From assembly GCA_002011125.2 (NCBI GenBank), contig MTMF02000009.1, forward strand, positions 1,704,989-1,768,988: DNA of 64,000 bases, in the 5' to 3' direction. How positions within the stretch are numbered: the stretch's first letter is position 1; every line of letters starts with the position of its first letter. The notes under the pieces are model-generated. The model did no database searches. It was not told the origin of the DNA and was given only the letters and a program-made list of their open reading frames with translations. The stretch comes from Candidatus Hydrothermarchaeum profundi (GTDB lineage: Archaea > Hydrothermarchaeota > Hydrothermarchaeia > Hydrothermarchaeales > Hydrothermarchaeaceae). Made by a program: the position numbers and the translations under genes. Below are positions 1 to 64,000 of the stretch, piece after piece.

Positions 1-84
1 AATGCTCCCAGATCCTAATGCTTCTTTTATCTCATCTATCGCTTCTTTTTCAAATCCGCTCGGCGTAGTTACTAAAAAATGCAC
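1..84 (-). CDS. THUMP-domain-like protein, N-terminal fragment
   Basis: A reading frame of 28 codons runs off the left edge. It starts with a GTG that overlaps the TAG stop of thiI by one base, so the two genes are translationally coupled. The N-terminus reads VHFLVTTPSGFEKEA and continues without a stop. This resembles the start of archaeal THUMP-domain RNA-binding proteins of the COG1818 type, as I remember them, and would fit beside ThiI, which also carries a THUMP domain. The assignment rests on one short stretch and on context only; the coding call is stronger than the family call. Confidence 0.5.
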   Translation of the reverse strand, partial: MHFLVTTPSGFEKEAIDEIKEALGSGSI

Positions 85-1208
85 TATCCTACCTCTACTA
101 CTCTTGCTCTTTCAACTGCTTTATTAATAAGACCGTCTATAGCAGTGTCTTTTTCAGCCTCTATAACCTTCTCAAGTTTTGCTCTCGTTTCAGGATATTT
201 AGGAGGACCCCAGCAACATGCGACCGTCTCGGTAGAAGGCTCATAGGTGCCTATTTTTTTTGCTATCCCTATTATTTCATTTTTATCGAAGGCTAAAAGA
301 GGTCTAAATACAGGTATCTCAACCGCTCTATCTACTGCGTACAAGTTATCCATAGTTTGACTCGCTACTTGGCCTAGATTCTCCCCCGTCACTAGAGCCT
401 TTGCTCCCTCCTTTTTTGCGATTTTCTCTCCAATCTTCAACATACTTCTCTTGCAAAGAACGCAGGTTAGTCTACCGCTTTCTCTAATCTTTGATAAGAC
501 ATCCCCATAAGGAACCAAATAGGTTTTAATTTTCTGGTTTCTCCATTCCGCTAGCTTTTTTATAGTGTTAAACGCCCTTTCTCTTGCTCCTTCTCCGAAA
601 ATCTCTGAGCTATCCATGTATAAGCATACCGGATCTACACCCCTTTTCATCATCATCCAAGTTGCGACGGGCGAATCTATTCCTCCACTCACCAGCGCGA
701 TAGCCTTTCCCTGAGTACCAACTGGCAATCCTCCAACGCCTCGTATTATCTCATCAAAAATGTAAGCGTCTTCATTTCTAACTTCCACATAAATAGTTAT
801 ATCAGGAGCCTTTAGATTCACCTTTGCAGAAGTTGCTTCCCTTATCGCCGCTCCTAATTTATTTTCTAGGTCTTTGCTAGTGTAGGGGAGGTCACCTACC
901 CGCCGGGCTCTAACAGCAAAAGTTTTACCCGCATCAATCTTTTTTACAGCCAACTCAACGCCTATTTGGATTATTTCATCAAGATCCGAAGAGGTTTTTA
1001 AAGCTACAGACGTTGACACTACCCCAAACACCTTGGATATTTTCTCAGCATCTTCTCTGGAATCGGAATCTACGAAGATCCTCCCATATTCTCTGAATAC
1101 TTTAATTTCTCCTATAGCCTCCTTGATATTCTTTATAAGCCTAGCTTCAATTGTCCTTCTAGTCTGCCTAGATTTTGTTCCAATTTCGCCATATCTCACG
1201 ATAATCAT
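84..1208 (-). CDS. thiI: tRNA 4-thiouridine / thiazole sulfurtransferase ThiI
   Basis: ThiI adenylates U8 of tRNA with ATP and installs sulfur; in some organisms it also serves thiazole synthesis. The 374-residue protein has an N-terminal ferredoxin-like and THUMP region (about residues 1-165), then the PP-loop ATPase motif SGGIDSP near residue 175. A CVLC pair near residue 250 could carry persulfide or metal. Length matches ThiI without the C-terminal rhodanese domain, which is usual in archaea, so the sulfur donor must be another protein. The start ATG lies at the head of a 250-bp spacer shared with purA on the other strand. The gene is followed by an overlapping THUMP-like ORF. Family call is firm; which of the two pathways it serves is not decided by the sequence. 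Confidence 0.93.
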   Translation of the reverse strand: MIIVRYGEIGTKSRQTRRTIEARLIKNIKEAIGEIKVFREYGRIFVDSDSREDAEKISKVFGVVSTSVALKTSSDLDEIIQIGVELAVKKIDAGKTFAVRARRVGDLPYTSKDLENKLGAAIREATSAKVNLKAPDITIYVEVRNEDAYIFDEIIRGVGGLPVGTQGKAIALVSGGIDSPVATWMMMKRGVDPVCLYMDSSEIFGEGARERAFNTIKKLAEWRNQKIKTYLVPYGDVLSKIRESGRLTCVLCKRSMLKIGEKIAKKEGAKALVTGENLGQVASQTMDNLYAVDRAVEIPVFRPLLAFDKNEIIGIAKKIGTYEPSTETVACCWGPPKYPETRAKLEKVIEAEKDTAIDGLINKAVERARVVEVG

Positions 1209-1363
1209 AGGAGCAACTCACTCGAATACTTATTCCCAGCATGAGAATATTAAAACTTCCGTTTAAAAATGCTTCAGTATTTCCAGCTTAACGGATATTT
1301 TGTTATACAGATAGTTTAAAGTTTTTATGGGATATTTTTTAGCCAGAATATTTACATGCAAAA

Positions 1364-1373
1364 TTTTATAAAG
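1364..1373 (+). promoter_or_regulatory. TATA box of the purA-pyrG-guaA operon
   Basis: TTTTATAAAG lies about 90 bases before the purA start in an AT-rich spacer. A transcript starting about 25 bases downstream would have a leader of roughly 65 bases, unusually long for this window and long enough to contain the hairpin at 1411-1439. Confidence 0.5.
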
Positions 1374-1410
1374 AATAAAAGTGATAGTGATGCTACTGTT
1401 TTTAGAATTC

Positions 1411-1439
1411 AACCAGATTTAGCGTAGCTAATTCTGGTT
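1411..1439 (+). promoter_or_regulatory. Inverted repeat in the purA leader
   Basis: Two 13-base arms (AACCAGATTTAGC and GCTAATTCTGGTT) with one mismatch surround a 3-base GTA spacer, 20 bases before the purA GTG start. It could be a DNA operator for a purine regulator or an RNA hairpin in the 5' leader. The spacing leaves the ribosome site GAAGGTGA free, so it is not an obvious sequestering hairpin. Confidence 0.5.
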
Positions 1440-1459
1440 ATTGTAGTGAAGGTGAAATC

Positions 1460-2470
1460 GTGGCAACAATATTAGTTGGAGGACAGTGGGGAGATGAGGG
1501 GAAAGGGAAGATTGTGAGTTATCTTTGTCTTAAAGATAAGCCAGACATCATTGCTAGAGCCGGAGTAGGGCCTAATGCCGGTCACACTGTGATATATAAG
1601 GGCAAAAAGTATCCCCTCAGACTTACTCCATCCGGATTCATCTATGAAAAAGCTCGCCTCTTGATAGGAGCAGGCGTATTAGTAAACCCAGAGGTTATAC
1701 TGAAAGAAATCCAAGACCTGGGCATCTCAGATAGGATAGGCATAGACAAGAGATGCGGTATAATCGAGGAGAAACACATTAAAAGAGACAAGAGTTCTGG
1801 ACATCTAGCTAAAACCATCGGTAGTACAGGCACAGGCTGTGGACCTGCCAATATTGATAGAGCAAACCGGAGTTTAAAATTGGCTCAGGATATCGAGATT
1901 CTCAAGCCCTATTTGACAGATGTCCCCTTAGAAATAAACCAGGGGTTAGATAATGGAAAAAAAGTACTAGTAGAAGGTTCTCAAGGATTTGGCCTCAGCC
2001 TATTTTATGGCACTTACCCTTATGTGACTTCTAAGGATACAAACGCAGGGATGGCAGCTGTCGATGTAGGAATAGGGCCGCGCAGAGTCAAGGATGTTAT
2101 AGTTGTTTTTAAGACTTTTCCTAGCCGTGTAGGAGAGGGACCTTTTCCGACAGAGATGACGATGGAAGAAGCCGAGAGACTTGGAATAGTAGAATATGGA
2201 ACAGTCACTGGTAGGAGAAGGCGCTCCGGTAGATTTGATTTTGAGATGGCTAAGTATTCTGTGATGATAAACTCAGCTAGCCAAATTGCTTTGACCTGCC
2301 TTGACTACCTTGATAGAGAAATTAAGGGAGTTAAGTCTTACGACGAGCTTTCAAGTAAAGCTAAAAGTTTCGTAGAAGAAGTGGAGAAAAAAATGGGAGT
2401 CCCTGTAACCCTTATTTCAACGGGACCTGATATAGAGGAAACAATAGATCTAAGGGAAGAAAAGCTATGA
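1460..2470 (+). CDS. purA: Adenylosuccinate synthetase (short archaeal form)
   Basis: PurA joins IMP and aspartate using GTP to give adenylosuccinate, the first step from IMP to AMP. The N-terminal P-loop [11 protein letters not shown] is intact at residues 7-17, followed by the IMP-site segment GPNAGHT and the STGTGCGPA motif. At 336 residues it is about 90 shorter than bacterial PurA, as is normal for archaeal versions. The start is GTG behind GAAGGTGA. The stop overlaps the pyrG ATG in an ATGA junction, so purA, pyrG and guaA(B) form one operon covering ATP, CTP and GTP synthesis. A palindrome in the leader suggests regulation. Confidence 0.95.
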
Positions 2471-4083
2471 CTAATTTCATAATTATAACCGGGGGAGTCC
2501 TCTCAGGATTAGGGAAAGGAGTTAGCACTGCAGCAATAGGTAAAATCCTTTCCAGCAGGGGGATTTCTGTAGACGTTTGTAAGATAGACCCGTACCTCAA
2601 CGTAGATCCAGGACTTATGAACCCCTTCCAGCATGGAGAAGTGTGGGTTACTAAAGATGGATATGAAGCTGATCTCGATTTTGGTCATTATGAACGCTTT
2701 CTTGATGTCGAGTTAGGCCGGGATCATAATATAACCACAGGAAAAGTTTATCTTTCGGTTTTAGAAGGCGAGAGAAAGGGGAAATACCTTGGTCAAACAG
2801 TACAGATTATCCCTCACGTTACCGATGAGATTAAAAGGCAGATATATGAAATAGCTAGGATTAACAACCCGGATGTCCTATTAGTTGAGATAGGTGGTAC
2901 TACTGGAGACATAGAAAGCATGCCTTTCCTCGAGGCTATGCGGCAAATGAGGATGGAGATGGGCAAAGAAAATGTTCTCTTTGTCCATGTTACCCTAGTA
3001 CCCACCCTAAAGGCTGTAGGAGAACAGAAAACTAAGCCCACACAGCATAGTGTTAAAGAGCTCAGAGGTATAGGTATACAACCTGATATCCTCATATGCC
3101 GTACCGAAGAAGAACTTTTAGAGGCAACTAAAGCAAAACTGGCCTTATTTTGCGATGTAAGTAAGCTAGATGTGATTAGCAATCATGATGTAGATACCAT
3201 TTATGAGGTACCCTTAGTTATGGAAAAGCAGGGGCTAGGGGATAACATTCTAAGTAAGCTGAATTTAAGGGAAAGAAAACATGACCTTAAAGATTGGGAG
3301 AAACTAGTTTATAAAATTAAAAATCCTAAGACAAATGTAAGTATCGCGGTAGTTGGTAAATATACAGGCCTACGAGACTCGTATATTAGTATAACCGAGG
3401 CTTTGAGGCATGCTGGAACTGCTAATGATGCACGAGTTGACATTCTTTGGGTAGAATCTTTAGATCTCGAGGAGGATCCATCTAAGGTATGGGAATTGGA
3501 AAAAGCTGACGGCATCTTAGTTCCAGGAGGATTTGGTAAGCGAGGGGCAGAAGGGAAGATTCTTGCCATTAAATATGCGAGAGAAAATAATATACCCTAC
3601 CTTGGTATCTGTTTTGGCTTCCAGCTGGCAGTAGTAGAGTTTGCTAGAAATGTGGCAGGACTTAAAGGAGCCAATAGCGTAGAGCTTGATGAAGATACGC
3701 CTCATCCGGTAATAGACCTGCTTCCAGAACAAAAGAGAGTGAAACAGATGGGAGGAACAATGAGGCTTGGAGAGATTCCCATTATAATAGAACCAGATAC
3801 CTTGGCTTACGAGATATATAAGAAGCAAAAAATTGGTGAACGACATAGGCACAGATACGAGGTAAACCCAGATTACATTGAGGAGCTGGAAAAACATGGG
3901 CTATGTTTTTCTGCAAAAAGTGACCGTGGGAGGAGAATGGAGATTCTAGAAATCCCTGATCACTTTCATTTCCTAGCTACTCAGTTCCATCCAGAGTTTA
4001 AGTCTCGGCCAATTAGGCCCGCACCTGTTTTCAAGGCTTTTGTGGAAGCGGCTCTACGGAGGAAAAATGATGTTCGATCCTAA
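2467..4083 (+). CDS. pyrG: CTP synthase
   Basis: PyrG aminates UTP to CTP with ATP and glutamine. The N-terminal amidoligase domain (about 1-265) begins with the P-loop-like [11 protein letters not shown]. The C-terminal class I glutamine amidotransferase domain (about 290-530) has the oxyanion segment PGGFGKRG, the nucleophile in GICFGFQ, and the His/Glu of QFHPE. Most homologues read GICLGMQ, so this nucleophile elbow is a slight variant with the Cys kept. Its 538 residues are full length. The gene overlaps purA by 4 bases upstream, and the guaA(B) start lies inside its last codons. Confidence 0.97.
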
Positions 4084-4999
4084 GAAATTTATTGAGGACG
4101 CAATAAAAGAGATAAGAGAACAAGTCGATAACAAAACCGCTATCATAGCGTTGTCAGGGGGAGTAGATAGTTCAACCGCGGCAGTATTAGCCCATAAAGC
4201 TATTGGTAAACATCTAGTTGCGGTCTACGTAGATCATGGTTTCATGCGGAAAGGAGAGAAAGAAGAGGTAATATCGGTCTTCCGTAATAAGCTTGGAATG
4301 AACTTAGTAGTAGTAGATGCGAGAGAAAGATTTTTTAAAGCTCTAAAAAGGGTACGAGAACCCGAACAAAAAAGAAAAATAATTGGAGAGGAATTCATTA
4401 AAGTCTTCGAAGAAGAAGCTAGAAAAGTCGGTGCAGAGTTTTTAGTCCAGGGCACAATAGCTCCAGACTGGATCGAGAGTATGGGGGGGATAAAGAGCCA
4501 TCATAATGTGGCAGGTCTGCCTTCAGGCATGGTCCTGAAGTTATGTGAGCCTCTGCGAGATCTTTATAAAGACGAGGTAAGGAAAGTTGCACGAGAACTA
4601 GGGCTACCGCCTAGCATAACTGAGAGGATGCCGTTTCCAGGGCCGGGGTTAGCGGTTCGGGTTATCGGAGAAGTTACTCCGGAGAAAGTAGAAATTGTGA
4701 GGCTTGCTAACGCTATCGTAGAAGAGGAGATCTCAAAAGCAGGGCTTCAGCCCTGGCAGGCTCTAGCATGCTTATTGGAAGGAAAAACTGTTGGAGTAAA
4801 AGGGGATATCCGGGACTATGGGTATACGATAGCAGTTAGGGCTGTCGAATCGGTTGATGCTATGACGGCTAATGCCATGGAACTTCCATGGGAAGTGCTT
4901 AAAAGGATTCAGAAAAGGATTACTAGGGAGATCCCTGATGTTACTAGGGTTTTGTATGATATAACTGATAAACCCCCCGCTACTATTGAGTTTGAGTAA
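4067..4999 (+). CDS. guaAB: GMP synthase subunit B (ATP pyrophosphatase)
   Basis: This is the synthetase half of archaeal two-subunit GMP synthase; it adenylates XMP and aminates it with ammonia from a separate glutaminase subunit that is not in this window. The PP-loop motif ALSGGVDSS lies about 30 residues from the start, and the C-terminal dimerisation domain ends in the typical [14 protein letters not shown]. Two adjacent ATG codons (4067 and 4070) follow a GGAGG at 4058; the second has the better spacing. A longer frame from 4040 lacks a ribosome site and would extend into pyrG. The stop overlaps the 3' end of the convergent SpoIIM-like gene by 17 bases. Confidence 0.95.
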
Positions 5000-6473
5000 C
5001 ATTAATCTCGCCAATCCAGACGTCACTTATCACTTCTCTTCGAAGAGCAAATACTAGCAGTTTTCCTGTGTGAGGATAACTTGCTACCACGGATATTGAG
5101 ATGTTCTTTTCTTCACCAGGCAACACTTCTGTATCATAAGTCTTCCATATACCTTTTGCAATATGAGTGCGACTTAAAAATATACTCGTACTTCCCCCGG
5201 TTCTCAAGATCTGTGGCATATCGCCTTCGAATAATAGCAAGGAGATATTACCCCCTTTTTCTCCCATATTCTTTATCCTTATAAGTATTTGCGAGGTTTT
5301 ATTGACTTTCATTTCAGGTATCTTAACATCTAGTATTTTCGGAGATATCCTAAGTCCCTTGACGGTAGCATTTACTACTTTACTGTCAATCAAATCGTTA
5401 AAGTAATATAGATCTACTCCAAACCGCCTCTCCCCCGGCTGCCCGAAAGAAGCATTATAGAAATACGTTAAGTTAGTATGGGGATCAAGAGCAACAGATG
5501 CCTGGGTTATTGCGCCGGTAGTGCTCGAGAAAACCAACAAAAGTTGCATCGAGAAATTTTCCCTATTTTCTATATCGAATATTAGCGTATTATCCTCCCC
5601 TGCATATAATTCCGGGATATGGATATCTGTAATCCTCACGTTTGGCTTTCTCACGATTAGTGTGGAATTTTTTTGCGTTAATACCTGCCCTCTCCATAAA
5701 ATGACAGAAGTATAATCCTGTTTTCCACTTTTATGCGGTGTTATATTGAGATAATAAATATTCCTACCTCTAGGTAGATATAGCCCCTGCCTCCTAATCC
5801 CACCACCTTCAGAAGAGATGACAATAGTAGTATTCACTCCCACTATCCCCTTATTGATAAGTTCTAAAGCAACTGTGGCATTTCTGCCTAATACTACATC
5901 CCCCTCTACATGCATATCAACTATTTCTACCTCTGGTGGCGCAGTACCAGATAAGACGGGAGTAATGCTGCCTTCTATCACTGCTCCTACCACCAGAACA
6001 AGTGCAACGACTATGAAATACTTTAGGGGTATTACATCATCCCGCTCTAGTCCTTCAATATTACGTAATCCTATCGCTCCACTTACGATTATAGCAGGTA
6101 TCTCCAGTATCCCATGGGGGAGAATGCTTAATAGGGTCTGTGAAATCCCTATCTTTAAGGTAGCTCCAATGAAAAAGCCTGTTGTAAACCCGTTTAAAAA
6201 TAAGATAACTGTGGGCATGAGATATATTAAAGCAGCGCCTCCAGGATCTTTCTTAAGACCGAGTAATCTCCAAGCCAGTACTGGACCATACGCAGTAACG
6301 TAGGCTGCCAGAAGATTGTTTCCAATGATAATGAGCGTGTCCTGATTAAAGTCTACTAGGAGAAACTTCCAAGCAATGAAAGCCGGAGGCTCTTCTTTTA
6401 ATAAACCCACAATGATACCTAATAATAGTCCGCCAGTAAAGAGTATTGTTGCCGCCTTTATATGGGATTTCAT
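4983..6473 (-). CDS. SpoIIM-family membrane protein with CARDB-like extracellular domains
   Basis: The first half (about residues 1-175) is an integral membrane domain of the stage II sporulation M (DUF95) type, with about five hydrophobic helices and the loop [30 protein letters not shown] that is typical of that family. A further membrane helix anchors a C-terminal region of about 310 residues. This region is built of beta-rich repeats with many N-linked glycosylation sequons (NATV, NNTN-type), resembling CARDB/Ig-like cell-surface domains. Function is unknown; archaeal DUF95 proteins occur outside any sporulation context. The gene converges on guaA(B) with a 17-base overlap and starts 70 bases after a T-rich AT tract. 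Confidence 0.7.
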
Positions 6474-6640
6474 GGCTAAAAAAATAAGTTAAAAGTATAT
6501 ATCCCTTTGGTAGCCTATTTCTGTAACTTATTGGAGGTATAAGAGTTTGTAATATACAAGGCCTTAAGCGATGCTAACAGCCGAATGCAAGACAACACAC
6601 CAAAGTTGCAAAGAATTCAAGAAGCGGTTTAGAAAAAATA

Positions 6641-7753
6641 TTAATCCTTAATAAAAATCCTTCCATTGTCTTTTTCAATAATTTTTCCTTTAACTTCAGT
6701 GTTTATTAGAACAATTGTTGAATTGCCTTTTGCTATAACATCTCCCCTTATTTTAGAATTTTTTATCTCAAAATAATTGTTTTCGTTTGCTATTACAACA
6801 TTAGAAACAATATTTTCATAGAATTGCCTGCCATTGCCCCCATTATGGTTTATGTCATCTATATCTGAATTTTTCACATAAAGTGTATTATCATCCCATA
6901 CATTGAAACACCATCCTCTTGAAGAAACATTCTCTAGATAAATTTCCGTGCCTCCATATTCTATTACTCTTTTCTCATACACCACGCCCTTTCTCAGATT
7001 ATTAAAATAAAAAGTTTCATTGATATATGGCCAAAGGATAGGCATACAGAAATTTACATCACGAGAATCACTAAGATAAACTTTCCCCCTAGGAGCTATA
7101 CCTATGCCCCAGTGAATAATATTAGAATCCTCTATATCAATTAAGTAGTTTATATTTTTCTCCCTCTCATTTGGGAATACAAATTTATCAACATACCCAG
7201 GGACTAAGTGAGATTCGTTAATTGTAGAATTCTCATAAACGTATAACTCTAATGCCAATTCATGTGAGTTTCTAATAATAAATTTTGGGCTATCACTAAT
7301 AGCAGTTCCTCCAAAATTAGTGTTATAAACATAAGCAGTAGCATTTTCAAAAAGTCCATGCCAAGGATTCCCACTATTTTTATTTGTATTATTGTAAATA
7401 ATCTGCGAATTTCCGCCAAAATCCCAATCAATCCAGCTACTGGTTCTAAGTATAGAATTCTCAAAAATTACCTTTGAACTGTCATTTGCTTTCAAAGTGT
7501 ATGCTTGCGCCCCATGACCTTCATGAGAAAAATAAGAATCCCGAACTATCAACTCTGCATTATCTGAGAGAATAATATCATTCCTTTGGATATATTTAGC
7601 GTCAATGATCTCAAGCCTTTGATTATCTGAAAGGATGAGAGGCTCTGTATTTATTATTTTTTTAGAATATTGCCATTCAGTAAAATATGCAACCACAAGA
7701 AATAGGAAGAATAAAAACAATAAAATTATTAGGATACCATGCTTTAAATTCAT
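6641..7753 (-). CDS. Membrane-anchored or secreted right-handed beta-helix-like protein
   Basis: The 370-residue product begins with one strong hydrophobic segment (residues 7-25, rich in Leu and Phe) that is either a signal peptide or an anchor. The rest is made of short repeats in which hydrophobic residues alternate with Asn, Asp and Ser (units such as IILSDNAELIVRDS, VIFENSILRTSS, VVIANENNYFEIKNS, IVLINTEVKG). This is typical of parallel beta-helix folds on cell surfaces. No catalytic motif is recognisable. Codons are markedly more A/T-rich than in the flanking genes, which hints at recent transfer or at relaxed surface-protein evolution. The gene appears monocistronic. A carbohydrate-related or S-layer-associated role is possible but unsupported. 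Confidence 0.6.
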   Translation of the reverse strand: MNLKHGILIILLFLFFLFLVVAYFTEWQYSKKIINTEPLILSDNQRLEIIDAKYIQRNDIILSDNAELIVRDSYFSHEGHGAQAYTLKANDSSKVIFENSILRTSSWIDWDFGGNSQIIYNNTNKNSGNPWHGLFENATAYVYNTNFGGTAISDSPKFIIRNSHELALELYVYENSTINESHLVPGYVDKFVFPNEREKNINYLIDIEDSNIIHWGIGIAPRGKVYLSDSRDVNFCMPILWPYINETFYFNNLRKGVVYEKRVIEYGGTEIYLENVSSRGWCFNVWDDNTLYVKNSDIDDINHNGGNGRQFYENIVSNVVIANENNYFEIKNSKIRGDVIAKGNSTIVLINTEVKGKIIEKDNGRIFIKD

Positions 7754-7843
7754 AACAATAAAATTATTTAATTCCTTAAAAAATCTCCTTTTTGAAGCGA
7801 ACTCCCGGGTTTCTGCTAACGAATATTTATAGAGCCAGATAAC

Positions 7844-7963
7844 ATGATTATTTTCTTAAACTCGTATATTGAAAAAGCTCTTAATCTAATGTTGGAGAGG
7901 CATATATTAGTAGGTAGACAAGAAGTATTCTTGCCAAATAGACAAGTTTTTCTCTGGTTTTGA
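7844..7963 (+). CDS. Candidate small leaderless ORF (39 residues)
   Basis: The 300-base spacer 7754-8053 holds no recognised gene. This ATG frame sits about 22 bases after GAATATTTATAG, the right distance for a leaderless transcript, and ends in TGA at 7961. The peptide begins MIIFLNSYIEKALNLM and has no known motif. A short inverted repeat (CAAGAA-gta-TTCTTG) lies inside it. Chance is a real alternative. Confidence 0.2.
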   Translation: MIIFLNSYIEKALNLMLERHILVGRQEVFLPNRQVFLWF

Positions 7964-8053
7964 AAGGATTTCTAAAATCTAGCAAAACTTAGGTGAGATT
8001 TGCTTTCGTACCCAGATAAAAGCAAACAACATTAAGTTAACAAAACCGGTAGC

Positions 8054-8809
8054 CTAGCGCGCCTCTTGATTTATAATTTTTAGGAAAAGTTCCTCGTATT
8101 CGTGAGGTTCTATCAGAAACCTGAGATAGGATGGGTTCTTCCTTATTAGTCCATACATTTCACGGTTCTTTTTAAGCCCTATCTCAGAATAATTAGCAGG
8201 CTTTATAAATCGTAATTCCGGTATTTCTCCATAGTTAGTGTTTTTCACAAATCTATGTCCCTCTATCTCGAAATAAGCGGCTCCCCCTCTCTTCTTGTAC
8301 GGTTCATAGATAGAGGAGAAATGTCTAGCTACAAAGTTAGCCATCTTTAAAACCTTATTAGAGGGATTCACAGTTACATGACCATAATTTGGAGGCACGA
8401 TGACCTTATCGCCTTTGCCTGCTTTAACCACAGCAACATCGAGTAATCTGCCGTTCTCTTCTTTCTGGAGGATATAGTGGGCTTCACCCTCCAATACTTC
8501 GTAAACCTCGGTATATGATAGGGAGGTACCTTGAATTAGGGGATGGTAGTGACCTAAGGTCTTAACGAATTCCTTTCCCAGCATCCCAGGGGGTATAACA
8601 GTTATATCGTATCTCAAGCCATTGTCAAGCAGGATTTCCCTATCTCTTTTACTGAGATATAGGTCCCTATACATATAGTATACTTCAAAATCATCGGCCC
8701 TAGCTAACCAATCTTTATCGTAGATTACATCCCGTAAGTTGTATAACCTCCTCACATCTGATGCTATCTCTCGATTTCCTAATCGCATTGTAAACTTATT
8801 TATGGCCAT
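8054..8809 (-). CDS. pgiA: Cupin-type glucose-6-phosphate isomerase
   Basis: The archaeal cupin phosphoglucose isomerase interconverts glucose 6-phosphate and fructose 6-phosphate using a bound metal. The metal-site pattern is visible: GHYHP and then TEVYEVLEGEAHYIL (two His and one Glu), and the fourth ligand in PPNYGHVTVN. At 251 residues it is longer than the Pyrococcus enzyme (about 190), with an extended N-terminus and a C-terminal tail of about 50 residues. The first ATG is at 8809. A second, Met8 at 8788, lies about 25 bases from the TATA-like CTTTATAAAA and would suit a leaderless message. It diverges from the DHH gene with a spacer of about 20 bases. Confidence 0.85.
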   Translation of the reverse strand: MAINKFTMRLGNREIASDVRRLYNLRDVIYDKDWLARADDFEVYYMYRDLYLSKRDREILLDNGLRYDITVIPPGMLGKEFVKTLGHYHPLIQGTSLSYTEVYEVLEGEAHYILQKEENGRLLDVAVVKAGKGDKVIVPPNYGHVTVNPSNKVLKMANFVARHFSSIYEPYKKRGGAAYFEIEGHRFVKNTNYGEIPELRFIKPANYSEIGLKKNREMYGLIRKNPSYLRFLIEPHEYEELFLKIINQEAR

Positions 8810-8820
8810 TTTATAAAGAT
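8797..8820. promoter_or_regulatory. Very compact divergent promoter
   Basis: The phosphoglucose isomerase and DHH genes start within about 20 bases of each other. CTTTATAAAA on the minus strand (8820-8811) lies about 25 bases before Met8 of the isomerase. TTATTTATGG on the plus strand (about 8797-8806) lies about 27 bases before the ATG of the DHH gene. Both messages would then be leaderless, with each TATA element inside or next to the opposing gene. Confidence 0.4.
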
Positions 8821-8829
8821 AAGAAATTG

Positions 8830-9792
8830 ATGGCAGTTAAAATCTTTTCCCATGGAGATGCTGATGGCATTTGCGCTGCTTCATTAATTACATCCGTATA
8901 TCCTGACTGTGAGATTTGGATCACCAGTCCAGTAGGACTTCTCAAAGATCTTAAGGAAACCGAGGCAGGGGACGTATTCATTTGCGACGTTGCGATTTCT
9001 GAGAGGGATAAAAAGGAACTTTTTGAAGAGTTTGCTAGGATTAGAGAGAAAGGGAGAATAACATATATCGACCATCATCCTCTACCATTAGGCATTATGA
9101 GAGCTGACGTACCTGCTAGCAGAGTAATTACAAGTTCGTTGAAGTCCACCTCAGAGTTAACATATCAGATGCTACAAGATAACCTGCCTAAAACGATGGA
9201 CAGGGTAGCTCTCTTTGGTGCTATTTCTGATTACTGCGATGAAACCGAGTTTGTTTTAAGATCCCTTGATATATATGATAAGAGGACTATATACTTTGAG
9301 GCAGGCCTATTATCTCAATGTCTTGGAGCGGTTAAAGGAGACTATCCCTTCAAAAAGGAGATAATTAGGCATCTTGCAGAAGGAGAACTCCCCAGCGAGA
9401 TCAATGAAGTAGTTAAAATGGCGATTAAAGCAACTAAAAAGGAGTGGAAACTGTATAACTACGTTGATAAAAAAGTCTCAATCCATAATGGTATAGCGGT
9501 TGTATCAGATGTTCCACAGGGACTCTCTCCAACTAAAGCAGCCAAATTCGCTATGGGTATAACCGGTTCTAGGATCGGGGTAAGTACTAAAAGTAGAAAT
9601 AAGCATGTTGATGTAAGTGTGAGGAAAAGAAGGGATTTCCCACTTGACTTAAATAGGACTCTTAGAAATATTGCATTACGTTTTAACGGTACAGGTGGCG
9701 GCCACCCAAACGCCGCTGGTGCTAGAATCCCCCAAGAGAACCTCAATAATTTTATAGAGTTTCTAGCAAGAGAGGTATCCTCAATAAGCTGA
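8830..9792 (+). CDS. DHH-family phosphoesterase
   Basis: A 320-residue DHH/DHHA1 protein. The N-terminal domain has HGDADG near the start, a CDVA segment and DHHP; the C-terminal DHHA1 domain has GGGHPNAAGA. These give the metal- and phosphate-binding set of the RecJ/NrnA/pApase superfamily. Archaeal relatives include single-strand nucleases and oligoribonuclease-like enzymes; the exact substrate cannot be read here. A TTG three bases upstream (8827) would add one residue, but the ATG at 8830 fits the promoter spacing better. The gene is followed by a 95-base spacer and then by the Lhr helicase in the same direction. Confidence 0.85.
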   Translation: MAVKIFSHGDADGICAASLITSVYPDCEIWITSPVGLLKDLKETEAGDVFICDVAISERDKKELFEEFARIREKGRITYIDHHPLPLGIMRADVPASRVITSSLKSTSELTYQMLQDNLPKTMDRVALFGAISDYCDETEFVLRSLDIYDKRTIYFEAGLLSQCLGAVKGDYPFKKEIIRHLAEGELPSEINEVVKMAIKATKKEWKLYNYVDKKVSIHNGIAVVSDVPQGLSPTKAAKFAMGITGSRIGVSTKSRNKHVDVSVRKRRDFPLDLNRTLRNIALRFNGTGGGHPNAAGARIPQENLNNFIEFLAREVSSIS

Positions 9793-9887
9793 AATCGCTA
9801 ATTTTCCTGTTTTAACGAATGAAATGTATGTCGGGAAGAATATTAGATAATATTGTAATTTCTCATGTTACTGGAAGAGAATAAAAT

Positions 9888-12566
9888 ATGCCCATAGAAT
9901 ATGCTAATAAACCATTCTCCGATAAGGAAAGCCTTGAGTGTCTGGAATCATATGTAAGCAAGTGGTTTACTAGAACATATGCCGAGTTTACACCTCCACA
10001 GAGATATTCATTCAAACTTATATCCCAAGGAGAAAATGTACTAATAACTGCTCCCACAGGATCAGGAAAAACTCTCTCAGGGTTCATGTCTATTTTAAGC
10101 GAGTTATTTAAACTCGGTGAGAAAGGAGAACTCGAAGACAAGGTTTATTGTATATACATCTCTCCTCTAAAAGCACTTAATAATGACGTGAAAAAAAATC
10201 TTCTGACACCTCTGGTTGAAATAAGACAGATAGCAGAAGAAGAGGGTATTAAACTACCGGAGATAAGAGTAGGAGTCAGAACCGGGGATGTGCCCCAAAA
10301 TGAAAAACAGAAGCAACTAAAAGAGCCGCCCCATATACTTATCACCACCCCAGAAAGCCTCGCGGTGCTTCTTAATGCCCCCAAATTTTCTGAACACCTT
10401 AAGAGCCTTAAATGGGTGGTAGTTGACGAGATCCACGAGCTGGCTTCAAATAAAAGGGGCGTACATCTCAGCTTAAGCTTGGAGCGTCTTCGAGAATTAG
10501 TTGGAAGAGAATTCTGCAGGATAGGCCTAGGTGCTACTCTCCACCCGCTCAAGGAGGCAGCGAAGTTTCTCGTAGGATACGGAGGGAAAGAAATAAGGAG
10601 CTGTAAGATAGTAGATGTAAGCTGGTATAAGCCTTTAGATTTGAAAGTGCTTTCCCCTGTCGAAGATATTGTTCATGCCTCGGCAGAAGAGCTAAATGAA
10701 GCTCTCTACGAACTATTAGATGAGCTTATCTCTACCCACACTACGACTCTTGTGTTCACTAACACTAGGAGCGGTACAGAGAGGGTTGTGTTCCATCTTA
10801 AAGATAAGTGGGGAGAAAAGTATACGGATGAAACCCTTGGGGCTCATCATGGTTCACTATCGAGAGATACTCGGCTAGAAGTTGAAGATAGATTGAAAAA
10901 AGGGATGCTTAAAGCAGTTGTATGCTCTACTTCTCTCGAATTAGGAATAGATATTGGATACATAGACTTAGTTGTTCAAATAGGCTCACCTAAAAGTATA
11001 ACCAGGGCCGTACAGAGGATAGGAAGGAGTGGACATAAATTCAAAGATACCGCTAGAGGACGAATAATTGTATTGGATAGGGATGACTTAGTGGAATGCG
11101 CTGTAATGCTACAATGTGCTCGCGAGAGGAAGCTGGACGAGATCCAAATACCAGAGAACTGCTTGGATATCTTAGCTCAGCATGTCGTTGGCATGGCACT
11201 AACCCAGAAATGGAAAGTCAAAGATGCACTGCGAGTTATCAGAAGAAGCTACTGCTATCACCATTTGAAGGAGGACTTGTTTATCAGCCTCTTACATTAT
11301 CTTGCGGGCCATTATGCGGAGCTTGAGGATCAGAGGGTATATGGGAAGATTTGGTTTGATGAGAGAGAGGGGGTATTTGGTAGGAGGGGAAAATACACTC
11401 GCTTGATTTATTATTTAAATCTGGGGGCTATCCCTGATGAGGTAAAAATAGATGTCTATAAGCTTCCAAATAGAATTTACATTGGCGGGATAGAGGAAGG
11501 ATTTCTCGAAAGACTAAAACATGGAGATATATTCGTATTGGGCGGTAAGCTGTATAAGTTTAGATACGCTAGGGGGATGCGCTGCTATGTTGAGGATGTT
11601 CCTAAGGGTGCAGTACCGACTATCCCTGCCTGGTTCTCAGAGATGCTTCCACTAAGCTTTGACCTCGCAGAGGAAATAAGAGCTTTTAGATCAGAGATGA
11701 GAGAGAAGATACGAAGGAGCGAAAGCAAGGAAAAGATAGTTTCCTGGCTCGAGAAAAGCTTCCCCATCGACCATGCAGCGGCTAACTCTATCTATGAGTA
11801 CTTTATAGAACAGGAAATTTACACAGGGAAGATACCTGGGCTAAATGAGATCCTTGTTGAAGAAACATATGACCTCGAGAGGAGAAGATTCCTAGTATTC
11901 CACTCTTTATTTGGGAGGAGAACTAACGATGCACTATCTAGGGCAGTAGCTGTGATATTATCAGATCAAATTGGCCATAATGTAGGAGTGATAGTCAGCG
12001 ATAATGGATTCGCTCTTCTTGTGCCTGAGAAAAGGAGAATTTCTTTGGATAAGCTGATTAAGGAGCTTACTCAATGTGACTTAGAAGAACTCTTAAAGAA
12101 TAGCATAAGACGCACAGAGCTAATGAAAAGGAGATTTAGACATTGTTCTGCTAGAAGCTTCCTCGTATTGAGAAATTACAAAGGGTATAAGATAAGCGTA
12201 AGCAAACAGCAACTAAGCTCACAATCCCTACTTAAAGTAGTTGAAGAGATTGACCCAAATTTCCCTGTGATACAAGAGACCTATAGGGAGATACTAGAGG
12301 ATATCCTAGATATTAAAAGGGCAAAAGAGGTTATCAAAAAAATTAAAAACGGCGATATTATGGTGGAAAGCATATCTACCGAGTTTCCTTCCCCCTTCGC
12401 TCATAATCTGATTGTTCTAGGAGAAGCTGACATTGTTCTGATGGAGGATAGGAGAAAAAGGCTTATACAACTGCATGAAGCGATAATGAAAAAGATAAAA
12501 AAGAAATACGCTGAGCCAGCTGCCCCGCCTTATCTGACAGCACCGCCCACTAAAAGAGAAGACTAA
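9888..12566 (+). CDS. lhr: Lhr-type ATP-dependent helicase
   Basis: A superfamily 2 3'-5' helicase of the archaeal Lhr-core group, involved in nucleic-acid repair or RNA processing. RecA domain 1 has the Walker A segment APTGSGKT (about residue 55) and the Walker B DEIH, followed by GLGATLHP. RecA domain 2 has HHGSLSRDTR, CSTSLELGIDIGYIDLV and the arginine-finger motif QRIGRSGH. Some 500 C-terminal residues cover the winged-helix and Lhr-specific domains. At 892 residues the length is typical of archaeal Lhr proteins. The final segment is Pro-rich (EPAAPPYLTAPP). It stands alone between the DHH gene and a 380-base non-coding stretch. Confidence 0.92.
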   Translation: MPIEYANKPFSDKESLECLESYVSKWFTRTYAEFTPPQRYSFKLISQGENVLITAPTGSGKTLSGFMSILSELFKLGEKGELEDKVYCIYISPLKALNNDVKKNLLTPLVEIRQIAEEEGIKLPEIRVGVRTGDVPQNEKQKQLKEPPHILITTPESLAVLLNAPKFSEHLKSLKWVVVDEIHELASNKRGVHLSLSLERLRELVGREFCRIGLGATLHPLKEAAKFLVGYGGKEIRSCKIVDVSWYKPLDLKVLSPVEDIVHASAEELNEALYELLDELISTHTTTLVFTNTRSGTERVVFHLKDKWGEKYTDETLGAHHGSLSRDTRLEVEDRLKKGMLKAVVCSTSLELGIDIGYIDLVVQIGSPKSITRAVQRIGRSGHKFKDTARGRIIVLDRDDLVECAVMLQCARERKLDEIQIPENCLDILAQHVVGMALTQKWKVKDALRVIRRSYCYHHLKEDLFISLLHYLAGHYAELEDQRVYGKIWFDEREGVFGRRGKYTRLIYYLNLGAIPDEVKIDVYKLPNRIYIGGIEEGFLERLKHGDIFVLGGKLYKFRYARGMRCYVEDVPKGAVPTIPAWFSEMLPLSFDLAEEIRAFRSEMREKIRRSESKEKIVSWLEKSFPIDHAAANSIYEYFIEQEIYTGKIPGLNEILVEETYDLERRRFLVFHSLFGRRTNDALSRAVAVILSDQIGHNVGVIVSDNGFALLVPEKRRISLDKLIKELTQCDLEELLKNSIRRTELMKRRFRHCSARSFLVLRNYKGYKISVSKQQLSSQSLLKVVEEIDPNFPVIQETYREILEDILDIKRAKEVIKKIKNGDIMVESISTEFPSPFAHNLIVLGEADIVLMEDRRKRLIQLHEAIMKKIKKKYAEPAAPPYLTAPPTKRED

Positions 12567-12947
12567 ACGAAAAAAAAGCAGAAGGAAATATATTACTTTT
12601 ATTTCTGGACTTTCTCAAGAGGTTTTTAGAGACGGAAAAGATCTAGTTCAGAAATTATAGAGTTGAATATTATATTTTAAACGCTGAAGAGGATATACCG
12701 CGGAGAATAGAAATTTGAAAGTTTAGTACTCCCTTTTCATTGTAATGTTCTGCATAAATCCAGCACAAGGTAGTATTTAAAGTAATCCTTGAAAAAAATC
12801 AATGAGCAGAATACTGCAGTAGATATAGAAAAAATAAAAAAACTTCTCCGGGATATCTGAAGTAGAACTTATAATTCCCCAATGTAATCACTTCAAATGG
12901 ACGTATATAAATATATGAGACTGATATAAAGAAGATGAGTAGATAAG
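12567..12947. other. Intergenic stretch with a promoter only
   Basis: About 380 bases, A/T-rich, without a convincing gene. A plus-strand TTG frame of 23 codons near 12790 ends in TGA but lacks a ribosome site. The only clear element is GTATATAAATATATG at 12903-12917, the TATA region of the next gene, giving a leader of about 15 bases. Confidence 0.5.
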
Positions 12948-14012
12948 ATGAAGATTGATATAGACAGAAAGCACATCACTGAAAATTTTTTCGTAGTATT
13001 ATTATTTATCGGCCTGATAGCCTTTCTCTACCTGTTAAAACCACTTTACCCCGCACTGCTTCTGGCATTAATATTAGTCTACATATTTAATCCCGTAGTA
13101 GACAAAGTCGAGGCTTACAGTAAGCGGAGATGGATAGGTGTTCTATTTATTATCATATTTGTTATCCCGCCGTTGAGCATCTTTCTAGGAATGCTTGTTT
13201 TGACTTTTATATCAGAGATCAGATTACTTTTGCGAGATCCCCAAGTGCAAGAATTTCTCCAGTACCTGGGGGTAAATATAGAGAGCTATGTATCATCGCT
13301 AGCTGGTGAAAAATTTTCTTTTTCACCATCAGACCTTTCTTCCCTTAGTGTTGCAGAAGTTTATGATAGCCTTCAAGCTTACCAGCAATGGTTTACAAAG
13401 GGCTTTGAGGCTGTATCTGGGTTCTTTAGAACATTAAGCTCTATTTTATTTCAGACAATACTCGGGGGTTTCTTCGCGCTTTATGCGCTATTAAAAATGA
13501 ACAAAATAAGAAAGACAATAAGAGCAATTGAACATGAAAAGATTCAAATGTTCCTCGTTTTCGTTGATAAAGGCTTGAAACAAGTCGTGTATAGCATGTT
13601 CCTTACCTCTGTATTTGGTGGAGTTATCTCGGCAATTATTTATTGGTATTTTGGTCTTCCCTTTATTCTTTTGCTTTCAATCCTTACCGGCTTACTAATA
13701 CTCATCCCCTTAGTAGGAGGCTGGCTGGTTTATCTTCCATTAACAGGCTATATCTTATGGAAACAAGGGCTGGTTGATGCAGCTCTTTTCTTCGTAGTAT
13801 GTGCCATATTTATAAGCACTATGCCTGACCTTTTGATTAGACCAATGCTGGCTAAGAGTAAAGAGGTCGACTTTGTTTTACTATCCTTGGGCTTTATTTC
13901 AGGTGTAATCGCCTTTGGAGCGATAGGTATTATATTAGGACCTTTACTCATAATTTGTGCTGTAGGAGTTTTTAAAATACTATCTAGCGATAATGAAGAA
14001 TCTAAGAATTAA
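12948..14012 (+). CDS. AI-2E family (UPF0118/PerM) membrane transporter
   Basis: A 354-residue polytopic membrane protein with about eight hydrophobic helices arranged as in the AI-2E/PerM family: two helices near the N-terminus (LLKPLYPALLLALILVYIF), a soluble stretch of about 100 residues, then five closely spaced helices with LILIPLVGGWLVYLP and LLIRPMLAKSKEVDF, the most conserved segment of the family. Members have been linked to export of signalling molecules or to Na+/H+ antiport; archaeal substrates are unknown. It is preceded by its own TATA element and converges on the glycosyltransferase gene. The spacer 14013-14125 contains a T-run near 14094, the likely terminator. Confidence 0.85.
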   Translation: MKIDIDRKHITENFFVVLLFIGLIAFLYLLKPLYPALLLALILVYIFNPVVDKVEAYSKRRWIGVLFIIIFVIPPLSIFLGMLVLTFISEIRLLLRDPQVQEFLQYLGVNIESYVSSLAGEKFSFSPSDLSSLSVAEVYDSLQAYQQWFTKGFEAVSGFFRTLSSILFQTILGGFFALYALLKMNKIRKTIRAIEHEKIQMFLVFVDKGLKQVVYSMFLTSVFGGVISAIIYWYFGLPFILLLSILTGLLILIPLVGGWLVYLPLTGYILWKQGLVDAALFFVVCAIFISTMPDLLIRPMLAKSKEVDFVLLSLGFISGVIAFGAIGIILGPLLIICAVGVFKILSSDNEESKN

Positions 14013-14125
14013 CCCTTAATATATGTTTACTAGATTCCCATAATTTCTTTTAAAGTGTAGTAGAGGATCTAAACTCTCGACTCGACTCAGGTCTTTTTTA
14101 TTAATCTCAACTTAAACTGAGTTAA

Positions 14126-15250
14126 TCATTTTTCCGATAATTCTCCGAGCCTGTCAATGTAATGCAGTATTACCTCGGCAGCTCTTCCTGCACCGTTAAG
14201 CTCTTTAAAGGGCAATGGTTTGCTCAAAATGCACTCCCTCGCCTTCATGGAGAGTAATTCAGGTGTCAGATCTCTTCTGGGGAGGAATTCTATATTCTCA
14301 AATATAGAGAAGCGGCGGATATTTTCAAGCTGCTCGAAATGCTCCTCAATTGGTATAGCTATGCACCTAACTCCTAGGGACGCAATCTCTGATAAACTAG
14401 CGGTACCAGCTTGAGTTATAACGCAGTCAGAGGAGTACATAAGGGAGGGTAAGTCTTTAACGAAGCCAAGTAGCTTAACGCCATCAGGCACCTTCTTGTT
14501 TATAGATCCCCTAGGACCTAGTACTATGATGGTGTTTAAGTCTTTAAACTCCTTCCTCAGGGTTTTATGAGCTTCAATGGCTACCCTAAGTATGTCAGAG
14601 CCTATAGACGTCCCCCCCGTAGTGACCACTATCGTCCTTCCGCTCAGCCCAAGTTTCTCTCTAATCTTACTCCTATCAGAGATATCCCTCCTAGAAAGCC
14701 CGGGCAATCCCACATGGTGAGCATGAGGCCCTATTAAGCCTGGATCGTATTCACCCTCATCGCCATAAAATATGAATAAGTCAACAGACCTGTAGAGCCT
14801 GATAAGGACTTTATTCAGCACGTAAGCAATTAATCCCCCAGCGGTATATCTGATGAAGTCTGTTAGAAATACAACCCTACAATTCGGCCTCCAGTAGGCT
14901 ATCTCCCAAGCCTCATCACCTATAACCAGGTCTGGAATTACCTGCGCATAAGCTTCTTTCGCAATCATAGCGTTGTGCCTAATAGACCCAATAAGTTTCA
15001 CCCCATTCCTTATCCCTATATTTATCCTCCCAGCTTCTCTCTCCATTTTCTCAACTCCCGGGGACAGGGACGAGAGTTCTCTAGAAAGGTTGTGAACCTC
15101 CTGGCCGTGTTCCCTCAGGAAGCGTAGCACAGGTTCTCCAGCCAGCCATGTTACCTCAACCCTTCTTTGCTCCTTCAACTTTTCTACTACTTTCAGACTT
15201 CTCCTAGCATGACCTAAGCCTATTGATGAAACAAGGAAGAGGATTTTCAT
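14126..15250 (-). CDS. MurG-like (GT28/GT1-type) glycosyltransferase
   Basis: The 374-residue protein has the two-Rossmann GT-B layout. The N-terminus MKILFLVSSIGLGHARR contains the GxGHxxR-like nucleotide/acceptor loop. The C-terminal half has VVTTGGTS, then CVITQAGTASLSEIASLG and AIPIEEHFEQLENI, the donor-nucleotide signature seen in MurG and related UDP-sugar transferases. Archaea lack murein, so a glycolipid, dolichol-linked or exopolysaccharide product is more likely. Its ATG overlaps the stop of an upstream small ORF (15247-15411) in an ATGA junction, implying coupled translation. Confidence 0.8.
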   Translation of the reverse strand: MKILFLVSSIGLGHARRSLKVVEKLKEQRRVEVTWLAGEPVLRFLREHGQEVHNLSRELSSLSPGVEKMEREAGRINIGIRNGVKLIGSIRHNAMIAKEAYAQVIPDLVIGDEAWEIAYWRPNCRVVFLTDFIRYTAGGLIAYVLNKVLIRLYRSVDLFIFYGDEGEYDPGLIGPHAHHVGLPGLSRRDISDRSKIREKLGLSGRTIVVTTGGTSIGSDILRVAIEAHKTLRKEFKDLNTIIVLGPRGSINKKVPDGVKLLGFVKDLPSLMYSSDCVITQAGTASLSEIASLGVRCIAIPIEEHFEQLENIRRFSIFENIEFLPRRDLTPELLSMKARECILSKPLPFKELNGAGRAAEVILHYIDRLGELSEK

Positions 15251-15411
15251 CTTAAATACCTACTTATAGGCTTTTCACTAGCATAACCCGTAAGGTGTAC
15301 GTTATCCAATCCTCTTCGAGACTTGGGGAGACATTTCAAGAGAGTTTCACCTCCCTTAGCAACTGTAAGGCCAGCAGAACTTACCCAGCTATATAACATT
15401 ATCTCCCTCAA
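15247..15411 (-). CDS. Small protein coupled to the glycosyltransferase (54 or 30 residues)
   Basis: Found by hand in the 266-base spacer. The frame starts with TTG at 15411 behind AAGGAGGCG and ends in TGA overlapping the glycosyltransferase ATG. A second in-frame TTG at 15339 has an even stronger ribosome site (GGGAGGTGA), giving a 30-residue version that begins MKCLPKSRRGLDNVHL. The C-terminal region GYASEKPISRYLR looks like ordered protein sequence rather than noise. I do not recognise it. Two good ribosome sites and the 4-base overlap support expression. Confidence 0.5.
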   Translation of the reverse strand: MREIMLYSWVSSAGLTVAKGGETLLKCLPKSRRGLDNVHLTGYASEKPISRYLR

Positions 15412-15516
15412 CTATACGCCTCCTTTTTTATCCACAGCTTCTTGTAGCCTTAGTTGACATCGATTACTCTCTATCCTTGCAATAATTAATAGTGCTAGTA
15501 TAGTCTTATAAGAGTT

Positions 15517-15768
15517 CTATCCTTCGAGTAGGTTGTAAAGGAATGCAAAAGTAGCCCCTCCATAGACACCGTAGACAAAGGTCTCCACCAAGCCGAGGAT
15601 AAAGCTTCCCATACTGAGCCAAGTAAAACCGGGTAAAATTGGTGCCCAAACACCGAACATGGCATACTCTGGAAGAGCTATATCCCACAGAACGCAGAGG
15701 ACATATGTTATACTGAAAAGAACTCCGAGAGCCAATCCCGCTGCCCTAATGTTGATTTTTCCTTGCAT
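15517..15768 (-). CDS. Small two-to-three-helix membrane protein (DUF5676-like)
   Basis: 83 residues with hydrophobic segments at about 10-30, 45-60 and 62-80, Gly- and Ala-rich, and the C-terminal pattern GLVETFVYGVYGGATFAFLYNLLEG. This spacing resembles my recollection of the DUF5676 family, whose members are small membrane proteins starting with a Lys/Asn-rich N-terminus followed by AxGLAxG. Function unknown. It is isolated between the glycosyltransferase group and hmgA; upstream AT-rich DNA contains TATTTATTT. Confidence 0.6.
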   Translation of the reverse strand: MQGKINIRAAGLALGVLFSITYVLCVLWDIALPEYAMFGVWAPILPGFTWLSMGSFILGLVETFVYGVYGGATFAFLYNLLEG

Positions 15769-15924
15769 TAGTTTTATTTACAAAGATAAGTATTTATTTC
15801 TTTTTCTTACAAAAAACGCAAAATTATAATGTTTTCCGCATATATTGAGAAATTTTCAATTAGAATTTTTATCAAAATGGAAGAAACTTAAAGATTAGAA
15901 GGCTACGGTTAGGAATTTGATAGG

Positions 15925-17208
15925 CTATAGTGAAGTTTTACTTTCCCTTCGTAATTCGTCAAGTATTTCTTTAGCTCTATCCATCCTTACCCTTTTCTCT
16001 TTCACTAGTCTTTCAACGACCTTATCTATGAGCTCTCCCTCAGCTCCCGCCATAACCGCGATATTTCTTGCATGAAGCTCCATATGCCCTCGCTGGATGC
16101 CCTCCGTAGCAAGAGCTCTTAAAGCAGCGAGATTTTGAGCTAGCCCCACTGCCGCCATAACTTCTCCTAATTCCCTCGCAGTTTTTATCCCCAAGATCTT
16201 TACATTTGCTTTAGCCACCGGATGAACTGCTGTAGCTCCTCCAACTAGACCTACTGCAACCGGCACTTCTATCCTACCTACAAGATCTCCTTCCTCATTC
16301 TTCCAATAGCTTGTTAAAGGCTTATATCTACCATGATAAGCAGCATAAGCGTGAGCTCCTGCCTCTATCGCTCTGGTATCATTTCCAGTAGCTAGGGTTA
16401 CCGCTGTTATTCCATTCATTATCCCTTTATTATGCGTAGCGCACCTAAATGGATCTGCCTCGGCAAAAGCGTATGCCTTCAATATCCCGTCTACAACCTC
16501 CTCTCCCCCAAGAGCTTCCTTAGAGAAAATGGCCTCAGCCCGTGCTAGTCGGTAGACAGCGAGATTAGAAATTATCCTAAGAAAAACCTTCCCTCCAGTT
16601 ATATCCTCCAACAACGGAGCTACAGCTTCCGCCATAGTATTTACTGCATTGGCTCCCATGGCGTCCCTGCAGTCTACTAATAAGTGAACGATAAGCATAG
16701 AGCCTTCCTTAGTATCCAAAATCCTTACTTCCAAGTCCTTAGCGCCTCCGCCCAACTTTACAAGGAGGGGATCCTGACTATTCGCAAGTTCTAAAATCTC
16801 ATTCTTTTTTAAGAGGATTAACCCTCTAGCTTTATCTGGGTCATATACATCAGTTAACTGTATTTGACCTATCATTATCGGCTCTGTGCTCTCTGTTTTA
16901 AATCCCCCTTTTATCCTGGCCATCTTAGCAGCATTGCTCGCTGCTGCAACTACAGAAGGCTCCTCTATCGCCATAGGTATGAGATAGTCTTTCCCATTAA
17001 TCAGAAAATTTACTGCTATCCCCAATGGTACTTCCATAGTTCCAATGACATTCTCGATCATCCTATCAACCTGGTCTACCCTCATACAGCCGGTATTCCT
17101 TATAGCGCTTACTTCCTCCTCCGATAACCCAGCAAATTCCTTTACAATTTTAAGCCTGTCATCAACACTTAGCTTATAAAAACCGGAAATTTTTGAAGTC
17201 TTACTCAT
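15925..17208 (-). CDS. hmgA: HMG-CoA reductase, class II type
   Basis: This enzyme reduces HMG-CoA to mevalonate, the committed step towards archaeal ether-lipid isoprenoids. Visible signatures are [23 protein letters not shown], the Lys-bearing [30 protein letters not shown] and the C-terminal catalytic His in GHMELHARN. The length (427) and the LGGGxKDLE / [10 protein letters not shown] pattern match the class II form known from Pseudomonas mevalonii and Archaeoglobus rather than the class I form common in other archaea. That supports an Archaeoglobi-like affinity or ancient transfer. It lies 60 bases after lysA in the same direction and may share its transcript. Confidence 0.93.
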
Positions 17209-17268
17209 TTGCCTATCCCCATTGATATTCTCTAACCCGATATTCCGCTCATATTAACATCTATATTC

Positions 17269-18570
17269 TCACTCTAAAAGCCTTCTGGGTACTCTCTGCT
17301 TTACTAAGAGGTCCTCTACACTTTCTCTTTCGCGAATAAGCTCATATTTTCCATCTCTGACAAGAACCTCAGCTGGCCTAGGCCTTGAATTGTACTGAGA
17401 TGCCATTATTATGCAGTAGGCCCCTACATCAAGGAAAGCTACAACATCTCCTGCCTCCACGTTAGGTAGCCGTCGGTCTCTGCCGAGTATGTCCCCCGAC
17501 TCGCAAACATTGCCAGCAATATCTACCCTCTCAACAGGCTCTTGATTCATTTTGTTTGCTATAACAGCCTCATGATAAGCGCCATATAGAACGGGCCTCA
17601 ATAAAATATGAAACCCTGCGTCTACACCTATGAACTTCTTGTAAGGAGTTTGCTTGACTGTGCTTACTCTACACAATAAAATCGAGGAGTCACCCACAAT
17701 ATACCTTCCGGGCTCCAAATATAAGGTTGGTTCCTCTATACTATGCTCTTTTATTTTTCTTTTTATGATGGGTATAAGAGCATTGGCGAGATCAGTTGGA
17801 GTTATATATGGGCTATCACGCTCGTATCTTATACCTAACCCCCCGCCTAAGTCTACGAACTCTAGATCTATTTCTAGCACTCTCTTTAACTTGCCTACTA
17901 TGTCGAAGAGCTTTGAGGTAGCTTCTTCATAGGGTTGAGTACTTGTTATCTGAGAGCCTATATGCATATGAATTCCTAAGATTCTTAAGTAATCCGAATC
18001 CTTGGCTCTGCGGTAGACTTTTATCACGTCTTCTTCATGAATTCCGAATTTGCTTTTTCTTAGACCTGTTGCGAGATGAGGATGCGTCATAGGGGATACT
18101 GAGGGATTTACCCTGAAAGAGATCTTTGCTTCCTTACCCTTCTCCTCACATATACCAATTAGTCTCTCCAGTTCGTGGACCGCATCTATGTTTATGATTA
18201 CGTCCTCTTCTAAGGCAAGTTCAAGCTCCCTATCAGTCTTATTATTTCCAGTGAAAATTATATTCTCTGCTTCTAGTCCAATCTTCTTCCTAGCTATATA
18301 CAGTTCTCCCTCTGAGAGGATGTCCGCACCTGCGCCTTCCTGTCTAAGAATATGTAACACTGCCAAGGAGGTATTTGCCTTATATGCATATTTTATCTCG
18401 ACTTTTGGATATAAAGAAGAAAAAGCTGAGTAAAACTCCCTATACCTCTCTCTTATACGGTTTTCATCTACGACATATAAAGGCGTATCTAATTCGTCTG
18501 CAAGCTTAACGGCATCTACCCCGCCAATAGTAAGATGACCCATATCATTAACCTTTATGTGGGGTCTCAT
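17269..18570 (-). CDS. lysA: Diaminopimelate decarboxylase
   Basis: LysA decarboxylates meso-diaminopimelate to L-lysine with pyridoxal phosphate. The fold-type III signatures are present: YAYKANTS with the PLP lysine, HMHIGSQI, GGGLGI, EPGRYIVGD and the active-site Cys in CESGDILG. Its 433 residues are full length. It starts four bases after the dapL stop, so the two form a lysine-biosynthesis operon of the diaminopimelate aminotransferase branch. The upstream DAP genes are not in this window. Confidence 0.95.
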   Translation of the reverse strand: MRPHIKVNDMGHLTIGGVDAVKLADELDTPLYVVDENRIRERYREFYSAFSSLYPKVEIKYAYKANTSLAVLHILRQEGAGADILSEGELYIARKKIGLEAENIIFTGNNKTDRELELALEEDVIINIDAVHELERLIGICEEKGKEAKISFRVNPSVSPMTHPHLATGLRKSKFGIHEEDVIKVYRRAKDSDYLRILGIHMHIGSQITSTQPYEEATSKLFDIVGKLKRVLEIDLEFVDLGGGLGIRYERDSPYITPTDLANALIPIIKRKIKEHSIEEPTLYLEPGRYIVGDSSILLCRVSTVKQTPYKKFIGVDAGFHILLRPVLYGAYHEAVIANKMNQEPVERVDIAGNVCESGDILGRDRRLPNVEAGDVVAFLDVGAYCIIMASQYNSRPRPAEVLVRDGKYELIRERESVEDLLVKQRVPRRLLE

Positions 18571-18573
18571 AAT

Positions 18574-19734
18574 TTATGCACCCTTTAGCACTTTATCCAT
18601 CCTTTCAATAGCCTCGTTTATTCTCTCAACAGGCTGGGTTAATGCAAATCTTACATAACCCTCACCATACTCTCCAAAACCTATCCCCGGAGTGCAAACT
18701 ACGCCGCATTCGTCTAATAACATCTTAGTGAACTCTATCGAATCCCCCTCAGGCACTTCGAGCCATACATAAAAAGTTGCTTTGGGCGTTTCACAGTCAA
18801 AGCCCATACTACGGAGGCCCTCTACAAGGATGTTTCTACGCTCTTGGTATATTCTAATGTTTTCTTTAACACATTCTTGTGAGGACATAAGCGCAGCGAT
18901 TCCTGCTTCCTGTATTATCTGCGAAGTGCCAGAATCTACATTTGTTTTAACCTTTCTTAGACCATCTATAATCTCACTGTTCCCTACCACGTATCCTATC
19001 CTCCAGCCCGTCATATTATAAGTCTTTGATAGAGAATTAAACACCACACCAACATCCTTCGCTCCCTCTATCTCTAGGAAAGAGGGAGGCTTGTATCCAT
19101 CAAACGCTATAGAGGAGTAGGCTTCATCTGAACATACTATTATTTCATTTTCAGTAGCAAAATCAACAACCGCCTTATAAAACTCTCTATCAGCAACCGC
19201 TGCTGTAGGATTATTAGGATAGTTTATCCACATCAGCTTAGCATTCCTCGCCTTCTCGCTAGGTATCGAATCTAAATCAGGCAGAAATCTGTTTTCCTTA
19301 ATGAGAGGCATAGGATAAGCTTTCCCACCAGCGAATAGGGGTCCAGTGCGATAGACAGGATACCCCGGGTTAGTGTATAGCACTATATCTCCTGGATCGA
19401 TAAATGCGAAGTGAATATTATGTATGCTTTCCTTCGAGCCTAGAGATACTATTATCTCTGTTTCCGGGTCCAACTCAATCCCGTAGTCTAGCTCGTATCG
19501 TTTAGCTACAGCTTTTCTAAAAGAGAGGAGCCCAGTATAACTAGGATACCTGTGGTTTTCAGGTTTTTTCGCTGCCTCGCAACAAGCTTCAATAATATGT
19601 CTCGGGGTAGGCAAATCAGGGTCCCCTACACCAAATGTAATTATATCTACCCCTTCTTTCTTTTTCTCTTCAATCCTCCTATCTATCTCGTCGAAAAGGT
19701 ACGGAGGCAAATTTCTGATCCTATCTGCCAGCAT
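18574..19734 (-). CDS. dapL: LL-diaminopimelate aminotransferase
   Basis: A PLP fold-type I aminotransferase. The catalytic Lys is in SLSKTYNMTGWRIGY, and the cofactor residues are in NYPNNPT and SDEAYSS. Overall layout and the neighbour lysA point to DapL, which converts tetrahydrodipicolinate to LL-diaminopimelate in one step. Related class I aminotransferases of other specificity cannot be excluded from sequence alone. I place the start at the ATG of residue 6 of the longest frame: TTATAAAA lies about 25 bases upstream, which suits a leaderless message, whereas the GTG at 19749 has no ribosome site. Confidence 0.85.
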   Translation of the reverse strand: MLADRIRNLPPYLFDEIDRRIEEKKKEGVDIITFGVGDPDLPTPRHIIEACCEAAKKPENHRYPSYTGLLSFRKAVAKRYELDYGIELDPETEIIVSLGSKESIHNIHFAFIDPGDIVLYTNPGYPVYRTGPLFAGGKAYPMPLIKENRFLPDLDSIPSEKARNAKLMWINYPNNPTAAVADREFYKAVVDFATENEIIVCSDEAYSSIAFDGYKPPSFLEIEGAKDVGVVFNSLSKTYNMTGWRIGYVVGNSEIIDGLRKVKTNVDSGTSQIIQEAGIAALMSSQECVKENIRIYQERRNILVEGLRSMGFDCETPKATFYVWLEVPEGDSIEFTKMLLDECGVVCTPGIGFGEYGEGYVRFALTQPVERINEAIERMDKVLKGA

Positions 19735-19835
19735 CAATAAGCAAACCACCGAATCATTTTTATAAGGTTAGGATTACTTTGGTGATATTTAAACGTTGTC
19801 AAAAGTTGGAGTGGGTCTCCAAAGTTGTGAAGGAT

Positions 19836-21884
19836 ATGAAGAAGCTTATAATCGCAGAAAAACCCAAAGTCTCAATGAAAATCGCGCGGTCTATTTCTGA
19901 GAACTATTCTAGGAGAGGGAGTAAAGGAGCATACTACTATGAAGTGAAGGTTAATGGAGACCACGTAATAGTAGCATCTGCTGTAGGCCACCTCTATACC
20001 CTAGTACAAGAAGGTAGCAGATGGGAATACCCTGTCTTCGATGTACGGTGGGCTCCGCTACATATCGTGGACTCCTCCAAATCATATCTTAAAAAATATG
20101 TTAACCTACTCCAAGAGCTATGCAGGGATGCTGAGGTTTTTTATATAGCTACAGATTATGACCTCGAGGGAGAACTCCTCGGTTATAATGCTCTACGATT
20201 TGCATGCCGACCTGGTGATAAAGTAGTCTTAAGAATGAAGTTTTCTACTCTTACGCAGAGAGATCTAAGGGAAGCGTTCCAAAACCCCATAAAAATTGAT
20301 GAAAAGATGGTGGAAGCCGCTGAAGCACGGCATAAAATGGACTGGTTCTGGGGAATAAACGTATCGAGGGCCCTTAGCCTTGCAGGGAGGGTAGTAAAAA
20401 AGAAATTTAATACATTATCAGCTGGCAGAGTTCAGACCCCCGCACTAGCAATACTAGTTGCTAGGGAGAGAGAGATCAAGGACTTTAAATCCAAGCCTTT
20501 CTGGGAAGTTTTAGCTGACTTAGATGTAAAAGGCGAAAAAATTACAGCGCACTACATTGGTGGGAGAGTTTTTGAAGAAGATAAGGCCAAGAAAATCATT
20601 AAAAACTCTAGGTCAGACGAGGCAGAGCTGAAATCCCTGGAGAAAAAGAAGAGTAAGAAACTACCGCTGGTTCCTTTCGATCTTGGTGGATTGCAATCAG
20701 AGGCCTATCGGGTATTCGGCTATAATCCAAAAAGGACGCAGGATATGGCTCAAAGTCTATATGAGAGTGGCTATATCTCATATCCTAGAACATCATCTCA
20801 GAAACTGCCCTACACTATTGGATTTAAAAGTATACTCTTAAACCTACGCAATAATAGGGAGTTTCAGCCAACTGTTGACATGATTCTATCTAGAGAAAAG
20901 CTGCGTCCTATCCAAGGGAAAAAAGATGACCCCGCTCATCCTGCTATTTACCCCACGGGTGTTTTACCTGAGAAAATAAGTCCTGCCGAAGAAAAACTAT
21001 ACAAGCTGATTGTCTACCGTTTCATCGCTGCCTTTGGAGATCCATTAATACAAGAATGCACTAGGGGAGTATGTGAGATTGGCTTAGAAAAATACGTGTT
21101 TGAGGGCTCTAGGATTATTGATGCAGGTTGGACTAAACTCTACCCCTATGTGAAGATCGGTGAAAAGACCCTACCAGAATTGAAAGTAGGTGACTACTTA
21201 AAAGTTCTAAAAGTATACTCTAAGAAAGGCGAAACTAAGCCTCCTCCTATGTATAATCCTGCATCATTGATTAGGGAGCTTGAAAGCAGGGGACTAGGTA
21301 CAAAAGCTACTAGGGCGGAAATAGTTGATACTCTCTACAAGAGAGGATATATCCGCGGTAGAAATACTATACGGGTGACGGAACTTGGATATTCTGTTAT
21401 TGAAGCGCTTCAAGAATATGTGCCTGCCATTATAAGCGAGGAGCTTACCAGAAAGTTTGAGGAAAAGCTTGAAAACATAAGAGCTGGAAAGGAAAGTCAA
21501 GAGCACGTACTAGAGGAGGCTAAGCGAGAGCTTACAAGGATACTAAACGAGTTTAAAATGAAGGAGAAACTAGTTGGCGAGAAACTAGTTAAGGCAATGG
21601 AAGAAAAAGAAAAAAGGGAAGGCTCGGTTGGAACCTGTCCTAATTGCGGATCTCCTTTAAAAATAATTCGTTCAAGAAAGACAAAGAAAATATTTATCGG
21701 ATGTAGTAACTATCCAAGATGTTCAACTTCTTTCCCTCTACCGCAAAAGACTGGCATCAGAACAACAGACAAGAAATGCAAGTACTGCGGACTTCCAATG
21801 GTAAGTATTCCTATGGGTAAGAGAAGGTTATTAAGTTGCATCGATATGAAATGTGAATCAAAGACGAAGTTTAAAAAGAATTAA
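19836..21884 (+). CDS. topA: DNA topoisomerase I (type IA)
   Basis: Type IA topoisomerase that relaxes negative supercoils through a 5'-phosphotyrosine. The Toprim domain begins IAEKPKVSMKIA and carries the acidic DYDLEGE motif. The active-site Tyr lies in SGYISYPRTSS near residue 325. Two C-terminal zinc motifs follow (CPNC...CSNYPRC and CKYC...CIDMKC). The start is set at the ATG at 19836 behind GAAGGAT; the longer frame from 19779 adds 19 residues with no family counterpart and would include the TATA-like ATATTTAAAC at about 19787. It diverges from dapL. Confidence 0.94.
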   Translation: MKKLIIAEKPKVSMKIARSISENYSRRGSKGAYYYEVKVNGDHVIVASAVGHLYTLVQEGSRWEYPVFDVRWAPLHIVDSSKSYLKKYVNLLQELCRDAEVFYIATDYDLEGELLGYNALRFACRPGDKVVLRMKFSTLTQRDLREAFQNPIKIDEKMVEAAEARHKMDWFWGINVSRALSLAGRVVKKKFNTLSAGRVQTPALAILVAREREIKDFKSKPFWEVLADLDVKGEKITAHYIGGRVFEEDKAKKIIKNSRSDEAELKSLEKKKSKKLPLVPFDLGGLQSEAYRVFGYNPKRTQDMAQSLYESGYISYPRTSSQKLPYTIGFKSILLNLRNNREFQPTVDMILSREKLRPIQGKKDDPAHPAIYPTGVLPEKISPAEEKLYKLIVYRFIAAFGDPLIQECTRGVCEIGLEKYVFEGSRIIDAGWTKLYPYVKIGEKTLPELKVGDYLKVLKVYSKKGETKPPPMYNPASLIRELESRGLGTKATRAEIVDTLYKRGYIRGRNTIRVTELGYSVIEALQEYVPAIISEELTRKFEEKLENIRAGKESQEHVLEEAKRELTRILNEFKMKEKLVGEKLVKAMEEKEKREGSVGTCPNCGSPLKIIRSRKTKKIFIGCSNYPRCSTSFPLPQKTGIRTTDKKCKYCGLPMVSIPMGKRRLLSCIDMKCESKTKFKKN

Positions 21885-22005
21885 TTTATTACCAGGGAGT
21901 ATAGACGTATTATCTGGAGTTTTAAAAAGAAACAATAAGATTAGAGTTTAACAAGAAAAGAGAACGTCAATTAAGTAAAAATTTCCTATTCTCATTCCTT
22001 TCTTT

Positions 22006-22521
22006 TTATACCTTAAAAATTCCTCTAAATTTATTTTGAAAATATAGGAATAGGGGGAGTTCTAAGGCGCAGATCGGGCCTCTAATGATAATCCAGTCTC
22101 CTATTCTCAAGTCTACTAAACCTGGTAGGATTAAATACCTATGACCTATTCTCTTCTTAAGTTCTGCTTCATTTATAACTTCAAGTAGAGATTCCTCGGT
22201 AAACTTACCAGTAGCGACTGCATTATCAACGGAATATCCTTCTGTATTTATCGAAAGAAGATAACAGTTGATGCCAGAAGAAGCTAATATCTCAGCGAGT
22301 AGGGCTTGTGTATACAGATAGTTTCCAGTTACTATCACAGGCGAATTTCTCTTAGGATTATTTATTTCGAAGAGCCCTGTCTTTACCGGTATAGCATTCT
22401 GCACAGTAGGAACTGGTGGGGGATGTTCTTTTATAATATTAAGACAGGTTATATGGCATCCCTTAGATATGGATTGGTACTTGTCGATACCGAATTCCTG
22501 CAGATAAAGGTCTACACTCAT
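22006..22521 (-). CDS. Stand-alone CdhE/HgcA C-terminal-like domain protein
   Basis: The 171-residue product contains SPVIVTGNYLYTQALLAEIL, NAVATGKFTEESLLEVI and HRYLILPGLVDLR. These match, from memory, the domain that follows the corrinoid domain in the acetyl-CoA decarbonylase/synthase gamma subunit (CdhE) and in related proteins such as HgcA. The corrinoid-binding, TIM-barrel and Fe-S parts are absent, so it cannot itself be a methyl carrier. The N-terminal 40 residues contain GCHITC, a possible metal or cluster site. Function is unknown; a role in corrinoid methyl-transfer or its repair is an inference. It diverges from the ZIP transporter. Confidence 0.55.
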   Translation of the reverse strand: MSVDLYLQEFGIDKYQSISKGCHITCLNIIKEHPPPVPTVQNAIPVKTGLFEINNPKRNSPVIVTGNYLYTQALLAEILASSGINCYLLSINTEGYSVDNAVATGKFTEESLLEVINEAELKKRIGHRYLILPGLVDLRIGDWIIIRGPICALELPLFLYFQNKFRGIFKV

Positions 22522-22566
22522 TTTGTTGCCACAAATATTTTTAGGTCTTTAATTCAAGTTATAATA

Positions 22567-23313
22567 ATGACTCAATTAACTTTAATTTTACTTAGCGTCT
22601 TAGCTGTTAGCTTAATATCCCTCGTAGGAGTTTTCACATTATTAGTAAAAGAGAGGTTTATGGAAAGAGTCCTGTTTATACTTATAGCCGGGGCAACAGG
22701 GACCTTACTAGGCGCGGCATTTCTTGACCTAATTCCCGAAGCAATGAACGAAAGCGGCAGTAATGCTATGACTCATGTCCTATTTGGGCTTCTTTCTTTT
22801 TTCATATTGGAGAGATTTATATTCTGGCGCCATTGTCATGAAGAGAAATGCGAGATCCATGCCTTCACATACTTGAACCTTATCGGCGATGCAATACATA
22901 ACTTCTTAGACGGTATGGTAATAGCTGCCGCCTACCTATCAAGCGGGAGCGACATTTCCCTAGGGCTGATAACTACTATAGCGATAATCTCTCATGAGAT
23001 ACCCCAAGAGATAGGTGACTTCGGGATCCTAGTCTATGGAGGCTTAAGTAAATATCGAGCTCTACTTTTTAACTTCCTCTCAGCTCTAACCTCCTTTATA
23101 GGTGCTATATTATTCTACTTCTTCTCCCCTCTCTTTGAGGGGAGTACTTCACTCTTATTGGGATTTGCTGCGGGGGGATTTATTTATATCGCGGCAGTCG
23201 ATTTACTACCGGAACTTAATAAAGAGTTAGAAATCCGGAGATCCGCAATACAGCTAGCCTTCCTCACTGCAGGCATATTTGCAATATGGTTCACTATAAG
23301 AATCTTCGAATAA
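22567..23313 (+). CDS. ZIP family divalent metal transporter
   Basis: ZIP proteins move zinc, iron or manganese into the cytoplasm. About eight membrane helices are visible in 248 residues. The binuclear metal-site motifs are intact in helices 4 and 5: GDAIHNFLDGMVIA and SHEIPQEIGDFG. The His-rich cytoplasmic loop is reduced to RHCHEEKCEIH. The longest frame starts at 22306, but that extension would run across the opposing gene and is hydrophilic and non-conserved; the ATG at 22567 begins directly at the first helix. It ends one base from the zinc-finger gene on the other strand. Confidence 0.9.
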   Translation: MTQLTLILLSVLAVSLISLVGVFTLLVKERFMERVLFILIAGATGTLLGAAFLDLIPEAMNESGSNAMTHVLFGLLSFFILERFIFWRHCHEEKCEIHAFTYLNLIGDAIHNFLDGMVIAAAYLSSGSDISLGLITTIAIISHEIPQEIGDFGILVYGGLSKYRALLFNFLSALTSFIGAILFYFFSPLFEGSTSLLLGFAAGGFIYIAAVDLLPELNKELEIRRSAIQLAFLTAGIFAIWFTIRIFE

Positions 23314-23451
23314 TTACCATTTCCCTCTACCACAGGAGAGACATACTCCCTTTTCGTGATTGTAGTGCAACTGGCATACCTGCCTACCACACAACTGGCA
23401 TGTGTATACTGCGCCTGCTTTACCGCAGACATTGCATATACCTGTGATCAT
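23314..23451 (-). CDS. 45-residue zinc-finger protein
   Basis: Too short for automated calling but clearly structured. After MITG it has CNVC, CQLC, VCQLHYNH and CLSC spaced as in HIT-type or B-box-like treble-clef fingers (CxxC-x8-CxxC-x4-C-x2-H-x2-NH-x5-CxxC), so it could bind two zinc ions. It ends GRGKW. The start is the ATG at 23451. The gene abuts the ZIP transporter tail to tail. Such mini-fingers in archaea usually serve protein-protein or RNA contacts; none can be named here. Confidence 0.7.
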   Translation of the reverse strand: MITGICNVCGKAGAVYTCQLCGRQVCQLHYNHEKGVCLSCGRGKW

Positions 23452-23572
23452 AAAAAACACCTTTTTAAAGTCATAGATATTTAACTTCTAATATCGTTTG
23501 CGCACCTTTTAATCACTTGAATATAATACCCTGCCTAGTCAATATTTTTCCATTCCTCACCATAAGGAGGAG

Positions 23573-23899
23573 CTAAGCTTTATTTTTCCCGAGAAAAGTG
23601 TTTATAATTTTTATAAGATCCAAAAAAAGACACGAAGAAACATTTGCTCTTGCATATTTCGCGATCCACCTAAGTAACACGCTTCCAAAAAACTGGCCCA
23701 AAAAAAAGGACCCTATCAACACGGGAAAAGTTATAAAATGCCACCCTATCCCAGTAAAGATACGGAGAGCAATCACTATTGGTACAGGGATATGAACCGA
23801 CAAAAACCAATCGCGTGAAAATTTTTTCGTATTAGCTCTCCAGTAGCCAAAAGGCACATTCACAATGAAAACGATGCCCGATAAAGCTATCAGGTTCAT
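23573..23899 (-). CDS. Small conserved-looking membrane protein
   Basis: 108 residues with three hydrophobic stretches (about 3-18, 34-50, 55-75). The first loop reads NVPFGYWRANTKKFSRDWFLSVHIPVP, which I recall from unnamed membrane proteins in archaea and anaerobic bacteria. No catalytic motif. The C-terminus is basic and probably cytoplasmic. It lies between the zinc-finger gene and the RuBisCO-family operon, in the same direction as the latter and 72 bases beyond its end, so it could be its last cistron. Confidence 0.55.
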   Translation of the reverse strand: MNLIALSGIVFIVNVPFGYWRANTKKFSRDWFLSVHIPVPIVIALRIFTGIGWHFITFPVLIGSFFLGQFFGSVLLRWIAKYARANVSSCLFLDLIKIINTFLGKNKA

Positions 23900-23971
23900 A
23901 TTACCACCTTTAAACTATTTTTGATTATATAAATTTAAAGGGAACCGATATATGTCTTTTTTCTACCTTTC

Positions 23972-25189
23972 TTATGACTTTAAGATACCCCATTGTTCTA
24001 TTGCTGCTTTAAGTTCTGCATGTTCCTCAGCATATTCTAACAGCGAGATCCCCTGCAAGGTGGCATCTAGAGCCTGCCTCATAGCTTTCGCACCGGCAGT
24101 GGCTCCATCCCTGTGCCCAAATATCCCGCCTCCCGCAAGTATCAAGGCATCTTCTCCCAGATGTTTAACATTCTCAGGTACCTTACCCGGATGCTGCCCT
24201 CCTGACGAAACAGGTAAGGCGGGAGTTATATGATAAAAGTCCTCTCGTAGGACTCTCACTGACTCCATCACTACATCTAAGTCTTCATATAGTTTCCCAT
24301 GGATCGCCCCTGCGTGCACTTGATCACCTCCGCATAATCTAGCAAGCTTAGAGACTATTCTAGTATGTATACCATGATACTCACTTCTTGTGAAGGCGGC
24401 AAACATGTCGCGGTGGCAATGTACAGGCACATTTACGCTTGGGTCTTCACATAGCATCCGTAGAGCAGAAAATCCTGCTGTAATAAAGTTAAGCATAAGG
24501 CAGTTAGCTCCATGTTCTAATGCGACATCTGCGTTTTCCATTATTTTATCAACCTCATCAGTTACGTTGGTAGCGAAAAGAGTTTTCTCTCCCTTCTCCT
24601 CATTAGCCCTATCCAAAGCCTCCATAGTTTCCGTGACCCTCTCCTCAATCGGCGAGTACTGCGGGTTAGCAATAAGTTCATCATCCTTAATGAAATCAAC
24701 TCCACCAACAGCTGCCTGATAACATGCCTCTGCAAATTGCTTAGGCTCAAGTCCAACGCAGGGTTTCACTATGCAACCTATAAGCGGCCTTTCTTTCACA
24801 CCTAATACCTTTTTTGTGCCTTTGATCCCGAACTTCGGGCCCTTGAAATTCTTCACATAACTCTCTGGGAACTCTAAGTCAAGGAGTTTTATATTTTTGA
24901 AATCCTTCATCTCAAAAAGATTACCAGCTACAGTGGTGAGTAGCATAGGCACCACAGGACCAAAGTTTCCATGAGGAAATGCTATCTTTACTATTTTATC
25001 CTTAGCTTCTAACACTTTAGCGCTATATTTTTCGATCAGATCATCGGTTTCAAATCCAACTCTTATCCAAGTCCCGGTGCTTTGTTCCCCTGCAAGGGCC
25101 TCTGCAGCTTTTCTCAAATCTAGATCTGTATCTAGATAATATGTTGCTACAACGTGCTTCTCAAAATCTATATCCTTCGCCTCTCTCAT
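23972..25189 (-). CDS. RuBisCO large-subunit family protein with one altered catalytic lysine
   Basis: A 405-residue RuBisCO-fold protein, closer in length to form III and form IV (RuBisCO-like) proteins than to form I. Most active-site residues can be placed: ESTGTW-type EQSTGTW (E60, T65, W66 in spinach numbering), the Asn in GNLF, the carbamylated Lys and metal ligands in GVDFIKDDE, CHRD (H294, R295), H327 in QVHAG, the loop-6 Lys in HGKLYE, SGGQHPG and AGGGIFGH. The segment usually read as IKPKLGL is VKPCVGL, so K175 is kept but K177 is Cys. Carboxylase activity is therefore uncertain; an enolase-, decarboxylase- or transcarboxylase-like reaction is possible. It is the last of four tightly packed genes with glcD-like, antiporter and glcF-like genes. 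Confidence 0.85.
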   Translation of the reverse strand: MREAKDIDFEKHVVATYYLDTDLDLRKAAEALAGEQSTGTWIRVGFETDDLIEKYSAKVLEAKDKIVKIAFPHGNFGPVVPMLLTTVAGNLFEMKDFKNIKLLDLEFPESYVKNFKGPKFGIKGTKKVLGVKERPLIGCIVKPCVGLEPKQFAEACYQAAVGGVDFIKDDELIANPQYSPIEERVTETMEALDRANEEKGEKTLFATNVTDEVDKIMENADVALEHGANCLMLNFITAGFSALRMLCEDPSVNVPVHCHRDMFAAFTRSEYHGIHTRIVSKLARLCGGDQVHAGAIHGKLYEDLDVVMESVRVLREDFYHITPALPVSSGGQHPGKVPENVKHLGEDALILAGGGIFGHRDGATAGAKAMRQALDATLQGISLLEYAEEHAELKAAIEQWGILKS

Positions 25190-25193
25190 ATCA

Positions 25194-26279
25194 TTACCTC
25201 ATTTGCATTTCTACTATGCTTGAAATATCGAGTACTTTTAATCCTTTTCCTTGTTTTTTTAAATGAAGATAACAGAAGGGGCATGCACTGGATAATATAT
25301 CCGCCTCCGTACTCTTAGCGTCTTTGATCCTATTATCGCAAATGCTTAGAGCAAGGTCTTTAAATCCGGCCGCCATCCCACCTCCAGCTCCGCAGCATCG
25401 AGCATTTTTTCTGGTTCTCTCCATCTCCACGAGGTCAACCCCAGGTATAGATGCTAATATCCTCCTTGGTTCTTCGTAGACATTCATATGTCTGCCTAAG
25501 TGACATGGATCATGGTAGGTTATCCTAGCATCTAGATTATTAAACTTGATTGTGCCTTCTTCGATAAGCTCCGAAAGAAAATGAACTAGGTGAACGACCT
25601 TCACTCCCTCTTTTTCTATCTGATACTCGGAGATGAAGGTTTTGTAGCATCCAGCACACGATAGAAGCAGAGTTTCTACGCCTTGAAGAGCCTCAATATT
25701 CTTTTCTACTAGCTTTTCTCTCTCCTCTTTCCTACCTATCCTAAACAATACTGAGCCACAACAAAAATCTTGTAGAATCCTATAATCTTGCCCTATTTTA
25801 TCCAAAATATTCTTGGTGCTTCTAGCTATCTCAGGCGTACGAAAGTTTGTTGTACATCCAGGAAAATACGCAAAAGAGGAATCTCCTATACTTTTGAGCA
25901 TTTCTTCCCCATAGGGATTACCTTTTTCAAGAAAGTTGTCTGTAATCCTATCGAAAGCAGGACTGGAGAAATTCTTATAGAGATATACCCTTGCATCTTG
26001 TATTATCCTATCAACTTCTACTCCTGCTGGACATTCCTCATAACAATTCTTGCAGATAGTACATTGAAATATCCTTTTTACAGCTCCCTCCGTCGGCTCT
26101 AGTTTTCCTTCTATCATCCCTTCTAGAATCGCTAGTTTTCCTCGTGTTACAAGGGACTCTATCTTAGTTACTTCAAAGACAGGGCAAACTGCACGGCAGA
26201 AACCGCACCGCATGCACCGTTTTATATACTCTCCCAAGTTTTTCAGATTATTTTCCCGAAAGGTATCTCTTAGCCTCAT
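25194..26279 (-). CDS. GlcF/HdrD-like iron-sulfur oxidoreductase subunit
   Basis: Two N-terminal [4Fe-4S] ferredoxin motifs (CMRCGFCRAVCP and CTICKNCYEECP) are followed by two CCG domains (PGC...FCCGS and DPCHLGRH...RCCGAGGG). This is the layout of the glycolate oxidase iron-sulfur subunit GlcF, of LutA/LldE relatives and of heterodisulfide reductase HdrD. With the FAD subunit two genes upstream it probably forms a 2-hydroxyacid dehydrogenase. I place the start at the ATG at 26279, behind AAAGGATGA; an ATG nine bases upstream is also possible. It overlaps the antiporter 3' end and is separated from the RuBisCO-family gene by four bases. Confidence 0.85.
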   Translation of the reverse strand: MRLRDTFRENNLKNLGEYIKRCMRCGFCRAVCPVFEVTKIESLVTRGKLAILEGMIEGKLEPTEGAVKRIFQCTICKNCYEECPAGVEVDRIIQDARVYLYKNFSSPAFDRITDNFLEKGNPYGEEMLKSIGDSSFAYFPGCTTNFRTPEIARSTKNILDKIGQDYRILQDFCCGSVLFRIGRKEEREKLVEKNIEALQGVETLLLSCAGCYKTFISEYQIEKEGVKVVHLVHFLSELIEEGTIKFNNLDARITYHDPCHLGRHMNVYEEPRRILASIPGVDLVEMERTRKNARCCGAGGGMAAGFKDLALSICDNRIKDAKSTEADILSSACPFCYLHLKKQGKGLKVLDISSIVEMQMR

Positions 26280-28575
26280 TGATTTCATCCTTTTTTCCTA
26301 TTATGAGGAGAGTATCTCCCTCTTTAATAACGTTTTGAGGCTTCGGATTCTTTATAATCTCTTCGCCTCTCTCAATGGCTATTATCGTAACTCCAGTAAG
26401 GGTTCTTATGCGGCTTTCTCCAAGGGTTTTACCAACGATGGGAGACTCACTTGTAACTCTTAGCCTAGCCAAGCTAATATCTCTCTCATCCTTCGGGGCT
26501 TTTGCAATTGATAGATATTTTCTAGCACTCTTTCTTTCCTCTTCTGTGCCTATTATAAGTAGGGTATCCCCCTCTAATAGTATTTCTGAGGGCTTTGGAT
26601 TTCTTATTTTCCTCGAACCTCTTTCAATTTCTACAATCGTTGCCCCTGTCACAGCAGCTAACTTTGACTCTGCAATGGTTTTACCTGCAACTACAGAACC
26701 TACCGGTATCTCAACTTCTTCAAAGTCGAAATCTCTCTCTACCTCTAAATTTTCGATTATCGAATCTATGTCTTCTGAAGCCTCTTCTCCGACTTGCAAT
26801 GTTTCTCTTATTGCTTCATGTAGCTTAGCGTGAAATCCACCCATAATCCTCCAGAAAAAAATGCCTGAAAGAACTATAAAGAAAAGCACGCTCAGCTCTA
26901 GTATAATCCCAACCCCAACTGCTTCTGAAATTAATATGGGTAGAATAGTGAAGGTGAAAGTAATGAAAAGTGCGACATAAACAGCGCTTCTAATGGTATC
27001 TTTTATCGCCTTATATTCAAGGAATTTAACCTTAGATACCGCTATAGATATAGAGAGATCAATAAGTGCTTGTATATCCCTAATTATAAAGTAAAGTGAC
27101 GGAGAAACTAAAAATAAACCTGTGAGTATAATAATAAAATTTGGATTAAACCATGGTGGCGGTGTAACTCCTATAGCGTTAAACATAGCTGACGCCAATG
27201 CATCTAATGTTTTTAAAGCATAAAATTTAAGCAACACTACTGCTTGATAAACGATGAGAATGATAACTAGATTCACTCCTATGTCCCTGAAGTGTTTTTT
27301 CACCTCATTTTTTGCATCTTCATCTAGCTTCAACTGCCCACCTATTATGCCCGCAAAGGTACTTGAGTATTTGAAGAAGCTTTTTACACGTATTGGGGTT
27401 ATCCTTCCCAAAGTATCTGTCAATCGGGGAGCAAAGGGGAGGGATATAGAACCTGCCAGAGTTGTGATTAATACGAGGGCAATAGTAACTACATAAAAAT
27501 CAGGCCCAAGAGTTCCATTATCAACTCCGACTTTCGCGATTATAAGCGAGAACTCACCACGCGGAATCATGCCTAATCCGGCAGTCAAAGCGGTTATGCC
27601 CTTATATCCAACGTAGTATGATCCTAAGCTAATACACGCAATTTTTCCAAGAACTGCGATAAAGGATATTAATAAGATCGCAGGTAAATAGTTTTTCAAG
27701 ATAAATACGTCCACTAGCATTCCCACGCTTACAAAGAAAATACTAGCGAATATGTCTCTTACTGGGCCTGTTATAATTTCAACTTCATTTGAATGCTTTG
27801 AACCTGATATAACAACTCCCATCATAAAAGCTCCTAATGCCACGGAAAAGCCCAGAATATCTGAAAATGACGCTAACGCAAAGCATAGCCCCAACGTTGT
27901 AAGTAGGAGTAGCTCCCTTCCTCCAGTCTCTTTCACCTTATCAATAAATGAGGGTACAAATTTCAAGCCTAGCAGTAGAGTAACCAAGAAAAAAACCACC
28001 ACCCGGGATAAAACCAATAATGCATCACGTATCAGGGTCTCTCCAACCATGGTTATACTACTAAGAATAGTAATCATTACAATAGCCCCAATATCCTCTA
28101 CTAACAGGATGCCCAAAATAAGCAAACTATAAGTTCTCCTGAGGACCTTCATATCCATTAAAATCTTTAATATAGCTGCGGTACTGCTGAATGCGATGAT
28201 AGCTCCTAAAAAAATGGACTCAGTATATGACCAGCCGAGTATCCTTCCAAGGGCATTACCAATTGCCAGTAAAAGAAGGATCTCAAAAGCCCCTATTAGT
28301 ATAGCATGAACCCCTATCCTCCTTAATTTTTCAATATTAAGCTTTAAACCAATACTATACATTAATAATATAATCCCTAACTCAGCAAGTACATTTATGG
28401 TCTCAGAACTCGAGACTAGTCTAAACATATAAGGCCCAATTAGCACCCCTGTAAGTATATATCCGAAAACTACTGGTTGACGAATACGGTTGAATACAAA
28501 AGCTGACAGGAAAGCAAATACCAATATTATCGCAAAATCGTATACAAAACTAGCAAACATTCCCCTGTCCCTCAA
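26248..28575 (-). CDS. CPA2 (Kef-type) cation:proton antiporter with TrkA-C domains
   Basis: The 775-residue protein has about twelve N-terminal membrane helices of the Na+/H+ exchanger fold (residues 8-390), including the FSSTAAILKIL and PRGEFSLI segments of the family. A second membrane block lies at about 425-575. Two tandem TrkA-C domains (about 610-690 and 695-775, each with the GKTxxES...GxTIxxIERG...GDTLLIIG pattern) form the ligand-gated tail. There is no Rossmann RCK-N domain. K+ or Na+ export is typical; the ion cannot be read. It overlaps glcD by 4 bases and glcF by about 30, so it is an integral part of that operon, perhaps balancing charge or acid generated by the oxidase. Confidence 0.88.
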   Translation of the reverse strand: MRDRGMFASFVYDFAIILVFAFLSAFVFNRIRQPVVFGYILTGVLIGPYMFRLVSSSETINVLAELGIILLMYSIGLKLNIEKLRRIGVHAILIGAFEILLLLAIGNALGRILGWSYTESIFLGAIIAFSSTAAILKILMDMKVLRRTYSLLILGILLVEDIGAIVMITILSSITMVGETLIRDALLVLSRVVVFFLVTLLLGLKFVPSFIDKVKETGGRELLLLTTLGLCFALASFSDILGFSVALGAFMMGVVISGSKHSNEVEIITGPVRDIFASIFFVSVGMLVDVFILKNYLPAILLISFIAVLGKIACISLGSYYVGYKGITALTAGLGMIPRGEFSLIIAKVGVDNGTLGPDFYVVTIALVLITTLAGSISLPFAPRLTDTLGRITPIRVKSFFKYSSTFAGIIGGQLKLDEDAKNEVKKHFRDIGVNLVIILIVYQAVVLLKFYALKTLDALASAMFNAIGVTPPPWFNPNFIIILTGLFLVSPSLYFIIRDIQALIDLSISIAVSKVKFLEYKAIKDTIRSAVYVALFITFTFTILPILISEAVGVGIILELSVLFFIVLSGIFFWRIMGGFHAKLHEAIRETLQVGEEASEDIDSIIENLEVERDFDFEEVEIPVGSVVAGKTIAESKLAAVTGATIVEIERGSRKIRNPKPSEILLEGDTLLIIGTEEERKSARKYLSIAKAPKDERDISLARLRVTSESPIVGKTLGESRIRTLTGVTIIAIERGEEIIKNPKPQNVIKEGDTLLIIGKKDEINEAKRYLSGK

Positions 28576-29918
28576 AATATTTTCCCAGGATTTAGTATTC
28601 CATTAGGGTCTAAGGATTTCTTAATTTGTTTCATAAGGCTTATCGAATTGTGTTCGATGCTTATATATCTCTTCTTTTCAAGACCTATGCCGTGTTCTCC
28701 TGAGAGCGTACCTCCCATTTTTATGACTTTATGAAAGAGTTCCCCTATAGCTTTCTCAGCCCTTTCCACTTCTTCTCTCTTATTTCTATCTACTAGAAAA
28801 GTCGGATGGAGATTACCATCTCCAGCATGCCCAAAAGTAGCAATCTCAACTCCATGTTTTTTACCAAGCACTTCTAACTCCTTGAATAGAGAAGGCAAAA
28901 AAGAAATAGGCACAGTAACATCTTCTAAAATTAAAGTCGGTTTATATCTTGCTAATGCTGGTAGAGCAGACTTTCGTGCTTTCCATATGGATTCCCTATC
29001 AGCATTAGAGATGGCTTCCTCCACTATATTAGCATTATACTTTTGGCATATTTCTATAGCCTCCCTTAGATACAGGGTCACCTTCTCATCAAAACCGTCT
29101 AGTTCAACTATCAATAAAACTTCTACATCAGGGAAATTTAGCCCCGTATACTTTTCCACTGCTTGCAAGGTATTCTTATCCATAATTTCTAGAACCGCTG
29201 GTTGTAAGCCAGAATACATTATTTCTCGTACAGCTTTCCCTGCCTTAAAGCCATCGCTAAACCCTACCATCGAAGTAGCATAATTAGTAGGCTTTTTAAT
29301 TACTCTTAAAGTGATTTCTGTGAATATGCCCAGAGTTCCCTCCGAACCTACAAATATACCAGGTAAATCATAGCCAGAGGAGGATTTAACTGCTTTCGTG
29401 CCGCATCTAATTATTTCTCCATCTGCCAACACTACTTCTAATTTCTTAACATAATCCCTAGTAGTGCCGTATTTCACAGCTCTAAGCCCGCTCGAGTTAG
29501 TTGCAACCATCCCTCCAATCGTACATACACTTCCACTTCCAGGGTCAGGCGGGAAGAAGACTCCATACTTCTCAAGTTCACGGTTCAATCTGCCATAGAC
29601 GACCCCGGGCTCTAGAGTCACAAGCTGATTTTCCAGATCAACCTTTATTATGCTGTCCATAAGAGTAAGATCCAGTACAATACCTCCATCTACTGGAACC
29701 GAGCCGCCGCTTAAACTTGTACCTGCGCCTCTAGGCACGAGCGGGATGCGCTCCCTATTAGCGATCTTAACTATGCGAGAAACTTCTTCCTTTGAATAAG
29801 GCATCAGTACGAGATTAGGCAGGGAACGATGTCTTGAGGCATCTGATGAGTAACTCAGTAGCTCTTCAGGAGTTGAAAGCACTCGATCCTCGTCCATAAA
29901 ATCAAAAAATTGCAACAT
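28572..29918 (-). CDS. FAD-linked glycolate/D-lactate dehydrogenase (GlcD-like)
   Basis: 448 residues of the VAO-type flavoprotein family. The N-terminal FAD-binding domain has PRGAGTSLSGGSVP and DPGSGSVCTIGGMVATNSSG, plus the GSEGTLGIFTEITLRV segment. The C-terminal FAD-linked oxidase domain has FGHAGDGNLHPTF with the metal/substrate His residues and SGEHGIGLEK. This is the full GlcD/Dld signature set. D-lactate and glycolate enzymes are not separable by eye. It is the first gene of the operon that ends with the RuBisCO-family gene; in an autotroph such an enzyme could oxidise glycolate derived from RuBisCO's oxygenase side product, which is inference. Confidence 0.9.
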   Translation of the reverse strand: MLQFFDFMDEDRVLSTPEELLSYSSDASRHRSLPNLVLMPYSKEEVSRIVKIANRERIPLVPRGAGTSLSGGSVPVDGGIVLDLTLMDSIIKVDLENQLVTLEPGVVYGRLNRELEKYGVFFPPDPGSGSVCTIGGMVATNSSGLRAVKYGTTRDYVKKLEVVLADGEIIRCGTKAVKSSSGYDLPGIFVGSEGTLGIFTEITLRVIKKPTNYATSMVGFSDGFKAGKAVREIMYSGLQPAVLEIMDKNTLQAVEKYTGLNFPDVEVLLIVELDGFDEKVTLYLREAIEICQKYNANIVEEAISNADRESIWKARKSALPALARYKPTLILEDVTVPISFLPSLFKELEVLGKKHGVEIATFGHAGDGNLHPTFLVDRNKREEVERAEKAIGELFHKVIKMGGTLSGEHGIGLEKKRYISIEHNSISLMKQIKKSLDPNGILNPGKIF

Positions 29919-30163
29919 ATTCCAAACTTAGAGTTTTAACAAACTCAACGAATGCTCCTTTATGAGCAAGGCATATCAGAGACTCTGAAAAATCTCTCTC
30001 CGTTAGAAATTACTTTTTTCTTTCAGGCAGTCCATGGGAGTAAGAAAAGGTTTCTATTCTCATTACGAGATACTTAGTAACTCTCATAATCTTACGACAC
30101 TTACTATTTTATGATAAGTTTTATTATGCGCTAGAATCAAAAACTATTTGAGGTCTGAAGAAA

Positions 30164-31702
30164 TTGGCAAAAATCGTTGGGATCATATTTGGTGAGGTCA
30201 GTTATGGCGACTTTAATTTTATAGTTAGCAGAGAATCCAACCTTCAAAAGGGACAATACGTTAAAGTAAACCACGAGGTCTATGGATGGATTTTAGCACA
30301 AGTGGTAGCGATCTCTAGATACAATGAGAGGTACACATTAAATGCCATGGCTGGAACTACTTCACCTAAAGAAAACATTGCATCTGAAAGGACGGTAGCT
30401 AACGCCAAAGTTATAGGATATCTGGATGAAAAAGGAATGCTTAAATCACCCAAAATACCCTTTAAACCCGGAGAAAAAGTCTATGAAGCCGATAACTCCA
30501 TTATAACTCGCACTCTAAATCTATCTACAAGGGAAGGGGTATATCTTGGGCTACTCGAAGGTCATTCAAGTCCATTGAGGGTTTATCTCAACCCAAACAG
30601 ATTGGTACAGAAACATATATGCGTCCTAGCTAAGACAGGTGCGGGAAAGTCTTATACCGTCGGTGTCCTAATTGAAGAACTATTGGAGAAAAAGGTGCCT
30701 GTAGTTGTTATAGACCCCCATGGCGAATACTCGTCATTGAAATACCCAAACAATAACAAGCGAGAGCTTGAGATGATGGAAATCTACGGAGTCTCCCCAA
30801 GAGGATATGAGAACGTGGTTGAATTCACCCCAGACCTCAATCTAAACCCTCAAGCAGACAGAAAACTCGCTCTCGACGTAACTAAGCTAAGCGTGAGAGA
30901 TTTTATTGAGATGCTGCCTTCGAAACTTACCTCGAGTCAAAAGGGGATGCTATTCGAAGCCCTCAAGGCAGTTCACGCTTATGGTAAATATTCGCTAGAG
31001 GACTTAATAAGGATAATACATGAATTCGAAAATAAAGCTAAGTGGAATCTAATAACAAGCCTAGAAATGATACGGGAAAGCAAGATATTCGAGGGGCCGC
31101 CGGTTGCTCCTCACGATTTAGTAAAAAAAGACGTAGTCTCGATTATAAATTTAAGGGGGGTTCAGCCAGATATTCAGGAAATCGTAGTTGCCAGAGTAGC
31201 GCAAGAACTCTTCGATGCGAGGAAAGGCGGCAAGATTCCTCCCCTACTATTACTTATAGAGGAAGCCCATAATTTTGCTCCAGAAAGAGGTTTCGGCAGT
31301 ACTCCGGCATCAGGTATCCTCCGAACACTTGCGAGTGAAGGGAGGAAATTTGGACTCGGACTATGTGTAGTTTCACAACGCCCAGCAAGGATAGATAAAA
31401 ACGTGCTAAGCCAGTGCAATACCCAGATAATATTGAAAGTGACTAACCCGAATGATCTTAAAGCAATTAGTCAGAGCATCGAAGGATTTACCCAAGACTT
31501 AGAGGAGGAGATTAAACAACTTCCTCCAGGGGTTGCACTTATAGTAGGTGATGTCGTAGAGCAACCAATATTCGTTGATATAAGAGTTAAAAGAACCAAA
31601 CATGGTGGAACCTCGGTAGAACTTGTAAGAAAAAATAGGCGGAAAAAAGTTACAACCCCAATGACCTTCGAAAGCATCTGGAAGAGGATATTCAGGGCAT
31701 AA
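30164..31702 (+). CDS. herA: HerA-type DNA translocase
   Basis: HerA forms a hexameric DNA translocase that works with NurA nuclease, Mre11 and Rad50 in end resection. The N-terminal HAS-barrel (about 1-130) precedes the ATPase with Walker A AKTGAGKSYT, DPHGEYSS, Walker B LLLIEEAHNFAP and the sensor segment CVVSQRPARIDKNVLSQCNT. Its 512 residues match the family. The start is TTG at 30164 behind GAGGTCTGA. The nurA, mre11 and rad50 genes that often accompany it are absent here; the downstream XPD helicase gives a local repair theme. Confidence 0.93.
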   Translation: MAKIVGIIFGEVSYGDFNFIVSRESNLQKGQYVKVNHEVYGWILAQVVAISRYNERYTLNAMAGTTSPKENIASERTVANAKVIGYLDEKGMLKSPKIPFKPGEKVYEADNSIITRTLNLSTREGVYLGLLEGHSSPLRVYLNPNRLVQKHICVLAKTGAGKSYTVGVLIEELLEKKVPVVVIDPHGEYSSLKYPNNNKRELEMMEIYGVSPRGYENVVEFTPDLNLNPQADRKLALDVTKLSVRDFIEMLPSKLTSSQKGMLFEALKAVHAYGKYSLEDLIRIIHEFENKAKWNLITSLEMIRESKIFEGPPVAPHDLVKKDVVSIINLRGVQPDIQEIVVARVAQELFDARKGGKIPPLLLLIEEAHNFAPERGFGSTPASGILRTLASEGRKFGLGLCVVSQRPARIDKNVLSQCNTQIILKVTNPNDLKAISQSIEGFTQDLEEEIKQLPPGVALIVGDVVEQPIFVDIRVKRTKHGGTSVELVRKNRRKKVTTPMTFESIWKRIFRA

Positions 31703-31799
31703 CTAATTAAGCTACTATTATTTTTGGTTTCTGTATATTATGAGGAAAAATATTTACCTGTCAACTTTAAGTTGTGGATATATAGGATAGTAAATAAAA

Positions 31800-33578
31800 A
31801 TGATTAATCCAATCAGCCTTTTTCCATATAAAGAAGCCAGACCATTTCAAGATGAATTAATACAAAGGATATATTCAGCTGATAAGATACTGTGTAATGC
31901 CCCAACGGGCGTTGGAAAATCAATAAGCGCTCTATGTGGTTTTTTAGCCGAGCGAGATAGAGATGAGAAGATCGTTATCTTAACTAGGACTAAGTCGCAA
32001 GCTAAAATATTTCTTCAGGAAATCGCTAAGATCTCTCAACATTCTGGACAAAAATACCTAGCCATCCAGCTTCGTTCAAAGCAGGAACTCTGCCCATTCT
32101 ACAGGGAAAACGAAACAACATATGAAGAATTCATAGAACTCTGTAAAGCTACATTAGAATGCCCTTATAGGGAGAAATTCTTTGATAACTGGGGTACCGT
32201 CGAAACTTTAGCTGAAGAGATTTCTAGTACTCGACTATATGCAGACTACTCCAACCTCCTACCCCTCCTTAGAAGTAGGGGCTGCCCCTATTTAGTATTA
32301 CAGGAACTTTCCTCCTTGGCCGATGTACTAGTAACATCTTACCTCTATCTCTTAAATCCCTTTTTGAGGAGAATTTTCCTCAATAGAATACAAAAGGAAA
32401 TAGAGGACCTCTTGATTATTATTGATGAAGCCCATAACCTCCACAGCATGGACATCTTGGGGAAAACCCTTAGCCGCCATACGTTGGATATGGCCGCGAA
32501 AGAAATTGATTATGATTTTTCAAGTATCTATTTTATATTTGATGGAAAAGACGACATATTGGAGGTCGAGGATTATTTAGATCACTCTGAAGTAGCATAC
32601 CTCCTAGATAAGGGTAGAGAAGTACTTCGTAGCAGGTTGAAACAGGACAAGAAGGTTTCTTATACCTTCAGGGTAGCTTCCTTTTTTAAGCATGCACTGG
32701 AGTATAGCATGGAGGGGAATTGGATGTTTTTTAGAAAAGAAGGAAAACTCTATATTAAGCCTCTTTTTCCAAACGAGTTCATCGAACCTCTCAGAAATTC
32801 AAGGAAGCTTTTGATGATGAGCGGAACATTAGAACCTCTTGAAGGATTTAAGTTGCTATATGGCCTAGAGGATGCAGAAGACGTATCTCTACCTAAGATA
32901 TTTCCAAAAGAAAACTCCTACTACCTAGGAGTAAAGGGAATCAACACTGCTCAGACGACAAGGGAAAATAGAGGCGAAGAACTCTGGAAAGACTACGCAG
33001 GAGTAATACAAAGGATATCTAACGCATCTCCCATGACAACTCTTGTTTTTTTCCCTTCATATGACATAATGTATGCGGTGGCCAAGTATCTCAACGAGGT
33101 AGGACTAGAGCCGGCAGATAGCGCACAGGCAGAGGACTTCTGGAAACAAGTTGTAGACAAGGGACAAAAAAAGGTTTTCGCTGTGTCTGGTGGAAAATTT
33201 AGCGAGGGAGTCGAGTTCACTATTAATAAAGGTAACGAGAAGAAGAGCGTGATAAGCACCTTAATTATTGCAGGCTTTCCATTTCCTGTGCCCGACTTCG
33301 AGCTTGAGATTAAAAGCAAGTTCTACGAAGAGAGGTTTGGATATGGCAGAGCGTTTTTATTGTTATCGGTTTTGCCCATGGTAAACAAGGTTCTTCAAGC
33401 TATTGGCAGAGCGGTAAGAAGTGAGAATGATAGAGCTGCTATTGTTCTCTTGGATGATAGATTAGAATATCTGAAGTATTTTCCAGAAAGCATTAGCAAC
33501 GAAATTCAAATATGCGAGATGGATGAACTCGCAGATGAAGTTGCATGGTTTCATAGTAGGTTAAAAGGAGGTTTCTAA
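31800..33578 (+). CDS. XPD/Rad3-like helicase with iron-sulfur cluster
   Basis: A superfamily 2 5'-3' helicase. Walker A is NAPTGVGKS near the N-terminus, and the DEAH box is in IIDEAHNL. Between them four cysteines (LCPF, ELCK, ECPY, GCPY) match the [4Fe-4S] site of XPD, FANCJ and DinG. The C-terminal RecA domain has SGTLEP, SGGKFSEGVEF and QAIGRAVRS. At 592 residues it is close to archaeal XPD (about 550-600). It probably opens DNA in repair. Its stop TAA overlaps by one base with the ATG of the polyprenyl synthase gene. Confidence 0.9.
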   Translation: MINPISLFPYKEARPFQDELIQRIYSADKILCNAPTGVGKSISALCGFLAERDRDEKIVILTRTKSQAKIFLQEIAKISQHSGQKYLAIQLRSKQELCPFYRENETTYEEFIELCKATLECPYREKFFDNWGTVETLAEEISSTRLYADYSNLLPLLRSRGCPYLVLQELSSLADVLVTSYLYLLNPFLRRIFLNRIQKEIEDLLIIIDEAHNLHSMDILGKTLSRHTLDMAAKEIDYDFSSIYFIFDGKDDILEVEDYLDHSEVAYLLDKGREVLRSRLKQDKKVSYTFRVASFFKHALEYSMEGNWMFFRKEGKLYIKPLFPNEFIEPLRNSRKLLMMSGTLEPLEGFKLLYGLEDAEDVSLPKIFPKENSYYLGVKGINTAQTTRENRGEELWKDYAGVIQRISNASPMTTLVFFPSYDIMYAVAKYLNEVGLEPADSAQAEDFWKQVVDKGQKKVFAVSGGKFSEGVEFTINKGNEKKSVISTLIIAGFPFPVPDFELEIKSKFYEERFGYGRAFLLLSVLPMVNKVLQAIGRAVRSENDRAAIVLLDDRLEYLKYFPESISNEIQICEMDELADEVAWFHSRLKGGF

Positions 33579-34606
33579 TGGATCATGAAGCGCTTCTAGA
33601 TGAATATACTGAGAAAATAGAGGAAGAGCTTAAAACGTATTTACAAAAAAAAGTTGAGGAAGGTCGGAGGTACCACCCTTTTATAGGTGAGGTCTATAGT
33701 GATCTTGAGGAATTTATCTTAAGAAAAGGGAAAAGACTCGCATCCTCGAGCACTCTGATAATTTACGAAGGTTATACCGGCGCTCTAGATAGTAAAATAA
33801 TGAAGGTGGGAGTAGGAATCGAACTATACAGGCATTCAATATTAATTCATGACGACTTGGTAGATAGAGACGATTATAGGAGAGGCGGAAAAACCTTTCA
33901 CAATATATTCAAGAAAGACCGGCGATATGGAGATGGAATTGCCATTTTTACGGGTAATTTGCTCTATGCACTTGCACTAGAATCTATATTAAATTCGGGT
34001 TTTGGCATGCAAAAGCTCAAGAGAGTGGTAAACCTGTTTGCAAGAGATTATATCGCTGTAAATGAAAGTCAAATGCTTGATCTGGACTTTGAATACCGTA
34101 GCCCTGATGAAGAGGAGTGGTACATTATGGCTAGTAAAAGAGCTTCTTCTCTTTTCCATGCTACAATATTATCTGGCGCGATATTAGGAGGCGCAGAGGG
34201 GTCTGACATAAAATTGCTCGCCGAAGCAGCTGAAAATATCGGTTACTCTTTTGATATTCAAGACGATATTATAGGGACTTTCGCAAACGAAGAACAATAC
34301 GGCAGACCTCCTGGGGGCGACCTTGTTTACTGGAAGAAGCCATTACATATGGTTTACACTATGAAACTCGCTGATGAAAGTGAGTTGAAAGAGATAAAGG
34401 AAGCAATAGGAAACAAAGAAAATATAGAGAACGTTAGAGAAATTATCAGAAGGACCGGTGCATTAGAAAAGGCCAAGGAAAAGTCAAGGATACATGCGAA
34501 GAGGGCGATTGAACTGATATCGCAGACTAAGCTTAACAGAACTACTAAGGAGTTCTTCAGTAGCTTTATCACTTATGTAGCGGAGAGTCTGGATTGGTAT
34601 AAATAA
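33578..34606 (+). CDS. Polyprenyl diphosphate synthase (GGPP/FPP synthase family)
   Basis: Makes the C15-C20(-C25) isoprenoid diphosphates for archaeal lipids. Of 342 residues, the first Asp-rich motif is HDDLVDRDDYRRGG and the second DIQDDIIG; the substrate Lys/Arg/His triad region RKGKR is near residue 50. Chain length cannot be set with confidence: the residues before the first motif are YRHSILI, so no bulky double aromatic pair is obvious. The ribosome site GGAGG lies in the XPD tail (AAAAGGAGGTTTCTA). It ends exactly where the convergent trpB2 ends. Confidence 0.92.
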   Translation: MDHEALLDEYTEKIEEELKTYLQKKVEEGRRYHPFIGEVYSDLEEFILRKGKRLASSSTLIIYEGYTGALDSKIMKVGVGIELYRHSILIHDDLVDRDDYRRGGKTFHNIFKKDRRYGDGIAIFTGNLLYALALESILNSGFGMQKLKRVVNLFARDYIAVNESQMLDLDFEYRSPDEEEWYIMASKRASSLFHATILSGAILGGAEGSDIKLLAEAAENIGYSFDIQDDIIGTFANEEQYGRPPGGDLVYWKKPLHMVYTMKLADESELKEIKEAIGNKENIENVREIIRRTGALEKAKEKSRIHAKRAIELISQTKLNRTTKEFFSSFITYVAESLDWYK

Positions 34607-35911
34607 TTATTTTAATTTGTTTTCAAGAAAATCGCTATATCCCTGCAAGTCTAGCAGCCCATGACCACTAAAGTTGAATGCTATTACCTTCTCTTCCCCC
34701 GTTTTCTTACATTTTAATGCCTCATCAATAACTGCCTTAATAGCATGATTAGTTTCTGGAGCAGGTACAAGACCTTCTGTTTTAGTGAATATACTCCCTG
34801 CCTCAAAAGTTTCTACCTGATTATATGCGACAGCATCGATATGGCCTGTTTTGTGGAGTAGACAAAGACTTGGTGCATCACCATGATACCGTAAGCCGCC
34901 GGCATGTATGGGGGAAGGCACGAAATCATGGCCCAAGGTATACATTAATATTAGCGGAGTTAATTGGGCCGTATCTCCGAAATCATATCGATACTCGCCT
35001 TTGGTTAGAGTAGGACACGACTCGGGCTCTACTCCTATGAACCTTGTACCATCTGATTCCCCGCGTAGTTTTTGCCCAAGGGTTGGAAACATGAACCCTG
35101 AGAAGTTAGACCCGCCTCCTACGCAACCTACCATGATGTCCGGCTTGGTATCTATTTTTTCAAATTGTTTAATGACTTCCTGTCCGACTACAGTCTGATG
35201 TAATAATACATGATTTAATACAGAACCCAAAGAATATTTTGTTTTTTCATCTCCTACTGCCCTCTCTATCGCCTCGCTAATAGCTATACCTAAGGATCCC
35301 GAATGATTGGGGTCTTGCTCCAAGAATTTCCTTCCCGACTGCGTTACATCCGACGGTGACGGATGAACCGTAGAGCCATAAAGTTGCATTAATATCCTTC
35401 TATATGGTTTCTGATTATAGCTTACTCTAACCATAAAAACCTCGCATTTAAGTCCAAAAAGAGCACATCCAAGAGATAATGCTGTACCCCATTGACCCGC
35501 TCCAGTCTCTGTAGTAAGTTTCTCAACTCCCTCTTTCATATTGAAGTAGGCCTGCGCGATAGCAGTGTTTGGCTTATGCGATCCTGCAAAACTTACGTCC
35601 TCCCGCTTATAGTAAATTTTAGCGGGAGTTTTCAGATATTTTTCAAGTCTTTTCGCTCTATATAACGGGGTAGGTCTTCCAATCTGGTAATATGCGTCTA
35701 ATACTTCCTCTGGTATATCGATATACCTATCTTGGCTAACCTCCTGCTTTATAAGCTCCATCGGGAATATAGGTGCCAAATCTTCAGGTCCTACTGGTTC
35801 TTTAGTTGCCGGGTTAAGATAGGGGGGGAAAGGCTCTGGCAAATCAGGGAGAATATTATACCATTTTTTTGGAATTTCGTCCATATCAAGCAAGACTTTT
35901 GTTTCCTCCAT
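34607..35911 (-). CDS. trpB2: Tryptophan synthase beta-like protein TrpB2
   Basis: A PLP enzyme that condenses indole with serine, or possibly O-phosphoserine. The extended N-terminus (about 80 residues before [12 protein letters not shown]) marks the TrpB2 branch. The PLP lysine lies in [12 protein letters not shown], the carboxylate loop in ETGAGQWG and the phosphate loop in VGGGSNFSG. Its 434 residues are full length. No trpA or other trp genes are adjacent, which is common for TrpB2. Its upstream region holds TGTAC-type inverted repeats like the TRP boxes of Methanothermobacter, suggesting tryptophan-responsive control. Confidence 0.93.
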
Positions 35912-35952
35912 TTATCTACCTCCAATTTAACTGGCTCCTAATTCTCAAAAAT

Positions 35953-35967
35953 AGTTATATATAAAGT
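35953..35967 (-). promoter_or_regulatory. TATA element of trpB2
   Basis: On the minus strand AACTTTATATATAACT lies about 45-50 bases before the trpB2 ATG, placing transcription start near 35935 and leaving a leader of about 25 bases that includes the ribosome site GGAGGTAG. Confidence 0.55.
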
Positions 35968-35981
35968 TAATGTGCAAATAT

Positions 35982-35997
35982 AGTACAACAATGTACT
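35982..35997. promoter_or_regulatory. TRP-box-like inverted repeat upstream of trpB2
   Basis: AGTACA-ACAA-TGTACT is a perfect 6-base inverted repeat just upstream of the TATA element, with a related half-site TGTGCA at 35971. TrpY of Methanothermobacter binds TGTACA-type TRP boxes; the same core next to a trpB2 gene supports an operator, though a TrpY gene is not in the window. Confidence 0.5.
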
Positions 35998-36090
35998 CTT
36001 TTTATCAATGAAAGTGCATTTTTCTTCATCAATCTTTCAACAATTGAGAAGTTCTGCCATTTAACAACCAACTATAGCGAATTCCCAAAA

Positions 36091-37776
36091 CTAGTTATCT
36101 TTATTTACAATCTTGTTTGGCCTCTTAGGTATCCATACACAAAAAATGCTCCCTACCGGATTGTTATCTTCTACCCACACCCTCCCGCCATGCAATTCGA
36201 CAATGCGCTTAACTATAGCTAATCCCAATCCTGTTCCTATAACTCCTATTTTGTTCTTCCTTGTAAACCTCTCAAAAATAAGCTCCTTATGCTCATCAGG
36301 CACCCCCATGCCTTCATCTCTAACTTGTATCCGCCATCCTTCACCGTCCTCGTCTACCCTTACAGTTATAGTAGATTTATCCGGGCTGTATTTTATTGCA
36401 TTTGACAGCAAGTTAGAAAAAACTTCTTCAATAGATGGATGAACCCATGCTAAATACTTCTTTTCGTCTTCCAGCTCCATTCGTATGCTCCTTCTCTCAG
36501 CAATAGGTTTAAAATTCGTTATAACCTCTTTCAGAATCTCCTTAAGATCGCACTCTTCAAACTCTAGCTTTTCCTCCGATTCTACCTTCGCTAGTACTCC
36601 GGCGCTTTGAATCATCTCTTCTAACTTCTCGGCATTCCTCCTTATAATTTCCATCACATCTTTATACTCTTCTGGCGAGGCAACTTCCGCTAAGCCTTTT
36701 ATAACGCTTACAGGATTAAGAAGGTCATGGCGGAGGATATCTGTGAAGAGATCTTTTAGCCTGTTAGACTCCTCCAACTTCGACAGATAAGACTTCAGTT
36801 TATCTTCCATTATCCTATACTCTGTAACATCCGTGACTATACCGAGAATAGCCCTTTCACCCTGGTATTCTATCAGCTTTGTAAGATGTAATCCAATGAT
36901 CCTTCTACCGTCCTTCGTTAAAAGCGTGTACTCGTAGGGAGGGACCTCCTCGCCCCGCATATGCCTCTGGAAATTCTCAACTACCAGGTCACGAGACTCC
37001 GGGGCAATAAGCGAAAGAAAATCAAAGCCTGGAGAATAAAACTCCTCCCTCGAATAACCCATCACCTCCTCACACATCCTATTAGCATAAACCACCCTGC
37101 CCCCCTGGTTAATAAAAATCATGTTCGGAGACTCCTCAGCCAAAGTCCTAAACTTCTCTTCAGACTCGCGTAGCTTTTTCTCCATCTCTTTACGCTCGCT
37201 AATATCCCTTAAGATTGCCATATCAGCTGGCTTGCCCTCATAAGTTATTAGAGAGGCATTCACCTCAAAAGGTATCATTCTCCCATCTTTAGAGATAATT
37301 TCAATCTCGTATCTAATTGGCACCTCCTCACCACAAAGCCTCCGCTTATAAAATTCTGCTACCATTTCCCTATATTTTTGAGAAATATAGTTAGTAAATG
37401 GCTTATTGAGCACCTCTTCCTGAGTGAAGCCTGTTAATTCTAGCATCTTTGAATTTACAAACTTAAGGAGACCCTCTTGAATTACAACAATACCATCATT
37501 ACTCTTCTCAACCAAGGTGCGGTATTTTTCCTCACTCTCCCATGCTTTCCTCTCAGACACCAGCTTCCTGTCATAAAGATAACCAGCAAGCATAAATCCA
37601 GGTATCCATATCAACACCAATAAAGTATCAAGGCTTAGAAGATGAATTGATAAGGTATGCTTATACTTAAAATAGTCATAAACATAATGAAAAAGATTAA
37701 CAATCCATCCCACACTGCCTATCCCTATAGCTACCCAATGCTCTCTAATAATGCTGGAAATTCTTGTAAATCTCAT
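36091..37776 (-). CDS. PAS-PAS sensor histidine kinase
   Basis: 561 residues. Two membrane helices (about 15-35 and 45-66) are followed by a short coil, PAS domain 1 (about 80-195, ending in ILRDISERK), PAS domain 2 (about 205-325, ending in IVTDVTEYR), and a dimerisation helix with the phospho-His in LRHDLLNPVSV. The ATPase domain has the N box NLLSNAIKYSP, DEGMGVP and GTGLGLAIVKRI. Signal unknown; the PAS domains could bind small ligands or heme. It starts one base after the second kinase gene, and no response regulator is encoded nearby, which is common for archaeal kinases. Confidence 0.88.
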   Translation of the reverse strand: MRFTRISSIIREHWVAIGIGSVGWIVNLFHYVYDYFKYKHTLSIHLLSLDTLLVLIWIPGFMLAGYLYDRKLVSERKAWESEEKYRTLVEKSNDGIVVIQEGLLKFVNSKMLELTGFTQEEVLNKPFTNYISQKYREMVAEFYKRRLCGEEVPIRYEIEIISKDGRMIPFEVNASLITYEGKPADMAILRDISERKEMEKKLRESEEKFRTLAEESPNMIFINQGGRVVYANRMCEEVMGYSREEFYSPGFDFLSLIAPESRDLVVENFQRHMRGEEVPPYEYTLLTKDGRRIIGLHLTKLIEYQGERAILGIVTDVTEYRIMEDKLKSYLSKLEESNRLKDLFTDILRHDLLNPVSVIKGLAEVASPEEYKDVMEIIRRNAEKLEEMIQSAGVLAKVESEEKLEFEECDLKEILKEVITNFKPIAERRSIRMELEDEKKYLAWVHPSIEEVFSNLLSNAIKYSPDKSTITVRVDEDGEGWRIQVRDEGMGVPDEHKELIFERFTRKNKIGVIGTGLGLAIVKRIVELHGGRVWVEDNNPVGSIFCVWIPKRPNKIVNKDN

Positions 37777-37777
37777 T

Positions 37778-38842
37778 CTATTTCTCCCCTATAGGTATGG
37801 AAAAGCAAAACCTACTCCCTCTCTTAACTTCACTATTTTCCAGCCATATTTTCCCGCCATGAGCTTCCACTATTTGTTTAGCGACTAAAAGCCCCATACC
37901 AGTTCCACCATGCTTCCGAGTAGTGCTACTATCAACCTGATAGAAAGGATCAAATATCTTCGCATGTAACTCCCTAGGTATACCTATACCTGTATCACTG
38001 ACACATATATGCATGAAGCCATTCTTAACTTTAGCTTCCAATGTCACTCTCCCATGATCAGTAAACTTTACTGCATTATCTACAAGGTTTCGTAGAACGT
38101 GTCCCAAACGAGTAGGATCTGCTCTCACCTTAGGTAATTTATTATCTACCTTATAATCTAATTCTATTCCCTTCCGTAAAGCTTGTTCTTTAAACTCTGA
38201 AATTATCTGGTTTAATATTTTCGATACATCCACTTCATCTAACTGCAATCTTATTTCCTTTTTCATTGACCTTGCAGCTTCGATTAGGTCTTCCACTATC
38301 GAGTCTTGCCTATGCAAAGCGTTCAAAGCCATATGCGCTAACCTCCTTCTCTGGTCTGGATCATCCTCCTCCAGCAACAACTCCATTGCACTCTTCGCTA
38401 TAGTGATAGGCGTACGAAGCTCATGGCTCACATTGGCGAGGATATTACCCTTCATTTCATCGAGGGTTTTAAGCTCCTCATATGCCTGCTTAAGCGCACG
38501 AGTTTTCTCATCCACCTCCGCCTCCAATTTAGCGTTGACTCTCACAAGCACATAAATAGAAAGGGTATTTCTAGCTACTACCGCCATAGCTACAATAAAC
38601 ATCAATAGAGAAGCCATCTCTAGCATCTTGTAGAGGGTATAATTACCCAAAAATATTCTAGCCCCTAGAGCTAAATCAACTAATAAAATCGCGAATAATA
38701 CTAAGATAAAGGCAGGATACATCTTCTTAAAGATCTCTCTTGTAAAAAATACGCTGGAAAAAAAGAAAAAGTGAATAATAGCGCTTGAAGAGATAAGAGC
38801 TAGAATAAAAACCAAGATATGAAGTGTACTATAAAACGCCAA
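37778..38842 (-). CDS. Membrane sensor histidine kinase
   Basis: 354 residues. Three membrane helices (about 6-30, 40-62, 70-92) are followed by a coiled-coil linker (RVNAKLEAEVDEKTRALKQ), the dimerisation/phosphoacceptor H-box ANVSHELRTPIT, and a HATPase domain with NLVDNAVKFT, DTGIGIP and GTGMGLLVAKQI. It overlaps the small membrane protein gene upstream by 14 bases and is followed by the PAS kinase after one base, so three genes form one sensory operon. The two kinases may heterodimerise or share an input. Confidence 0.88.
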   Translation of the reverse strand: MAFYSTLHILVFILALISSSAIIHFFFFSSVFFTREIFKKMYPAFILVLFAILLVDLALGARIFLGNYTLYKMLEMASLLMFIVAMAVVARNTLSIYVLVRVNAKLEAEVDEKTRALKQAYEELKTLDEMKGNILANVSHELRTPITIAKSAMELLLEEDDPDQRRRLAHMALNALHRQDSIVEDLIEAARSMKKEIRLQLDEVDVSKILNQIISEFKEQALRKGIELDYKVDNKLPKVRADPTRLGHVLRNLVDNAVKFTDHGRVTLEAKVKNGFMHICVSDTGIGIPRELHAKIFDPFYQVDSSTTRKHGGTGMGLLVAKQIVEAHGGKIWLENSEVKRGSRFCFSIPIGEK

Positions 38843-39203
38843 CCTCGCCCCCCCTAATCTTGCTGATAAGATACAAGTTTATTGCAACACTACAAATAAG
38901 GAGATATACCATAGCTATCTCAGAGACTTTCTGAAATCTCTCTATATTATATAAGTGGACTGCCTCTATGTCCAATACCGCTTCGAAAAGCTCAAGCATT
39001 TCAGTGATCATGAAAATAAATAAAGCAATTACACCAAGAAATGCCGCTATCCTCACCTTTTTCCAGTTTTCTTTCAAAAATTTTAACCCATCACCTGAAA
39101 TAAGCCATTCTTTTCTCCAAAGTGCAACAATTAATAAAGTAGAGGTTACTAAAAATAAGATTAGGATTCCGATTGTATATAGTAAATCCATAAGCTCAGC
39201 CAT
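38829..39203 (-). CDS. Three-helix membrane protein of the kinase operon
   Basis: 124 residues with hydrophobic helices at about 5-27, 50-70 and 92-115, and polar loops with acidic clusters (EMLELFEAVLDIEAVHLYNIERF). Size and helix spacing resemble the membrane part of the downstream kinase, so it may be a detached sensor or a partner subunit. No known family recognised. First gene of the three-gene operon. Confidence 0.65.
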   Translation of the reverse strand: MAELMDLLYTIGILILFLVTSTLLIVALWRKEWLISGDGLKFLKENWKKVRIAAFLGVIALFIFMITEMLELFEAVLDIEAVHLYNIERFQKVSEIAMVYLLICSVAINLYLISKIRGGEVGVL

Positions 39204-39326
39204 TTAGATCAACAAGGCAATAGTTGATTATCTCATTTTGAATTTTCATTCTTTGGGAATAAATAATTTTTCAAAACTTCTTCAGCCCCTATTGATGTAG
39301 CAAGGCATTACGGCTCATTATCAATA

Positions 39327-39400
39327 AGCCCCGGGCGGGATTCGAACCCGCGACCTCTTCCTTACCAAGGAAGCGCTCCACCATGCTGAGCTACCGGGGC
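39327..39400 (-). tRNA. tRNA-Thr (GGT)
   Basis: A complete cloverleaf reads on the minus strand: acceptor GCCCCGG/CCGGGGC, D-arm GCTC...GAGC, anticodon stem CTTCC/GGAAG around loop TTGGTAA (anticodon GGT), T-arm GCGGG-TTCGAAT-CCCGC. Discriminator base is U; CCA is not encoded. No intron. Confidence 0.97.
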
Positions 39401-39525
39401 GTGAATAAAGGATTAGAAAACTCTCTATTAAAACTTTTCTTGAAAATATTTTTCTAAAGTTTAAAAAACTTCATTCTCTATCATAGTGGGCAGAATACCT
39501 ATTAACTTAAAAAATAGTAAGGTGT

Positions 39526-39563
39526 GAGTTCCAGGTAACCCTGGGGGTTACCTCAAAGAACTC
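39526..39563 (-). terminator. Strong hairpin after the FKBP gene
   Basis: AGGTAACCC-tgg-GGGTTACCT is a perfect 9-bp stem, extended by outer arms GAGTTC and GAACTC. It begins 10 bases after the FKBP stop and is followed on the minus strand, about 15 bases later, by TTTTTT. It is probably a terminator or mRNA 3'-end stabiliser; archaeal terminators usually need only the T-run, so a hairpin this stable is unusual. Confidence 0.55.
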
Positions 39564-39572
39564 CCGTATCCT

Positions 39573-40031
39573 TCACTTCTGCACGTCAGCAACTTTTATT
39601 TCGAAGATCAGCGTCTTCCCGGCTAAGGGATGATTAAAATCTAATACAACTTCATCCGCAGATACTTTAGTTATAACCGCTTGACCCTGTGGGGTTCTCA
39701 CGATCATACCTACTTCTGGCTGAATTTCGCTCTGCTCGAAGACCTGTATTGGAAAGTTCTGAACAAGATCTGGATAAACTTCACCATAGGCCTTTTCTGG
39801 GGGAAGGGTGACTTTCTTTTCTTCACCTACTTCCATGCCCTTTAAAGACTCTTCAATCCCAGGTATTATCTCGCCTGCTCCGACTCTCACTGTGATGGGC
39901 TCATAAACCCTCTCTTCGTTATAGATTCCTGCCTTCTTTGCAACCTCTTCATCTGAAGTATCGAAAACTTCTCCATTCTCGTATTTCCCTGTGTACTCTA
40001 ATTTCACTATACTTCCCTCTTCAACTTTCAT
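39573..40031 (-). CDS. FKBP-type peptidyl-prolyl isomerase (SlyD-like)
   Basis: A 152-residue proline isomerase and chaperone. The FKBP core (VKLEYTGKYENGEVFDTS ... GAGEIIPGIEESLKGMEVGEEKKVTLPPEKAYG) is split by the insert-in-flap chaperone domain (QVFEQSEIQPEVGMIVRTP ... VVLDFNHPLAGKTLIFEI). This is the short archaeal form, cytoplasmic, without a His-rich tail. Its ATG overlaps the stop of a 63-residue ORF (ATGA), with GAGGTGA as ribosome site. A TATA-like CTTATATAAAA also lies just upstream, so it may be transcribed both alone and with the two small genes. Confidence 0.92.
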   Translation of the reverse strand: MKVEEGSIVKLEYTGKYENGEVFDTSDEEVAKKAGIYNEERVYEPITVRVGAGEIIPGIEESLKGMEVGEEKKVTLPPEKAYGEVYPDLVQNFPIQVFEQSEIQPEVGMIVRTPQGQAVITKVSADEVVLDFNHPLAGKTLIFEIKVADVQK

Positions 40032-40219
40032 ATTTTATTCACCTCATTTTTATATAAGATTCTTGAAAGAATCCGCATTAGAAAAGAAGACCCACTGAAT
40101 GGATATTCAAAAACTTTTTTACTTAAATAATTGATAATTTGATCCTGATTCTCCACATTAACTGGGAGGGGCCCATCATAAACATCTTCTTCAAAAGCAG
40201 TTAAATGAGTAACTTTCAT
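40028..40219 (-). CDS. Hypothetical 63-residue protein upstream of FKBP
   Basis: Starts MKVTHLTAFEEDVYDGPLPVN and ends with a basic amphipathic segment (LMRILSRILYK). It overlaps the FKBP start by 4 bases and lies 3 bases after another small ORF, a packing typical of real operon genes. No motif recognised. Confidence 0.45.
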   Translation of the reverse strand: MKVTHLTAFEEDVYDGPLPVNVENQDQIINYLSKKVFEYPFSGSSFLMRILSRILYKNEVNKI

Positions 40220-40222
40220 TGG

Positions 40223-40360
40223 CTATTGCTTCCTCTCCCGATTATTTCTAAATGAAGACAGAACTTCCCTGAAGCATCTAGAAACTTCTTCTAGGAAATC
40301 AAGCTGCCCCAGTTTTCCCTCCCGGTAAAATAAGGGAAAAATTTCTTGAAGTTCTTTCAT
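40223..40360 (-). CDS. Hypothetical 45-residue protein
   Basis: Not on standard length cut-offs. ATG at 40360 follows TTATATAGT by about 24 bases, the spacing of a leaderless archaeal transcript. The peptide starts MKELQEIFPLFYREGKLG and is rich in charged residues and predicted helix. Three bases separate its stop from the next small ORF. Confidence 0.4.
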   Translation of the reverse strand: MKELQEIFPLFYREGKLGQLDFLEEVSRCFREVLSSFRNNRERKQ

Positions 40361-40462
40361 ATTAGGAAGCGGCAAAATAATACTATATAAGCGTTACGGT
40401 GAGATATGAGATTTTCTTTAGGGAAATCCAAATAATGCTGAGCTTTTTTTCTTTTACAAAAT

Positions 40463-41491
40463 TTAGTGTGTGAAGAGATGAGCTTTAGGTATTAGTTGCG
40501 AGTACTCATAATAGCTTACTTCAGAATACCAATGTCCAGAGATTTTTGCGATAGCTAGAACTGAGAAGAACAGTACAGTAAGAAAGATACCAAACAAAAT
40601 AGGCGAAAGCTTTTCCTGAGAAGGCCATATATGGAGTGCATTGGAAGGGCAATTTTCTATACACTTAAAGCATTTAATACATTCTTGCGAGCTTACTTTA
40701 CTCTGTGACTCTACCTTGATGTAGCTTGGGCAGACCTTTGAGCACTTTGAACAGGAAGTACATTTCTCGCTCTCTCTCACTATCTTAAGAGGACTAAATA
40801 TCCCTACTACCCCTAGAAGAGCTCCATAAGGGCAGAGATACCTGCACCAAAAATTATGGATGAAGAGAGATGCTATAACTAATAGGCATGTAACTAATAT
40901 TGTGAGAGTGCCAGGCTGAATCCAGAAATCCAGCATTTTAACATCTACCACCTTGTTATAAGGAGAGTTAATAAAGGCGTAGGCTGTGGTACCAGACATA
41001 TCAATTAAGACAGCTTTTATAAAAAAAGCCAAAATTAAATATTTTATTGACCTTAAAGGATAGTCCAGAAGCTGGGGAACCAAGAGCTTCTTACCGCTTA
41101 TTTTTTTCCCTATGCCTCCTAAAAACTCTGAGAGGGCTCCTATAGGACATAGCCAAGAACAGAAGCCTCTTGCAAAGAATGATGCAGATAGAAGAGCGGC
41201 AAGGAAAATAGCGAGTCCAGCAGGATGCACTGTATCATATAGCCCTGTAGATATCCAGCTTTTAAGACCTACAAGAGCGCTGATAGGGAGAAACGCCTCT
41301 ATAGCTGGGGGTCTTGATACATAGGCGGTTCCATCTCTGAAATGTGAAACGAAAAGATAGAATTGCCAGCCCTCGTAAACGAGGATCGTTACAATAGTCA
41401 GTTGTATCGTATTACGTAGCTTTTGAGAATTTTTTGAGCCATAAAGATATTTATTTATATGCTTATACACCAAATCATACACTATACCCAC
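40463..41491 (-). CDS. NapH-like membrane polyferredoxin
   Basis: 342 residues with about five membrane helices and paired cytoplasmic cysteine motifs typical of NapH/CcoG/RdxA proteins: FCSWLCPIGALSEF and WCRYLCPYGALLG at helix ends, then a two-cluster ferredoxin domain (CTSCSKCSKVCP and CIKCFKCIENCP). Such proteins carry electrons between the quinone pool and periplasmic or cytoplasmic reductases. The partner is not adjacent. A final membrane helix lies near residue 300. The spacer 41492-41752 beyond its start is about 80 percent A/T and non-coding. Confidence 0.85.
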   Translation of the reverse strand: MGIVYDLVYKHINKYLYGSKNSQKLRNTIQLTIVTILVYEGWQFYLFVSHFRDGTAYVSRPPAIEAFLPISALVGLKSWISTGLYDTVHPAGLAIFLAALLSASFFARGFCSWLCPIGALSEFLGGIGKKISGKKLLVPQLLDYPLRSIKYLILAFFIKAVLIDMSGTTAYAFINSPYNKVVDVKMLDFWIQPGTLTILVTCLLVIASLFIHNFWCRYLCPYGALLGVVGIFSPLKIVRESEKCTSCSKCSKVCPSYIKVESQSKVSSQECIKCFKCIENCPSNALHIWPSQEKLSPILFGIFLTVLFFSVLAIAKISGHWYSEVSYYEYSQLIPKAHLFTH

Positions 41492-41711
41492 GTCCTATAT
41501 GACGCTTTAAATTATTTGAAAATTAATTATAAAAAATTTATTATTATAAAATATAACTTTTAATGGAATTTTACTTTAATTATAAAGGTATAATACCTAT
41601 ATTAAATTGGACAATATAATCAAGAAAAAATGACAATTATTAAAAGCACTCTACCCAAAAAATAGCAAAACTGGAAAAATGTTTCAAACGCCAAATAAAA
41701 TTGCAGTATTG

Positions 41712-41753
41712 ATGCAGGGAAGGGATATCAGCATGAATTTACCAGTAAAGTCC
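41712..41753 (+). repeat. Dispersed repeat, copy 1
   Basis: ATGCAGGGAAGGGATATCA followed by TTTACCAGTAAAGTCC, immediately after the VapC-like stop. It aligns with 42527-42570 over about 42 bases with a few changes, and its TACCAGTA core recurs at 44678. All copies lie in spacers of the toxin-antitoxin island. Confidence 0.5.
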
Positions 41754-42142
41754 TACCATGTCGTCTTAACGTATCCGCTCTTTATTATCTCCTCATCTTT
41801 GGTGATCAGAGATGCGTTGATCCTCTGGGCTGTGGCAACTATTATCTTATCATGAATTTCACTTAATTTGTCGAGTTTTAATGTCATTCTGACGGTTTCG
41901 ATATCAAGGGGATAGGGCGGGAAGTTTATCGAGTTCTCTACCATATCCAGGAGTTCGTCAAACTTCAATTTGAAGTTCTTCTTCACAGATATGTAGCTTG
42001 ACTCTGCCAGAACAATCGTCGGGACGACTATTACAGCATCTCCTTTCTCTGCCCTCTCATAAACCTTCTTCGCCTCTTCGCCAAGTTGCTTGTCGTCGGT
42101 TAAAAACCAGAGAAAAGGATGGGTATCTGTTACAAAGACCAT
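41753..42142 (-). CDS. VapC-like PIN-domain toxin
   Basis: A 129-residue PIN ribonuclease. The acidic residues expected for the metal site can be placed: D in VFVTDTHPFLWFL, E in TIVLAESSYI, D in SEIHDKIIVATA and the later DE. The pattern TDTHPFLWFLTDD is common in VapC of type II toxin-antitoxin systems, where it cleaves tRNA or rRNA. It starts directly after the upstream 73-residue gene. The end abuts repeat copy 1. Confidence 0.85.
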   Translation of the reverse strand: MVFVTDTHPFLWFLTDDKQLGEEAKKVYERAEKGDAVIVVPTIVLAESSYISVKKNFKLKFDELLDMVENSINFPPYPLDIETVRMTLKLDKLSEIHDKIIVATAQRINASLITKDEEIIKSGYVKTTW

Positions 42143-42364
42143 TTAAGCACCTGATTTAAAAAGGGATTTTTTGGCCTCTTCTACGTCCTCATCCCCGATT
42201 TCAATTCCCTTCAAGGCACCCTTCAGAGAAACCACTTTTTTTGTTTGGAATCCCTTGCTTAAGCTGAGCTTCAGAAAGTCTAAATCCCTTTGAATCATGT
42301 CTACCTTCTTAGCCAGCTTTTTTATTTCATCCATAACAGACACCCTATACACAAATTCTTCCAT
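42143..42364 (-). CDS. Putative antitoxin partner of the PIN toxin
   Basis: 73 residues: a helical N-terminal part with heptad-like spacing (VMDEIKKLAKKVDMIQRDLDFLKL) and a C-terminal polar tail (EIGDEDVEEAKKSLF) of the kind that wraps around PIN toxins. No clear ribbon-helix-helix or AbrB fold; the second Met (residue 11) could be the start. Stop and toxin start are adjacent, as in vapBC pairs. Role inferred from position and size. Confidence 0.65.
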   Translation of the reverse strand: MEEFVYRVSVMDEIKKLAKKVDMIQRDLDFLKLSLSKGFQTKKVVSLKGALKGIEIGDEDVEEAKKSLFKSGA

Positions 42365-42526
42365 ATTTCACGATAAAAAAGTTTCCTCTTCTGGATTTAA
42401 GTAGATCACTATTCGTAGAGTTTAAATCACCACCTAAAATTCTTATTTATTTTTTACCAGCAAACATGGGCTTCGAATTTCAAAAATCTTGAAAAAGATG
42501 AGAAAACCGTCTCTGTAAATTAGTAA

Positions 42527-42570
42527 ATGCGGGGGAAGGAATATCAATGCAGATCTACTGGTAAATCCTC
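42527..42570 (+). repeat. Dispersed repeat, copy 2, with tRNA-Leu 3'-end similarity
   Basis: Begins ATGCGGGGGAAGG, identical over 13 bases to the 3' end of the tRNA-Leu gene (44747-44759), then follows the copy-1 pattern and contains TACTGGTA, the reverse complement of TACCAGTA. The rest of the 370-base spacer 42365-42733 is A/T-rich and shows no gene; a related TTTACCAGCAAA lies at about 42454. Confidence 0.5.
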
Positions 42571-42733
42571 TAACCTTTATCTACCGTTTTAGTCCCTATT
42601 TTTCCATTTCAACTTAAATAGTTTTCCAAAACATGGCCGTGGTTAACATGCAGTTGATCAAACTTAATGCCGGGTCCCAGAGAATCTGCTAACCAAAAGC
42701 ATTTTCAGATGGAACCGCGCTTATAGGGAATCG

Positions 42734-43663
42734 CTATTTTGATCTAAATAATGCATGGTACAGCGAGGGATGTTTCTGGGCTTTTTTGTTGTATTTTATA
42801 CCTCCGAACAGAACATCTAGGTCAATAACACCTCTACCTATCAATTCTAAAAATTTCTGATCACTATCATCAAGCTTAAAAACGTCTTCATAAAACTCTA
42901 CAACACCTCTCTTTATTAACGCAGCATCCAATACTTGACTCTGGGTTGTAAATTGACCTATCTTCCGGACAACCTCTCCATCGTCGTATCTCTTGATCTT
43001 AGATACTAAACCTTCAATCTCTGGCTTCTTCCCAGCTATCAGCATATACAGGATCATCAGCTTTCTAAGTATCTCCTTCTGTAGCTTCAATTTTGATAGG
43101 TTGTACATGTCGAAGAGGTCTCTGGCGTAAAGCCTTTCTGCCATTGCCTTGCTCTTCATTGCACATATCTCCTCGACGATATAGGTGTTCACTTCAAATT
43201 CCGGGACATCCTCAAAGAAATGCCTAAAACCTCGTTTAGCCCTCCCCATAAAGGGCACCCTTTCAAGGTAGTTTATCTCCACCTTAATGCTGTCTTGAAC
43301 GCCTTTCAGGGTCTTATATCTTATCAAAAACCTTTCCATGATGTACGAAGGAGGTTTTTTAGTCACTCTGTATCCTAACCTATCAGCAACTCCTACAATA
43401 CCTTCAGCAATTCGGGGTCTTGCTTTCAGCATTTTCTCCTTTTCCAAAGCGCCAATGAAATTGAGATCCAAGTCTATGGACAGCCTCGGTATATCTAGAT
43501 AGATAAAATTCAGCGCAGTTCCGCCCTTTAGGGCGAGGTTTCTACCAAGTTTCTCATCTTCATAGATCTCAAAAAGCATATTGGTGATGTGATAGGCCTT
43601 CTCTATAAAATCAACGTTAAAGCCAGTGCCCCTTTGTAACCTTTGAAGCGCCCTTAGATCCAT
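42734..43663 (-). CDS. AbiEii-like nucleotidyltransferase toxin
   Basis: 309 residues of the DUF1814/AbiEii family. The nucleotidyltransferase signature LKGGTALNF...RLSIDLDLNF is present near residue 45-70 (GG and the DxD pair), and the later KVEINYLERVPF and EEICAMKSKAMAERLYARDLFDMYNL segments are typical. AbiEii toxins transfer nucleotides to tRNA acceptor ends or similar targets and cause growth arrest during phage or virus attack. Directly follows the AbiEi gene with no spacer. Confidence 0.88.
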   Translation of the reverse strand: MDLRALQRLQRGTGFNVDFIEKAYHITNMLFEIYEDEKLGRNLALKGGTALNFIYLDIPRLSIDLDLNFIGALEKEKMLKARPRIAEGIVGVADRLGYRVTKKPPSYIMERFLIRYKTLKGVQDSIKVEINYLERVPFMGRAKRGFRHFFEDVPEFEVNTYIVEEICAMKSKAMAERLYARDLFDMYNLSKLKLQKEILRKLMILYMLIAGKKPEIEGLVSKIKRYDDGEVVRKIGQFTTQSQVLDAALIKRGVVEFYEDVFKLDDSDQKFLELIGRGVIDLDVLFGGIKYNKKAQKHPSLYHALFRSK

Positions 43664-44473
43664 TTAAACGCCTTCCACTACCTTTTCCAGCCCTGGATCT
43701 ACGATGATCTTCCACCGCTTATTAAACTTCCCCTTCTTATTTACCTCAAAATAGTATACATTTCCAGAAAGCATGCCTTCGAGTTTTTCAAGAAACGAGC
43801 TGGGGGGATTTGCCTGTTCTTTTAACAGTTCAAAAATATAGCCAAGACGGTTTATGAGGATCTTCTCCCCCATCCTTTTTGCATACCCTATCAACTTATT
43901 CCAATCCACATCTTCAACATCCATGAGGCATCGCAGCACCTCTTCGTAGCCTCCAGCGTACTCCGCCCTATCTATCACATCTACTATGGTCCGCTCTAGA
44001 TCGGAGACCACTACTTCTCCCTTTTCATACCCCTTCCTCTCAAATCCAAAAAAACGTTGTTGGGTTAAGATGATTGGCCGGATTACATTTCCATGATACT
44101 CTATCTTAGATACGTGCTTTGTCGTAGATAAATAATAATTCCGAGTAACCTGCTGTGCAAGGCCGTGTAAAGCCAAAGCGGTGTAATAGGAAAAGAAATA
44201 GGGCTTAACGATGTGCTCTGCCACCAGGATGGGATCTTCCACATATTCCCCTTTATCATGAACTATATGTGCCGGTATGCGGACATAGAGGTTGGACTTG
44301 ACCTTGTCTAGTGCACCTTTCTTGTGCATGCTCTTTAGGAGGTTATATGCGTGCATCTTCGAGATATCAAGCAGGTCCATAGCGAGCTCCGCATTAACGA
44401 TGCGCTTATCCTCGGCCTCAAGCATGAAATACAATTTTTGCTCCAGTCCGGAGAGTTTTCTTAATTTGTACAT
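43664..44473 (-). CDS. AbiEi-like antitoxin/transcriptional regulator
   Basis: 269 residues. An N-terminal winged-helix (about 10-65, ISKMHAYNLLKSMHKKGALDKV) is followed by the AbiEi C-terminal domain (AEHIVKPYFFSYYTALALHGL, SDLERTIVDVIDRAEYAGG). In type IV toxin-antitoxin systems this protein represses its own promoter and opposes AbiEii. Its promoter region (44474-44748) contains a long imperfect hairpin and a copy of the island repeat, candidates for its binding sites. ATG start. Confidence 0.87.
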   Translation of the reverse strand: MYKLRKLSGLEQKLYFMLEAEDKRIVNAELAMDLLDISKMHAYNLLKSMHKKGALDKVKSNLYVRIPAHIVHDKGEYVEDPILVAEHIVKPYFFSYYTALALHGLAQQVTRNYYLSTTKHVSKIEYHGNVIRPIILTQQRFFGFERKGYEKGEVVVSDLERTIVDVIDRAEYAGGYEEVLRCLMDVEDVDWNKLIGYAKRMGEKILINRLGYIFELLKEQANPPSSFLEKLEGMLSGNVYYFEVNKKGKFNKRWKIIVDPGLEKVVEGV

Positions 44474-44552
44474 GCTATTTAATTTGTTTTCAAATATTTA
44501 AATATTTTGATTAAAAATATGAAAATAGATTAAATAACTTAATGGAAAACAC

Positions 44553-44603
44553 GTCTATTTATTCTATCTTCTTACTGGTTTCAATCAATAAAATAGACCA
44601 AAA
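44553..44603. repeat. Long imperfect inverted repeat upstream of abiEi
   Basis: GTCTATTTATT and AATAAAATAGAC form about 11 paired bases with one bulge around a 25-base loop containing TTACTGGTTTC. A second small palindrome, TCCCA-aaaaa-TGGGA, follows near 44620. They sit about 80 bases upstream of the abiEi start. Confidence 0.4.
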
Positions 44604-44660
44604 ACTGATATAAAGTCATCCCAAAAAATGGGACAATCGTCCTTTAATATGAGATATGAA

Positions 44661-44690
44661 GATTCAATGCTAATTTTTACCAGTAAATTG
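44661..44690 (+). repeat. Dispersed repeat, copy 3
   Basis: GATTCAATGC-TAATTTTTACCAGTAAA matches the second half of copies 1 and 2 (ATCAATGC ... TACCAGTA). It lies 60 bases from tRNA-Leu. Confidence 0.4.
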
Positions 44691-44747
44691 GTGTTTCAAA
44701 TTATAGAAATGATAGAATTCTGGTATATTGGTCCCGGAATTTTAGTA

Positions 44748-44833
44748 TGCGGGGGAAGGGATTCGAACCCTTGAACCGACTAACGGACAGGACCCTGAAT
44801 CCTGCGCCTTTGACCAGACTTGGCTACCCCCGC
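44748..44833 (-). tRNA. tRNA-Leu (CAG)
   Basis: Minus-strand class II tRNA: acceptor GCGGGGG/CCCCCGC, D-arm GCC...GGC, anticodon stem CAGGA/TCCTG with loop TTCAGGG (anticodon CAG), a long variable arm (about 15 bases) and T-arm AAGGG-TTCGAAT-CCCTT. Discriminator A; no encoded CCA; no intron seen. Its 3' end faces the toxin-antitoxin island. Confidence 0.96.
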
Positions 44834-44974
44834 ATAGAATCTATATTTTCAATTTCTTATGATAAAAAAGTACCTATTTATCTAAATTTATAGAGGAGAA
44901 AAGGGAGAGAATTGTTGCATACTGAATAAGGAGGCATAAAGTAGATTATTCCCTATACACCGATATTTCGTAGC

Positions 44975-45829
44975 TTAAAGTTCTTTCATAATCTTATAAA
45001 TAACAGAGAAATCGAGGTCCTCCAAATTCCTGGATAGTGTTATGCCATATAGCTCTTTAGCAGTACTCCCTGTGAATAGGGGTTTTTTAAGAAACCTCGC
45101 TAGGTCCTGCAGATAATGAAGATCCTTATAAATTAAGGCAACTTTAAAATGCGTAGAAAAGTCTTCTTTGAGCAGTTTTTCTTTTTTCACATTCAAAACC
45201 AGAGAGTCACCAGCGCCTTTAGACAGTATATCTAACACTTTCTCCTTTGGCAAGCCTATCTCTTCCCCAAGCACTACTGCCTCGGCAATAGATGCCATAA
45301 AGGAGCCTAAAAGCATGTTATTAATTAGCTTCATTTTTGTCGCCATACCACGTTCTTCAAGATAGAAGATATTGCTCCCAATTTTTTCTAGCAGGGGAAG
45401 ACATTTTTCGTATGCCTCTCTTCTACCACTAACCAGCACTGTAAGTAGGCCCTTTGAAGCAGGGATAACACTTCCCAATACTGGTGCCTCAATATACGCC
45501 GCATTCACTTTTTCAAAGGTCTCATGGAAATCCAATACATCCTGAAAATGGTTAGTCGTAGTGTCAATGATTATCTTACCATCACAGTCCCCCTGGAGAA
45601 TCCCTCTTTCTCCTCCTATCACGTCCCTTACTGCATTACTGTCAAAGAGGTTCATGAATAAAACATCCACCTTGGATATTAGAGCAGCAGGCGAATCCAT
45701 CATCTCTACCTTTAAGTCCGCCGCCTTTTCTTTAGTCCTATTCCACACAGATAGCTCTACTCCTTCGGAGATCAATCTCCTAGCCATCGCCTTTCCGAGA
45801 TAGCCTAACCCAATAAATCCTACCTTCAT
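44975..45829 (-). CDS. Beta-hydroxyacid dehydrogenase (3-hydroxyisobutyrate dehydrogenase family)
   Basis: 284 residues. The N-terminal Rossmann domain starts MKVGFIGLGYLGKAMARRL and has NRTKEKA after the second strand, suggesting NADP(H) preference. The substrate motif EAPVLGSVIPASKG and the catalytic Lys in TKMKLINNMLLGS are both present. Candidates are succinic semialdehyde/glyoxylate reductase or 3-hydroxyisobutyrate dehydrogenase; the substrate is not decided. It stands alone between tRNA-Leu and the metal operon. Confidence 0.85.
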   Translation of the reverse strand: MKVGFIGLGYLGKAMARRLISEGVELSVWNRTKEKAADLKVEMMDSPAALISKVDVLFMNLFDSNAVRDVIGGERGILQGDCDGKIIIDTTTNHFQDVLDFHETFEKVNAAYIEAPVLGSVIPASKGLLTVLVSGRREAYEKCLPLLEKIGSNIFYLEERGMATKMKLINNMLLGSFMASIAEAVVLGEEIGLPKEKVLDILSKGAGDSLVLNVKKEKLLKEDFSTHFKVALIYKDLHYLQDLARFLKKPLFTGSTAKELYGITLSRNLEDLDFSVIYKIMKEL

Positions 45830-45954
45830 ATGACTCCCCTAATCTTATTAGCCTCTAGTAAACTTAAAGCTTGATAACTCAGAGCCTACGATTATCACTA
45901 CTTCTTCCAAAAATTCACCACTATACATAAGATTTTATTTACTTTTAGGTGGAT

Positions 45955-46119
45955 TTATTCCATTCCAACTGGCCCGCCTTCCAAGTATTTCTCTGGGTCT
46001 TCTTCGAACTTCGCCTTACAACTTGGAGCACAGAAGTAGTACATCTTACCTTTATAATATTTGGATATTTTAGCGGTCTTTGGATCAACTTCCATACCGC
46101 ATACAGGATCTATTGCCAA
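45955..46119 (-). CDS. YHS-domain metal-binding protein (54 residues)
   Basis: Found by hand. It begins with TTG behind GGAGGTGA and encodes a single YHS domain: DPVCGMEVDP, then YYFCAPSCKAKFEEDPEKYL. The three cysteines and conserved aromatic residues match the YHS modules that accompany copper ATPases and mercury or arsenic genes. It is the last gene of the copA operon and probably a soluble copper or heavy-metal carrier. Confidence 0.85.
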   Translation of the reverse strand: MAIDPVCGMEVDPKTAKISKYYKGKMYYFCAPSCKAKFEEDPEKYLEGGPVGME

Positions 46120-46125
46120 AGCTTT

Positions 46126-46446
46126 TCACCTCCTTATTTCTTCAATTACTTTGATTATTTCTTCTTTGCTGGGAAACGCATCCTGCCTCTCTACTTCTTC
46201 TCCAGCTTTAAAATAAATAAGGGTAGGAGTGCTTGTAACTCTATATCTCTGGGCAACCTCTGCGTATTTCGAGATATCAAGCTTGTAGAACAACACATCC
46301 CCAGAATATTCTTCGTATACCTCCATAACTCTAGGAGTAATAGCCCTACATGGAGCACACCCGGGCACCGTGAACCAAACCACCACAGGCTTATCTGCCT
46401 TCAATACTTTCTCATCAAACTCTTGTCCTGTAATAAACTCCGTTAT
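46126..46446 (-). CDS. Thioredoxin, apparently with an ATA start
   Basis: A thioredoxin fold with CAPC in FTVPGCAPCRAI and the cis-Pro in STPTLIYF. The frame upstream of the only standard start (TTG at 46404, no ribosome site) continues as ITEFITGQEFDEKVLKADKPV, the usual first strand and helix of thioredoxins, back to an ATA codon at 46446 that follows GGAGG by five bases. With that start the protein has 106 residues, the normal length. The ATA overlaps the MerB-like stop. It presumably reduces disulfides for the metal-detoxification neighbours. Confidence 0.8.
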   Translation of the reverse strand: MTEFITGQEFDEKVLKADKPVVVWFTVPGCAPCRAITPRVMEVYEEYSGDVLFYKLDISKYAEVAQRYRVTSTPTLIYFKAGEEVERQDAFPSKEEIIKVIEEIRR

Positions 46447-47066
46447 ATCATCCTCCCATGAAAAAGCTCTTTGGCTACAAAAAGGGCCTCATCTAATGTC
46501 AGGTAAAGTCCTTCGCTGAAATGCTGCTTATCAGAGAACACATTCTTAGAGCACCTTTCCCTCCCAATACAGTCATCATATATTATTTCAATTAGGACCC
46601 AGAGTTCTTCGGGGGAGGAGCTACCTATTTTCCCCTCCTTGACTTCTATTTCTACCTTCTCTTTGCAATAATCGCAACATGACTTAATACCCGCATCTCT
46701 CTCTACCAAAAGAGGCACAGTTAATGAATCCAAGGCAGAGGTGGCAAAAACTCCTCTACCATCATAAAATACCTCGTACTGCGTAGACATAGCTGAAAAG
46801 GGAGAAGCAGCAGTTATTTCCGCCCCCATAAGCGAGATGAACTCAAATTCATTCAACTTACTAAAGCTTTGTATAACATCGAAAAGTCCTATGCTTAAAG
46901 AATCCATTATTTCTTCTTTTTTGGGCGGTTTACCCTCATCTGAAAACTTTTTAAGTATAAAATTAAGTACCTCTAGGTCGACCTTGTTTAGCTCTCGCAT
47001 TTTTTTGTCTAATTCAGTTACTTCCCTGAGTTTTTTAAGAGCTAATTCAGCCTTCTCGGTAGTCAC
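46443..47066 (-). CDS. MerB-like (alkylmercury lyase family) protein
   Basis: 207 residues, close to MerB (about 212). A winged-helix-like N-terminal part precedes a MerB core: GVFATSALDSLTVPLL aligns with the MerB segment YAWCALDTLxFPAL, KSCCDYC follows, and GRERCSKNVFSDKQHF aligns with the second catalytic-Cys region. The first catalytic Cys (C96 in the R831b enzyme) is Ser here, while Asp99 and the later Cys are kept, so organomercurial cleavage is doubtful. Start is GTG. Between copA and a thioredoxin gene, it may sense or bind a soft metal. Confidence 0.65.
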   Translation of the reverse strand: MTTEKAELALKKLREVTELDKKMRELNKVDLEVLNFILKKFSDEGKPPKKEEIMDSLSIGLFDVIQSFSKLNEFEFISLMGAEITAASPFSAMSTQYEVFYDGRGVFATSALDSLTVPLLVERDAGIKSCCDYCKEKVEIEVKEGKIGSSSPEELWVLIEIIYDDCIGRERCSKNVFSDKQHFSEGLYLTLDEALFVAKELFHGRMI

Positions 47067-47078
47067 CTTAGTCTGCCC

Positions 47079-49484
47079 CTATTTAAAAGTTGGTGTGTAC
47101 CTCTTAAGAAGAAGAGAATTAGTAACCACTGACACAGAACTCATAGCCATGGCCGCAGCAGCAATTGCAGGGTGTAATAAAATACCCCAGAACGGGTAAA
47201 GCGCTCCAGCCGCCACCGGGATCCCTAGAGTGTTATAGAAGAACGCCCAGAAGAGGTTCTGCTTTATTTTAGTTATCGTCTTCTTGCTAAGCTTAATAGC
47301 CTTAACCACATCTCTAAGATCATCTTTTATAAGCACAATACCCCCTGCCTCTATCGCGACATCAGTCCCCGATCCAATGGCGATGCCAATATCAGCCTGA
47401 GCTAAAGCTGGAGCATCATTTATGCCATCACCTACCATGCCGACGAACCTGCCTTCCTCCTGTAACTTTTTAATCTCTCTCGCCTTATCCTCCGGTAATA
47501 CCTCTGCTAGAACCCTCTCTATTCCCAGTTGAGCGGCTATAGCTCTAGCAGTCCTCTCGTTATCCCCGGTAATCATTATAACCTCTATGCCCATTTTCTT
47601 CAACTCACTTACTGCCTCTTTAGAATACTCTTTCAGGGTATCTGCTACCGCTACAATACCTACAGCTTTATTATCAGTTGCAATTAGCATGGCTGTTTTA
47701 CCCTCGCTCTCCAGTCTACTCATCTTCTCCTCTAGATGCTCGAACTCAATGCCGTTGTCTTTAAATAGCTTCCTTGTCCCTAACAGTATACGTTTACCAT
47801 TGTAATTAGCCTCAACTCCATGTCCGGGTATAGCAAAGAATTCTTCAGGATCTTCAACCTCTAGCCCCTTATCTCTTGCTCCCCTAACTATAGCTTCGCC
47901 CAAGGGATGCTCTGAGCCTACCTCTGCGATAGCCGCTAACCTCAACACCTCGTTTTCATCAAACCCATCAATAGATATAACATCTGTAAGAGAGGGCTTT
48001 CCTTTAGTAAGTGTGCCAGTCTTATCAAGTACAATTGTATCCATCTTATATGCGTTCTCCAGCTGCTCGCCTCCTTTGATTAGAATCCCGCTCTCTGCTC
48101 CTTTGCCAGTGCCCACCATAATCGCCGTCGGAGTAGCGAGTCCCAATGCGCATGGACATGCGATAACTAAAACCGCAATCATTGTGGAGAAGGCGAATAT
48201 GAAGTACTTATCCCCAATAAAATACCATGCCAAAAATGTTAGAACCGCTATGCCTATCACCACCGGAACGAAAACCCCTGCGACTTTGTCAGCCAATCTT
48301 TGGATAGGAGCCTTAGTTCCCTGAGCCTCTTCGACCAACCTAATTATCTGCGCTAAGGCCGTATCTGATCCGACCTTTTCAGCCCTAAATTTGAAAGTAC
48401 CAAACTTATTTATCGTAGCTCCTATAACCTTATCTCCCACCTTCTTCTCTACAGGTATTGATTCACCGGTTAACATAGACTCATCAACAGTAGAATGGCC
48501 CTCCACTATGACTCCGTCTACGGGTATTTTCTCACCTGGTCTAACCACGATAATGTCCCCTACCTCCACCTCTTCAACCGGTATTTCCTTTTCAACTCCA
48601 TCTCTTATAACTCTCGCGGTCTTTGCTTGAAGTTCCATAAGCTTTTTTATAGCCTCGCTAGTACGCCCTTTCGCTATGGATTCCAGCATTCTACCCAAAA
48701 GTATGAATGCAATAATGAGGGAGGAGGTCTCATAATATACATGCCCTGGAAATATTCCCGGAAAGAAAGTTACACCAACGCTATAAAAATAAGCAGCCGA
48801 GGTACCCATAGCTATTAAAACATTCATGTCAGCGATCCTATTTCTAAGAGCGATGTAAGAACCCTTATAAAACTGATATCCGGCTATAAACTGAACTGGA
48901 GTAGCTAAAAGAAATTGTATAAAGGGATTTCGGAGTAAGGGGATACTTATTCCGATATAGCTTCCTACGCTCCCTATAAGTATAGGTATTGAGAGTGATA
49001 TCGCTAGAGCAAAGCTTCGCTTTTGTCTACTTATCTCTTCTTCTCTAGCAATCTTCTCAACATCCTCCTCTAAAACCTTAAACCCTCTCTTCTCTAAAGC
49101 TCTTCTAACTATCGTAAAATCTAGGGTAGGTAAGAACTCGACCATGATACTTTGAGCACTTAGATTAGACACAGCCTTTACGACTCCCTCAACACCCATT
49201 GCAGCTTCTTCTATTTTAGCTGCAGATGCTGAGTCTACCATTCCTTCAACCTTGAGCCGGGCTTTCCTAGTGGGTACACTATATCCCACCTCTCTGACCT
49301 TCTCTATTAGCTGTAGGAGATCTACCTTGCCTTCATCGTATTCAACAGTAGCATTTTCAGCACTAAGATTGACATTAGCCGAGCTAACCCCCTCCACCTT
49401 TGAGAGCGCTTTTTCTATAGTTTGAACGCATGTTGCACAATGCATCCCAATTATTGGCAAGATTACCTTTTTCATTTCCATCAC
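47079..49484 (-). CDS. copA: Copper-transporting P1B-type ATPase
   Basis: 801 residues. Heavy-metal domain 1 has the intact GMHCATC motif; domain 2 (about 75-145) has lost its CxxC ([11 protein letters not shown]). Eight membrane helices follow, with the metal-site [11 protein letters not shown] in helix 6, the phosphorylation motif DKTGTLTKG, the TGES actuator loop, SEHPLGEAI and [14 protein letters not shown]. The CPC motif plus the C-terminal N and MxxSS residues ([24 protein letters not shown]) indicate Cu(I) export (P1B-1). It heads the operon with MerB-like, thioredoxin and YHS genes and faces the TRASH regulator at 49633. Confidence 0.95.
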
Positions 49485-49632
49485 TCAATAATGCAAATTC
49501 TTTCTAAATATGAATAATATAACTTATTATATTACTTAACATCGCTATTTTATATGTTTTATTTACTTTACTGCTCCAAAAGCGAAAGATATTTATTGAA
49601 AAAATAACCATTTTGGAAAAAGGTGATGAAGT

Positions 49633-50220
49633 ATGCATCTTGACATGATAGATCTAGAAATAATAAGAATCCTACAATCTAACGCCCGAACCCCTGTCCT
49701 CGAGATCTCTAAGAAGCTTGGACTAAGCAGACCTACTATTAAATCAAGAATCGATAAACTCAGAGAGGAGGGAGTAATTAAAAAATTTACAATTGTAATA
49801 GACCGCGACGCTGTAGTTAAGAACATTCTCCTACTCCTTAGGATGAAGATAGATGACAATAGAATACTAGAATCACTTAAAGACGAGGAAGAGATAATAG
49901 AGATATACGAAACGATGAACGAGAAGAATATAGTATGCAAAGCTGTTGTCAGGGACATCGACGAGCTTAGAGAATTCATGGATAAACTTAACAAGATGGG
50001 GGTTAAAGAAGTGGAGTCTTCCATTGTTCTTAAAACCCTCAAGGAAGAACACGAGGCAGACATAGGGCCTGAGATAGGCATTACTGTTGAATGCGAATAC
50101 TGCGGCAAGGAGATAACAGGCACTCCATATAAGTTTAAAATATACAATAAAGAACATTATCTCTGTTGCCCAGTATGCTTGAAAAGTTATAAGAAAAAAA
50201 TGAGCTACGCAAAAAATTAA
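49633..50220 (+). CDS. TRASH-domain copper regulator (CopR/CopT-like, Lrp-type HTH)
   Basis: 195 residues. The AsnC/Lrp winged helix (residues 3-55, SNARTPVLEISKKLGLSRPTIKSRIDKLREEGVI) is followed by a ligand-domain remnant and a C-terminal TRASH metal-binding domain (CEYCGKEI...HYLCCPVC). This arrangement is that of the archaeal copper regulators CopR/CopT beside copA. ATG behind AAGGTGATG. Divergent from copA, so it most likely controls the copA operon. Its last codon overlaps the end of the convergent radical SAM gene. Confidence 0.88.
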   Translation: MHLDMIDLEIIRILQSNARTPVLEISKKLGLSRPTIKSRIDKLREEGVIKKFTIVIDRDAVVKNILLLLRMKIDDNRILESLKDEEEIIEIYETMNEKNIVCKAVVRDIDELREFMDKLNKMGVKEVESSIVLKTLKEEHEADIGPEIGITVECEYCGKEITGTPYKFKIYNKEHYLCCPVCLKSYKKKMSYAKN

Positions 50221-51422
50221 GACTCATGCATCGTAGGCCTAGAATAATTTGACACTCTTAGCTCAGATAGCACTACTCTATTGTCCCATGTCTTTTCTAA
50301 ATTGCCTGGCTGATATACACAGTAAGGGTCTTCAGCAAGATAATCACCTGTTAGGGCATATGCCCTGGACCTACTCCCCCTACAGATATCGTTGAATTCA
50401 CATACCCTACATCGCCCCTTAAGCTTCTCAGGGTTTTGCATATCTTTCAAAATCTTGGAACTCCTGTATATTTCAACTAAGTTTCCATATTTTACATTGC
50501 CAATTCCGATAGGTAAGAAGCTGCTAGGGAACACCTCTCCCCTATTTGAAACGAAAATACCCTTCCCATAGCTCTTATCTTTATGCTTAACAGCTTCATT
50601 CTCTCTAGCATTTGAGGTAGGAAAATAACTTTCCCTCAGCCTTTTTTTCAGGTATCTATAAAGCTTACCATGTTTAATTATCCCTTCATCAACTTCTCCC
50701 TCCTCAATCTTTCTTCTCAGTACTGCTACTCTCCTATAAGGCTCGCTCCCTGCTATCGCGTTTATGGGGATATTCGAGACTTTCATAGCGTCGTATATAA
50801 AGTTGAAAACATCTTCATATTCCTGAGGAGTAAGGGCGTATTCTTCCTTAGCTCTCCCAGTAGGTATCAGCATATATAGATACCATCCAACCGCACCCAA
50901 CTTTTCACTTAAAGACAATATCTCCGGCAATTCCTTAGCATTAAATTTAGACACCGTAGTCATAAGCCGAAATGGTAACTTGATCTCTCGCATATATTTG
51001 ACGGCTTTTACCATAATGTTAAAGGTACCCTTTACCCCTCTGAAAGAGTCATGTAACTCTGCGTTAGGGCCGTCGATACTCATCGCCACTACTTCTACAC
51101 CTGAGTCCTTTAACCTCCTTAAGTTTTCCCGGTGCAAGAGAGGGGTCGTACTTGGAGCAATGGTAACTCTGACTCCTAGGTCTCTGGCATATCTAATGAT
51201 CTTAAAAATATCACTACGTAAAAGGGCATTCCCCCCTGTGATCCTCAAAATTGGGTATTCCCTGCCGAATTCCACCATTTGATCTACTAGCCGATATGCC
51301 TCGGTAGTAGTAAGTTCATCCCTATCTGGGTTCTTTTTTGCCGATGCTTTGCAGTGCTTACACGCTAACCCACAGGCTATAGTGGATTCCCACATTATAG
51401 ATACAGGATTTAAGATTTTCAT
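50217..51422 (-). CDS. Radical SAM/SPASM protein (TIGR04053/NirJ-like)
   Basis: 401 residues. The [4Fe-4S]-SAM motif CGLACKHC (CxxxCxxC) is at about residue 17, preceded by the IMWESTIACG pattern typical of heme-related NirJ/AhbC/AhbD and of the TIGR04053 group. GGNALLR and MSIDG are the next family motifs. The C-terminal SPASM-like part has GRCRVCEFNDICRG and, later, EDPYCVYQPG, enough for one auxiliary cluster. Substrate unknown: heme or peptide modification are both possible. It is preceded by a coupled 36-codon ORF. Convergent with the copper regulator. Confidence 0.8.
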   Translation of the reverse strand: MKILNPVSIMWESTIACGLACKHCKASAKKNPDRDELTTTEAYRLVDQMVEFGREYPILRITGGNALLRSDIFKIIRYARDLGVRVTIAPSTTPLLHRENLRRLKDSGVEVVAMSIDGPNAELHDSFRGVKGTFNIMVKAVKYMREIKLPFRLMTTVSKFNAKELPEILSLSEKLGAVGWYLYMLIPTGRAKEEYALTPQEYEDVFNFIYDAMKVSNIPINAIAGSEPYRRVAVLRRKIEEGEVDEGIIKHGKLYRYLKKRLRESYFPTSNARENEAVKHKDKSYGKGIFVSNRGEVFPSSFLPIGIGNVKYGNLVEIYRSSKILKDMQNPEKLKGRCRVCEFNDICRGSRSRAYALTGDYLAEDPYCVYQPGNLEKTWDNRVVLSELRVSNYSRPTMHES

Positions 51423-51529
51423 CTTCCCATACGCTTTTTATTTTCATTTTCTAAAAGGCCTACCATCTCGAGATACTTTTCTTTATCTTTACTCGCAAAG
51501 GCAACTTCCTTATAATCGCTTATGGACAC
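51419..51529 (-). CDS. Small ORF coupled to the radical SAM gene
   Basis: A frame ending in TGA overlaps the radical SAM ATG (ATGA). From a GTG at 51529 it gives 36 residues, beginning VSISDYKEVAFASKDKE, Lys- and Glu-rich; the frame is open six codons further to an ATA. There is no good ribosome site and no cysteine, so a role as a modified peptide is not suggested by composition. It may be a real small gene or a decayed upstream gene. Confidence 0.3.
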   Translation of the reverse strand: MSISDYKEVAFASKDKEKYLEMVGLLENENKKRMGR

Positions 51530-51547
51530 TTCGATTAGCGATTTTAT

Positions 51548-51925
51548 TTAGCCGAAACTCTGCCTTATTTTGCTAAAGCGAAGTCTTCTAATTGCCTTTT
51601 GAAAAGCCTGTTACTCTCTTCTAATTAGAGAGTCTATATCCCCACATTTACTACAATTGACTTGATATATATCCTTTAAGATTACCTATTTGTAGTGCTA
51701 TTTTTTTCTAATCTATATGACGCTCTTTGCTAAGTTTTTTAAGTGGCAGGAATTTTACTTTGTTTAAATCATTCTCCATCGTAATCGCACATATACCTAG
51801 TGAAAAATAAAACCAATCCCAATTATTTTTAGGTAATAACTTTAATTTAATCTCATCTTCCCTTTTTTTCATAGTTAAATATATACATTTACATTTTAAT
51901 ATAGTTATTGCAAATACATGTTAAA
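51548..51925. other. Intergenic stretch without a gene
   Basis: About 380 bases, strongly A/T-rich. A perfect 7-base inverted repeat (ACTCTCT / AGAGAGT, spacer TCTAATT) lies at 51613-51633. No coding frame is convincing; T-runs near 51700 and 51865 could terminate transcription. Confidence 0.5.
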
Positions 51926-52717
51926 TTAATGCATAGATAGGTCTATTATATCAAAAGTTATACCCTCGTCTTCAAGCTTCTTTAATAACTCAGGTATCTC
52001 ATCGTCAGCTCCAACGACTATAGGCGAGATTCCATGATGACTAGCTTCAATTACTGCCTCTTTTGCTCCAAAAAAAGCTTTTGGCCTTTTATTAATATTT
52101 TTTAAGGATATAAGAGCTTCCACTCCAATGGCGCAAGTGAAATTGCTCCTTTTTACTACTTTTTTTAGCTTATCATAGTCTACATTCCTAGACCCCCCCT
52201 CCTCTATCCTGGGTATTCTAAAAATTTTTACTGTACCTTTTTTTAGCTCGATAATTCCTTTTAAAGATTCTACGCCAACATCCTGTCCTTTTTTAGCGGC
52301 ATGAATTGTAGTTCCAGTGGCTTTGGAATCCTTATCACCCGCGTAGAGAAGGCCATTTTCCATCCAAAGATTTACCTTTTGATTTTCTATCAAATCTTGA
52401 GCAGCAATAGCTGTGAACACTCTTACATCGCTAACCACATCTTCCAAAACAAATCTGAGATAGCTCTTTATCTCTTGGGCTCCTTTTATTATCTCTTCAA
52501 CCCCTCTCTGAGTAACTCGGTAGTTTAAAGGTCCTTCAGATAACACCATGCCTTCCTTTAACAGCTGCTTGAAATATTCTGATACCGCCTGAGGCGTTAT
52601 ATTAAGCTTGTCCGCTATATCTGCCTGTCTAACATTAGGTTGATTGGCAGCGATTTCAACCAAGATTTGAAATTTAGTGTTGATCATGCCTTCCAAATTC
52701 CTACGCTTCCTTGACAT
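51926..52717 (-). CDS. Winged-helix transcriptional regulator with uncharacterised C-terminal domain
   Basis: The N-terminal winged helix (about 10-75) is clear: VRQADIADKLNITPQAVSEYFKQLLKEGMVLSEG, followed by the wing NYRVTQRGVEEI. The remaining 180 residues form an alpha/beta domain (ALISLKNINKRPKAFFGAKEAVIEASHHGISPIVVGADDEIPELL) that I recall from conserved archaeal regulators of unknown ligand. I place the start at the ATG of residue 7 of the longest frame; CTATTTAAAT lies about 30 bases upstream. It diverges from the peptide/radical SAM pair, with 190 bases between, and could regulate it. Confidence 0.75.
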   Translation of the reverse strand: MSRKRRNLEGMINTKFQILVEIAANQPNVRQADIADKLNITPQAVSEYFKQLLKEGMVLSEGPLNYRVTQRGVEEIIKGAQEIKSYLRFVLEDVVSDVRVFTAIAAQDLIENQKVNLWMENGLLYAGDKDSKATGTTIHAAKKGQDVGVESLKGIIELKKGTVKIFRIPRIEEGGSRNVDYDKLKKVVKRSNFTCAIGVEALISLKNINKRPKAFFGAKEAVIEASHHGISPIVVGADDEIPELLKKLEDEGITFDIIDLSMH

Positions 52718-52865
52718 AAAATTAAATTTATACAAATCAATTTAAATAGATTTTCCAGAGAAAAATATATGTAAAATTACGTATTATATAAGACAAAAAT
52801 ACAAAAAGAAGCTAAATTATGCTTTAATAAAGAAATATTGATTATATAGTAAAGTATTATTGAGA

Positions 52866-52882
52866 AAAAATTTAAATATAAC
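52866..52882 (+). promoter_or_regulatory. TATA element of the peptide-radical SAM operon
   Basis: AAAATTTAAATATAACC ends about 45 bases before the TTG start of the small peptide, predicting a leader of about 20 bases that contains the full GGAGGTGAT ribosome site. Confidence 0.55.
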
Positions 52883-52926
52883 CTGTTTTGTCTCATTCAT
52901 TTTGTGAAAAAATGGAGGTGATTGGA

Positions 52927-53043
52927 TTGAAAACGCAGGAAAGAAATGTTATATCAATTCGACTTGACTGTGCAACTTCAGCCAACGGTCTATCCCACTA
53001 TATAATCTATGGAGACCTTCCAAAAGGTAAAGCTCCACTATAA
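52927..53043 (+). CDS. Candidate radical-SAM-modified precursor peptide (CbpA-like)
   Basis: A 38-residue peptide, too short for automated calling. The start is TTG at 52927, four bases after a perfect GGAGGTGAT; an in-frame ATG at 52912 lacks a ribosome site. The sequence is a leader of charged residues (KTQERNVISIRL), one Cys at position 15, and GLSHY at 21-25, then a Gly/Pro/Lys tail. The combination of a single Cys followed by GLSHY next to a radical SAM/SPASM enzyme matches my recollection of the CbpA family of short peptides paired with CbpB enzymes. It is 23 bases upstream of such an enzyme in the same direction. Product and function are unknown. Confidence 0.7.
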   Translation: MKTQERNVISIRLDCATSANGLSHYIIYGDLPKGKAPL

Positions 53044-53066
53044 ATTAACTGAGGTCGGGGAAGATT

Positions 53067-54428
53067 ATGCACTATAATACAGGGAGTAATCCACGAGTAA
53101 CCTTCTGTGATATAGATTCCAATTGGAACCTAGCAATAGACCCAGATACAATGTTCTGGGCCTTAATTTCAAAAAACAAAGATCTAGACGTAGTTCTCAG
53201 TGACGAAGTATTTCCTATGTACGAGAAATACCGAGAAGAACTCGCTAATGAAATGAATAAGTTCAGATTCGAAACCAACCTAAGTGCGGTATATGTTAAC
53301 CCAACCGACAGATGCAATGCAAACTGCACTTACTGCTACCTCCCTAAGAACCATAAGGAAAGAGGCCTTCAGATGAATGGCGAGCAACTTCGAGAAACTA
53401 TGACCAGAATTGAAGAACATTTCAATGAGAACAGGCTTAATGGGAGAAAACCAGTAATAGTATTTCACGGAAGCGAACCATTATTAGTTAAGGACCTCCT
53501 AGAGCAGACGATAGAAGAATTTCGAGATACATTCCACTTCGGCATCCAGAGCAATGCATTAGAGCTGGAGGAAGACGACACAGAATTCATCAGGAGATAC
53601 GGAATAAACATTGGAATATCCCTTGATTCTCATATCCAAGAGATAAACGACTCAGTTCGCAGAGTGGCAGGAAATAGCGGAACCTATGAGAAAGCGGTGA
53701 AAGCAATAGACATGCTAGAAGGGTATGAAGGTCTGAATGTCGTTACAACTATCACAAATCGTAACGTAAAACATCTCCCCGGCCTAGTCGAGTTTCTTTA
53801 TAATAAAAAGGTACCAGCTATACTTATGAATCCTGTCAGGGGCACTCAGAAGTCCGCAAGACAGCTTCGCCCAGAATCAAAAGATTTAACAAAATATTTC
53901 ATCGCTGCAGTAGAAAAGGCATGCGAGCTGTCAAAGAAGGATGGGAGGCAGATAATTATAGGAGACTTCGCTAATATCCTATTAGGAATAGTAGCGCCCC
54001 TCGGCAGAAGATTGATGTGTGATATCACGCCCTGTGGAGGGGGGCGATGTTTCTTTGCAATAACCGCTGATGGACGTATGTTCCCTTGTGGAGAGTTTAT
54101 AGATATGACGGAGTTCTACGCAGGAAATATCTTCAAAACCCCTATATCAGAGGCAATGGAATCAAAAGCTTTTAAGAATGTGAGGTCAAGAATCGTAGAG
54201 AAGATAGAATACTGCAGTACCTGCGCTTTTAGGAATATATGTGGCGCTCCATGTCCCGCAGAAGTTTACTCCGAGAAGGGAGATCTAAATCAGAGATCTC
54301 CTTACTGTGAATTCTATGAAGAACTCATTAGGTATGCGTTTAAAGTGATAGCCGAGGATAAGCTAAAGTATCACTTGAGAGAAGAAGCGCTGAATAGCCT
54401 AGAATACAAATATAGTCTCATAGCATAA
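53067..54428 (+). CDS. Peptide-modifying radical SAM/SPASM enzyme (CbpB-like)
   Basis: 453 residues. An N-terminal region of about 80 residues (WNLAIDPDTMFWALISK) resembles peptide-recognition extensions of RiPP maturases. The radical SAM motif is CNANCTYCYLP near residue 88, followed by FHGSEPLL and GISLDS. The SPASM domain has CDITPCGGGRC, MFPCGEF, CSTCAFRNICGAPCPAE and YCEFYEE, giving about eight cysteines for two auxiliary clusters. Enzymes of this build install thioether, C-C or related bonds in short peptides. The only candidate substrate is the 38-residue peptide just upstream; dsrC follows behind its own promoter. Confidence 0.85.
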   Translation: MHYNTGSNPRVTFCDIDSNWNLAIDPDTMFWALISKNKDLDVVLSDEVFPMYEKYREELANEMNKFRFETNLSAVYVNPTDRCNANCTYCYLPKNHKERGLQMNGEQLRETMTRIEEHFNENRLNGRKPVIVFHGSEPLLVKDLLEQTIEEFRDTFHFGIQSNALELEEDDTEFIRRYGINIGISLDSHIQEINDSVRRVAGNSGTYEKAVKAIDMLEGYEGLNVVTTITNRNVKHLPGLVEFLYNKKVPAILMNPVRGTQKSARQLRPESKDLTKYFIAAVEKACELSKKDGRQIIIGDFANILLGIVAPLGRRLMCDITPCGGGRCFFAITADGRMFPCGEFIDMTEFYAGNIFKTPISEAMESKAFKNVRSRIVEKIEYCSTCAFRNICGAPCPAEVYSEKGDLNQRSPYCEFYEELIRYAFKVIAEDKLKYHLREEALNSLEYKYSLIA

Positions 54429-54465
54429 TACCTGTTTGCTAATCTCTGCACTCCTCAGGGAAAAC

Positions 54466-54482
54466 GAAATATTTATATAACA
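54466..54482 (+). promoter_or_regulatory. TATA element of dsrC
   Basis: AAATATTTATATAACAG lies about 50 bases before the TTG start of dsrC, predicting transcription from near 54505 and a leader of about 20 bases with the ribosome site GAGGTGAT. Confidence 0.55.
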
Positions 54483-54526
54483 GCACCCAGGCTAATCAAC
54501 ACTATCTAGCGGATGAGGTGATATGC

Positions 54527-54865
54527 TTGGCAAAATATCTTAAAGTAGGCGGCAAGAAACTTGAACTCGACGAAGACGGTTTCTTAGTGGACTGGGAACA
54601 GTGGGATGAAGAGGTTGCAAAGGCTTTCGCTAAGCAAGATGGAATTGAGTTGACTGACGAGCACTGGGAAATTATCCATTTCCTTAGAAAGTACTATCTA
54701 GAGTATAAGATAGCGCCTCCAATTAGAATGCTTGTAAAGGAGGTCAAAAAAGCACTAGGCCCCGAGAAAGGTAATCTAAAATATGTTTATAAGCTTTTCC
54801 CTGGCGGCCCTGCAAAGATGGCTTGCAAATATGCTGGACTACCAAAGCCAACTGGCTGCGTATAA
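54527..54865 (+). CDS. dsrC: DsrC-type sulfur carrier protein
   Basis: DsrC is the physiological partner of dissimilatory sulfite reductase and carries sulfur on its C-terminal arm. This 112-residue protein ends MACKYAGLPKPTGCV: the two cysteines are separated by ten residues and the last is penultimate, as in true DsrC rather than TusE, which keeps only the last Cys. The core (GFLVDWEQWDEEVA, ELTDEHWEIIHFLRKYY, FPGGPA) is complete. The start is TTG four bases after GAGGTGAT; the GTG at 54518 lies inside that ribosome site. Its own promoter separates it from the radical SAM gene. DsrAB is not in the window. Confidence 0.93.
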   Translation: MAKYLKVGGKKLELDEDGFLVDWEQWDEEVAKAFAKQDGIELTDEHWEIIHFLRKYYLEYKIAPPIRMLVKEVKKALGPEKGNLKYVYKLFPGGPAKMACKYAGLPKPTGCV

Positions 54866-54991
54866 AGAATAATATAACTACTTTTTTTTATCTATTTAGA
54901 AATCTATCAAATTAAGCCTAAAAAAATAATTGATTAGGCATATTTTTTATAAGAAAATTATTTATTATCTTTCAATTAGCTTATTTATTAA

Positions 54992-55444
54992 ATGAAAGTT
55001 AAAAAAATTTTGTTGCCATTAGAATCCTCTTTAAAAGCTTCACCAATAGGCCCTGCCTTCGAAATTGCTAAAAAAGGTAATACCGAAATTATAGCTCTCG
55101 ATATAGTGCCAATAAATTCCTCGGCCGGCTGGAATTATAAAGAAATTTTAAAACGTATGAAAAATAAAAAGTCAGAGCCCTTGTTAAATGAGCTTGAAGA
55201 ATGGGGAAAAAGGATAGGTGTAAAAGTAAAGAAGGTTATAGAGTCCGGGTCACCAACTAAAAAGATAATTGAAGTAGCTAAAAGAGAAAAAGTAGATCTT
55301 ATCATAATAGGCGAAACGAAGGGATTCCTTGGAGTAAATCCACATATGTATTTAATAATTAAAAAAGCCTGCTGCCCAGTATTAGTAATTGGAGAAAACA
55401 GCCGCAGAGTACCATGCAAAGCATGGAATATTGAATTCCCATAG
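54992..55444 (+). CDS. Universal stress protein (UspA family)
   Basis: 150 residues with the Usp alpha/beta fold: KKILLPLESSLKAS at the N-terminus, then VDLIIIGETKGFLG and CCPVLVIGEN at the C-terminus. The ATP-loop pattern GxxGx9GS/T is not well kept (GETKGFLGVNPHMY), so nucleotide binding is doubtful. A TATA-like TTTTTTATAAG lies about 40 bases upstream and the dsrC terminator T-run precedes it. Possibly regulates or protects the neighbouring sulfur module; no direct evidence. Confidence 0.75.
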   Translation: MKVKKILLPLESSLKASPIGPAFEIAKKGNTEIIALDIVPINSSAGWNYKEILKRMKNKKSEPLLNELEEWGKRIGVKVKKVIESGSPTKKIIEVAKREKVDLIIIGETKGFLGVNPHMYLIIKKACCPVLVIGENSRRVPCKAWNIEFP

Positions 55445-55455
55445 ATTAAATGCGG

Positions 55456-55488
55456 CTACTGCATCTACCTCTGAGAATGCAGCGGTAG
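55456..55488. terminator. Hairpin between convergent genes
   Basis: CTACTGCAT and ATGCA-gcg-GTAG pair around a 12-base loop between the ends of the universal stress gene and the minus-strand sulfur operon. It may act in both directions; no long T-run accompanies it. Confidence 0.35.
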
Positions 55489-55500
55489 ACTTTCATAGTT

Positions 55501-55866
55501 TTAAAATTCAGTATCCGCTGAATTAGACTTTGCTTTAACTCTCTCTACTACCCTTAAAGCTCTATCTACGCAATTCTTTATTACCTTAGCGGGAGCAGGT
55601 CCTGGTACGCCTCTAACAGGTATACCCTTATAGAATATGATAATAGTAGGAGGCACATATACCCTCTTTTGTAGAACAAGTTCCCTCTCAGAATCATAAT
55701 CTACATAGACAGATTTTATTCTCCCTTCATATTCTGAGGAAACCTCCTTTAACAACTCCGCAACCTCAACGCAAGAAGGGCTCCAATCTGCCTTAAAAAA
55801 GACAAGTACAGGTATCTCAGATTCGGTTACCTCTTTATCCCAGTTTTCAAAATCAACTTTCCTCAT
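55501..55866 (-). CDS. Thioredoxin-like protein with one active-site Cys
   Basis: 121 residues of thioredoxin fold (VPVLVFFKADW, then VYVPPTIIIFYKG with the cis-Pro). The usual WCGPC is WSPSC, so only the second Cys remains and ordinary dithiol exchange is not possible; a persulfide- or ligand-handling role fits a sulfur operon. The start is placed at the ATG at 55866 (MRKVDFENW), just after the stop of the cytochrome-like gene; a longer frame overlaps that gene. Last cistron of the dsr-like operon. Confidence 0.7.
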   Translation of the reverse strand: MRKVDFENWDKEVTESEIPVLVFFKADWSPSCVEVAELLKEVSSEYEGRIKSVYVDYDSERELVLQKRVYVPPTIIIFYKGIPVRGVPGPAPAKVIKNCVDRALRVVERVKAKSNSADTEF

Positions 55867-55873
55867 AGTAGTC

Positions 55874-56182
55874 TCAAAACACTGGCTGCTGTTTAGCTCC
55901 AACATAGGCATGACACTTATTACAGTAATCAGCTACCTCATGGCAATTTGCACATATTTCGATATCTACTTTCTTTGTTTCAGGCTCGAATAATTCAGTC
56001 ACCTTAGATGCAGTTTTTACGGTTCCTGTTGTAATACTCCCATGATTTGCCCTATACCAATCTAGCCCTCGCTCAGTATGGTACTTAGGGGGATTAACAT
56101 CCTCAGGCTTAGGCGGTTTCTCTATTATCCCCACACAGCCGCTGACAAGAAAGAAACAGATTATCATAATCAATAGCCTCAT
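55874..56182 (-). CDS. DsrJ-like lipoprotein cytochrome c with two heme motifs
   Basis: 102 residues. A lipoprotein signal peptide (MRLLIMIICFFLVSGC, lipobox LVSGC) exports it; two CxxCH motifs, CANCH and CNKCH, sit near the C-terminus. Position after dsrK and an exported multiheme cytochrome role point to DsrJ, which normally has three hemes, one with unusual Cys ligation; here one site is missing and the spacer contains ANHGS. ATG at 56182 follows GAGGTG by six bases; the GTG at 56191 lies within that site. Confidence 0.7.
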   Translation of the reverse strand: MRLLIMIICFFLVSGCVGIIEKPPKPEDVNPPKYHTERGLDWYRANHGSITTGTVKTASKVTELFEPETKKVDIEICANCHEVADYCNKCHAYVGAKQQPVF

Positions 56183-56192
56183 CTTCTCCACC

Positions 56193-57608
56193 TCACTTCA
56201 TCACAATCGCCTTCCCAACCAAGTCATGGACCCCGCCTACTTGGACTTCAAGCTTATAGTGCGACATAACTAAGGGAAGCTGGGCTTTATCTATAGCGCA
56301 TGGTGCAGCTAGATAGTTAGCTCCTGTGCTCCTCACTGCTTCAGCTCTGGGCATACCTCCCTTCATCCTGAGCTCCATTATCTCTTCAGTAAGAAGACCT
56401 CCACCGCCGCCGCAACAGAAAGTTTTCTCCTTAATTGTATTATCTGGCATCTCTCTAAAATCATTAACACAGCTTTTTATTATGTACCTCGGTTCTGAGA
56501 TCAGATTTCCTGCCCTTGCCATATTACATGGATCATGCAAAGTTACGATAACATCATCATTCTGACTTTTATCAAGCTTTATCTTGCCTTTTCTAATCTT
56601 ATCAGCAGTGTATTCCAGTATGTTACAATATTTAAAGGGCAAAGGTCCATTCATTTTCTCCATAAACTGCCTCGCTGCTCTCCAGGCATGCCCACACTCT
56701 CCGATTATAACCAGCTTTGCGTCTATCTCCTTTGCCTTGTCAACTATTCTCTTATTTATCCACTCGATGTCGATATAAGATTGAAAAAGACCGAAGTTTG
56801 CTGCCTCACTAGCATATGTGCTCATTGTCCAATCTACCCCCAATGCGTTCATTACTTTCGCCACCCCTATCATAGTATCAGTATTCGTAAAAAGGTCGGC
56901 AGAGGGAGGAACGTATAGGATATCCGCCTTCTCTTTATCCACTGGGATCTCGATATCTATATCTTCCATCTCCTTGACATCTTCTATCAAGAATTCACAG
57001 GTGCTTTTAAATGCTTTATCTGGAATGCCAAGGTTATTGCCAATATCATACACTTTCGCTATGACCTCTGTGATATACTTGGTCGCAAGCCCTAGGTTAG
57101 CTAGTATCTCTCTACCCGCCATAGTTATTTCTGCCTGATCTATACCATAGGGACAAAAAACAGAACAACGCCTGCATTCACTACACTGATAAAAATATTT
57201 GTACCATTCATTTTCGATTATATCATTTGTGAGATCCGACGCTCCCACCAAAGAGCCAAATATCCTGCCGCTGATAGTAAAATATCTCTTGTATACTTTT
57301 CTTAGGAGCTCAGCTCTACCTACGGGCGTATTCTTGGGATCCCCGGTGCCGAGATAATAATGGCATTGCTTAATGCATGCCCCACATCTGACACAAATAT
57401 CTAAATAAAGTTGCAGTGATTTCCGGGTTTTCCTAAGTTCATCAAGCTTCCTTATAGCTACTTCAGGCCTGTGCTCAGGAGGCAACTCGGGGTAGGGTAT
57501 TTTTACTTTGAGCCACTTTATATCCTTCTCCTTTGCTCTGTGCATAATGTAGTTTTCCGCTGCTGCTGGTTGAAATTTTACGTCGTAAATGTTTTTCATT
57601 TCAGCCAT
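56193..57608 (-). CDS. dsrK: DsrK-like (HdrD/HmeD family) iron-sulfur subunit
   Basis: 471 residues. Two ferredoxin-type clusters (CVRCGACIKQCHYY and CSECRRCSVFCPYG) are followed by a variant first CCG region (IIGECGHAWRA) and a canonical second one (HDPCNMAR...FCCGGGGG), the site of the catalytic noncubane cluster in HdrD-like proteins. The ECGHAWR segment is characteristic of DsrK. With DsrM it moves electrons between the quinone pool and the DsrC disulfide/trisulfide on the cytoplasmic side. It lies 6 bases after dsrM and 2 before the DsrJ-like ORF. Confidence 0.9.
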   Translation of the reverse strand: MAEMKNIYDVKFQPAAAENYIMHRAKEKDIKWLKVKIPYPELPPEHRPEVAIRKLDELRKTRKSLQLYLDICVRCGACIKQCHYYLGTGDPKNTPVGRAELLRKVYKRYFTISGRIFGSLVGASDLTNDIIENEWYKYFYQCSECRRCSVFCPYGIDQAEITMAGREILANLGLATKYITEVIAKVYDIGNNLGIPDKAFKSTCEFLIEDVKEMEDIDIEIPVDKEKADILYVPPSADLFTNTDTMIGVAKVMNALGVDWTMSTYASEAANFGLFQSYIDIEWINKRIVDKAKEIDAKLVIIGECGHAWRAARQFMEKMNGPLPFKYCNILEYTADKIRKGKIKLDKSQNDDVIVTLHDPCNMARAGNLISEPRYIIKSCVNDFREMPDNTIKEKTFCCGGGGGLLTEEIMELRMKGGMPRAEAVRSTGANYLAAPCAIDKAQLPLVMSHYKLEVQVGGVHDLVGKAIVMK

Positions 57609-57614
57609 GAGTTC

Positions 57615-58340
57615 TCACTCCTCTACCTCAATACTATGGGAGCCCTTCTCGAAGTAGTGAATCCTAGTAGGGCTGAAGAACACGCCTCCAAGATGCATTA
57701 TCTTGCTGAAGGGTAAAATCATGAGAAGCAACTGCACTAAAAAGAAGTGAGTGAGAAACCAGAAACTATCAGGTATAACGGAAGGATTCGGCTGCAAGGT
57801 TATTAGTCCCATTATCATTGTCTTCACATCAAATACGTAGACTCTGGAAAAAAACTTTAGAATTAGCCCAGTGCTTGCTATGGAAATCAGGAGTAGGAGG
57901 GCAAAGTAATCTGCGAAGTTAGATATGAATCTGAGATCAGCAAAAACTAGACGCCGTAATAATAGGTATAAGAGAGGAACTAGGATTAGTAGGCCAGCGT
58001 ATATCCCCACTGTTTGAAAAGCCATGACCCATGATGGAACAGGATACAAAAAATATCTTAAATGTCGCAATAGGATTAGTAAGAAGCATATATGGAATAT
58101 CCATGACCCCGCCCACAGAATATAATTGCCAGGAAACCTCAAAAGGCTTCTAAACAATGCAACATCTAATAAAACTCTCGCTATGGATTTTCCAGGCGAA
58201 TCCTGCCCAGGGAAAACAGGGATCTTTACCGGGGAGCGTATCGTCGCCCATGCGGCAAGCCTGTAAATAAATCCTACTGTGAATATGGTAATAGTGATAT
58301 AAGGAAGATAAACCCCAATAAAACTAGCAATAACACCCAT
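57615..58340 (-). CDS. dsrM: DsrM-like (NarI family) membrane cytochrome b subunit
   Basis: 241 residues with about five to six membrane helices. His residues that could bind two b hemes occur in WIFHICFLLILLRHLRYF and in FLTHFFLVQLLL and KIMHLGG, the pattern of NarI/DsrM proteins. The C-terminal FFSPTR segment lies next to the DsrK contact in homologues. ATG behind AGGAGGTGA. A TATA-like ATATTTTATATTC sits in the 80-base gap before it, so it may have an internal promoter besides the operon promoter at 60.4 kb. Confidence 0.85.
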   Translation of the reverse strand: MGVIASFIGVYLPYITITIFTVGFIYRLAAWATIRSPVKIPVFPGQDSPGKSIARVLLDVALFRSLLRFPGNYILWAGSWIFHICFLLILLRHLRYFLYPVPSWVMAFQTVGIYAGLLILVPLLYLLLRRLVFADLRFISNFADYFALLLLISIASTGLILKFFSRVYVFDVKTMIMGLITLQPNPSVIPDSFWFLTHFFLVQLLLMILPFSKIMHLGGVFFSPTRIHYFEKGSHSIEVEE

Positions 58341-58419
58341 TAAATCACCTCCTCAGTTCCCATATATGGTTATGAATATAAAATATTTTCATTTACAAGT
58401 TGGTGTGGGGCTTTGTGCA

Positions 58420-58593
58420 CTACCACCAGCAGATGACTTTTTCGTAGTCGAAGATCTTATCGATAAGAGCATCGTAATCAGGAACGCCCTCATATAGCTT
58501 GAATACTTCCACTTCATTTCCCTGTGAATGCACATGTATAATCTTCTTCACAGTTTCATCGGCAGGTGATTTCAGGATTTCTAATACCTTCAT
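58420..58593 (-). CDS. dsrH: DsrH/TusB-like small sulfur-relay protein (57 residues)
   Basis: Found by hand. MKVLEILKSPADETVKKII is followed by a beta-alpha pattern and ends YEKVICWW. The C-terminal CWW (often SWW or similar) and the position after DsrE and DsrF identify it as the DsrH/TusB member, though at 57 residues it is shorter than usual (about 95). The ribosome site GAGGTGA precedes the ATG by three bases. It probably completes the DsrEFH hexamer that passes sulfur to DsrC. Confidence 0.75.
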   Translation of the reverse strand: MKVLEILKSPADETVKKIIHVHSQGNEVEVFKLYEGVPDYDALIDKIFDYEKVICWW

Positions 58594-58602
58594 TTCTTCA
58601 CC

Positions 58603-58893
58603 TCAAAAAGGTACGATAAAATCGTTTTCAAGCATTTTCTTAGCCATGTCCTCTAGCGAGATTATCTCCGTAAACTCGTCAGCGTTCTTCTCATTGTTGG
58701 AGTAAACCTTTCCATCAGAATCAACTATCCACTCTAAATTCTCCAAGATATACGGATTCTTTTTTAGCTCCACATTTATGATAAAGAGGTTCACTGTATG
58801 CCCTTCCAAGAGTAATCCAAGCGCAGACCTAGTGAATTCGCTCTGCCTATATCTGTCAGAGTCCCTTAAAATAAATGCTATTTTTCTCTCCAT
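58603..58893 (-). CDS. dsrF: DsrF/TusC-like sulfur-relay protein
   Basis: 96 residues of the DsrE/DsrF fold: KIAFILRDSDRYRQSEFTRSALGLLLEGHTVNLFIINVEL, then a helical tail. It has no cysteine at all, which agrees with DsrF, the structural non-catalytic subunit of DsrEFH. Starts one base after dsrE ends and lies 9 bases before dsrH. Confidence 0.75.
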   Translation of the reverse strand: MERKIAFILRDSDRYRQSEFTRSALGLLLEGHTVNLFIINVELKKNPYILENLEWIVDSDGKVYSNNEKNADEFTEIISLEDMAKKMLENDFIVPF

Positions 58894-58894
58894 C

Positions 58895-59206
58895 TTAAAA
58901 CACCACGTATCTATCTACTTCCGCGGCTATTTCCGCGTTATTATCCTGATTACCATGGACTACACCATCAATAGTGGGCTTATAGGTGTTATGCAAGTCA
59001 AAGCCTTGATAGGTTTTATTGCATAGGCTTATCTCAGCGCCGGATTTGAGCAACTCCTCAAACTCAGGATCCTGAGTAAGAAATACAGAATTTGCGGTGA
59101 AAAAAATCTTCACTTCTTTACCTTTAGCCACCGCTGCCTTAGTTAACCCAATAACATGATTCAGATGTTTATCTGAACTCACAAGTATCCCAAGCTTTTC
59201 TCCTAT
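58895..59206 (-). CDS. dsrE: DsrE/TusD-like sulfur-relay protein, apparently with an ATA start
   Basis: DsrE-family subunit that holds persulfide on a conserved Cys, here in ISLCNKTYQG. The shortest frame (GTG at 59182) lacks the first beta strand; upstream in frame reads IGEKLGILVSSDKHL, giving the full strand, back to an ATA at 59206 placed six bases after GGAGGTGG, with a TAG stop just before it. No ATG, GTG or TTG fits that ribosome site. With ATA it has 103 residues, close to family size. Follows the split yedE pair and precedes dsrF. Confidence 0.75.
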   Translation of the reverse strand: MGEKLGILVSSDKHLNHVIGLTKAAVAKGKEVKIFFTANSVFLTQDPEFEELLKSGAEISLCNKTYQGFDLHNTYKPTIDGVVHGNQDNNAEIAAEVDRYVVF

Positions 59207-59223
59207 CTAGACCACCTCCTATT

Positions 59224-59841
59224 TTATTCGCCTTTCCTTTCAAGATACGCATACGCTAGGATGAAAATTAAGGCTTGAAAAGCGCCTATATACACGCCCT
59301 TTATCTTAAAGAGATATACTGCGAGAGGATTTGCAAGAGGAAACTCCCCTAACCAAATTAGTCCATATGGTGAACCAAGCAAAGAAGACTCTACACCTCC
59401 TGCTAGCTTTGCTGCTAACCATGGTATCGTATAAAGTTGCGCTCCAATTGCTACTCCGACTAATATCATAAAGGCGGTAATCAGATAATTAAGGCTTCCT
59501 TCGCCTATTCTTGCGAAACTGCTTATTACGCAACCCCCCGCAATAGCCATACCTATGCCGAAGATAACGCCTCCAACAACACTATACCAGCCAGCAGGCA
59601 TATTAGTGGGTCTTAATACTCCAACCGTCATAAAGAACGTATAGAAGAAACTTGTGGTACCAAGTATCATAAGAGTCATCTTTAGATTTCTATCTATCCT
59701 AAAAAGGATGTAGTCCCGTATTGCACCAGTCATGCAGAACCTGGATCTCTGAACTAGAAAGCCTAGTATAAACCCGAAGAATGCCGCAGAGATATAATGG
59801 GCCGGATTTGACATTATCTCCGCTATTGCACTCATTTTCAC
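59224..59841 (-). CDS. YeeE/YedE (TsuA)-like sulfur transport protein, half 1
   Basis: 205 residues with five to six helices. It contains QRSRFCMTGAIRD and GGVIFGIGMAIAGGCVISSFARIGEGS, the Cys-bearing segments of the thiosulfate transporter family (TsuA/YeeE, DUF395). In most bacteria both halves are one protein; here the other half is the gene upstream with a 4-base overlap. Probably imports thiosulfate or another reduced sulfur compound for the TusA/DsrE relay. Confidence 0.85.
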   Translation of the reverse strand: MKMSAIAEIMSNPAHYISAAFFGFILGFLVQRSRFCMTGAIRDYILFRIDRNLKMTLMILGTTSFFYTFFMTVGVLRPTNMPAGWYSVVGGVIFGIGMAIAGGCVISSFARIGEGSLNYLITAFMILVGVAIGAQLYTIPWLAAKLAGGVESSLLGSPYGLIWLGEFPLANPLAVYLFKIKGVYIGAFQALIFILAYAYLERKGE

Positions 59842-60359
59842 AGCCCCATTTTTTTCTCGTAATATTTAGCCCCTATATATGTGCCTATAATTAATCCAAT
59901 CCCGGCGAGATAGGCTCCCAGAGCTATCTGGGGGAGGGAGTTTAAAAAAGTTCCCACGTTACAAGTCGTAATAAAAACGATTCCAATTCCCATTAATATC
60001 CCCCCCACTATTGACTCTGGAAGGCTGGACTTATCTACTCTTATTCCAAACTCCTCTGACAATAAAGCTGCCACAAAGCTTCCTAACACAAAGAAGAGGA
60101 GAGTGACCGCTACATCCAAATTTCCAGCAAAAATACTCCAGTGTGGATTTCTCAATACAAATTTTTCACCGATAAACGTAGTTAGAATAGTCTGATCAAC
60201 CCATCTAAGAGCGCTAGCAAAGGCCCATGCCTTTCCATAGCCTAATGTTATGCCTGTTTCGGTTTTGAAGGGTATAACTAAAAAAACTAGGACAATGCTG
60301 ATGAGTACGCCTCCAACCTTGTAGTCAAGTGGTTCCTTAAATAATGAGCGTAATCCCAT
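59838..60359 (-). CDS. YeeE/YedE (TsuA)-like sulfur transport protein, half 2
   Basis: 173 residues, about five helices, with LPESIVGGILMGIGIVFITTCNVGTFLNSLPQIALG, equivalent to the second Cys-containing hairpin of the family. First gene of the minus-strand sulfur operon; ATG behind GGAGGAGG, and CCTTAAATACA about 50 bases upstream as likely TATA element. Splitting of YedE into two coupled genes with a Cys in each suggests a heterodimeric channel. Confidence 0.82.
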   Translation of the reverse strand: MGLRSLFKEPLDYKVGGVLISIVLVFLVIPFKTETGITLGYGKAWAFASALRWVDQTILTTFIGEKFVLRNPHWSIFAGNLDVAVTLLFFVLGSFVAALLSEEFGIRVDKSSLPESIVGGILMGIGIVFITTCNVGTFLNSLPQIALGAYLAGIGLIIGTYIGAKYYEKKMGL

Positions 60360-60576
60360 CCTAGTCCTCCTCCATTAAATTACGAGTGTAAGGAATGTGT
60401 GTATTTAAGGTTTTCTATTAGTCTTGGTTGTGTAAATTTTTTAATATCCAACCTAAATAATTAATATTCTACTTTAATTAGAAAAAATTTAAATAATCCA
60501 AAAAAAAATAAAATTATACCTTCTAAATTAAGGCTTGTATAAATTATGTACATGAAAAAAAGTAGGTGTGTAAATT

Positions 60577-61134
60577 ATGGATGAGAAGGATTGCACCATA
60601 TACGAAATGCTAAATGAGGATGGAAGGAAAAAAATCGTAGAGATAGCAAAGGTTATTGGATTCTCGCCTCCTTCGACAAAAGAACGTGTAGAGAAGTTGA
60701 TTAAAAATAAAGATATAAAAGTTAAGGCTCTTTTAAACGTTCAAAAGAAAAAATGGAAGACCGCTGTCTGTAATATACAAGTTTCAAGCATGGAAGAAGC
60801 CCTTAAGCTAGCAGACACTTTCAAGAATTGTCCTAGAGTGATTTTCGCAACAACTATGACAGGAGCTTATAATCTTATACTAATATTAGTAGCTAAAGAT
60901 ACTGCTGTCCTTGAATCTGCTATTGAAAACGGCATCCGACCTGTAAGCTCAATAAAAAAACTGGACATCTCTATAGGAGAAGCCCCAATTTTACCGGGGT
61001 TTCTTGATATAAGAATAAACCCTGTTAGTAAAGAGCCTCCCTGCGGCGAAAAATCCTGTTCAGAGTGCTATCTCTACGAAAGGAAATGTGATGGATGTCC
61101 GGCAACAATATATTGGAAAGGCCTTAGATCTTGA
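60577..61134 (+). CDS. Lrp/AsnC-type regulator with C-terminal cysteine cluster
   Basis: 185 residues. N-terminal winged helix (DGRKKIVEIAKVIGFSPPSTKERVEKLI), a RAM-like ligand domain (about 60-145) and a C-terminal cluster with six cysteines: PPCGEKSCSECYLYERKCDGCPA. The layout recalls the TRASH-type copper regulator in this window, but the Cys spacing differs. Divergent from the yedE-dsr operon and just upstream of tusA, it is well placed to sense a sulfur species or metal and control both. TATA-like TTGTATAAAT lies about 40 bases upstream. Confidence 0.8.
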   Translation: MDEKDCTIYEMLNEDGRKKIVEIAKVIGFSPPSTKERVEKLIKNKDIKVKALLNVQKKKWKTAVCNIQVSSMEEALKLADTFKNCPRVIFATTMTGAYNLILILVAKDTAVLESAIENGIRPVSSIKKLDISIGEAPILPGFLDIRINPVSKEPPCGEKSCSECYLYERKCDGCPATIYWKGLRS

Positions 61135-61194
61135 GCCAAGATAATATTTAAATAAAGATTTTTCCTAAAGTATTGAGGTAAAGGAGGATTAGCT

Positions 61195-61452
61195 ATGCCG
61201 GAGGTTGAAATTCCGAAGATTGGGAAAGTTAATGTTTCTAGAGTAGTAGACTGCACAGGACAGGTGTGCCCAAAGCCACAACTAGAAGCCAAAAAGGCGT
61301 GTAAAGAGATGGTTGAGGGAGAGATAGTGGAAATGCTTATCACTAACCCTGCCTCAATTGAGGCGGTACCTAAAATTATCACTAAGTCTGGTTGTTCTGT
61401 ATTAGGAACAATAAAAGACGGAAATACATGGAAACTGTACTTTAAGAAGTAG
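61195..61452 (+). CDS. tusA: TusA-family sulfur carrier, copy 1
   Basis: 85 residues. TusA core with the persulfide Cys in VDCTGQVCPKPQLEAKKA (CPxP motif) and the C-terminal strand GNTWKLYFKK. It has an N-terminal extension of about 15 residues relative to E. coli TusA. Own TATA element AATATTTAAATAAAG (about 61143-61157) and ribosome site AAGGAGGA. Its 3' end overlaps the convergent TrmB-like gene by 11 bases. Likely passes sulfur to DsrE. Confidence 0.9.
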   Translation: MPEVEIPKIGKVNVSRVVDCTGQVCPKPQLEAKKACKEMVEGEIVEMLITNPASIEAVPKIITKSGCSVLGTIKDGNTWKLYFKK

Positions 61453-62197
61453 AAACCTCCTTCCAAATATGCTCGAAATAGTTCCTGTACAGCTTGATGC
61501 ACCCAGGGTTTCTATTATATAAAGCAAAGTAGTAGTTAGCTGGATCCTCAGACGCCAGTATAAGCTCCTTATCATCCACTATGACAAAACGAGAGTGATC
61601 ATGCTCGAAGTCCTTGATCTCTGCGTTAAGCTTTCTTAATTTTTCCTTACATTCCTCATCAAACATTCCCATGGCTTTTATTTTAACTCCTGAGTTACTG
61701 GCTTTTCTCAGAGAAGCTTCTATCTCTCTAGTTGTTATTGGCTGTATACCTACTACATATACCTCTTTCTCCGCTCTTTCTATCATCTCGATAAGTTTTT
61801 TTCTGACGTTTTCTTGTCCCCGTATAGTCCAAATCATATCTTCCATAGATTCAGGACTCTCTTTTTCTTCATAGATAGGCCCTATCTTGGAGATTAGATC
61901 TTCTACCACTTTTATCCGGATATCACATTCTCTTTTCAAAACTTTTCGCGGATCAACTGCCCTATATCTTTTAGGTCTGCCAGGTTGAGATTCGACAAAA
62001 CCCATTTCCTCTAGATTATCTAAGATATCGTACTCTCGTGAGTAGGGTATACCGGCAGATTCTCTTATTTCTTTAACGGTTGAAGGCCCTCTAGTTACTA
62101 GGGCGATATACGTTTTTGCTTCATATTCTGTTAAGTCAAAGAGCTTGAGTATATCGACCCACCGCTGATCTATACCAAATTTTTTACTCATTTTCAA
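61442..62197 (-). CDS. TrmB-like transcriptional regulator
   Basis: 251 residues. Winged helix of the TrmB family (LFDLTEYEAKTYIALVTRGPSTVKEIRESAGIPYSREYDILDNLEEMGFV) followed by PGRPKRYRAVDP and a phospholipase-D-like/ligand region (SRFVIVDDKELILASE). The sugar-binding domain of classical TrmB is absent, so the signal is probably not a sugar. Divergent from tusA2-tusA3-dsrE2; two 20-bp palindromes in the spacer, one over its own start, imply autoregulation and control of the sulfur genes. Confidence 0.87.
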   Translation of the reverse strand: MKMSKKFGIDQRWVDILKLFDLTEYEAKTYIALVTRGPSTVKEIRESAGIPYSREYDILDNLEEMGFVESQPGRPKRYRAVDPRKVLKRECDIRIKVVEDLISKIGPIYEEKESPESMEDMIWTIRGQENVRKKLIEMIERAEKEVYVVGIQPITTREIEASLRKASNSGVKIKAMGMFDEECKEKLRKLNAEIKDFEHDHSRFVIVDDKELILASEDPANYYFALYNRNPGCIKLYRNYFEHIWKEVSTS

Positions 62198-62212
62198 GTA
62201 AAAAATAGAAAG
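62193..62212. promoter_or_regulatory. Palindromic operator O1 at the TrmB-like gene start
   Basis: TTTACT-N8-AGTAAA, spanning the start codon of the TrmB-like gene. Same arms and same 20-base length as O2. Confidence 0.6.
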
Positions 62213-62228
62213 TTTTATATATTTAAAT

Positions 62229-62248
62229 TTTACTTAATTTTAAGTAAA
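62229..62248. promoter_or_regulatory. Palindromic operator O2 before tusA2
   Basis: TTTACTTAA-tt-TTAAGTAAA, a 9-base perfect inverted repeat, 11 bases before the tusA2 ATG. A TATA-like TTTTATATATTTAAA (about 62213-62227) lies between O1 and O2, so binding would block transcription both ways. Confidence 0.65.
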
Positions 62249-62259
62249 TTGAGGGAGAC

Positions 62260-62499
62260 ATGATGGCGGATATTACTCCAGACGAGGTACTTGATTGTAG
62301 AAAACTTGTATGTCCTATGCCTGTTCTCAAGACCAAGAAAGCCGTGAAAGGCATGCCTGCAGGGAAGATCTTAGAGGTCCTAGCTACTGATAAAGCGGCA
62401 CCAAAAGATATTACAGCATGGGCTAAAAAAGCGGGAGTGGAAGTACTTAAAATCGAGGGAGATGAAGAGTTCAAAATATACCTCAAAAAGAGCGAATGA
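62260..62499 (+). CDS. TusA-family sulfur carrier, copy 2
   Basis: 79 residues with the intact LDCRKLVCPMPVLKTKKAV motif (CPxP) and the EVLATDKAAPKDI strand-helix of TusA. Start ATG at 62260 (a second ATG follows directly). Stop overlaps the ATG of copy 3. Cytoplasmic persulfide carrier; with DsrE2 two genes downstream it forms the common tusA-dsrE2 pair. Confidence 0.9.
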   Translation: MMADITPDEVLDCRKLVCPMPVLKTKKAVKGMPAGKILEVLATDKAAPKDITAWAKKAGVEVLKIEGDEEFKIYLKKSE

Positions 62500-62723
62500 A
62501 TATGCCTTATAGTCTAGATTTAAGCCGTGCCAAGTGCCCTATGGTTGTCTACAATCTTAACAAAGAAATGAGGAAACTAAGCTCGGGAGAAGTCTTGGAA
62601 GTAGTAGTAACAGATCCTGCAGCAGAGAAGGACATTCCGGCTTGGTCAAGAACCACAGGAAATGAGATTATTGAAACTATAAAGACTGAGAATAATATAA
62701 AATTCAAGATAAGGAAAAAATAA
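62496..62723 (+). CDS. TusA-family sulfur carrier, copy 3 (variant motif)
   Basis: 75 residues. The active-site segment is LDLSRAKCPMVVYNLNKEM: the Cys is kept but the CPxP proline is replaced (CPMV). The following EVVVTDPAAEKDIPAWSRTTGNE is standard. Coupled to copy 2 through a 4-base overlap. Could act in a heterodimer or serve a different acceptor. Confidence 0.85.
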   Translation: MNMPYSLDLSRAKCPMVVYNLNKEMRKLSSGEVLEVVVTDPAAEKDIPAWSRTTGNEIIETIKTENNIKFKIRKK

Positions 62724-62734
62724 GGAGGTTTAAA

Positions 62735-63211
62735 ATGGCGGAAGAAAAAAAGAAGAGGATAGCAATAATAGCATCTAAAGGAACTTTAGATATGGCTTAT
62801 CCTCCCCTAATTTTAGCTACTACGGCTCTATCTATGGATATGGAAGCAGGGATATTCTTTACTCTCTATGGTATTAACATTCTCAGGAAAGATAAGCAGG
62901 AATCCCTTAAAGTAGCTCCATTAGCAAATCCAGCGATGCCAGTTCCGGTACCAAATATAATGGGCGTGATACCTGGCATGACGGCTATGGCGACATCTAT
63001 GATGAAGGGCTGGATAAAAAAGATAAACTGGCCAACAATTCCTGAGCTACTTGAAATGTGTGTAGAGGAAGGTGCGAGGCTGATAGCCTGCTCGCCAACA
63101 ATGGAAATGCTAGACCTTAAAAAAGAAGACCTAATTGATGGCGTAGAGATAGCAGGAGCTGCCGACTTCTTAGAATTTGCATCAGAAGCAGATATAACCC
63201 TATTTATCTAA
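62735..63211 (+). CDS. DsrE2-type (DsrE/F-like) sulfurtransferase
   Basis: 158 residues. DsrE2-like fold: KRIAIIASKGTLDMAYPPLILATTALSMDMEAGIFFTLYGINIL, a Met/Pro-rich hydrophobic loop (PNIMGVIPGMTAMATSMM) typical of DsrE2, and the conserved Cys pair region MCVEEGARLIACSPTMEML. It accepts sulfur from TusA. Ribosome site AAGGAGG. Overlaps by 12 bases the 3' end of the convergent mfnF-like gene. Confidence 0.88.
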   Translation: MAEEKKKRIAIIASKGTLDMAYPPLILATTALSMDMEAGIFFTLYGINILRKDKQESLKVAPLANPAMPVPVPNIMGVIPGMTAMATSMMKGWIKKINWPTIPELLEMCVEEGARLIACSPTMEMLDLKKEDLIDGVEIAGAADFLEFASEADITLFI

Positions 63212-64000
63212 ATCCTCCAACATCATCGCTAGACCATAACACGGTAAATTCTCTGGAGCACAGATAGTTTCGGATAAGTCCACGTACTCTAGACGCAGGC
63301 GATTACTGGCCTCTTCTGCTAATACAGACCCAACACCGCATCCATAGACTCTATTCAACTCATGTCTTCTGGAAACATTCATTAAAGAGGTAGAGATAAT
63401 TTCAACCTGTTTTTCATGGAGATATCGACAGATTTTTTTTAAGACATCTTCGCCTATATCCTCTAAATCCGAGCATAAAAGTCTCGCAATCCGTCTCATT
63501 GAGTCTATTTTCCCTTTTCCCTTTTCATCGGGAGTATCGCAGGAGTACTCTGCAATCATGCCCAAAATATTATATACATCCGCTGTGATTGCGAAATACT
63601 CCGAGGATATAGGTAAGAGCCCCCCTCTATAAGGTAGTTTATCTGTTATAGCTGGCACAGGAGTTCTTAAAAAACCAGTATAAACCAGCTCTCCACGCTC
63701 CAGCCTCTCTAGGTCATTTTTTCCAGTTAATATTTTTCCTTTGCTAAAGGGCAGAATATCTGTCGTAGTTGACCCCACGTCTACGAGTATGCCCATGCCG
63801 AACTTTTTTTCCATGTAATAGAGGCTTGCAACCCAGTTTGCAGCGGCGAGTTCTAATGGATCCTTAACTTCATCTCGATAAAGCAGCCTACGACGAATAG
63901 ATAAGTAGAGTGGATGCTCCATTACATTTTCACATGCTTCGAGAATATACTCCACCCCTTCTCGGCGGCTGTTGAATACGTCGCTCAATTCAGCTGTCAT
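63200..64000 (-). CDS. mfnF: MfnF-like methanofuran biosynthesis protein (5' end cut by window)
   Basis: 266 residues are visible; the true N-terminus lies beyond the edge, because this family begins with a nucleotide-binding GxDIGGA-type segment that is missing here. Present are AANWVASLYYMEKKFGMGILVDVGSTTTDILPF, with the DVGSTTTDI phosphate loop of the ASKHA kinase fold, and VYTGFLRTPVPAI. COG1548 proteins of this type include MfnF, which joins the furan and tyramine parts of methanofuran in methanogens. Its presence suggests C1 metabolism with methanofuran and tetrahydromethanopterin. Confidence 0.75.
   Translation of the reverse strand: MTAELSDVFNSRREGVEYILEACENVMEHPLYLSIRRRLLYRDEVKDPLELAAANWVASLYYMEKKFGMGILVDVGSTTTDILPFSKGKILTGKNDLERLERGELVYTGFLRTPVPAITDKLPYRGGLLPISSEYFAITADVYNILGMIAEYSCDTPDEKGKGKIDSMRRIARLLCSDLEDIGEDVLKKICRYLHEKQVEIISTSLMNVSRRHELNRVYGCGVGSVLAEEASNRLRLEYVDLSETICAPENLPCYGLAMMLEDLDK

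Follow-up and report, generated by a model that had tools for sequence, protein, structure and literature searches.

The closest described system is the CbpA/CbpB pair, defined by the models TIGR04164 (cobo_pep) and TIGR04163 (rSAM_cobopep), which the locus studied here resembles in having a precursor gene directly upstream of the enzyme gene and a C...GLSHY core in the precursor. The names of the models suggest that their curators already had a cobalamin connection in view. Our literature search found no paper mentioning TIGR04163 or TIGR04164, and those text matches to 'CbpA' that were checked proved to be DOI strings of journals. Neither a radical SAM enzyme nor a peptide is mentioned in a study of cobamide genes co-written by a TIGRFAMs author (PMC6461909). 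CbpA/CbpB is known in the form of curated models but is uncharacterised. Further described relatives are the PapB-type ranthipeptide maturases (NF047865) and CteB (PDB 5wgg/5why); these SPASM enzymes link the thiol of a Cys to a second residue within a short precursor.

We describe a candidate precursor-enzyme pair found in a 64,000-nucleotide stretch of DNA from Candidatus Hydrothermarchaeum profundi (contig MTMF02000009.1), referred to below as the window; all coordinates are counted from its first letter.

The precursor peptide gene and the CbpB enzyme in the window

The putative precursor is a 38-AA product with a TTG start, encoded on the forward strand at positions 52927–53043 (TTG at 52927, the stop ending at 53043; translation MKTQERNVISIRLDCATSANGLSHYIIYGDLPKGKAPL). 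Direct reading of the letters places a Shine-Dalgarno sequence, GGAGGTGAT, at 52914–52922 (+), and a gap of 23 bases separates the stop codon of the peptide gene from the ATG of the enzyme gene at 53067. A GGAGG-type site is also present at most of the homologous peptide open reading frames. The peptide carries the motif IR-L-D-C15-ATSAN-GL-S-H-Y, with residue 15 as its only cysteine. A longer, 51-AA alternative starting from an upstream TTG (52888) was present in the mechanical list of open reading frames. The 38-AA form is favoured by the position of the Shine-Dalgarno sequence and by a TATA-like TTTAAATA (52871–52878), from which a transcript start near 52900 is predicted. The TATA-like element belongs to a putative promoter region (52833–52879, +) with operator-like half-sites AATATTGA ... 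TTATTGAG, and the region resembles a block found in a relative from the same phylum (G015, see below).

The enzyme gene (53067–54428, +) has an ATG start and encodes 453 AA. Its product matched the CbpB model TIGR04163 with 545.4 bits (cut-off 375, E = 8.1e-164, residues 19–434), and Pfam recognised the Radical_SAM (PF04055) and SPASM (PF13186) domains. The second-best family, PapB NF047865, was reached with 136.6 bits against a cut-off of 340. Eleven cysteines are invariant across 61 aligned enzymes, namely C83, C87 and C90 of the CX3CX2C radical SAM cluster motif (53313–53336, +) and eight of the SPASM region (C318, C323, C341, C383, C386, C392, C396 and C414; 54018–54308, +). The latter are enough for two predicted auxiliary [4Fe-4S] clusters, and their spacing is that of the anSME SPASM domain. 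The AlphaFold model of the enzyme (pLDDT 90.9) has an N-terminal piece of three strands and one helix ahead of the barrel, and the nearest PDB folds are CteB (5wgg/5why) and anSMEcpe (4k37). A read-through peptide-enzyme model from an ANME locus left the peptide part unstructured, with pLDDT below 50. The genome of the window contains one copy of CbpB.

A PHROGs search with the 38-residue peptide gave zero matches. Its sole NCBIfam match was TIGR04164, at 21.0 bits (E = 1.7e-4) and below the cut-off of 35. TIGR04164 was also the best family for all nine further peptides tested. Six archaeal-clade peptides, that of the window among them, and two bacterial ones (31.1 and 34.9) score below the cut-off, and both of these bacterial peptides adjoin clear CbpBs. 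Annotation pipelines that use TIGR04164 therefore probably miss the archaeal and some of the bacterial peptides.

Most of what the initial annotation had read from the locus is borne out by these data: the TTG peptide of 38 residues with a perfect Shine-Dalgarno sequence 23 bases before a SPASM enzyme (the reading of 52914–53067), the CbpB layout of that enzyme, and its 'about eight extra cysteines', which are exactly eight. The proposed membership of the peptide in the CbpA family stands as far as the family matched is concerned, but not at the level of the model cut-off. The RiPP-type layout of precursor and maturase gained support as well, as the window pair has what defines a RiPP system, a dedicated precursor encoded with its modifying enzyme, and this precursor is conserved upstream of cbpB.

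Conservation and distribution of the pair

Among 70 loci from four lineages, which include three duplicates of the same records, 69 have a peptide open reading frame with GL[STA]H[YF] upstream of cbpB, and the one exception has a truncated cbpB. Away from cbpB in those loci, the same motif was found only 4 times among 1.2 million six-frame residues, so its position upstream of the enzyme gene is more than chance. Alignment of 28 peptides showed Arg12, Cys15, Gly21, Leu22 and His24 to be invariant; Tyr25 seldom varies, with F tolerated, Ser23 of the core tolerates T or A, and the spacing from Cys to GL ranges from 5 to 7. Conservation of Cys15 and GLSHY, which the initial annotation had named as a check of its reading, is confirmed by these counts.

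CbpB scores above the cut-off were obtained in 11 of 23 genomes from the window's own phylum, in ANME-1 (7 genomes among the 58 of that class), in the Desulfobacterota group (37 of 394 genomes) and in Chloroflexota (2 of 251). The CbpB tree consists of two main clades, archaeal and bacterial, with a long branch between them. The archaeal clade holds the window's phylum, ANME-1 and one Chloroflexota enzyme, and identity of the window enzyme to those of ANME-1 is up to 55%. The Chloroflexota genome in question (G504, loci L088/L128) lacks the riboswitch described below; its enzyme pairs weakly with that of the window, and among the peptides its own comes closest to the window peptide (52%). A transfer between domains is possible for this pair.

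Judged from sequence, the window pair is a real archaeal member of the CbpA/CbpB system, and a new one.

Association with cobamide synthesis

A covariance model search detected the cobalamin riboswitch (RF00174) directly upstream of cbpA in 36 of 38 bacterial loci (10/10, 18/20 and 8/8 in the three sets). The two riboswitch-less loci, G336 and G164, both have cbpAB inside long cbi/cob operons, which accounts for the lack of a riboswitch of their own. In both, cbpA-cbpB lies between cbiC and cbiX, with cbiA, btuR, cobD, cbiMNQ, cbiD, cbiE and cbiL around; the order in G164 is cobD-btuR-cbiA-cbiC-[cbpA-cbpB]-cbiX-cbiM-cbiN-thiC-cbiQ-cbiO-cbiD-cbiE-cbiL-cbiF-cbiG-cbiH ... cobU-cobS. Elsewhere the pair has as neighbours cbiB (G088), cbiH and cbiG (L030), or cbiA, cbiC and cbiL (L027). 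In the last of these, a 9-kb part of one contig contains four cobalamin riboswitches, one of which precedes cbpA.

Cobamide genes also adjoin the pair in archaea. Five distinct ANME-1 loci, which are most of the ANME-1 loci, have cobT within 20 bases 3′ of cbpB, and in the ANME-1 locus L019 cbiMNQO adjoins cbpB. A special CobT paralogue in ANME-1 was considered and rejected, as the adjacent CobTs form an ordinary ANME clade. Divergent from cbpA in ANME-1 is a gene for a protein with a ribbon-helix-helix and an AIR-synthase-like (PurM-type) domain (L021:4777–5790, −), likewise found in L019, L022, L023, L036 and L124; its product may be a repressor that senses a ligand and acts on the cbpAB-cobT operon. 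In G005, from the window's own phylum, a NicO-type nickel/cobalt transporter gene is divergent from cbpA.

Overall, only 13 of 66 loci have B12 genes near cbpAB. Around thiC, used as a control, the same threshold gave no B12 gene in any of 11 loci. At the level of whole genomes, cbiD was present in 36 of 37 genomes with cbpB and in 165 of 357 without it (394 Desulfobacterota-group genomes; Fisher p ~1e-10, a test that ignores the relatedness of genomes). Conversely, cbpB occurs in only 36 of the 201 cbiD-bearing genomes of this sample, and the system is therefore accessory, not essential, to cobamide synthesis.

The window itself gave no cobalamin riboswitch at the gathering threshold and has no B12 gene within ~7 kb of the pair; the scan of archaeal-type loci, 16 with that of the window counted, likewise gave no riboswitch. 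Outside the window, the same genome contains a full cluster for anaerobic cobamide synthesis, cbiMNQO-cbiX-nicO-cbiC-cbiD-cbiET-cobT-cbiL-cbiF-cbiG-cbiH-cbiJ-cobD. Gene order in bacteria and in the methane-oxidising ANME-1 archaea, together with the bacterial riboswitches, points to cobamide synthesis, not sulfur metabolism, as the conserved association of the pair.

Neighbouring genes in the window

The neighbours named in the initial annotation were found as claimed. On the reverse strand, divergent from cbpA, lies the gene for a winged-helix regulator with a C-terminal DUF7839 domain (51926–52735, −; PF25211, 96.6 bits). A DUF7839 gene is beside cbpA in two genomes, that of the window and G015, with the same divergent orientation, and beside cobT in three relatives of the phylum that lack cbpB (G016, G017 and G018; loci L218, L219 and L220). 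In four or five other genomes of the phylum it is beside dap genes. The region upstream of cbpA in G015 contains a block matching that of the window, with a perfect inverted repeat, AATATTGA-N8-TCAATATT, followed by TTATTGAGA.AAATTTAAATAT. As this operator-like block precedes cbpA in two relatives and is absent before cobT or cbiM, it hints only weakly at a DUF7839 operator common to these promoters. The gene contexts are only suggestive, and leave the DUF7839 protein as a candidate archaeal cobamide-responsive regulator; our literature search found no paper on DUF7839 or an archaeal CblR.

Downstream, dsrC (54518–54865, +; TIGR03342, 166.5 bits) starts 90 bases after the end of cbpB and is judged to be outside the system. 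Two further Dsr proteins are encoded in the region that it opens (54518–58340): DsrK, at 523 bits, and a DsrM-like protein that is short and scores 154.7 bits, below the cut-off. Genes for a thioredoxin and a small lipoprotein with CxxCH lie between these Dsr genes. Together they make up an archaeal Dsr electron-transfer set.

On the other side, a second radical SAM/SPASM protein is encoded at 50217–51422 (−), with 405 bits to TIGR04053 (cut-off 395) and strong similarity to the heme b synthase AhbD. At 47079–50220, a gene for a copper-type P-type ATPase (minus strand) is divergent from that for an Lrp-type regulator, whose C-terminal tail is Cys-rich and metal-binding-like.

Proposed mechanism and alternative explanations

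We propose that the pair probably makes a B12-repressed, intracellular RiPP-type peptide that serves de novo cobamide synthesis. The short open reading frame is very probably translated and the CbpA peptide would be the substrate of CbpB, as the conservation of precursor and enzyme indicates. CbpB would recognise its substrate by the R-x-x-C motif together with the charged leader, and the 5′-deoxyadenosyl radical would act on the conserved core, C15-x(5-7)-GL[ST]HY, most likely giving a thioether or other cross-link in which Cys15 and the GLSHY turn take part. This chemistry, proposed from homology to the nearest characterised relatives, CteB and PapB, is a step for which we find the case evenly balanced. 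The product would be needed under B12 scarcity. In bacteria the pair is under cobalamin riboswitch control; the window pair would probably be controlled by the divergent DUF7839 regulator. As for its function, the modified peptide with its Cys and His might handle a corrinoid intermediate or cobalt, in the latter case perhaps on the way from CbiMNQO uptake to CbiX chelation. This role is tentative, and we regard it as the most plausible one because of the position of the pair between cbiC and cbiX and the CbiM/NicO transporters adjoining it in several loci.

That the product stays inside the cell is suggested by the neighbourhoods of the cbpB loci, which share no conserved gene for an exporter, a protease (leader peptidase) or immunity. 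The same observation argues against a secreted product, for example an antimicrobial or a cobalt-scavenging metallophore. Export is the rule among known radical SAM RiPPs, metals can be bound by C, H and Y, and some loci have metal transporter genes nearby, yet we consider secretion unlikely.

PQQ and mycofactocin are examples of small molecules cut out of peptides, and CbpB could similarly convert a portion of CbpA into one, which CobT would then attach to the cobamide as its lower ligand. The cobT gene directly after cbpB in ANME-1 and the presence of CobT in nearly all cbpB genomes are in line with this. In addition, a lone ThiC homologue is present in most cbpB genomes; it scores as ThiC and not as BzaB (the models used separate no BzaF), so there is no evident sign of a known anaerobic route to benzimidazole. 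However, the cbpB-adjacent CobTs share the ordinary ANME clade with one non-adjacent CobT, further processing genes are not conserved, and the G164 operon itself contains a ThiC-like gene. Many anaerobes also take free bases, e.g., adenine, which leaves no source to explain. We regard a RiPP-derived lower ligand as improbable, and likewise the broader reading, in which part of the modified CbpA would be a piece of the cobamide (e.g., the lower ligand or its precursor, attached by CobT).

Genes for isozymes of B12-dependent enzymes, too, are under the control of cobalamin riboswitches (PMC3766115), and the modified peptide could by analogy activate a B12-dependent enzyme, or replace its cofactor, when B12 is lacking. 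This, too, is improbable: the carriers have the B12 pathway, with cbiD in 36 of the 37 cbpB genomes of the Desulfobacterota-group sample, the pair is found inside biosynthetic operons and no isozyme gene accompanies it. Least likely of all, to the point of being very remote, is the sulfur or redox role that the initial annotation had drawn from dsrC, in which the modified peptide would have DsrC, or the Dsr complex of the downstream genes, as its partner; the dsrMK-type set follows cbpB and dsrC in the window and many carriers elsewhere are sulfate reducers, but none of the other loci among the 66–70 examined has dsrC next to cbpB, the pair also occurs in ANME-1 genomes, and B12 riboswitch control and embedding among cbi/cob genes argue for other biology.

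If the proposed role in cobamide synthesis is true, a B12-switched peptide-modifying pair would be an unrecognised actor in a pathway regarded as complete. The pair is carried by ANME-1 and by sulfate reducers with a heavy dependence on cobamides, so that its product may matter for the ways in which anaerobes acquire cobalt or assemble and handle corrinoids. Were part of the peptide to enter the cobamide, cofactors of the vitamin B12 type would have a component that originates from a peptide. The cobamide link opens the family to specific tests.

Comparison with known systems

The bza genes of anaerobic B12 lower-ligand synthesis are comparable to cbpAB in being accessory in anaerobic cobamide producers and in adjoining the B12 pathway, but they represent other chemistry and other families (ThiC paralogues) and involve no peptide. 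With anSME (4k37; TIGR03942) the window enzyme shares a SPASM layout for two auxiliary clusters, at a TM-score of 0.83 on the target. It differs in scoring 114.7 bits against the TIGR03942 cut-off of 349, and the substrate of anSME is a sulfatase, whereas that of CbpB would be a dedicated small peptide. CteB, which forms thioethers, is the nearest solved fold, at ~19% identity to the window CbpB; ranthipeptide precursors have repeated Cys motifs, while the window CbpA has a single Cys. The closest counterpart remains CbpA/CbpB as the curated models define it; the window pair differs in a precursor scoring below the cut-off, as two bacterial ones also do, a locus without a riboswitch and an enzyme placed in the long-branch archaeal clade.
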